Of a DNA stretch of 64,000 nucleotides, positions 1-64,000 are shown piece after piece (position 1 is the stretch's first letter; the number at the start of each line of letters is the position of its first letter). Source of the DNA: Gordius sp. MW1 (taxonomy: Eukaryota > Nematomorpha > Gordioida > Gordea > Gordiidae); contig OZ038526.1 in NCBI GenBank assembly GCA_964036665.1, forward strand, positions 36,456,001 to 36,520,000, read 5' to 3'. A model generated the notes under the pieces. That model did not search any database, had not been told where the DNA came from, and saw only the letters and a list, made by a program, of their open reading frames with translations. The position numbers and the translations under genes are program-made.

Positions 1-590
1 AAAGTATAATTATAGTCTATCTCATTTTAGATTAAGTTGGATTATAAACAAAATTTTGGTTTTTTAAATTTTGTCATTTGTAAGACACAATAAAAAATGG
101 CTAGAACCACTTCTCCGACTAGCACCGACCCCTATTTTTATATATAATTTATAATTAAACATGTTATATTGCGATTAAAAATATAAATATTAGACGGTTT
201 TTATAAAAATATCCCTTTAAGGTAAAACTAAATTTGTCCAAAATATCCAGCCAAAAAATTTTATGTGCAAAATACAAAATTTTGTCAAGGCTACTAATAG
301 CCCCGAAAAATCGTTTTTCTTCTATAAAAATTTTATATTTTATTTTTTCTGAGCAAAAATTTTTTTTACTTATACCTTATGAAAAAATACACATATGGTT
401 TTAATTATATATCATTAATATTTGAAAAATAATTACAAAAATAATATGAACCCCGGGCTACGACTAGCCCCGGTCTCCCCTATTTATTTATATAAATTTG
501 CTCTGAAATCAAATGTTCTGATTTTGACTATGAAATGAATAGCTCGCGCGTGAAGAATTGGAACAAAAGTAGCTTGAGTCAAGATACTTT
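1..590. other. AT-rich sequence, no gene recognised
   Basis: Very AT-rich sequence with long A and T runs. No open frame of useful length, no splice-bounded exon and no repeat family seen elsewhere in the window could be recognised here. Confidence 0.5.
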
Positions 591-594
591 TAGG

Positions 595-2125
595 TAACGA
601 GAACATGAATGACCACATTCACATTGGAAAGATATAGAAGAATTTAAATGACATTCAAATTAATTGATATGGATCCAGAAACAAAAAGGGGACAGAATAT
701 TCAGGTTAGCAGTAGCATTTAATTTAGTCCTCAAAAACAATTTATTCAAAAAAAAATGTCATTCACTTAATAACATACAAGAGTGACTCTTTATTAGGAG
801 ATTGACTATCTCTTAATATTAACACAGAAATTAAAAAATATACGTAGGGTGAACCTGGTGAGGTCATTGGAGCTTACAGATATGCTGTGATAGACTATGT
901 TATATTATGTGAAAAACATTTAGGCTGATGAAAAAAATGGAAAGAAAGTTTAAAATACTCACCAAAATGCAAGTTTTTACCTGGTGAGGCAAATGCAGTT
1001 TTAGAAAGACTTTTTTGATGGACTATATTTCTAAGACTTAAACGCAAAACTGAAGAGTTAAATGAAGGTTATTACTACCAAACATAATCAGTAGCATATA
1101 GATGATTATTACAGCACCCAACATGTGAAGGTCTATAGCCAAATTTACTTGGTTGGGGAAAAGTCATAGAAATAAGTCTTAAATGGATAATTTCAATAGA
1201 TGACCTATAGGCAGGTTTTAATAAGGAACTATGATGGCGGGATCAATCGGTAAGAGATCTCATTAAAAGGAAGAAAACTCTATGTAGACGTGGCAAAAAT
1301 CAAAAAAGTCGGAGTAATAAGAGTATAAGGAGGCAAAGAGAGCTGCAAAAAAGGCCGTTGCCATAGTGAAGAATGCCGCTTACACCAAGATGGCACACAT
1401 ACTGGACCATAAAGGGGGAGATAGCCTTATGTATAAATTGGCCAAGATAAGGGAGAAGAAAAGTAGCGATGTTGGAGTTCTTAAAATAGTCAAAAACGAG
1501 AAGGGTCAAACCTTATTCTAGCCGAAAGAAGTGATGGAAAGGTGGAAAGGATATTTTAAGAAACTTATGAATATTGCAAATGACAAGGATTCCCTTCCCA
1601 AAATTGAGCCAAATATAAGTATGGTCCAACTCTTTCAGGATGATGAAGTTAGGACACAGATGAACAAGATGCAAAAAGGAAAAGCAAATGGCCCAGATGG
1701 AATACCTATGGAAGCATTGCTCGGATGTCGTGAAGAAGGAGTCACCACCATGACAAACCTCCTTAACAATATATTGGTAGAAGAGCTTGCTAATTTTTTG
1801 ATACTTATGGAAAGGGTATTAGTAACAAGGCTGATAAAAGAGGGGAATATATCAACTACCCAATTCAGATTTGTGGCTGCAAATCCACAATATACCCAAT
1901 CTTCGCACTAAGACAAATGATGTATAAATATGGTAAAAAGAGAACGAATCTACCTTGCGATTTAATATGGTGGTGTCTGAGAAAACAAAATATCCCTGAC
2001 GCATATATAGGGCTTATCAAAAAATATTCATGAAGCCTCAAACTCTTGCGTTAGGACAAGAGTTGGAGACTCTAACCCTTTTCGGGTTAAATTTGGATTA
2101 CATCAAGGATCTTCTTGAAGTCCCT
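595..2125 (+). pseudogene. RTE-type LINE relic (endonuclease end and start of reverse transcriptase)
   Basis: Degenerate plus-strand remains of an RTE-like non-LTR retrotransposon. Short in-frame blocks near 660-700 (MDPETKRGQ) resemble the end of an RTE endonuclease domain. A longer block at 1318-1900 carries EVMERWKGYFKKLMN and the hallmark KGKANGPDGIPMEAL of the RTE reverse transcriptase. At 1905-2030 a block with RQMMYKYGKK and PDAYIGLIKKYS follows in another frame. Several stops (for example just before 1524) and frameshifts break the frame, and the copy stops abruptly where the Helitron-like repeat begins. It is a dead, truncated copy. The same family recurs at 31.98-32.29, 43.7-44.5, 47.3-47.7 and 55.8-58.1 kb. 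Confidence 0.75.
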
Positions 2126-2126
2126 T

Positions 2127-4055
2127 TTTTAATTGCTATGCAATTTATGGGCTCGTTTTTGGTTGTCCGTTGATGTCCGTTGATGTCCGTTGATGTCCGT
2201 TGATGTCCTTCCTATCTATTTGCATTGGGTATTAGGTTATCGATTTTTTAAATTAATGCATGAGAAAGAGGTGCCCCACCCCTCATCTCTATCTCCCTCG
2301 CTTTCGGGCGGGGTCGGGTTTTAATTGCTACGTTAAATTAATGCATAAGTATATCTATTCGTTTTTGAATTGGGTAACATTGATATTAATTGCTATAATT
2401 ACCCCACTACAAGGGTTTGGGTTAGAATCTCGGAGTTTTTTTAGACTCTTATGATTGTTCCTCTTACTACCATTGATAATAAGACTTTTTGGCCGTCCAC
2501 TGGCTGCTGACCAATAAAAAAAAGGACCATTGGCCAAAATGTGAATCCAAGTTTATTTTTTCTTTTTTTTGACTATTATGATTGTTCCTGTTACTACCAT
2601 TGCTAATACGACTTTTCGGCCGTCCACTGGCTGCTGACCAATGAAAAAAATGACCATTGGCCAAAATGTGGATCCAAGTTTATTTTTTCTTTTTTTTTTT
2701 GACTATTATGATTGTTCCTGTTACTACCATTGCTATTATGACTTTTTGGCCGTCTGCTGGCTGCTGACCAATGAAAAAAATGACCATTGGCCAAAATGTG
2801 AATCCAAGTTTATTTTTTCGTTTTTTTTTGATTATTATGATTGTTCCTGTTACTACCATTGCTATTATGACTTTTTGGCCGTCCGCTGGCTGCTGACCGA
2901 TGGAAAAAATGACCATTGGCCAAAATGTGATTCCAAGTTTTTTTTTCGTTTTAGTTTTGACTATTACGATTGTTCTTGTTACTATCATTGATAATAAGAC
3001 TTTTTGGCCGTCCGCTGGCTGCTGACCAATGAAAAAATGACTATTGGCTAAAATGTGAATCCGAGTTTATTTTTTCGTTTTTTTTTGACTATTATGATTA
3101 TTCCTGTTACTACCATTGCTATTATGACTTTTTGGCCGTCCGCTGGCTCCTGACCGATGGAAAAAATGACCATTGGCCAAAATGTGAATCGAAATTATTT
3201 TTTGCGTTTTTTTTTGACTATTATGATTGTTCCTGTTCCTACCATTGCTATTATGACTTTTTGGCCGTCCGCTGGCTGCTGACCAATGGAATAAAATGAC
3301 CATTGGCCAAAATGTGATTCGAAAATTTTTTTTCGTTTTTTTTGACTATTATGAATTTATATCTACTTTTACCGTGTCCTGGCTGCTGACCAATGGAATA
3401 AAATGACCATTGGCCAAAATGTATTTGAAATTTTTTTTTTCGTTTTTTTACTCTTGTGAATTTATATCCATTTTTACCGTGTGCTGGCTGCTGACCGATG
3501 GAAAAAATGACCATTGGCCAAAGTGAGCATCAATTTTTTTCCCCGTTTTTTGGCTATCATTGACTTATAGAGTATCTGTTGGTACTGACCAATGGAGAAA
3601 AAATGACCATTCACCAAATTTTTGATTTTTTTAATTAAAAATTGTTCAAATTCAACAAAAATTTCTCCCAACAATTCTGCAAATTCTTAACATTGTGATG
3701 TTTTATAATATAATGTTTGTTAGACCCATAATCACTAAAGGCCGTAAAAACTAATGTAATACGCAACTAGATGCAAACACTAAATCTAACCCTAACCCTT
3801 GCCTATATTACATTTTGCCTATAAATGGAAAATTTGTATAAATAATTAATTAATCATTAGGCATTTAATACCCCCCTATAGGCATTCTCGCCCTTTCCCA
3901 CCTTTCTCGCCCATAAATTGCATAGCAAATATGATACATTTATACGAATAAAAAGATGAGTCGTCCCCCCTTCCCTTCCCCCCTTCCCTTCCCCCCTTCC
4001 CTTCTCCCCTCCCCTTTTTCCCTCCCCCTTCCCACGAGGGCCGAAGGCCCGAGTT
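2127..4055 (+). mobile_element. Helitron-like (HINE/DINE-type) non-autonomous element, copy A
   Basis: Composite repeat seen again at 9.47-11.06 and 40.14-42.58 kb. It starts with the near-palindrome AATTGCTATGCAATT, followed by short GTCC-rich repeats, a conserved block, an internal minisatellite and a C/T-rich tract, and ends near the hairpin GGGCCGAAGGCCC followed by GAGT. The lack of obvious terminal inverted repeats, the internal tandem array and the 3' stem-loop are features of Helitron-related short elements. That assignment is inference; no Rep/helicase coding sequence is present. Confidence 0.6.
2455..3620 (+). repeat. Minisatellite, units of about 127-130 bp then about 105-110 bp
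   Basis: Tandem array inside the Helitron-like element. The core GGCCGTCCGCTGGCTGCTGACC (split as GGCCGTCCGCTGG + CTGCTGACC) recurs at about 2491, 2618, 2748, 2877, 3006, 3134 and 3263, a period of 127-130 bp. Shorter variants follow with CCGTGTCCTGGCTGCTGACC at about 3372 and 3477. Each unit also holds ATGACCATTGGCCAAAATG. Open frames of 60-116 codons here are by-products of the repeat. Confidence 0.9.
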
Positions 4056-5870
4056 TATTTATTATCATATCTAAAATCCTTTGCAAACTCATAAAACCCT
4101 TCTTATCCGCCAAGCTATGCCCTCATCAACTCGGCTTCGGAATAAGGCGGCTGTTAGGCAGCCAGCCATGCTGGCCGGATCACGTTTCAAAATTTTCCTA
4201 CCGAGTCCTGCTTTGTTAAATTAGATTTTGCTAATGCTTTTAACAGCATTCGAAGAGAAACCCTTATTAACACATTTTAGCTGAATTCCCACAATTTTAG
4301 AATTACATTTTATTAAGCTATGGTTCTACAACCAAGTTTCGATTCGGCGAATACGTCATTGACTCGTCCGAAGGCATACAAGGGGATCCATTAGGCCCTC
4401 TTTTATTTTGTTTAGCCATTCATAATTTAGTTGAGGCTATATCATCTCAGTGTACCCTCGATTTAAATGTTTGATATCTCGACGACGCCACTCTATGTGG
4501 CCGCCCGGAGGAGATTATTAAAGCTATAGAAACCATCAAAATTTTAAACCCACTCTAAATCTTAAATTAAACTCGAAAAAATGCGAAATCTTTCATGCCC
4601 CCAACACTATTGACTTTCTTTTTAAAACTTTTTTAGTTTTAAAGAGAAAAAACATATCTCTTTTGGGATCACCCATTGGCGGTGAAACATCTCTTTTAAA
4701 TTTTCTTCATATGAAACCTTGAAATTTTCAAATCTCAAACGGAACTTTTAAAATGCTTGCCTGCACATCACTCTTTTTACAAAATCTAAAACTATTTTAA
4801 CATTTTAAAGATTAATCTTTGTTTTCGCTCATCTGGTTCATTTTTACACCCAGACGTTTTAATGTCGTACGAAGGCTTTTTAAAAACTCTATTAGAAAAA
4901 AGGAATTTAATACTAACAATTGGATTTAAGCATCCCTCCCAACCAAATCTGGAGGATGAATTCGTCCTCCCGGCAGCATATCGCTAGCTGCTTTTATTTC
5001 CTCTTTTAAGTCGGTCCAAAACTTAATTTTTAATCTCACAACACATGATTCCGACCCTCTGCTAACTCAAGCCTCGGAGCTTTGGAATTTGAATGTCACA
5101 CCCGAAACCATTCAACCTCAAAGTACGAGCCAAAAGGATTGGGATTCTGGACTAGGATCGCGCTCCGTTGATTATCTTTTATCGAGCAGCGATGATAGCC
5201 AGCATTGCAACCTTAAATCCCTCGCTTTTGATGGTTCCGGTCACGAGTGGCTTGAAGCCTATCCCAGCAAACCTTTGGAAATGCTGCTTGAAGACTTTGA
5301 GCAATCATATTCCATAGCTTTAAGGTTGGGCATTAGTTACAGCAGAAAATTCAATTGTCGAAATGGTCTTACTATTGGAGAACAATATGCTAAGCACCCT
5401 CTACAATGCCTAGCAAACAAATATAAATATGTTAGGCACACTAAAGCTATTTTATTAATTCAAGCTGCCCTTAAAAAGGCAAAAATCCCCTCAATCCTTG
5501 AGCCGTCAGATTCCTCTCTTGAAGGTAGGATGCGCCCTGACTCTTCTCTAGTCCCCTGGCAAAATGACCTATCCCTCAAATGGGATATTAATTGTATTGA
5601 CCTATTTGCCCCTTCCCATTTTAATTACGACCATATCGCTACAGCAGAAGGGCGTATAACTGCAAAGTACTCTGCCCTTTTGGCATCCAATATTTTTATC
5701 CCTGTCGTTGCCTCGTACCGGTTCCTTTGGTAAACAGGCAATCGATTTTTTTAAAGAAATCGGAAAACGCTTACCGAAATCTAAAATTTCTGCGTCCTTT
5801 TTACTCAGGAAATCCTTTGCCGACTCAGGGCCCATTTTAGAAGATAATAATATAGATCTTTGTATTTAAC
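4056..5870 (+). pseudogene. R2-like LINE reverse transcriptase relic
   Basis: Plus-strand non-LTR retrotransposon remnant starting directly after the Helitron-like 3' end. Reverse transcriptase blocks are readable: CPHQLGFGIRRLLGSQPCW (about 4116-4170), LDFANAFNSIRRETLI (4222-4270), EGIQGDPLGPLLFCLAI (about 4368-4420) and the active-site box YLDDATLCG (4474-4502), which is preceded by a stop codon. A 214-codon open frame at 5089-5733 is the C-terminal region, with EYAKHPLQCLAN-like residues at about 5385-5420 and VLEPSDSSL- and KYSALLASN-like blocks typical of the R2-like C-terminus. A frameshift follows, and the domain end (FFKEIGKRLP) reads on to about 5870. Dead copy; a second copy lies on the minus strand at 52.2-53.6 kb. 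Confidence 0.8.
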
Positions 5871-6903
5871 CAATATGTCTTTATTTTTGTATTTCGCTTA
5901 TTTATGTAACTTTTTTTTCGTGAAAATAAACTTTTTAACCATAATTTACATAAAATTTCTTTATTTTTTTTTCTTCTGACACCAAACTTTTATAAGAGTG
6001 ACTTGCAATTCAGCAAAGCAGGGATTCATATTGCATCAGCTGCATGATATTGTGTAGAAAGAATCTTACAAACATACCATTCAACCTGCCAAATGAAATT
6101 ACAAATTTACAATAATATAGATTGTTTCTAATTGATCTTTATAATTAAATGCATGTGAATGCCTTGTTGCAAAAAAGAAAAAAAAAGATTTAATATTAGG
6201 TATTCAATATACCTCAGCCACTGAATCTATGCATAGTCACCTGGAGGCCCCCCATCAATTCTGGGTCCCTTTATTGGCATAGATGCCTTATACTTTTTTA
6301 TAAAAGTCATAAGCTCAGACATCTTATTATTACAAAATAAAAGTTTAAACTTATTTTATATGGTGGTTTGTGGCTCGTTAATTTTATGACCATTTAGAAT
6401 TTGCTTGATCTAATGTTAACCAGTGTGACCTGCTGATTATTCTTCACCTGTTATGGCTTCATTCATAATTTCCTCGCGTGTTTCCAAAAATTATATTTAC
6501 AATCACCCGATATAAGAAAACCTTTAGATTTAGATGCATAATATTTTAAAGTAAGAATTACATAAATTTGTCGCATTAAGTCTAGAAAATATTTAAATTT
6601 TATTTTATTAATTGGACGCACTCTCATTGTAATTTATGATTGTTTGTTATCGTTATCATTATGCTCACAAATATGTTAAGCTCAGCAAATCTATTAAGAA
6701 ATCAGCAAATTGACTTATTTGAATACCTGGTTTAGTTTTATCAAGCATAACTTTTTCAGTTTGCTTTTTTATGATTAAAAGTTTGATTTATTCAAATAAA
6801 AGATTTTATTATTTATATATTTTAGATAGGTACAAATTAAATAATGGAGGTTTATGATTAAATTAAACATTTATGATATTTTTATGCATTTGGTTTATAC
6901 AAG
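5871..6903. other. Upstream region of the acetyl-CoA carboxylase gene, no exon found
   Basis: AT-rich spacer between the LINE relic and the first recognised ACC exon. An upstream ACC exon is expected because the first recognised exon looks internal, but I could not identify it here. The last 25 bases before 6904 are pyrimidine-rich enough to be a splice acceptor. Confidence 0.4.
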
Positions 6904-33316
<26,413 letters not shown>

Positions 33317-34029
33317 CCGCCTTCATTGCTATTATTCTCCTTTCTTTAATTTTTATTACTCAACACAACATCGTTATTGATCATTTTTGTTGTTATGTTC
33401 ATACCATATATTTTCGTTTTTTGTACCGTACGTAATACTACGTGTCAAGCTATTAATATGTTTATATAACAGTTATGTTGTGTTTTCACTCATATATAGT
33501 AGATAATTTTGCTCAAAGCTAATATGCTGTCATCAATACTACGTGTTTATAATGTATTAACGATGATGATTACCATGCCCTATAATACAGCTATCGCCTT
33601 GACATATGCTTTTATAATTGATAGTAATAACCAGAGTACTTGTGAAAATCTCAAGCCATAGCAGATTTGTGGTGAATATCAAACCCCATTCTTAAAACGA
33701 TCATAACTTTAGCACAAATTAAGAAATCCTTCCCAGTTTTTATATAGTTTTATTTAAGCCTTTTATAGGGAAAAATCAGTAAATTACAAGTAGTAGTTTA
33801 AAAATTATATGCAATTTACTTAACCCAAACGATATTTTAAAAATTGAATTGCTATGCAAAACCTATGAAATTATTAGGTAATATAGCTTTTGCTAAGTTA
33901 TTAAAATACTGAAAAAGCCTAAATCTAAAGCTAGTTAACACCTCTGTATTTAATTTCATTTTTGTCATTCGCTGACAAATTTCATTTCAATATAGCTTTT
34001 TCGATGTGTTATTTAGTGATGATCAAAAC
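33317..34029. other. Spacer downstream of ACC
   Basis: AT-rich sequence that should include the ACC 3' UTR. No repeat family seen elsewhere in the window, no exon and no clear polyadenylation hexamer was recognised. Confidence 0.5.
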
Positions 34030-34042
34030 ATAGGTTTTGCAT

Positions 34043-34190
34043 AGCCAACCTGAGGGTTCAGGTTTTCAAAAACCTGATAAGGTTTTTTGAACACCCGAAC
34101 CTTAACCTGAGGTTGATCCCGAAAATCAACCTGAAAAACCTTCAGGTCAATTTTACACCCAACCTGAAACCCCAGGTTAACCTGAAATTT
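34043..34190. repeat. AACCTGA/TCAGGTT repeat cluster
   Basis: About a dozen AACCTGA or TCAGGTT heptamers in both orientations within 150 bp, like the subterminal repeats of the neighbouring hAT elements. A matching second end was not found, so this may be a solo terminus or a very short derivative. Confidence 0.6.
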
Positions 34191-34531
34191 TTTTGTTTTT
34201 TATATGATAATTTAAGTATAAATTTGTTATTTTATTTTAAAGATTTTGCTTTTTCAAGATGCATTAAACTTTTTAAATATTTACAATTTTAAATGAAGGA
34301 AAAATAGTTTTTTGTTATTATTTAAAAAAAATTAAGATTTTTTTATATACAAATAATTTAAATATTTAACATGTATATTTGGTGAATGCGGCTTTATATT
34401 TTAACAAATTTTTATAAAACGTTGGAATGCATTGCATCTCATGCATATAGCATATATATGCTATGCAGCATAGCACTGTAGTGTGTGATGTGTGATAAAA
34501 TTATGGGGCTGGGTAGGGTGTGTGTTATATG

Positions 34532-36084
34532 CAGAGCTGTTAATCGCACCTAAAAAACCGGTGCGGCACTCGCACCCGCACTTCGAGAAAATTCGGTGCG
34601 CGCACTCGCACCCGCACCAATTTTAACAGAGGTGCGCGCACTCGCACCGCAAACCCGGTGCGCGCACTCGCACCCATAATTTTTTACACTCTATCTAAAT
34701 TCTAAATATATTACAATTTTCAATTAAAAACTTTTATTATGCCGATTTATTATAATTATAAAAATAATAAAGATACAAAAAAAACAATTAAAATAGCATT
34801 TTATTGACATTCATCATTAAAAGCATTTCGAGGTGACTATCTGTCAGGCTACCGCTTCTGTCGCTTAAAATCGCCTTAGCTTTGCTGAAGAGGCGTTCCA
34901 CGGGGGCACTCGAAGGAAGCGGAGTGTTATATCTTATATATGATTTTTTTAACGAAGAAAATTGTTTAAAAAATATGCTTAGTAACAAGACAAATTATAA
35001 TAATTTATTTATAATATTTGATGTACAATTCAATTATAAATAGCAAAGTATTTTAGCATGAAAGAGCAACCATAGAAATTAATATTTAAAAATATATTTT
35101 ATAACAAAATTATTATGTGATTAAACTTACGATAGCGATGAGAAGTTTAAAAGGGATGGAAATGAAATATCAAGATAGTAAAGGCGGGTAAAAGTTTTCC
35201 AAAAAACACTGAATAGAAATTACAATATTGTTAATTATTTATCCTAATTACCTGTCTGTTTTTGTTTTTCTAATTATAATTCAACTTCTATTGCAATATT
35301 AATTATGATATACGAAAGCGTTTTAAGCAATAATTGATAAAGTAAATAGGCGAAATATAAAATATGGCGGATATATTAATTAATTATATAGTCTATCGAT
35401 GTTAATTAAATTTCCCGCCTTGTTATCTCCTCCACCAGGAACATAAATGTATCTTTGATGTTGTTTCACTACAATGTTAATTTGTGAGATATGCTATGTG
35501 TTAACACATAACATGAACAACATATACAAACATGTTAATACATAACATGAACACCGAACACACACATGTTAACCCATAACATGAACAATATATACACATA
35601 TGTTAACCCATAACATGAACAACATATACACATGTTAATACATAACATGAAAAACAGACATTCATTCATCAGATTATTATGGTTTTCTAGAACACATACA
35701 CGTCATGATAACATATTCACGTACATTCAATTTCAACCAACATCACCTATATACATACATTCAAACATCATCATCCTACACTTAAGCATTATCATTTACT
35801 TTATTTACATTATCATATCTCACATATTTACTATTCAATAAACTTCCATTAGTTCAATAAACTTCCATAACTTCCACATTCACTATGCGCGATAAAGATA
35901 ATGTCAAATATATTAATTGTAAAATTCATAATGTGCGCAAAATAGGAGCGCAATTTCGCACTCGCACCGAGTGAATAAGGTGCGCGCACCCGCACTCGCT
36001 CTTGGTTTTAAAAAAGTGCGCGCACCAGCACATCGCACCGCAAAACCGGTGCGCGCACCTGGTGCGCGCTCTTTAACAGCTCTG
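34532..36084 (-). mobile_element. hAT element with perfect 8-bp target duplication
   Basis: Terminal repeats CAGAGCTGTTAA (34532) and TTAACAGCTCTG (ending 36084) flanked by identical octamers GTTATATG at 34524-34531 and 36085-36092. Subterminal sequence at both ends consists of GGTGCGCGCACTCGCACC-type repeats. The only transposase left is the C-terminus at 34788-34988 (minus). A 35-40 bp tandem repeat with CATAACATGAAC occupies 35,500-35,655. It is a deleted, non-autonomous copy of roughly 1.55 kb, and the perfect duplication suggests a fairly recent insertion. Confidence 0.92.
34788..34988 (-). pseudogene. hAT transposase C-terminal (dimerisation) fragment
   Basis: A 66-codon open frame whose second half reads SSAPVERLFSKAKAILSDR followed by LTDSHLEMLLMMNVN. 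This is the conserved hAT C-terminal dimerisation region (P.S.VERLFS...E.LL...N). The catalytic part is deleted. It lies inside the element with GTTATATG duplications. Confidence 0.85.
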
Positions 36085-36329
36085 GTTATATGCGTATATT
36101 GTAACTTATATACACTTGGATGACATTTTAGCAATAGTACTTTATATTACCTACTATATACTCTAATCTAATGTAATCCGTTTTCCATGCATAGTGGGAC
36201 GAATTTTGATAAGGGGAAGGGGTTCACGTATAGGCGAATAAATTTAAATATTAAGGTGAAACAAAAAAACTTAATGTACTGTACATATAGATGAAACTTT
36301 AATTTAGAAATAAATTAATAATTTCCAGT

Positions 36330-36750
36330 AAAAATTAAAAATGCCGTGGCAATATCAAAAAGGTTAAAATATGCATTTTTTGCACCTTCAACCTCGTTCT
36401 TAAAACTGGAAGTTTTGGAGAAAAACTAAAAAATAGATTATTTTTCAGCGCAAAATTTTCTATCATAATATTATTGGTCTGATTGTGGGATGGAATCACA
36501 AAGTCAATATTTTTCGACCTGTTTTGGGCCATTCGGGTGCATAAATTGAATAACCTTAACCAGTTCGTCCCGAATTTATGCGATCCCAAACAGAGGTCAG
36601 ATTTGTTTAAATTTTTCTGTCCGAGCCCAGCCCGGTCCAAATTTTTAACTAAATTGCCCGCCTGAACTCTTCTAAGTGTCCGCTCGGCCATGCCCGAACC
36701 ATTAGAGCTGCCCGGTCCGATTAATTAAATTTGCTCGTTAAACCCGAATT
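36330..36750. repeat. Dispersed repeat and GCCCGG/CCGAAT-rich tract
   Basis: 36,330-36,495 matches 21,490-21,660 (AAATGCCGTGGCAATAT, CACCTTCAACCTCG). 36,520-36,745 is rich in CCCGAATTTATGC, GCCCGGTCC and similar words, resembling hAT subterminal sequence. The 118-codon minus-strand frame across it matches nothing I know. Confidence 0.5.
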
Positions 36751-38059
36751 TATGCAATCCCATAAAACTCAACCACTTTTAAAAAATGGTCACAAAATTT
36801 AATAGATTAATTGCTAATGCATTTAGGGTAATAAAAAATTGTTTCAATTAGTTTTACTTACTTTGCTATAGAATAGAATGGATAAAATTTTTATTTAAAG
36901 CAAAAAATAATGGATGTAAATCCATTATGTATTATAAAAATAAGTAATAGCGTAGATAAGGAAATAAAAAGAGCGAAATGGGGCAAACAAAGAATGATAT
37001 GGAAATTAATATTATTACAGAAATTAGTAAGTAACAGCCTAGATTAGGGAATAAAAACGGCGAATTGCAAAATGGGGAGCTTTGTTAAACCAAATTTTAT
37101 TTGTTTAAAAAATTTGATGAATTAGAATTTAATTTAACACTAATATGTGCATACATTGTGTGAAATTGGCATGACGCCTTTGTTTTTAAATCTAGACTGC
37201 ACACATGTGTATTGCGAACAATGAAAGGGCTACATTTTAGAAACTTATAATAATATTTTTTCAAACTTATCCTATATATTTAGAAAGAGCATTTTTTAAG
37301 CAATTAAATATCGTTGGCTTATGATCTAATTATATAAATATAGAGGAATAGTAAATAAATAACAGTGGTAATGAAATGAACCATTTTAATAAGCGCCATC
37401 TATACTTGGTTTTATAATTTACCTGAAATTCATTTTTTATATGAAAAAATAGCATAATTAATGGAAGATTGTAAATTAATATGGAACAATATATGTTATT
37501 GCCATAAAAATAAATATTTCTATTTAGTTTATTACGAACAATTGATTTTAAAGTTTGATTTTAAATACGGAAACTGTTTTGACTTATCATTTATTTAATA
37601 AGTGTTTGTACTTTGTAAGCACTTGCAAAATAATAATGCAGAGTTAGGGCCAATTTTTCAAAGGGTTGAAAACTTAGAAGGAATTTTCCCTGTTTTTGTA
37701 CCTTAAGTTGTTACGCTGAACAGTAGGCCATTATAATATATTTAGAGACATTATTTCACACTAAGCATCATATTTGATTTAATAGTTAAACACAGCAAAT
37801 TATAAGAATCTACACAAAACGTTAACATATATTGAAAATATATTAGTTCTAAAAAATTATCTATTATTATAAAGATAACTTAAAAAATTTATTATGCATT
37901 ATTAAAATAACACTGGTGAACATATAATGGACTTATAAAATCAACCGGGAAACGGGGTGCAGATTCTGGTAGAGTTACCTGATATTATAGATCTATTTGC
38001 ACACCCCCCCCCTCCCCCTTTACACCGCCTAAAATTTAAAACGAACTAATAAATTTAAC
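36751..38059. other. AT-rich spacer, no gene recognised
   Basis: No exon, RNA gene or shared repeat recognised. The only notable feature is a C-rich run near 37,985-38,010. Confidence 0.5.
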
Positions 38060-38400
38060 GGCTAAATGAACCTTAAAAATATTCTGTCGAAATTAAAAGA
38101 TTTAATTATTTTAAATGAAATTAGAGTTGTGAGATGCACAGAACAATTTAGCGTCCAAAGTAAAACATTACGAATTTTTTTAGGATTTTCCCTTGAAAGT
38201 TTTGATGCGTTAACAATTGTTTATAAAATTCAGGAATTGGCTATTAATATTATTTTATCAAACTTATGATGGGATATCACTAATAAAGGGGAAAAAATGG
38301 TGCACAAACTATTTTTTGGAAAACTATTGGCTTATTTACATCTGGTACATAAAAATATGCAAGATGTGTTAAACACTAAGCATGTGAGATAGACAATTAA
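38060..38400 (+). pseudogene. ZMYM-like hAT transposase N-terminal fragment, plus strand
   Basis: The frame at about 38,090-38,270 reads EIRVVRCTEQFSVQSKTLRI then FLGFSLESFDALT, like the DUF4371-type region of ZMYM/52-kDa-repressor-like hAT transposases. NMQDVLNTKHVR-like residues follow near 38,360. It faces the minus-strand relic next to it, so two copies abut tail to tail. Confidence 0.6.
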
Positions 38401-38489
38401 ATTGAATCCAGGATGGAATTTTCGTAAATTTAATAATATTTTAATATATTTTGAAAGTGATAAAAAGTTTAAAACAAGTTTAAAAGCCA

Positions 38490-39197
38490 AGATAATTTTT
38501 CACAAAATATTAAAATTAGTTTTTAATAGTGGTTCATTACGCCTTTTACTCGATGTTGCAAACGAATTTATAATATCATCCGGGGGAATAACATTTATAA
38601 AGTCATGTTCTAAGTTAAATAAAGCTAAGGAAGATAACCTATCATGTCCAATTGTGGAACGAAGATTAGGTTTAATCCATTTTAGCAATGAGAACGATCT
38701 TTCACATGAACATGAAGTTATTGGGATAGTTAAAATTATTTTAATCAAAATAATAAAATTCGGAAACACTATTGAGGGCAAAATTTTAATAAGTGAAAAA
38801 AATATCATTGCATTTTATTTTATTCGAAGATAAAGAATTATAATATATTACATAATTTTTTGTCATTTATTTCGGCAGCTTCCAGTTTTAATTCATAATG
38901 GTTAATTAATTCTGATAAAAAAGAGATTTATTGCAAAAAAAAGGGATGAAAGGTTTAAACCTTATAAGGACTTATATAAATTACAATTAATTTCCGAAAA
39001 TCTTATGTTTAATTCTGCTATTATTTTATCGATGATAGGATAATATAAATCAATTTTGAAATCAATTAATGAATTAGTAGATTCAAAAGAGTAAAATGTG
39101 TCATACTTTTTGGTTTTTTAATCAGTTTAGAAAGGTAATAAGTCAAAAATTGCAGCTAAATCTTTCGCCTTATTATAAAGAATTTGATAGTGATCCT
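38490..39197 (-). pseudogene. ZMYM-like hAT transposase, C-terminal half (minus), interrupted
   Basis: Minus-strand frame at 38500-38808 reads ILTIPITSCSCERSFSLLKW and LRSTIGHDRLSSLALFNLEH, the C-terminal dimerisation domain of this hAT subgroup. Further upstream on the same strand, 39,130-39,197 reads DHYQILYNKAKDLAAIFDLL. The upstream half of the gene lies beyond the inserted element, at 42,874-43,560. Other stops are present, so the copy is dead. Confidence 0.8.
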
Positions 39198-39559
39198 TAC
39201 GCCTCTGGGAAATATTCGAGATTCGATTCGAGATTCGATTCGAATTCGGATCGAATCTGAATTCGAATCCATATGTCTAAGTTTCGAATCGAATATTCAC
39301 GCTGCTAAGATTCGAAAATCCGAATCGAATCCTTGAAAAAATCGTATTTTATTTTTTGTAAGTTTAATTTAAATGGACGAGACTCAAATATTTAGCTATT
39401 TTTATCTTATCACATTTTAGTTATTTTTCCTGCTCCAGTTTGAAAAAATTTAATTGAAAAATTTTCAAACTTACGTTATGGAGAACGAGGATCACAATTT
39501 AATTAAATTATGGACTTTGATAAGATGCAAAACAGCCCAAAAATATTTCACGATTAAAG

Positions 39560-40080
39560 GCTATATGTAAATAATTTGACCCATCCATTAATTACATAAA
39601 GGAAGGCAAAACTTGACATGGAAGTCGGATGGAACAGCAGATCATGCTTACAAAATGGCCAAACAGAAAATTGAAGATATATAGCATTAAATAAGAAGAC
39701 AGTCTTATAAGCGAGTGTGGTCGATTTAAGGCTCAATATTTGAGTGCTTATCACCAGTACATGGCATATCGCATAGAAAAATTAAAGATGAATTGGAAAC
39801 TGCTATAGGAAGTCAGCCCGATTTTGTATCAACTAGCGAGGTATCAACACTGGATCGTCTATTAAGAGCGACATGATTTTTGCACATTAAATGTTGAGTC
39901 TTTACAATGGTGGAAATCGAATCAACGGCGTTTTCCAACTATTCAAAAATTGGCATAAAATCTTATCTCTATACGTGGATCATTTACCCCGTGCGAAATA
40001 ATATTTTCAACCAGAACCAATTTATTAATCAAACACAAGCAATCATTTAATGATGAGTGTTAGGAAGATGATTTGCCCTA
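39560..40080 (+). pseudogene. Decayed hAT transposase C-terminus inside the inserted element
   Basis: Shifting plus-strand frames read WWKSNQRRFPTIQKLA (about 39,910-39,955) and YLSIRGSFTPCEIIFSTRTN (about 39,970-40,030). These match the hAT C-terminal pattern of a tryptophan-rich helix followed by a P.E..FS block. Several stops and frame changes. Confidence 0.65.
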
Positions 40081-40144
40081 AAAGTTGGCTAAAAACGGTT
40101 CTTGATTGTCCTACACATATCGCCATAGATTTTTGTTCGCTTTT

Positions 40145-40660
40145 TAATTGCTATGCAATTTATGGGCTCGTTTTTGGTTGTCCGTTGTCCGTTGTCTGTC
40201 CGTTGTCCGTTGTCTGTCCGTTACCCTCCCTATCTATTTGCATTGGGTATATTAGGTTATCGATTTTTTAAATTAATGCATGAGAAAGAGGTGCCCCACC
40301 CCTCATCTTTATCAAGAGGTGCCCCACCCCTCATCTCTATCTCCCTCGCTTTCGGGCGGGGTCGGGTTTTAATTGCTCCGTTAAATTAATGCATAAGTAT
40401 ATTAATTGCTATGCAATTTATGGGCTCGTTTTTGGTTGTCCGTTGTCCGTTGTCTGTCCGTTGTCCGTTGTCTGTCCGTTACCCTCCCTATCTATTTGCA
40501 TTGGGTATATTAGGTTATCGATTTTTTAAATTAATGCATGAGAAAGAGGTGCCCCACCCCTCATCTTTATCAAGAGGTGCCCCACCCCTCATCTCTATCT
40601 CCCTCGCTTTCGGGCGGGGTCGGGTTTTAATTGCTCCGTTAAATTAATGCATAAGTATAT
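40145..40660 (+). repeat. Two 258-bp direct repeats, apparently identical
   Basis: The 78-codon frames at 40153-40389 and 40411-40647 translate identically, and the DNA around them repeats with a 258-bp offset. The unit comprises the Helitron-like head with GTTGTCCGTTGTCTGTCC and the CCCCACCCCTCATCT block. Confidence 0.9.
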
Positions 40661-42127
40661 CTATATTTAAATTTTGGTAATTGCTATGCAATTTAACTAG
40701 TTTTGGGGTTAGAATCCCGGAGTTTTTTTTGACTCTTATGATTGTTCTTGTTACTATCATTGATAATAAGACTTTTTGGCCGTCCGCTGGCTGCTGACCA
40801 ATGAAAAAAATGACCATTGGCCAAAATGTGAATCCGAGTTTATTTTTTCGTTTTTTTTTTACTATTATGATTGTTCCTGTTACTACCATTGCTATTATGA
40901 CTTTTTGGCCGTCCGTTGGCTGCTGACCAATGGAAAAAAATCACCATTGGCCAAAATGTGATTCGAAAATTTTTTTTTTCGTTTTTTTTTGACTTATGAA
41001 TTTATATCCACTTTTACCGTGTCCTGGCTGCTGACCAATGGAAAAAAATGACCATTGGCCAAAATGTGATTCGACAATTTTTTTTCGTTTTTTTTGACTC
41101 TTATGAATTTATATCCACTTTTATCGTGTCCTGGCTGCTGACCAATGGAAAAAAATGACCATTGGCCAAATTGTGAATCAAAATTTTTTTTCCCGTTTTT
41201 TTTTGACTCTTATGATTGTTCCTGTTAATACCCTTGATAATATGACTTTTTGGCCGTCCGCTGGCTGCTGACCAATGGAAAAAATGACCATTGGCCAAAG
41301 TGAGCATCAAAAATTTTTTCCCCGTTTTTTTGGCTATCATTGACTTATAGAGTATCTGTTGGTACTGACCAATGAAAAAAAATGACCATTGGCCAAATTT
41401 TATATATAACCTAAAAATTTATTATAGATGGTCTAACAGACAGCCAACTATGTAATATATATTTTTAACCTTATAAATGCTTATATATTTTTTTATTGGG
41501 TTAATATATTTCATTTAATTAGATTGTGATTTCATAGAAAACCTAAAAAGTAATATTTAAAAAAATAATATAGGTATTAGATTCTAATTTACGATAAAAT
41601 ATATCGATAGAAACTAACACAAAATTCGAAACCTCCTTCAAAGGTATAATCATAGCCCGTTATTTCTAATTAAATTGAATCTACTATTAAACTCAAACAC
41701 GAATTGTACTTTATTAGATGGCGCGCGTAAGTTTATATAATTAGTAAAATTTTTCTACGTGTCATAGATATTACACCGCACGTGTGGCAGGGAAATGTCC
41801 GATATTTTTAAAATGAAAAGGTATTTTAAGAATCTGAAAAGGTTATTTTACCCCCGGCCGCCCTGGGCACCTACGGGTAAAGTTTCGAGCGAATCGGGCT
41901 GGTATTTTAAGAATTTAGCCCTTTTTTAAAACTAAAAAAAAACTTTTTTTTTAAATTTTTTTTTTACATTAAATTAATATTTTGTTTTTGTTAATACTAT
42001 TGATAATATGACTTTTTGACCGTCCGCTGGCTACTGACCGACGAAATATTGATTTTCTAAACATAAAACACAACTTTATTATTTCATTATCTATATAAAT
42101 AACATAATAACTTCTACTATTTTAAAT

Positions 42128-42198
42128 CCGGCATGGTATAGTGGTTATAGCGCCGGCTTGTTAACTGGAGGTGTGGGGTTCAAGTCAGGGAGGGGACA
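42128..42198 (+). tRNA. tRNA-like sequence, probable pseudogene or SINE head (Asn GTT-like)
   Basis: Contains an A-box-like TATAGTGGTTATAGC, an anticodon region CTTGTTAACTGG with a possible GTT anticodon, and a B-box-like GGGGTTCAAGTC. The acceptor and anticodon stems pair poorly by eye, and it sits inside nested repeats, so a functional tRNA is unlikely. Confidence 0.35.
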
Positions 42199-42873
42199 AA
42201 TTTTTTTTTTAATTTTTTTAAATTAAATTAATATTTGTTCATGTTAATACCAATGATAATATGAATTTTTGACCGTCCGCTGGCTACTGACCAATAAAAA
42301 AATGACCATTGGCCAAATAAATCGAAATTATTTTTCGTTTTTGAATTGGTTAACATTGATAATTACCCTATGTCCTCCCCTACAAGGGCCTATAACTAAT
42401 TATTTTGCATCTAATACCCCCTATAGGCATTCTCGCCCCTTCCCACCTTTCTCGCCCATAAATTGCATAGCAAATATGCTACGTTTATACGGAGTATAGA
42501 AGAGTTCCCCCTTCCCCTCTTCCCTTCCCATACTCCCCTTCCCTTCTCCCCCTTTCCACGAGGGCCGAAGGCCCGAGTAATATTTTTATTTTCGATGTGT
42601 GTATTTTTTAAAAAAATTTTAATTAAATTTTTTAAATGTATATGCAAATTAAAAATCATAGTAGCCTTTTTAATGTGTTTTTAAATAATAATAAAAACGT
42701 AATATACATTTGAATCGATTTCGAATCCTTAAATTTTTTTCGAATCGAATTCGAATCTTCATTTTAATATTCGACGAATCTGAAACGAATATTTTTTTTG
42801 AAAAAAAATTCGATTCCGAATCGAATACCAGAAATATTCGATTCGATTCGAAATCCAGAGGCGTAGCGATCCT

Positions 42874-43560
42874 CATTTATAATATCATTTAAAGTTAATA
42901 TTAGGCTATTGACCGTTGTAATTGCGTTTATTAAACAAATATTTGGGCTTTGTAACTCGCTTAACTTTTTGAACAATTTTAAAAAAATATTGAACTATTA
43001 TTAAAAATTGATTCAGAATTGTATCAAAAGACAAAGGTTACGTAAAATCCCATTAGTTTGAGACATCTCTTTTGTCCTTTCTAAATTTTTAAGATAATTA
43101 ATTATTGCAGAATAATTATGCAAAAGTCCCATCATTGATTTTAAACTTGTCCATCTCACAATGGTTTTATGCTTAATATTAAACATCTCTTGCATATTTT
43201 TTAGTCCCTCATGATGGACAGGTGAAACTGAAAAAAATTTTTGCACATTATGTAATTAACTAAAAACGGTATTGGCAGAGGGGATTAGACCAAATTTAAT
43301 TTCTGAGCATAGCAATGCACATATAAAGCTAATGGATTTGATTTACGAAAAATGGTTTGCACACCATTTCAACAAAACGTACACAAACACTAAGTTGTTC
43401 TGTGCATCCCACATCTCAAGTTTTATATAAATTAGTGAATAAAAATTTTATTCATTTAATTTTGACATAATATAATTACGTACCATTTCAGCCATTACAT
43501 TTAATAGTTCATTTTGAATCTCAAATGATGTGTAAATCAAAAACAATAATAATAATCTTT
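42874..43560 (-). pseudogene. ZMYM-like hAT transposase, N-terminal half (minus)
   Basis: Minus-strand blocks: DVGCTEQLSVCVRFVEMV (about 43,360-43,425), then FFSVSPVHHEGLKNMQEMF and TIVRWTSLKSMM (43,130-43,246), then LFKKLSELQSPNICLINAI and TLNDIINED (42,875-42,975). The last block stops exactly at the target duplication of the inserted hAT and continues beyond it at 39,197. Frameshifts are present. Confidence 0.8.
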
Positions 43561-43599
43561 ATATTGTTTCTTAATTAAGATAAAATAAAAAAATGGCTT

Positions 43600-43706
43600 A
43601 TGGGGCCCAGGGGCCCAAGATGTTTCCCTTGGGGGGGGGGGACATGAGACCCGGGTATCGCTCTTGGGGGGGCCCCTGTGCCCCCCCCCCTAGCTACGCC
43701 ACTTTT
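43600..43706. repeat. G/C-tract repeat (SGVARGGG-type)
   Basis: Long G and C tracts (TTGGGGGGGGGG, GTGCCCCCCCCCC) ending TAGCTACGCCA. Related in style to MITE family 2, but without a clear second terminal repeat. It interrupts the RTE fragment that follows. Confidence 0.5.
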
Positions 43707-43729
43707 TGAGTTATTTAATGCAAATCTAT

Positions 43730-44490
43730 TTGATCGCTGTAAACATCTTTCAATTTTGGTAGCCGGAGATTTCCCCTTTAGTCTTCTCGGCTTTTGTGTT
43801 TTTGCCTTGGAGATGACATAGTTCATCTCAAAAAGTCTGTATTGGGCTGCAATAACTTCGCCTGGTATAAGCTTATCGCGCACATTTAAAAATTCCCTTT
43901 TGATATTAATAGGAAGTCGATCTGTGAATATTAATTCCCATTTCTGTTCGTTATTGGGTGATTTATTTTCTTTTTGAAGAAAGTATTTGTTATGACAAGA
44001 TCGATGCCATAACTATTTTTAATATTTGTTTGCCTTCATCATTTTTCGCCATTGCAACTATGGTCCCGTTCGAATCCTCCCTTGTTTGCCCATGTGACCG
44101 TTTAAGTCGGCTCGAATTATAATTATCTCGGCTCTAGATATCTTACAAAGCGTTTTGTCTTATTCTTCCCAATAATCATCACAATGCATCTTGCGGAGCA
44201 TAGCCGGACATTACAATAATCATTTGATATGCAAAGTTTCAACATTTTAAGTCGACCATTTTATCTCTCTATCTTAATTGTTTTATCTTTCAGGTGAGAA
44301 GCTAATATGGTTGCCACGCCATTTTTATGCGTTTCCAAGCCATTTAAGTAAATCTGTAGCTTTTATCATTTATCTTTGTTCCTTTAAATCCATTTCTTGT
44401 ATACATGCTAAATCATCCCGTCGCTTGCTAAGGATATCAACAACTTTCCAGAATGTTGCAGCCAACATTTAGTGAGCCTTATCCCAATAT
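43730..44490 (-). pseudogene. RTE LINE endonuclease relic (minus)
   Basis: Minus-strand blocks: DDLACIQEMDLKEQR (about 44,370-44,420), the RTE/APE endonuclease N-terminal motif; a region at 44,050-44,130 matching the 57,715-57,790 part of the larger RTE copy (GGFERN/DLNGH-type); and LIPGEVIAAQYRLFEMNYV (about 43,800-43,875), the post-endonuclease linker. Multiple stops. Confidence 0.7.
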
Positions 44491-45099
44491 AAAACTATTC
44501 TTTTTAACAACATCCGTTTCTCGTTAATTTTTCACATGATACGGGCACTTACGATGCCCGTCTTTCACAGAGGACGCCCTAGCGCAATAAGGTCAGTGGC
44601 TCAAACAATTTCTTAGCTCATACTCAAGCATAAGAAGCTTATTTCCATTTATAGCTCTTCCATTTAGTTCCAATGTTTGACCAAAGTGATTATAAATAAC
44701 TTATTGGATTTTCCTCACTGCCATTAATAGAGTTATTAAATAACTCTTGCAAAAAGCTGGCCACCTGTCGAGATTTACAACACAAGATCTAGGGCTGACC
44801 CCTATATATTTAAAAATTTGGGTAAAGAAAAGTTCATCTCCTGGTCACACATCTTTTTAAAATTATAGACCAGAGAGGCCCTCTAACTCTGACAATTACT
44901 AAGGAGGTATTATTATCATTATAGAATCAAACTATTTATTAATTAACATATATTTGTTTAAGCCTTCAAATCAATATTCGTTTTGATTCCTGGGCTCTTT
45001 TAAATAGGAAGACGAGGACATGTTACCTATAAATAATATATTTTAAAAATGTTTTAAAGGACATAAGTCGAAGCCCGATGTAATCTTGTGACTACCTAT
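44491..45099. other. Repeat-derived spacer before the Fcf2-like gene
   Basis: No exon recognised. 44,970-45,050 matches LINE tails at 9.36-9.46 and 25.75-25.84 kb (TTTTGATTCCTGGGCTCTTT, AGGAAGACGAGGACATGTTA). Confidence 0.5.
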
Positions 45100-45875
45100 A
45101 TGGATATTCAAGAGGTAATTTGTTTCTTTTCTAAAAATGTTTTTTAATTTATATACTCACATAGACTGCTAAAACTATAATTATAGGTATATTATTCCAC
45201 CAATATAAACTTAATATACATCTTAGGTTAATCTTGGTTCATTAATTTTAAATATAGATATTATCAAAATCCGTTATAACGGATGATTATTTACGTAAAG
45301 ACAAGGTGCCAAATTATTTGGAAAGTAAAAGGCAAATTAAAAAGGCGAAACGAGTATTTTGATTTAATGTTAGTATTTTACTTTTTTTTAGCTGCAAAGG
45401 AGTTTAACAAAAGGCAATAAATGGTATAATATGCCAGCAACTGAACAAACACCTGAAGTTAAAAATGACTTAACTATAATGAAATTATGTTCTGCTCTCT
45501 ATCCTAAGTTGTATTATAAAAAGAATGACTGGAAAGAATTGCCAAAATATTATCAAGTTTTCAAGCTTTGTATATTTAATAATTAATTTAAGATAGGAAC
45601 TGTAATGGATAATCCTTTTGATTTCTATTCTGGGAGATTGACAAAAAAACAGCGTAAACAAACTATATGTGAACAAATTTTAGCTGACAAGGATTTTCAT
45701 GAGTAATTTATAATTAAATATAGATTTCTAGTCAAAATAATTTTTTGCTTTTACATATATATATCATTGTCATTTTTGTAGACATTTTAACAAAAAATAT
45801 CAAGAAATGAAAGATTATGAAGAGCAGCAGAAATTTAAAAAATACAGAGGAAAGCATAGAAGCAAAAACACTTAA
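45100..45875 (+). CDS. Fcf2/DNTTIP2-type pre-rRNA processing factor
   Basis: Nucleolar factor of the small-subunit processome in yeast (Fcf2), with metazoan DNTTIP2 carrying the same C-terminal domain. Exons: 45258-45353, 45392-45556, 45593-45702, 45782-45875 (TAA at 45873-45875), with introns of 38, 36 and 79 bp. The protein reads KSVITDDYLRKDKVPNYLES, then the Fcf2 signature LTKGNKWYNMPATEQTPEVK, LYYKKNDWKELPKYYQIGTV, FYSGRLTKKQRKQTICEQIL and HFNKKYQEM, ending in a basic tail. A tiny first exon, ATG at 45100-45114 (MDIQE, donor GT at 45115), is possible and would give 159 residues, but this start is uncertain. AATAAA lies at 46023-46028. Frame and splice sites are intact, so this is a real gene; exons too short for ordinary ORF detection. 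Confidence 0.85.
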
Positions 45876-46104
45876 TAATTTTTATTTAATTTACACTTGA
45901 ATAATTATCCCAAATCTTTTGCTAAAATTAAGACAGTTCTATGTATGTATGTATATTTAAGAAGGGTATTGGTTTTTTTTTGCTGAGAAGCAAACATTTC
46001 TAAATATAACTTAATTTGTAGCAATAAACATTATTAAAACAGATATAAAAGTACACAAAAAATATAGAATTTAAGCTAAAAGACATCCCAAATATCATTT
46101 GCAA

Positions 46105-46560
46105 GAAGTGACCAGCTATCTGCGAGGGATTTGAAGCAAAAAGTTAGGTAAATATCTGACATTTTGCAATTCCTGGCCATATAAACAAACTGCCTGATCT
46201 ATAAATCCCTGAGCATGAGGCACAATGAATATGTTGGCTGGAATGAGAGCTAAGTCTTTGGATGTTTTGTGGTCATCTTTTAAAGTCAGAGCATGAAAGT
46301 TTAACTTCAACGGGGCCAAAAATGTCTATACAGTTCAGTTCCCATCTAAGGGGTAGACCACCTTGCCAGGGGGTAATAGTCGCCTTCTTTTCCAACAAAA
46401 AGATGGATGGCTCTAAGATTGATGATACGCTGGTTTTTCAACGGCAGCCTGGATGAGTGACTGAATTTTACTCTACCTTCTATACCTATATTTGTTATAT
46501 AGACAATGTAGGGGGTGCCTTTAAGCCCACCAGTTGGGAGCAATTGGGACAGGAGAAAGG
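46105..46560 (-). other. Unidentified coding-like minus-strand frames
   Basis: Two open frames on the minus strand (46346-46543 and 46116-46319) look protein-like, with blocks such as TPYIVYITNIGIEGRVKFSH and NIFIVPHAQGFIDQAVCLYG. A stop and frame change separate them. I do not recognise the family. They may be a decayed host gene or an unrecognised part of the LINE next door. Confidence 0.3.
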
Positions 46561-46569
46561 TTTAGATGA

Positions 46570-46745
46570 AAAGTATTCCCAGTCTAAAGGCAATGGGTAA
46601 TATAAGCTATGGATCCTCTTGAACTGGGATAAGCTTCTAGTTAATCATGACCTGATCCTTTAGAAACCAAAGATTTTAGGTTGAAGTTCTGGCGGGCATT
46701 GCAGCTTGATAAGAGGTAATAAATATAGTAAATGGGGTCCCTTTG
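46570..46745 (-). pseudogene. R2-like LINE fragment (minus)
   Basis: The minus strand reads NFNLKSLVSKGSGHD, a stop, then LEAYPSS, parallel to CNLKSLAFDGSGHEWLEAYP at about 5,207-5,265 in the plus-strand relic. Short decayed fragment. Confidence 0.65.
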
Positions 46746-47213
46746 TTCACGTTATTAAACATCTGGAACCAACCCAATGGATGGATGGTTTATTACATGG
46801 TGTTGTAAATGTGTCAATTAAGTCATGGACAGATTTAAAGGTTAGAACAATGAGATTGAAGCAGTTTGGTATATACCTAAAGCGCTCGCCTTAGTAAGTA
46901 GTGCAGTTGGGGCAGAATGTTAAATTTTATAATATGATATGTTTGCAATCATTGAACTTTTGTGGCCGAGCAGCAAACATTTTGACTGATAGTCATCTTT
47001 TATTTTCTAAATTTAAACTATTTGACAGTTAATACATATTTTTAAATATTTTTGTGAATGTGAACTATTAAAAGATATCCGCTATGCTGTGAGGGCGTAA
47101 AAATTTACGATAGACATTACTTCAATTTTATAACAACAGGGCCATCTAGCGGACGCAAGAAAGATAGTATTAGCTTTAATATATTTGATAACATGTTCTA
47201 TTGCCTTTAAATC

Positions 47214-47295
47214 ATGGGCGTAGCCAAGGGGGACAGAGAAAAGCGGCTGCCACCCCCTCTAAATCCAAAAGTTTGTTGAAATTTATTAAAATTAT
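47214..47295. mobile_element. MITE family 2, half copy
   Basis: Left terminus ATGGGCGTAGCCAAGGGGG and core AAATTTATTAAAATTATTAC are present. The element stops where RTE sequence begins. Confidence 0.6.
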
Positions 47296-47299
47296 TACT

Positions 47300-47705
47300 A
47301 ATGTGTAATGCGCGACAAGAAGATGCCAATGAGAGCTAATCCTTATAAATTCACCGCAAGACTGGTGTTATTCTATTGAAGTGAAACATGGCCATTAGAC
47401 GCCACAAAATCGAAATTATAAGCCACGGAGCTGAGTATGATTTGGTAAAGCTTAGGGTATGAACCAAAATGGGTAATCAGCCTATGGTGGACTGGATTAA
47501 GTTAAATCGGCTAAGTATACTAAGAAGGAAGGCGAATGATGTAATTCAAAAAGTATTGGGCATGGAGATGCTAATGATGATAAGAAGGACCTCATGTCAC
47601 CTGGAAAGGGCAAGTAAAAGTTTTGAAATTTAAGAAGCTACATCCGGACATGGCGCTTACCCGATCGAGATGAAAGAAACATATCAAAACCATACGACTA
47701 TGGGA
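47300..47705 (+). pseudogene. RTE LINE 3'-terminal fragment (plus)
   Basis: Plus-strand C-terminal RTE blocks in shifting frames: VTWKGQVKVLKFKKLHPDM and ALTRSR (47,595-47,680), preceded by WIKLNRLSILRRKAND-like residues near 47,490-47,540. Equivalent to the fragment at 32.0-32.3 kb. Confidence 0.7.
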
Positions 47706-47709
47706 CCTA

Positions 47710-48070
47710 CATGATAAAAAAGAAGATGTGACATTTTCTTTATATAAATTCACTGTAAATAAATTGTTAATGCCATACTCCTCATTAATTAAACATTCAC
47801 TATGAGGATAAAAATACTCTTCGCCCAAATTGATATTGAAAAATATACTAGAAAGATTTTGACCTAATGGTCGGTAAGTAAAACGTCTGTTCCTTGACTT
47901 CAACACTATACATGAACACATGATAAAACTGATGTAGTTTTATGTACTGATGAATTTTCATTTTAAAATTAAGTCCATCCAAATCCAATGACCTCTATTT
48001 TTCATATTTAAAAATTAATATAAAAATACTTGAATTATACCACAGCCCCTACATGTCCAAAATAATTGGA
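47710..48070 (-). other. Unidentified coding-like minus-strand segment
   Basis: Minus-strand open frames include FTYRPLGQNLSSIFFNINLG and EEYFYPHSECLINEEYGINN (47,760-47,885) and, in another frame further upstream, RSLDLDGLNFKMKIHQ (about 47,945-48,000). Residue use looks protein-like, but no family is recognised and no splice model was settled. Confidence 0.25.
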
Positions 48071-48722
48071 TAAAATGAAAGCAATTTTGCATTAATCAAT
48101 GCACCCTTAATAATTTTAAAGGTCCATCTTCTTAAATAAAATGATTAATAACTGTCAAATAACCCTAATCTAATTGTGCATATTCAAACAATTAACGTTA
48201 GAATATTTAATATAGCTAATTTAATGTTAATTATTAAAATGTTAGGTTGTCTAAGGCAAAAAGATTTAATATTATATAGACTCACATTATCCTAGGTAAA
48301 TACAAAAACACATGGCCCGTGTTGGCTATTGACCCGTGTAACAAATAATTTTTATTTATATTATTTTTTTATGCTCGTTTATTGTATATTTCATTTATCA
48401 ATTTTACCAAAGAAAATCATTTTAACAAAAAAAAAACACCATTATAAATTTTAGTGACTTAGCAAAATCTTGATAAAAGTAGAGACATGCTAATTCAAAT
48501 AAGTTTTTATGGCTTATACAAATCAATTATAATTAACAATGTGTGGTTTTTTGCTATTAATCTAGTTAAAATCATTGGCTATATTAAAGCATTTCAAACA
48601 ATATATAAAAAGATTTATATATAATTACAAATTCACAATATAAATGATAAATAAAAATAAATTGGGGTACATATATTGATAATAATTATTTTGACTAAAA
48701 TTAATTAGCATAAATACATATT
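48071..48722. other. AT-rich spacer, no gene recognised
   Basis: No exon or known repeat seen. It probably includes the 3' UTR of the minus-strand Chibby gene near its right edge. Confidence 0.5.
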
Positions 48723-49161
48723 TTAAATACATTTTTTTAATTTACGGTATTCTTTTTCTTGCAATTGATATTCAGCAGATAATTGTGTGAGCTAAATACT
48801 AATTAATTCAATTTTATTTATATACCATATTTATCAAAATATCAATCTTTATACGAAGAAAATTGTTTATTTCCTTTTGTTTAGTATAATCAGACTTATG
48901 GTTAGAAAGTGCCATATTTTTATTATCTATATTAAAAATAAAAAAGTTAAATATTTCCAAACCTGAATTTGTCAATAACCAATTGTTTTTTTCAAATGTT
49001 AATTTATAAGAATCTAAATGAAAGGTTAATTGAGATTCAGGGATCACATTCTCTAAATATTGATTAAAAAAATCAACATTTTGACCTAGCATTTTTGATC
49101 TTCGTGGTGGAGGTTTACGAAGTGTATATTTATTTCCAAATAAAAAAGTAGTCAAAGCCAT
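48723..49161 (-). CDS. CBY1: Chibby (CBY1) homologue, three exons
   Basis: Small coiled-coil protein of the ciliary base/distal appendages; in vertebrates it also binds and antagonises beta-catenin. Minus-strand exons: 49161-48963, 48926-48826, 48791-48723; introns of 36 and 34 bp. The product is 122 residues (human CBY1 is 126). The N-terminus FLFGNKYTLRKPPPRRSK parallels FFGNTFSPKKTPPRKS, LTFEKNNWLLTNS parallels LKFENGQWIAETG, and EINNFLRIKIDILINM, continued across intron 2 as LTQLSAEYQLQEKEYRKL, parallels the C-terminal coiled coil of Chibby. Intron 1 is 36 bp, in frame and stop-free, so an unspliced reading adds 12 residues; the spliced spacing fits the family better. The start is set at ATG 49161; an upstream in-frame TTG is not needed. 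Confidence 0.88.
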
Positions 49162-50024
49162 AATAACTACTTCCAATATCAATAATCTATATAATCATTT
49201 TTAACAATTGTATCGATTATTGGATTTTTCATATGGTATATGATGCATTGACGACGATGGCTATACTTACCATTTATTATAGTAAGCTTAAATTTTTTCA
49301 ATGTGCGTTTCTTATAATTATCATTAAGAACACTCGTTTACGTGGCAAGAACAGCCATTTTGTTAAACAAAATGGATAACAAATATAACAAACTTTTTGA
49401 GGGTGCAACCTTAAATATTGAGTGTCATATTATTGATAAACGCGGTATACTCGTATTCTAATTATAATTCCTCAACAAATTTTTTAAAAATTTTAATTTA
49501 AATTAATAAATGGTGAATTTTAAGTTACTTTTTATAATTATCAAAAAGCATCAAGGAAATCAAATACTTTAAACAAAATTACTTACTTTATATTAAATTA
49601 GTTTTACGTCATATTTTAATGTAATATAAAATTACCTACGAAATTTTATTGACAAAGTTGGCTGAAAACTTCTATGTGTTAAATACATTTAGATAAAGAT
49701 TGTAATAAGCAATTTTATATAAAATGTATTGAGATATTATTAATCCATAATTGTACTACAAATTATAACTTTATTTTATAATATTAAAAATATATAAGAT
49801 AAACACATTATTTTAGTATATTTGGTTCTAATAGAGGTGGGAGAGATTTTTTGACCTCAATAGGGTTTCTTTCCTGCTTAAAGGTAACCAAAGATTGTAT
49901 AAATAACATATTTTAACCTACTGGCATCTTGCCTTCACATAAAAGAAGAATTTTAATAATTTGAATTTAATTACTTTATAAAATTCTTGGCAGGGGTCAG
50001 AAAATCTTATACATATTTGTCCTA
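49162..50024. other. Spacer upstream of Chibby
   Basis: AT-rich. A short plus-strand frame begins at ATG 49,371 (MDNKYNKLFEGATLNIECHI, 28 codons) with a good start context, divergent from Chibby. Nothing links it to a family and it may be chance. Confidence 0.4.
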
Positions 50025-52160
50025 AAAGTTAACCACCACCCATACCAACAAAAATTCACAAAATTTCACCAAAAAGAAACAAGTGAGACCCATGAAAAAA
50101 AATGATTGATCTTTGGCCGAGAAACGATTCATTTATTTTCCGCTAAAAAATAATTTTTTGCCGGAAAATGTATATTTTAAGCTCAAAATAGCCAAAAACT
50201 GGGGCAGAAAAGTAAAATGGATTTTGGCTTATGGCCGGGGTTAGACAAATTAATTTAAACACCGGTCATTAGTATATTTGCGGCGTATATTACCGCAAAA
50301 TCGTAATTTGGCCGGGGTCAGAAAAATTAAAAGTGGGACGAGTTTCAAAAAGTAAGATTAACGGAAATAAGCAGCAAAAATAAAAGCAATTTAAAAGGTT
50401 TTTGACCTTGGGTCAGGATCAGATATTAGAAGTAGGCACGGACATCATTATTTGATAGGGAATTATTTAGCTAGTTTCGCAATTATCCGTTATAAAACCA
50501 CATCCTAGACAAGTTGCCACAAATATATTTATATAAAGGTAATGAGTTGTGCACGAAAACATAAATAAAATTTGGGCGCTGGGGCGGGGCGATAGTCTAA
50601 AAAGTTTAAGCCAACCGCTAAAGCATAAAAGTCTTCCAGAAGGTTAAAATTCCACAGCCATAAAACCTGTATAATTCACAACAGTTTTTAAATTAAAATT
50701 AAAAGTTGGACAGGACCGGACGAACGATAGACAAGCAAAAGTGAATGCATATACTACATAGCAATTTATATAAAAGTAATAAGTTGGGCAATAGACAATA
50801 ATGGAACTTGAATTCGGGTGAAGCCGAAAATATTTATGCTGACAAGCGGTCGTTAGCAAGCCTATATGCAAGAGCAAAATAAAAGTTTTTTTCATAAACA
50901 CAAGTTTCCACACCCCTCAAAATTCAGTATCAGTTTCCAAAAAAAAATTACTAATTAGACAAGACAGGACAGGGCGGACGACCAAAAGCGGGCCCATAAT
51001 GTGCATAGCAATGAAAAATAGGCCCTTTGGAATCAAATCTGTTCCATATATCTCTCGTGAATATAATGAAAATTATTCAAGCTACCTATCAAGTAAAATC
51101 CATAGATTTACATAATAGTCGTGATAGTAAATTAATATTTTCAAAACCCTGATACCACATTAATGTGAATGGGTTTAAAAAAAGAAGAAAAGCCTAATGA
51201 TAACATTTTATCAATCCCTTTTAAAGCTTTAATAATCCTAAATTTTTTTTTTTTTGAATGTATATATTGTTTATTTGAACGTAAGAACATTATAAAAACG
51301 AAGTGTCAAAATTCGAAAAATATAGCGGATGTAAAACAAAATAAAAATATTATGATTCAAAAATGTCGCATGTGTCATCTTGTAAAAGTGGCCAACTGTC
51401 GGCCAGGGATTTAAAATTGTACTTAGCTATAAAAATACCAATTTTTTGTTTAAGTAAAAAATTAGTGGAATATTTAGAGGGCGGGCAGATGGGGAAGGGG
51501 GTCCCTGGGTTGACGTTGGCAAACTTTGAGTTTGATGAACCACATATAAAAATTAATATTTTAAATTAAATTATTAATTGCTATGTTACCTATAGGACCG
51601 TATTTCGTTATCCGTGCTGTCCTGTCTAACTTTATAATTTCTATGGATAATTATATAGGTTTTTAATGGCTGTGGAAACTTGTGCTTCTGGAAAATACTT
51701 TTATTCTTTCTCATAGAGACTAGCTAATGACCGCTAGTTGGTTTCGATTTTTTCGACCTCGCCCAAACCTAAATTCTATTTTTTCGTTTTTGGGCTTGAT
51801 TGATCACCTTTATATATAAATTTCTTTAGTCTAGGTTGTTAGGTGTATAACGGATAATTGCAGAACTGACTAAATAATTTCCTGCAAATTAATGATGACC
51901 GTCTCTTTCTTCTAATTTGTCTGACCCTGGCCCGAGGCCAAAATCTGCTTTTCTTTGTGCCCACAGCTTTTGGTAGTTTTGGTACCTTAGCTTCAAATAT
52001 AAATTTTTCCTTCAAAAAATATTTTTTTGGCTGAAAATAAATAATGACCGTTACTCGATCAAGGTTCTACCATTTATTCATTTTCTTGGCCTCATTTGAT
52101 TCTTAAATTTTTGTGATTTTTGTGGGTGTGGGTAACTAACTATTAGTAGCCGTTTTAAGG
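50025..52160. repeat. Large inverted repeat with Helitron-like ends in the loop
   Basis: The left arm (about 50,025-50,700) and right arm (about 51,600-52,160) are diverged reverse complements. Matched blocks include CAATTATCCGTTATA (50,482-50,497) with TATAACGGATAATTG (51,855-51,870), and GGTTAGACAAATTA (about 50,240) with TAATTTGTCTGACC (about 51,912). The CACAGCCATAAAACC segment at 50,652 pairs with AATGGCTGTGG at 51,666. A third partial copy lies at 50,790-50,940. The loop has inverted Helitron-like 5' ends (GGACAGG repeats, GGGCCCATAATGTGCATAGC). Confidence 0.7.
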
Positions 52161-52169
52161 GCGGCTTGA

Positions 52170-53640
52170 ATTAATAAATTGGATTTATGGTGCCTAACAT
52201 ATTTAAATTTGTTTGCAAGGCAGTGTAGAGGGGGCCTGGCATATTCGTCTACTATAATAAAATTATTCCGACAAGAGAACTCTTTGGTGTAACGACAACC
52301 TTAAAGCTATGGAATATAAAAGCTCAAGGTCAAGCAGCATTCCCAGAAGTTTGCTGGGATATGCTTCACACTCGTGACCGGATCTATCAAAAGCGAGGGA
52401 TTTAAGGTTGTAATGCTGGCTATCATCGCTGCTCGATAAAAGTTAATCAAAGGAATGCCATATTCGTCCAGAATCCCAATCCATCTTTATCGTACTTTGA
52501 GGTTGTCACGGGCGTGACATTCAAATTTCAAAGCTCCAAGGCTTGAGTTAACAGAGGGTCGGACTCATGTGTAGTGACTTTAAAAATTAAATTTTCTATT
52601 TTAAAAGAGGATATAAAAGCAGCTAGCGATATGCTGCCCGGAGGACGATTTCTAATCCTCCTGATTTGGTTGGTAGGTACGCTTGAAGCCAATTGTTGGT
52701 GTTAAATTCTAAATTTAAAATTTTATCCAATAAAGTTTTTAGAAAGCCTTCGTACGACTTTAAATCTTCTGGGTGTAAAAATGCACCAGATGAGCGAAAA
52801 CAATGATTGATTTTCGAAATAAAATAGTTTTTGATTTTGTAAAAAGAGTGGTGTGCGGGCAAGCATTTTAAAAGTTCCGTTTTAGATTTTTAAATTTCGA
52901 GGCTCTTATGAAGAATTTTCAAAAGAGATTTTTCACCGCCAATGGGTGATACCAAAAGGATAAGTTTTCTCTCTCTAAAATTAAAAAAGTTTTAAAAATT
53001 GGCAAGTGAATAGAGTTAAAGCCTGATAAATTTCACATTTTTTCGAATTTAATTTGAGATTTAGAGTGGGTTCGAAATTATAGCCTCACTGCGGCCACAT
53101 AGGGTGGCGTCGTTGAGATACCAAACATGCAAATCGAGGGTACACTGAGATGATTTGCCTTGACTAAATTATGGCTGAACAAAATAAAGGAGAGCCTAAT
53201 GGATCTCCTTGTTGGATACCTTCGGACGAGTCTATGACGTATTCGCCGAATCAAAGCTTGGTTGTAGAACCATAGCTTTATAAAATGTAATTTGAAAATT
53301 GTAGGAATTTTGCTAAAAAAGTGTTTATAACGTTTTTCTGCGAATGCTGCTAAAGGCATTGGCAAAATCTAATTTAACGAAGCAGGACTCGGTGGGAATA
53401 TGCTGAAATATGATCCGGCGAGCATGGCTGGCTGCCTCACAGCCGCCTTCAATTCCGAAGCCAAGTTGATGAGGGCAGAGCTTGGCGGATAAGGAGGGTT
53501 TTATAATCTGCAGAGTAGTTTGGATATAATTCGGCGAAAAAGACTTCCAATGGGAATGGGTCTAACTGAGTTATCCGGCATTTTGATGGCAATTAGTTTC
53601 GCACCGAATAAAATAGGATCATTTCACGAGGTAATTTTTC
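52170..53640 (-). pseudogene. R2-like LINE reverse transcriptase relic (minus)
   Basis: Second copy of the element at 4.06-5.87 kb, reversed. The minus strand carries the equivalents of CCGGTCACGAGTG (52,380 region), HHSFYKIKNYFISKINHCF and LHPEDLKSYEGFLKTLLD (52,700-52,862), NNWLQAYLPTKSGGLE, and the upstream RT region around the QLGFGI block (about 53,440-53,480). It is truncated at its 3' side by the inverted repeat. Frames are broken in several places. Confidence 0.78.
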
Positions 53641-53751
53641 ATTAACAAGAAATATGTATTACTTAAATTAATTCATCGTGTGCTTATTTTGTTAATAATA
53701 ACAAAATTAATTTTTTTATGGTTAAAATATTTATTTTCACGAAAACAAAGT

Positions 53752-54912
53752 TAGTTTGAACCCGCCCAAAATAAAATCGGGTTCGTGTTCGGGTTTGGCA
53801 TAAATTTTAAAATCGGGTTCGTGTTCGGGTTTAAGGAATTGGGTTCGGTTCGAGTACAGGTTCGGGTTCAAGAAATTATATTATACTAATAATACATTTT
53901 TACCTTCAAAAAATTATTGAATAGTTAACTTAATTTTTAAATAGCACCTAATTAAATTCACATGCCAATTATTTCATCTCATTGTGCTTATGTATTTATT
54001 GAATTTTTATTGTTTTTAATTTATTTTTGGATTTAAAAGCAATAAAAATATAATTAATAAAACCCATACCATATTATAAATTACACAAAAATATTTTTAT
54101 TCGACGTATACTTCACATCATGAAATATAAATACAGTTGACACATAAATTATGTATATAATTTTGATATATTATTTAATCTTACAATTAAAACGTCTTCT
54201 AAAATTTGATCAGTAATTTGTGATCTATAAGTTGATAGAATAAATTATGAGGAAAAAGCTCTTTCCACGCTAACTTGGGTAGGTGGAACAACCTGGGCTA
54301 ACTTATAAATCTTGGGATGTTCATGTTTATTTTTATCCCAAAATCTCTAATAAGTTCTCATCTCGTCCAATTCTATTTTAATCTAAGAACAATGTCAAGA
54401 GAGAACCTATACTTTTTCCTGCACTTTTAACATTTCCCATATTAATAATTTTACTTTGTTCTTTCATTCTTAAAAGCTTCTCAAGCTTATCCGTTTTACC
54501 AGGCAATGATAATTGTATTTAATCACTAGAATCATTACAGACATTATTTAATACCTCCAACTTCCCCCAAATTTTAAGGAAATGTATTTTAGCTATGTGA
54601 ATTTCTTCCTCGGATAGTAGACATTGATAACTACAAATAATTCTTGAGATAATTAGTATCGATTAATGAATGAAAAATGCCGGAAACATAAAAATATTGA
54701 AATTACAATCGTATGGTTTTCGTTACATTGTCATGATGGAGAAAACTGAGATATTCAATTCACAATATATTTTTGAATTAAAAACCCGAACCCGAACCCT
54801 TTTTTGTATTTATCGGGTTCGGGTTTTAAGGGTATTTTTAAAAATGGGTTCGGGTTTTGTAAAACATTGTGTTTTACCCGGTTCGGGTTCAGGGGTTCGG
54901 GACAAACCCCTG
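53752..54912 (-). mobile_element. hAT-like element, CGGGTTCGGG subterminal repeats
   Basis: Both ends carry CGGGTTCGGG/CCCGAACCCG repeats (53,775-53,875 and 54,784-54,905); the right end is GGTTCGGGACAAACCCCTG. In between, the minus strand reads KIYKLAQVVPPTQVSVERAF then QITDQILEDVLIVR (about 54,190-54,320), the hAT C-terminal dimerisation domain. The left terminal repeat is decayed and no target duplication could be confirmed. Confidence 0.75.
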
Positions 54913-54959
54913 AGTTACATATATAAGCGTAATATAAAAAAAACATAATGGTTAAATAC

Positions 54960-55050
54960 AATCATTATCTTCTAAAATAGGCCAAGAGTTGGCAAAGGAT
55001 CCTAGTTGTTGCCTAAGTAAAAAGGACGCGGAAATTTTAGACGGTTTTTA
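54960..55050 (-). pseudogene. R2-like LINE 3' end fragment (minus)
   Basis: CTAAGTAAAAAGGACGCGGA then AATTTTAGA corresponds to the reverse complement of 5,770-5,830 in the plus-strand relic (LSKKDAEILD in the antisense reading). Under 100 bp remain. Confidence 0.6.
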
Positions 55051-55759
55051 GTGATATGAATTATGATAACTTCGTTATTGTTAACGATATTTAATTATTA
55101 TGTACATATGTATTCCTTGTGGAGGGATACCACGTCTTTTATGTAGCTGTTATTAAATTAGCATGTAAATTAGAAATAAAACAAATTACAAATTAAACTA
55201 AATCATTACACGATTGAGAGTTTTAAATGCTTTCAGGTCGGGTTTGAGTTGGAAAAAGTGACTTTGCAGGTCTCTAAACACGGATGCTGTGTTGGCTCCG
55301 TTGACGTCACTAAGATTAGGGGAGAGAGACCAGGCGGCGTGAAACGCGCGTGGGGATCAACGAGACAAAAACAATGGGCCGAAATATACGGGAACAACGA
55401 TGTTTTTCGGGGATGCCGTTCCCTTACATTCCACGACGTGCTACCTTAACTCGACTCCCGCCCCAGTCCTCTTAATGTCAAGCTTAACAAATGATTTTGT
55501 CCTCCTTATTGATGCTGGCCGATATTTCTTTTATCTTTGCTTCTTCTATCTATCTCTTATTGTTCTATTTTCATTTTACACCGGTGCTATAATATGTTTT
55601 AATGTCATGTTTTCCCCTCCCCCTATAACGTCTACATACACTAACGCACATTCTTCTTTCTATGACTGTTTGTCACGTAGGCTGGTGGTCAGTCCTTTCA
55701 GCATTGTTTCCATTTGTCTCCTTTAATTACATAGATCTTTCTTTATCTTGTGGACTTTC
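55051..55759. other. Repeat-like spacer
   Basis: 55,250-55,450 is unusually GC-rich for the area (GGGGAGAGAGACCAGGCGGC), with a 66-codon frame of no recognised family. 55,450-55,750 is T-rich. Possibly further transposon sequence. Confidence 0.35.
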
Positions 55760-58140
55760 ATATCGTGCCTTATTTTATAGATCCAGGTAAGCTTCCTCTC
55801 CTTTGTTTTCCTGCGAAATTTATCATCTCAATTTTCTTTCCGACGTAGCTATCGTCCCTTCTTTCGACTTGGCCATACCATCTTAGTCTGTTTGTTAGGA
55901 GCTTTGTCGTAATAGATGTAGTACCCACTTCATTTCGCTTATGTTCCTTTTTGCTTACTCCTATAACCCATCTTATCATTCTCATCTCCATGGCCGCAAA
56001 ACGCTGCTCTTCTCTTTTGCGTATAGCCCAAGATTCCGAGCTATACAGGACTGTTGGTTGTATGATGGATTTATACAGTGCACTTTTTAGTCTTCTTAAG
56101 ATGTTTTTGTCACAGAGAACGCCTGTCAAGTCCCTCCATTTGAGCCATCCGGAATTTATCCTTGCTTGGATTTCTTTCTCCATTCCACCATCCGATTGAA
56201 GTGTTGATCCTAAATAATTGAAGGAATCCACGCTTGTAAGTTGCCAATCGCCTAATGTAAGGGATGCACATATCTGATTTTCATCTTATTTAAACTTTGT
56301 CTTCATGTATTCTGTTTTCTTTATCTTTTATTGATTTTATTTATAATTCTGGCAAATTGTTTTCTTTAAGACATTTCCACACTAAAGTACAAGGAACTTT
56401 ATCGAACGCTTTTTCTAGATCGATGAAGCACATGTGCAAATTCTCCTCCCTTTCTCTAAACCGTTCCTTAATTTTCTAACACTGTTTAGGGCGTCTGCTG
56501 TAGACCTCTCCGGCATAAATCCGAATTGGTTATCTCGAAGAACCAAACTCTGAAGCCATTTTTCGATCACTTTTTCCCACACCTTGAAAGTGTGACTCAT
56601 AAGCTTTACCCCTCTGTAATTGTTACAATCTTGAATGTCCCCTTTCATCTTATATATCGAGATCATGTAGCAATCCCTCCACTCCTTAGGCCTTTTACCC
56701 GTTCAAGATATTGTTGAAAAGTTTGGCGAGGAATTGTGCACCAGTATTGCCTAACGCTTTAAAGCCCTCTATTGGTATATTATCTGGTCCAGGAGCTTTT
56801 TCTGACTTTAGTTTACCCATAGCAACTTTGAGTTCTGTTTCCGTGACCCAGTCCGCTGTTTTTATTTATACTATTGTATTTTCCTGGTTAATGTCTTCGA
56901 CTACAGGCTCCTTTTCAATTGATAAATCCCTATAATAGTCGTACCATCTTTGTAGTATATGGCTGTCGTGTGTTAGTATTTCTCCCTTTTGACCCTTGAT
57001 TAACCGGCATTCTAGGTAATCTTTAGAATTTCGGGCCGTTGACTTTGCGATTTTGTAGATCAATCTTTCTCCTTCCTTTGAGTTTAGTTTTACATTTATA
57101 TCGTCGTACACCTTGCTTTTGCTACGAATTTGTTAGCCGATCTTTTAGCTACTTGGTAAGCTTGCTTATCATTCTATCCTTGCTTATATACCAAACTTTG
57201 TTCTATCTCTTCTTTTCCTTGATACATTTTTGCACTTCTTCATTCCACCACCACGTCTCCTTGAGAATTTAGTGGGCCTGCTTTCACCTAGTATTTGTCG
57301 TCCCGCTTTTCGCATTGTGGCAGCTATACCATTCCATTGATCCTCACATGAAGTATTTTCCTTAAATTCAGCATGTTTAATTACTTGTTAATGTTGGATA
57401 TTATCCTTTAGTTTCCTCCATTGTATAGTAGCCGCTACTCTTTGTACCTTGCCCTTATGCCCTTTAAGATAAAGTCCATCACCAACAGTTTGTGTTGGCA
57501 GACCAATATTTCACTCGGTGTTACCTACATTTTGAACATACTTTAAGTGCGTTCTGTTGACTAAAGAGAAAATATGAGTGGTACGGCTGCCGCTTTTGTA
57601 CTTTATAAGATGTTCCTGTCTCTTTTTGAAGAAGGTATTTCCTATTGCTAGGTCAAAAGCTTGAGCAATTTCTTAAATTTTCGTACCTCCTATATTTCTT
57701 AGGCCGTAACCCCGACCACCGTGATTTCTTTCAAATCCTCCCCTTGATTTGCCCACGTGTCCATTGAGGTCCGCTCCCATAATTATTAGTCTCTCTTTAC
57801 CGAATGGGATAGAATAGCTTCAAGCTCCCTCCAAAAACAATCTTTTTCCGCCTCAGAGCATCCACTTTGAGGGGCGTATGCTGATATAACGTTTATCGTA
57901 GTAGATTTATAACAAAGCTGTATCGCCATAATTCTGTCATTGATTTTTTTTACCGTCGCCGACAGTTTGCCGAGTTCTTTCGATAGCACTTACCGACGCC
58001 ATTCCGATGCGTTTCTGTACCGTAAAAATATAATTTGTATCCGTCACCTATGTACTTTGCTTTTTGGCCCTTCCATTTGGTCTCTTGTATACAAGCGATA
58101 TCAAATTTTCTCCTCTTGAGAACGTCTGGATACATGCTAA
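55760..58140 (-). pseudogene. RTE-type LINE, longest copy, frame-broken
   Basis: Minus-strand element in the order endonuclease to reverse transcriptase. 58135-57950 reads KRRKFDIACIQETKWKGQKA; 57989-57786 includes INVISAYAPQSGCSEAEKD (endonuclease). 57111-56866 is the linker with ILQRWYDYYRDL. 56666-56415 reads CNNYRGVKLMSHTFKVWEKV and NQFGFMPERSTADAL (reverse transcriptase). 56231-55770 reads FNYLGSTLQSDGGMEKEIQA, QPTVLYSSESWAIRKREEQR and NRLRWYGQVERRDDSYVGKK (C-terminal part). At least four frameshifts or stops separate these, so it is inactive. Most domains remain, unlike the other RTE fragments in the window. Confidence 0.85.
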
Positions 58141-58700
58141 AATATATTAGATTAATGAGCTGTCATAGAGCCATGGATTGAAATTTTATTGGATTATACA
58201 ATTTCCATGGTGATTTTTTGCTTGGTGTAAAAGAATTCTTAGGGATCGTGTGTAATGGGAGTAATATTTAATATTTGTTTAAGGAACTCGCTGCCATAGA
58301 GACCTAAATAGTTGAGTGTCGTGGCTACTATTGGGACAAATGATATTGCTGAGGTATTTGTATTTTTCCACTTTCTTTCTCTCAGGAGAAGAGATAAGGT
58401 GGGGATAGGTGTTAGATTTGCCGAATATATATTTACCGTAGTGAAGTCCCAACAAGCTTTAAGCCGCGGGCCCACGGGATGATTATTAAGCCGTTGGGTA
58501 TTTACCGTCAGTGGATCTTAGGCATAGGGTTTCCTGTGAGTTGGGAAAGCCGGCTTTGTTAAAAATTGCCCGATTATTTTATTTATTGTGGAATGACGGA
58601 GATGCCACCCCTTGCTCTATTGGCAGTGAAAGGATGAAGGCCGCTTGCTAGAACGGGTTAATAGACTCTAAAAAAAGGAAAACAATGTTTTGGAACACGC
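58135..58700 (-). pseudogene. LINE 3' sequence fragments
   Basis: 58,135-58,240 matches 9,124-9,240 (ATGCTAAAATATATTAGAT). The minus-strand frame 58475-58239 ends with ISFVPIVATTLNYLGLYGSE, resembling the F.P.V.E..G..G segment of R2-like LINE C-termini. Decayed. Confidence 0.5.
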
Positions 58701-58839
58701 ATTGTAATCTTCCTTTACATATAGATTATTTGCGACAAATCGAATTAAGAATTATGGATTTTTATATAAAGACTATAATTATTAAATATGCGTCATATTA
58801 TTTGGATACGAGATTGTTTTTAGGCAACCATATTGTCTA

Positions 58840-59056
58840 TTTAAAAGTCAGATAGCCAATTAACACCGTTTGATTTTGAATAATATAACAATCTACGATT
58901 ATCTTGCCTCCAATTAATATGTATATAAATATTTAACAAGGAGAACTTCATATTGTATCTACTAGTCTTATTCCAGCAATTATTTTGAACTGGTGGATGT
59001 ATATTTAAGAGATCATTTCTTTGCCTTTTTGGCAAATGCGCATATCGCTACCTAGA
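58840..59056 (-). other. Candidate small-gene exons (unidentified)
   Basis: The minus strand reads RYAHLPKRQRNDLLNIHPPV and QNNCWNKTSRYNMKFSL after a possible acceptor near 59,057. Removing a putative 30-bp GT..AG segment (about 58,908-58,937) continues QDNRRLLYYSKSNGVNWLSDF-like residues to a stop. The composition is protein-like but no family is recognised. Could be chance. Confidence 0.25.
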
Positions 59057-61446
59057 ATTGTAGTGATCTATCTGCAATTTTAGAAATTTTAAATTAAAAG
59101 TGCTATTCGATGGATTTTTATATATTTAATCATACATTTATTAAAAATGTGAAAAAAAAAGTTCTGCTTCTTTAAGGTTGTTATTTTGCTCTTTTTGCAA
59201 ATTTCAATTCTTTTTAGAAATGTTATGCTCTATTTGCAATTACCCAATCCCAAACGCTTATTTAAACACTTGAACAAATCGTCTGCTTTTAAATCTTATT
59301 TCGCCTAATGTCGCTACAATTACTTTATAATTGGTGTCAAAAAATGATAAAATTAGATTTTTATTGGATGAAGTTATGTAATACTAATAAAAATAATATA
59401 GTTTAGGGTGATAAATCAAGAAATTAATTATAGTTGCATTCAGACAAATCCAATGGGCTTTATTTATACACTATGATAGGTACTCATAATTGTATGCTTT
59501 GTATATAATCTTTTATGGAAAAAATGATATTGATTTATTGTTATGGCCAAAAAAAAATTTTCTAGTTATAGGGAATTTTTTTTTAAGATTATGTAAAATT
59601 AATTGTCAAGAGATATAAATTCACAAGAACTATTTGTTTGAAAAATAATATAATGCAAAATACATCTGTTTGATATTTATATTGTATGTAACATTTACTT
59701 TATAGTTAATAAATACAATAATGATATTTGTTGATTATAGTATGATTTAACATGATACAAATTGGCCCCTGTAAAAAAATTTTGCTTTATAAAAATAAAG
59801 ATGATTAAGATTGTAGCATATTTCATTAGGCTGATTTAAATTTGTTTTAAAGTTTTATTTTTACTATGCGTGTTCATCCTAGCCTCCTCCTCGCGCTTTT
59901 GGCTGATCATTGTCACTCCATAAAAAATATGTTATTTTTAAACCGTATTGTACGAATTATTATTATTGTTAATCCGCGTTGTTATTATTGTTTATCTGAG
60001 TGGTACGTGAATTGGTAATTTTTGGGAATATGTTCATTAATAAATTGTGAAAAAAGACGAAAAAATTTCTGATTGCAAAGTTTAAATATAGTAAAAAGGT
60101 TATAAAAATTATTTAAGAATTTAATTATTACATTTATCCACTCAAAGATGTTTTAAAGTATAATGGTTTAATTTACCAGAATACACATGCTCAATTTTCG
60201 TTAAAATATTTTATAGTTTTAAATATATTTAAGTTCTAGGAGCAATGTAGTTATTAAAATAAATATTTAATAATCTTTTATTATTTTGTTATAATAGCTT
60301 AAGTCATTAATTTAATAACTATAAAACCTTAAAATTTGCGGTAAAAAAGGCAGATATAGCAAAGTAGTTAAATAAAATCGCAAAAAATTTAGAACTTTGC
60401 TCTATCTGAAATTTAAAATGTTCATTTTTAGATAAAAAAAGAAAGAAAAAATTCACTTTTTGTCTAAACAGATGCTATTAGTTTATATTATCAAACTTTA
60501 ATTATATAAATAGTAAGTTTAGGTTTGATAGCATTTCAAACTTTGAACTCACTTATCCCAGTTTATAGTTTTGTGCAGGTAGAGCACTCCAATTCTCGGG
60601 TAGCGATATATAAAGCACATGATAAAATAAAATATATACATAAGTGTTGAAAATGTAATTCAACGGTGCAAATCTATCCTAAGCCAATGCCAAAATGGAC
60701 AATGCGGCTTACTGCAAAAACTTTTCTTAACTAAAAGTATAAGGCCGTAACCCTCGCAGAGGAACTCCACGTAATAACAGGACCATCTCTTATAAGACAT
60801 TTTTATCCAGACCGCCTAATGCATTAAAATTTTAAAGCCTGACAGAACTAATCTTCTTAGTATAATGGCAGGTGCAACTCGTGTTAACTTGCCACACACG
60901 ATTTGTTACAACAAAAATAATTGTTATGCTAATCGCCAAGATTATTTTTAATCTACATAATAGATGGCGCTGTTTATGAGCGTGTAGACGTTTTTGTCTT
61001 ATTTATTATTAAAGTGTGATAAGTATATAAATATCCTAATTACATGTTTAAAATATATTTTATATACAATACACAATACGCTTCTGTTCAAAATATATAA
61101 TATATTAAACACGAAATTATATAATTAATAAATACAAACTATTTGGTATAGGGTGGTATATAATTACGTGTAGAAAAGCAATTTATACATACTTAATATA
61201 TTTAATACTAAATTATATAATTAATAAATACAAATTAGTCTGGTAAAGGGTAGTATATAATTACGTGTAAATAATAAACTATATGTAATAATATAAAAGC
61301 AATTTATACATATTTAATATATTAAGTACTAATTTGTTATGGCTGTCGTTATTATGAACTCTAGTTGTTTTGAACATGATTCATACAATATTTAAAAATG
61401 TACTGTTATGCCCCTAAAAATATGACTATTTTTTGAACTGATAGGG
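59057..61446. other. AT-rich spacer upstream of CHMP2A
   Basis: No gene recognised over about 2.4 kb. 61,075-61,335 contains an imperfect direct duplication of about 130-150 bp (AAATTATATAATTAATAAAT, then GTATATAATTACGTGTA, then AGCAATTTATACATA-type blocks) just upstream of the gene. Confidence 0.5.
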
Positions 61447-62730
61447 ATGGGTAAGACTTTGTTTAAATTATAATATACACATTCAGACCAAATTTTTGGT
61501 AAAAGAGTAACACCTGAGGAGTTGCTGAGGAAAAATCAGCGAGCCTTAAATCGAGCGATGAGAGATTTGGAGCGGGAACGCACGAAAATGGAGCAGCAAG
61601 AGAAAAAAGTGATTGCAGATATTAAAAAAATGGCTAAGGACGGGCAAATGGTTAGTTTTCTGTTAAAACCTAATTAGTTTATAAGGATGCTGTCAAAGTT
61701 ATGGCCAAAGATCTTGTCAGGACACGTCGTTATATAAAAAAATTCATACTTATGAGAGCTAATATTCAAGCTGTTTCACTCAAGATCCAATCAATGCGAT
61801 CTCAGAATGCTATGTCTGAAGCAATGAAAGGTGTAACAAAAGCTATGCAATCCATGAATAAACAAGTATTATATCTATTTAATAAATCAAATTAAAATTT
61901 ATTATAGCTAAAATTACCTCAAATTCAAAGAATTATGATGGAATTTGAAAAGCAAACAGAGATAATGGATATGAAAGAAGAGATGATGAGTGATGCCATT
62001 GATGATGCTATGGGAGCTGATGAGGATGAAGAGGAGAGGTAACTAATTGAAGTTCCGTTTTTATTGATTACCTTAAATAGCAGTCATAATTCGAATTTTG
62101 TTACCAATGTTGTTCAATATCTTGATATTAGTTAATAAATATTGTTGACAGTTTTTAAAGTTATGATTCCAATTTGTGTTTTATGCATATAATATCCTGC
62201 ATATTGTATCTATTGTTCTAATATATTATTATATTCATAATTGTTTTTATGAATTCTTCTAATTAAACTATAATTAAAAGTATTTAATGATGAATATGAA
62301 AAAAAAATGTTGTATAACTTAAGGAAGATTTTGTTAACAAACAACAAAGGTTTATTATAATATGTTTTTTGCCTTGATTAAATTTAAACTTTCAATTTGT
62401 AGTAATGCTGTAGTATCTCAAATCTTAGATGAACTTGGGATTGAAATGTCAGAAAAGTTATCAGGTATCTTATATTATTTGGTAAATTTTTAATATCAGT
62501 ATTAAACCTTTTGATTTACAAATTTATTTTTCACATATATACAAGGATTGCCAAGTGCTAAAGACACCATATCATTACCAGCCTCTGGGAAATTGAGTAA
62601 ACTTCCTTTAGCCTCAGGTGGAGGCAATCCTGGCATTGGTGGTGGTGGAGCTGCCACTGGAATTGCCCCAGAGTCTGCTGACATTGATGCTGATTTGGAA
62701 GCTAGGCTGGAAAGGCTTAGAAGAGAATAA
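61447..62730 (+). CDS. CHMP2A: Charged multivesicular body protein 2a (VPS2), ESCRT-III subunit
   Basis: Core ESCRT-III subunit that co-polymerises with CHMP3 and recruits VPS4 for membrane scission. Exons: 61447-61450 (ATGG only), 61487-61650, 61686-61865, 61908-62038, 62403-62464, 62546-62730; introns 36, 35, 42, 364 and 81 bp. All junctions keep frame and give 241 residues (human 222). The N-terminus MDQIFGKRVTPEELLRKNQR parallels MDLLFGRRKTPEEMLRQNQR. The basic core VMAKDLVRTRRYIKKF, MRANIQAVSLKIQSM, MKGVTKAMQSMNKQ, the acidic DMKEEMMSDAIDDAM, and a C-terminal MIM1-like helix DADLEARLERLRRE are all present. A Gly/Ala-rich stretch of about 20 residues before it accounts for the extra length. 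AATAAA overlaps the stop (62726-62731). Confidence 0.95.
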
Positions 62731-63271
62731 ATTTATTAAGCACTAACATAAATTATTTATTCAATCATCTATACAATATATTCTTGCTTATTTATTCATG
62801 TGTTTGCTTTGTAAATAACTACTTAGGTGTATAGAAAAATTTATTAAATGATGCAAAGATCAATCTATTTGCCATATCAAAAAGTTTAGTTTGAAATCTA
62901 AATAATTTATGTTTTTAGTGTCAATGCGTTAAATTCTATCTAGGTTCAAAGTTGTAATTGTTCTATTTAATAATTTATACCGCAAAACAACACTTTTTAA
63001 AAATTTAGATGTTTATCATGTGAAAACCATCTTAGGGCAATTGATTTAAATTTGGTTATTAAGACATTTATTTTTTTTAGTTTCCATAATATATTAACCT
63101 ATGCATATAAGAATAATTAAACTGTATGATTTTAGTAAAAGAATGAGGCTTTACCCATTTTTAAAATTTAAAACACATATTGAGTAGAGTCTTGCAAAAG
63201 TGCTATTGATCGGTTGTACTCTGCTGTTTGCTTTTGTATATTGAGCCGATTTTTATTTAATTATAGCTTTT
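62731..63271. other. CHMP2A downstream region
   Basis: AT-rich, presumably 3' UTR and flank. Nothing else recognised. Confidence 0.5.
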
Positions 63272-63433
63272 AACGGTGCCCTATCAACTCGCCGAAACTC
63301 ACCAAGGGACATTTTCTGATGGGTTGTTTAATGTCCCCCAGCTTAAAATCGTCCCCCATTCAACCAATCACAAATTTGGGGACCTTTTTTTTAGCTTGGG
63401 GACATTAAATTTGGCGAGTTGATGGGCCACCTC
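63272..63433. mobile_element. MITE family 3 (TATCAACTCGCC ends)
   Basis: Left arm GGTGCCCTATCAACTCGCCG, right arm TTTGGCGAGTTGATGGGCCA with CC, inverted. Inner arms CCCCCAGCTTAAAAT and TTTAGCTTGGGGACATTAAA also pair. Only copy seen in the window. Confidence 0.7.
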
Positions 63434-63442
63434 TTTTAACTA

Positions 63443-63603
63443 GTGTTGTAAAAACGGCTGGGTTTTGTTTGGTCAACCTTTGGTTCAACTAAGATTAACC
63501 GTCGACACTGGTATATTTTTATAATTTCAACTAAGAAAAAAGGCCAAAGTGCCTTTGGTCCGTTTATGTTTAACCAAACAAAACCCAATCGTTTTTACAA
63601 CAC
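63443..63603. mobile_element. MITE family 1 with TA duplication, downstream of CHMP2A
   Basis: Begins GTGTTGTAAAAACGGCTGGG, ends AATCGTTTTTACAACAC, flanked by TA at 63441-63442 and 63604-63605. Lies 9 bp after MITE family 3. Confidence 0.8.
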
Positions 63604-63605
63604 TA

Positions 63606-64000
63606 CATTTATCCGCTCCTGCACACCTGGATAATTTACTAATATTAGGCAACAAATATTCTAAATTTAAGCAACATATAATATTAACACTAAATTTTAA
63701 ATATTTTATGTGAGAAATATAAATAATTCTGTTTTGCAATTATCTTTTGCAAAGTTATATATCAATGTCACTCTTAGATTCTCCATTGTATAGTTAAGCA
63801 CACAAATTTTGTATAGGTTTGTTAAATTTTACTAATAATTGCAATTCTAAAGAGAAGTATAACATATAATTAAAAAGGTGAAATTTCATCAAAATTAAGG
63901 GTAAAGTTATAAAAAATGCTTGTATAATATTTTATTAACCTTCCACTAATTCAAATCCTGGCCGCAATGGTTTGAAAGTTTTGTTTATTCATTCAGGAAT
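63606..64000. other. AT-rich window end, nothing recognised
   Basis: No exon, RNA gene or shared repeat recognised. Confidence 0.5.

What the first reader, a model, noticed from the sequence alone, without database searches (positions are those of the whole stretch)
45354..62038. Introns of 34-42 bp in three of four host genes
Seven introns in Chibby (36, 34), the Fcf2-like gene (38, 36) and CHMP2A (36, 35, 42) lie near the practical lower limit for spliceosomal introns, while no ACC intron is below 78 bp. Each removal restores a conserved protein alignment. This suggests a lineage-specific short-intron class with a tolerant spliceosome, and it explains why these genes escape simple ORF calling.
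Basis: partly seen in the sequence, partly recalled or inferred. Interest (0 to 1): 0.72.

Follow-up and report, generated by a model that had tools for sequence, protein, structure and literature searches.

The report
Tiny introns near gene starts
This animal genome carries a real class of very small ordinary introns, about 34 to 43 bases long and bunched toward the starts of housekeeping genes, a pattern already described in flatworms but seen here in an animal whose mitochondrial code says it is not one of the usual flatworms.

Summary
Keeping any of six of them truncates the protein, and removal gives gapless alignments to solved orthologues where these reach. Chibby intron 1 is the weak one: no stop, only 1.7 bits of homology support. 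A home-made gene finder found a sharp class in other, hand-picked loci: 41 of 169 predicted introns are 34-43 nt, 5 are 44-53 and 4 are 20-33. GT-AG beat 99 decoy dinucleotide pairs. Short introns bunch toward gene starts. Against a uniform class: the modelled part of ACC has none, and 1 of 31 estimated kinase introns is below 75 nt. Flatworm 'microintrons' (peak 37 nt, 5'-clustered) are published (PMC6530080). But the mitochondrial code here is table 5 with AAA=Lys, which argues against a rhabditophoran flatworm. No special or 'tolerant' spliceosome is shown.

The parts
45267..45876 (+). 3' part of the Fcf2/DNTTIP2 gene (exons 45267-45353, 45392-45556, 45593-45702, 45782-45876 with stop; upstream exons not resolved)
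   Evidence: Pfam Fcf2 110.6 bits; gapless to DNTTIP2 chain 7mq8_SQ up to query residue 131, past all three junctions
45354..45391 (+). Fcf2 intron, 38 nt, GT-AG
   Evidence: junction inside the gapless alignment to DNTTIP2; retained: stop at aa 32 of the 151-aa model
45557..45592 (+). Fcf2 intron, 36 nt, GT-AG
   Evidence: junction YYQ/IGT inside the gapless alignment to DNTTIP2; retained: stop at aa 94
45703..45781 (+).
   Evidence: junction inside the gapless alignment; retained: stop at aa 122
48723..49161 (-). Chibby gene, three coding exons (49161-48963, 48926-48826, 48791-48723)
   Evidence: Pfam Chibby 53.9 bits, cut-off 24.8
48927..48962 (-). Chibby intron 1, 36 nt, GT-AG; frame-neutral, weakest of the seven
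   Evidence: 53.9 bits spliced, 52.2 retained; retained protein stays open to its normal end
48792..48825 (-). Chibby intron 2, 34 nt, GT-AG
   Evidence: 39 bits read through, 53.9 spliced; retained: stop at aa 104
61447..62730 (+). CHMP2A gene, six coding exons, 241 aa
   Evidence: Pfam Snf7 165.2 bits; 236 bits and gapless to CHMP2A chain 7zcg_B for residues 8-153
61451..61486 (+). CHMP2A intron 1, 36 nt, GT-AG
   Evidence: retained: stop at aa 9; upstream of the PDB chain and of the Pfam match, so not covered by an alignment
61651..61685 (+). CHMP2A intron 2, 35 nt, GT-AG
   Evidence: junction gapless to 7zcg_B; retained: stop at aa 65
61866..61907 (+). CHMP2A intron 3, 42 nt, GT-AG
   Evidence: junction gapless to 7zcg_B; retained: stop at aa 126
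62039..62402 (+).
   Evidence: junction inside the Pfam Snf7 match; retained: stop at aa 161
62465..62545 (+).
   Evidence: retained: stop at aa 190
   Evidence: 24 predicted introns of 219-2636 nt between 11230 and 33316; likely earlier exons near 7.3-9.0 kb not modelled

Best explanation
The seven segments are spliceosomal microintrons of the ordinary GT-AG (U2) type, members of a length class of about 34-43 nt that is common in the genes sampled from this genome. They are very AT-rich and bunch toward the 5' end of housekeeping genes, while introns further downstream run to hundreds of bases. They are most likely removed by the normal major spliceosome through intron definition. [quoted passage not shown] The peak with its sharp lower edge would then be set by spliceosome geometry plus a bias to deletion and selection for compact 5' regions, and longer introns are those that escaped or grew. 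Shown: position, sites, frame, homology, length class, 5' bias, presence of U2 and RED genes. Inferred: splicing in the cell, intron definition, the helper factors and the evolutionary cause.
For: Exact junctions; six of seven give a stop if retained. PDB alignments: DNTTIP2, CHMP2A, and three gene-finder models from other loci: TCP1, gapless over residues 2-545 and so across 11 introns of 40, 38, 47, 199, 160, 513, 368, 433, 1142, 741, 248 nt; CCT3, first 326 residues, with 37, 36, 35, 39, 40, 57 nt first; CCT2, 302 residues. Length class: 41 of 169 predicted introns at 34-43 nt. GT-AG first of 100 dinucleotide pairs. 13 of 18 predicted intron-bearing models have at least one intron of 30-50 nt. 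5' bias: Spearman 0.65 between CDS position and length over 29 Pfam-anchored introns, within-gene permutation 23 of 5000; 38 short introns in the first half of the intron order against 9 in the second. 32 matches to U2 RNA; RED_N in four pieces at one locus. Mechanism papers: PMC6692369 and PMC8363638 (passages).
Against: No RNA data. The gene sample is biased: CCT/HSP60, Snf7 and proteasome loci were picked by Pfam; seven other 10-kb stretches gave one model above score 40, with introns of 165 and 94 nt and none short. Five of 18 models have no intron of 30-50 nt. Kinase genes show 1 of 31 estimated introns below 75 nt, though a short intron bridged inside one match would be missed there. The RED gene's own match pieces lie hundreds of bases apart. 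HSP60 (L040) has its short introns late in the model, against a strict 5' rule. Short introns do not have better 5' splice sites than longer ones: +5 G is 26% against 27%. No branch-point motif stood out. Chibby intron 1 could be retained. Some of the 169 pooled introns come from wrong models.
Confidence: 0.88

Rival explanations
1. Some of the segments are not introns but retained, in-frame coding insertions or alternatively spliced pieces (exitrons), Chibby intron 1 above all.
For: Chibby intron 1 is 36 nt, has no stop and costs only 1.7 bits when kept.
Against: The other six truncate the protein if retained, and the junctions inside PDB alignments are gapless. Chibby intron 1 has GT-AG ends and the size of the class.
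Confidence: 0.1
2. The short class is an artefact: the gene finder patches frameshifts, assembly errors or pseudogenes with small GT-AG gaps.
For: In AT-rich DNA, GT and AG are always near, and some finder calls are doubtful (for example 29, 30 and 32 nt).
Against: Decoy dinucleotides give far fewer short gaps on average and lower scores; the TCP1 model aligns gaplessly to a solved TCP1 chain over residues 2-545; several short introns in one gene would need as many coincident errors.
Confidence: 0.02
3. The animal is a flatworm with an unusual mitochondrial code (for example a catenulid), so this is simply the published flatworm microintron class.
For: Same peak (37 nt), same 5' clustering, same population of long introns as Opisthorchis; microintrons in other flatworms too (PMC6530080).
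Against: Two of the five AAA codons of COI, one of them the lysine recalled as the K-channel lysine, align with Lys in the solved chain, and conserved Met sites use ATA, unlike the rhabditophoran code (table 9; its use in rhabditophorans is recalled). A catenulid is not excluded.
Confidence: 0.15
4. The spliceosome of this lineage is truly altered (for example changed U2, SF3b or Prp8 contacts) so that it accepts shorter introns than other animals.
For: Degenerate 5' splice sites (+5 G 26-27%, +3 mostly A or T) in both length classes.
Against: Ten U2 matches span the whole model at more than 149 bits; introns of similar or smaller size are reported in flatworms and dicyemids.
Confidence: 0.1

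Closest known systems
Flatworm microintrons (Opisthorchis felineus; also O. viverrini, Clonorchis, Schistosoma, Echinococcus, Macrostomum; PMC6530080)
   Same: Peak at 37 nt (a second short peak at 90 there) beside a broad class of long introns; clustered together and more frequent at the 5' end of genes
   Different: Mitochondrial code of table 5 with AAA=Lys; splice sites not nearer to consensus than in longer introns and T content before the acceptor not reduced (small sample), both unlike the fluke report
Dicyemid introns (PMC2222250, PMC6543705)
   Same: Very short, uniform spliceosomal introns in an animal
   Different: Mean 26 or median 27 nt and the main population there; here 34-43 nt and only part of the introns, with others up to thousands of bases
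Orthonectid introns (Intoshia linei, PMC6543705)
   Same: Short spliceosomal introns in a bilaterian
   Different: Median 57 nt there; here the peak is near 36 nt
Human ultrashort introns; SPF45- or Smu1/RED-dependent short introns (PMC8363638, PMC6692369)
   Different: Human ultrashort introns are 43-65 nt and a small fraction; here about a quarter of the sampled introns are 34-43 nt

Membership tests
U2-type spliceosomal intron | GT-AG ends | tested here: met
   all seven; GT-AG first of 100 dinucleotide pairs in 10 loci
U2-type spliceosomal intron | removal restores the reading frame and a conserved protein | tested here: met
   frame: six of seven; homology across the junction for Fcf2 1-2, CHMP2A 2-3 and Chibby 2; CHMP2A 1 outside the alignments; Chibby 1 inconclusive
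U2-type spliceosomal intron | major spliceosome RNA present | tested here: met
   32 U2 matches above the cut-off
U2-type spliceosomal intron | recognisable branch site | tested here: inconclusive
   YTAAY in 28 of 53 short introns, scattered at 6-33 nt from the end; no clear enriched motif
U2-type spliceosomal intron | excised in mRNA | not testable with these tools
   no RNA reads available
Flatworm-type microintrons | sharp length peak near 37 nt, separate from long introns | tested here: met
   41 of 169 at 34-43 nt, 5 at 44-53, 4 at 20-33; hand-picked loci, not genome-wide
Flatworm-type microintrons | clustered at the 5' end of genes | tested here: met
   Spearman 0.65, permutation 23/5000; 38 against 9; HSP60 is an exception
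Flatworm-type microintrons | splice sites closer to consensus than in longer introns | tested here: not met
   +5 G 26% in 19 short, 27% in 15 longer introns; small sample
Flatworm-type microintrons | loss of the polypyrimidine tract | tested here: not met
   T fraction at -15..-4 is 0.52 short, 0.46 longer; small sample
Flatworm-type microintrons | host is a (rhabditophoran) flatworm | tested here: not met
   COI: AAA at two Lys-aligned sites, ATA at conserved Met sites, AGA at a conserved Ser; that rhabditophorans use table 9 is recalled
Dicyemid-type introns | introns mostly about 26-27 nt | tested here: not met
   lengths 34-43 nt, and 103 of 169 introns above 100 nt

The most novel reading that the evidence does not exclude
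An animal outside the rhabditophoran flatworms has, by itself or by older inheritance, the same gene architecture as flatworms: a 36-nt microintron class bunched at gene starts and long introns behind. This would mean that 5'-clustered microintrons arose more than once, or are ancient in Spiralia or Bilateria, and that spliceosome geometry plus transcription position, not flatworm biology, sets the pattern.
Probability: 0.6. Interest if true: 0.6.

Novelty: new member of a known kind. Interest (0 to 1): 0.42.

Why it matters
[quoted passage not shown] The 5' placement is a second lead: it links intron size to distance from the gene start. There is also a practical point: annotation with too high a minimum intron length would break these genes, as the fluke paper warns for Clonorchis.

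Tried and rejected
Rejected: that the short gaps are pseudogene or assembly damage (decoy test; gapless TCP1). The first gene-finder run failed on import, the next, without an intron exit cost, gave nonsense and was replaced. Branch-point motif search gave no clear answer. Species: a paper search on assembly and mitochondrial size found only two pepper papers. Arthropod cuticle family PF00379 gave no candidate, but the control genomes were silent too, so this is only a hint. ATP6 lies on the mitochondrial contig; chaetognath mitochondria lack it (recalled), so a chaetognath is unlikely. Kinase gap estimates used 76 of the 145 rows, those I judged to be from multi-row genes. The anchored set used 52 of the 57 rows. 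PF00225 and PF00063 did not complete (tool busy), and RF01960 was not repeated. No identity percentages were computed for the CCT proteins.

Papers: PMC6530080 passages and section 9 in full; PMC8363638, PMC6692369, PMC2222250, PMC6543705, PMC12460157, PMC13149111, PMC11649378, PMC7653826, PMC10675955 passages only; all others only as search listings. In their listings I saw no non-flatworm animal with a 36-nt 5'-clustered class, but few of the searches aimed at that and most subscription papers are not held.
Full report
What was checked. The window is G000:C8:36456001-36520000 of an unnamed 211.8-Mb assembly in 12 contigs. The seven short introns were located exactly: Fcf2/DNTTIP2 45354-45391 (38 nt) and 45557-45592 (36); Chibby on the minus strand 48927-48962 (36) and 48792-48825 (34); CHMP2A 61451-61486 (36), 61651-61685 (35) and 61866-61907 (42). 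The same genes also have introns of 79 nt (Fcf2), 364 and 81 nt (CHMP2A), which the finding does not mention. All ten begin with GT and end with AG.

Are they introns? The spliced proteins match Pfam Chibby (53.9 bits), Fcf2 (110.6) and Snf7 (165.2), all above the curated cut-offs. Against solved structures, the Fcf2 protein aligns to DNTTIP2 (7mq8_SQ) across all three junctions, gapless up to query residue 131, with one single-residue gap beyond the last junction. CHMP2A aligns gaplessly to chain 7zcg_B over residues 8-153, across introns 2 and 3; intron 1 lies upstream of that chain and introns 4 and 5 downstream. Keeping any one of six short introns produces an early stop. The exception is Chibby intron 1: it is 36 nt, has no stop, and keeping it lowers the Pfam score only from 53.9 to 52.2 bits. 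Reading into Chibby intron 2 drops it to 39 bits.

Is it a class? I wrote a small gene finder with a codon table taken from Pfam-matched exons, splice sites reduced to two dinucleotides, and a nearly flat length prior, then retrained it (one search failed and one search was faulty). In nine CCT/HSP60 loci, three Snf7 loci and two proteasome loci it finds short introns in most models: TCP1 40, 38, 47, 199, 160, 513, 368, 433, 1142, 741, 248; CCT3 37, 36, 35, 39, 40, 57, 282, 67, 987, 139, 135, 71, 332; the CCT-family gene in L039 36, 39, 39, 41, 217, 2214, 1033, 375. Over all 18 intron-bearing models scoring at least 40, 13 have an intron of 30-50 nt and five have none. Subunit names were checked against PDB only for TCP1, CCT2 and CCT3. 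The TCP1 model aligns to chain 9fqr_IZ over residues 2-545 with no gap, which checks all 11 of its introns. CCT3 residues 1-326, which cover its first introns only, align with one single-residue gap next to the 57-nt intron, whose length may therefore be off by three. A 302-residue stretch of CCT2 aligns with a four-residue insertion that is not at an intron.

Chance and decoys. With the untrained two-base model in 10 loci, GT-AG gives the best total score of 100 donor/acceptor dinucleotide pairs (714; others mean 519, sd 69) and 31 introns of 30-45 nt against a mean of 5.3 for the rest. Over 169 predicted introns in models scoring at least 40, 41 fall in 34-43 nt, 4 in 20-33, 5 in 44-53, 3 in 54-63 and 4 in 64-73; 103 exceed 100 nt. 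Some of the 169 are surely wrong, among them the six of a spurious model that joins LINE-like pieces. Seven other 10-kb stretches gave one model above score 40, with introns of 165 and 94 nt.

Where they sit. Among 29 introns with Pfam-anchored exons on both sides, length rises with coding position (Spearman 0.65, p = 1.4e-4; within-gene permutation 23 of 5000). Over the predicted models 38 short introns lie in the first half of the intron order and 9 in the second. HSP60 is an exception. The modelled part of ACC has no short intron: 24 predicted introns of 219-2636 nt; its 5' part was not modelled. Protein kinase matches give 1 of 31 estimated introns below 75 nt, though introns bridged inside one match are invisible there. 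So the class depends on gene and position and is not uniform.

Sequence features. In 19 short (up to 50 nt) and 15 longer (over 60 nt) introns of the six checked genes the interior G+C is 13% and 23%; the donor shows mostly A or T at +3 and weak G at +5 (26% and 27%); T before the acceptor is 0.52 and 0.46. No branch-point motif stood out in 53 short introns. The genome has 32 U2 RNA matches, ten of them above 149 bits, one U12 match of 51.7 bits just below its cut-off of 53, and a RED gene, whose own match pieces lie hundreds of bases apart.

Mechanism. I read these as ordinary U2-type introns removed by intron definition. [quoted passage not shown] the two intron helices in the human B complex are about 21 nt apart (PMC6692369, passages). 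SPF45 replaces U2AF on human short introns with truncated tracts (PMC8363638, passages). A 34-43-nt intron leaves about that minimal gap, which would explain the sharp lower edge. This step is inference; splicing itself has not been observed here.

What is known. Opisthorchis felineus has short-intron peaks at 37 and 90 nt; introns below 75 nt make up about 34% of its introns and they cluster together at the 5' end of genes; [quoted passage not shown] Dicyemid introns average 26 nt (PMC2222250, passages) with a median of 27 nt (PMC6543705, passages). The kind of thing is therefore known.

Which animal? The mitochondrial contig C12 (14,798 bases) carries COI. Of its five AAA codons in the stretch read, two align with Lys in the solved chain, one of them in GIKIFSWL (recalled as the K-channel lysine); conserved Met sites use ATA and a conserved Ser uses AGA. 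That is invertebrate table 5, not the flatworm table 9. ATP6 lies about 1.4 kb after the COI match. Arthropod cuticle proteins were not found, with a silent control. I could not name the species. If it is not a flatworm, the 5'-clustered microintron architecture extends beyond Rhabditophora, which is the most novel reading left open.

Verdict. Observation confirmed with small corrections; interpretation partly supported; a new member of a known kind, with moderate interest because of the host.

Noticed in passing
G000:C8 (37.4 Mb) among C1-C7 (28.2 down to 21.1 Mb): Seven large contigs are sorted by size and the largest, which holds the window, comes eighth; this looks like a sex chromosome listed last (inference).
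   Followed up: no
G000:C8:2829490-2830827 and other places: Many nuclear copies of mitochondrial COI, one of them spanning the whole match with a score almost equal to the mitochondrial contig (408 against 410 bits).
   Followed up: no
G000:C4 near 0.36-0.38 Mb and 1.46-1.49 Mb: COI and ATP6 insertions appear in identical-scoring pairs in opposite orientation about 1.1 Mb apart: a large inverted duplication or an assembly feature.
   Followed up: no
window 55770-58136 (-) and 1321-1911 (+): ORF pieces that look like degraded LINE reverse transcriptase (family recalled, not searched).
   Followed up: no
window 23260-23691: Long tandem repeat read as LLTYLLTY in an open frame.
   Followed up: no
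G000:C3:20497474-20637421, C5:6628126-6722012, C7:4739779-4762745: U2 snRNA matches lie in clusters, some as inverted pairs about 1 kb apart with the same score.
   Followed up: no
splice donors in the checked genes: The 5' splice site is degenerate in both short and long introns: mostly A or T at +3 and G at +5 in only about a quarter.
   Followed up: partly
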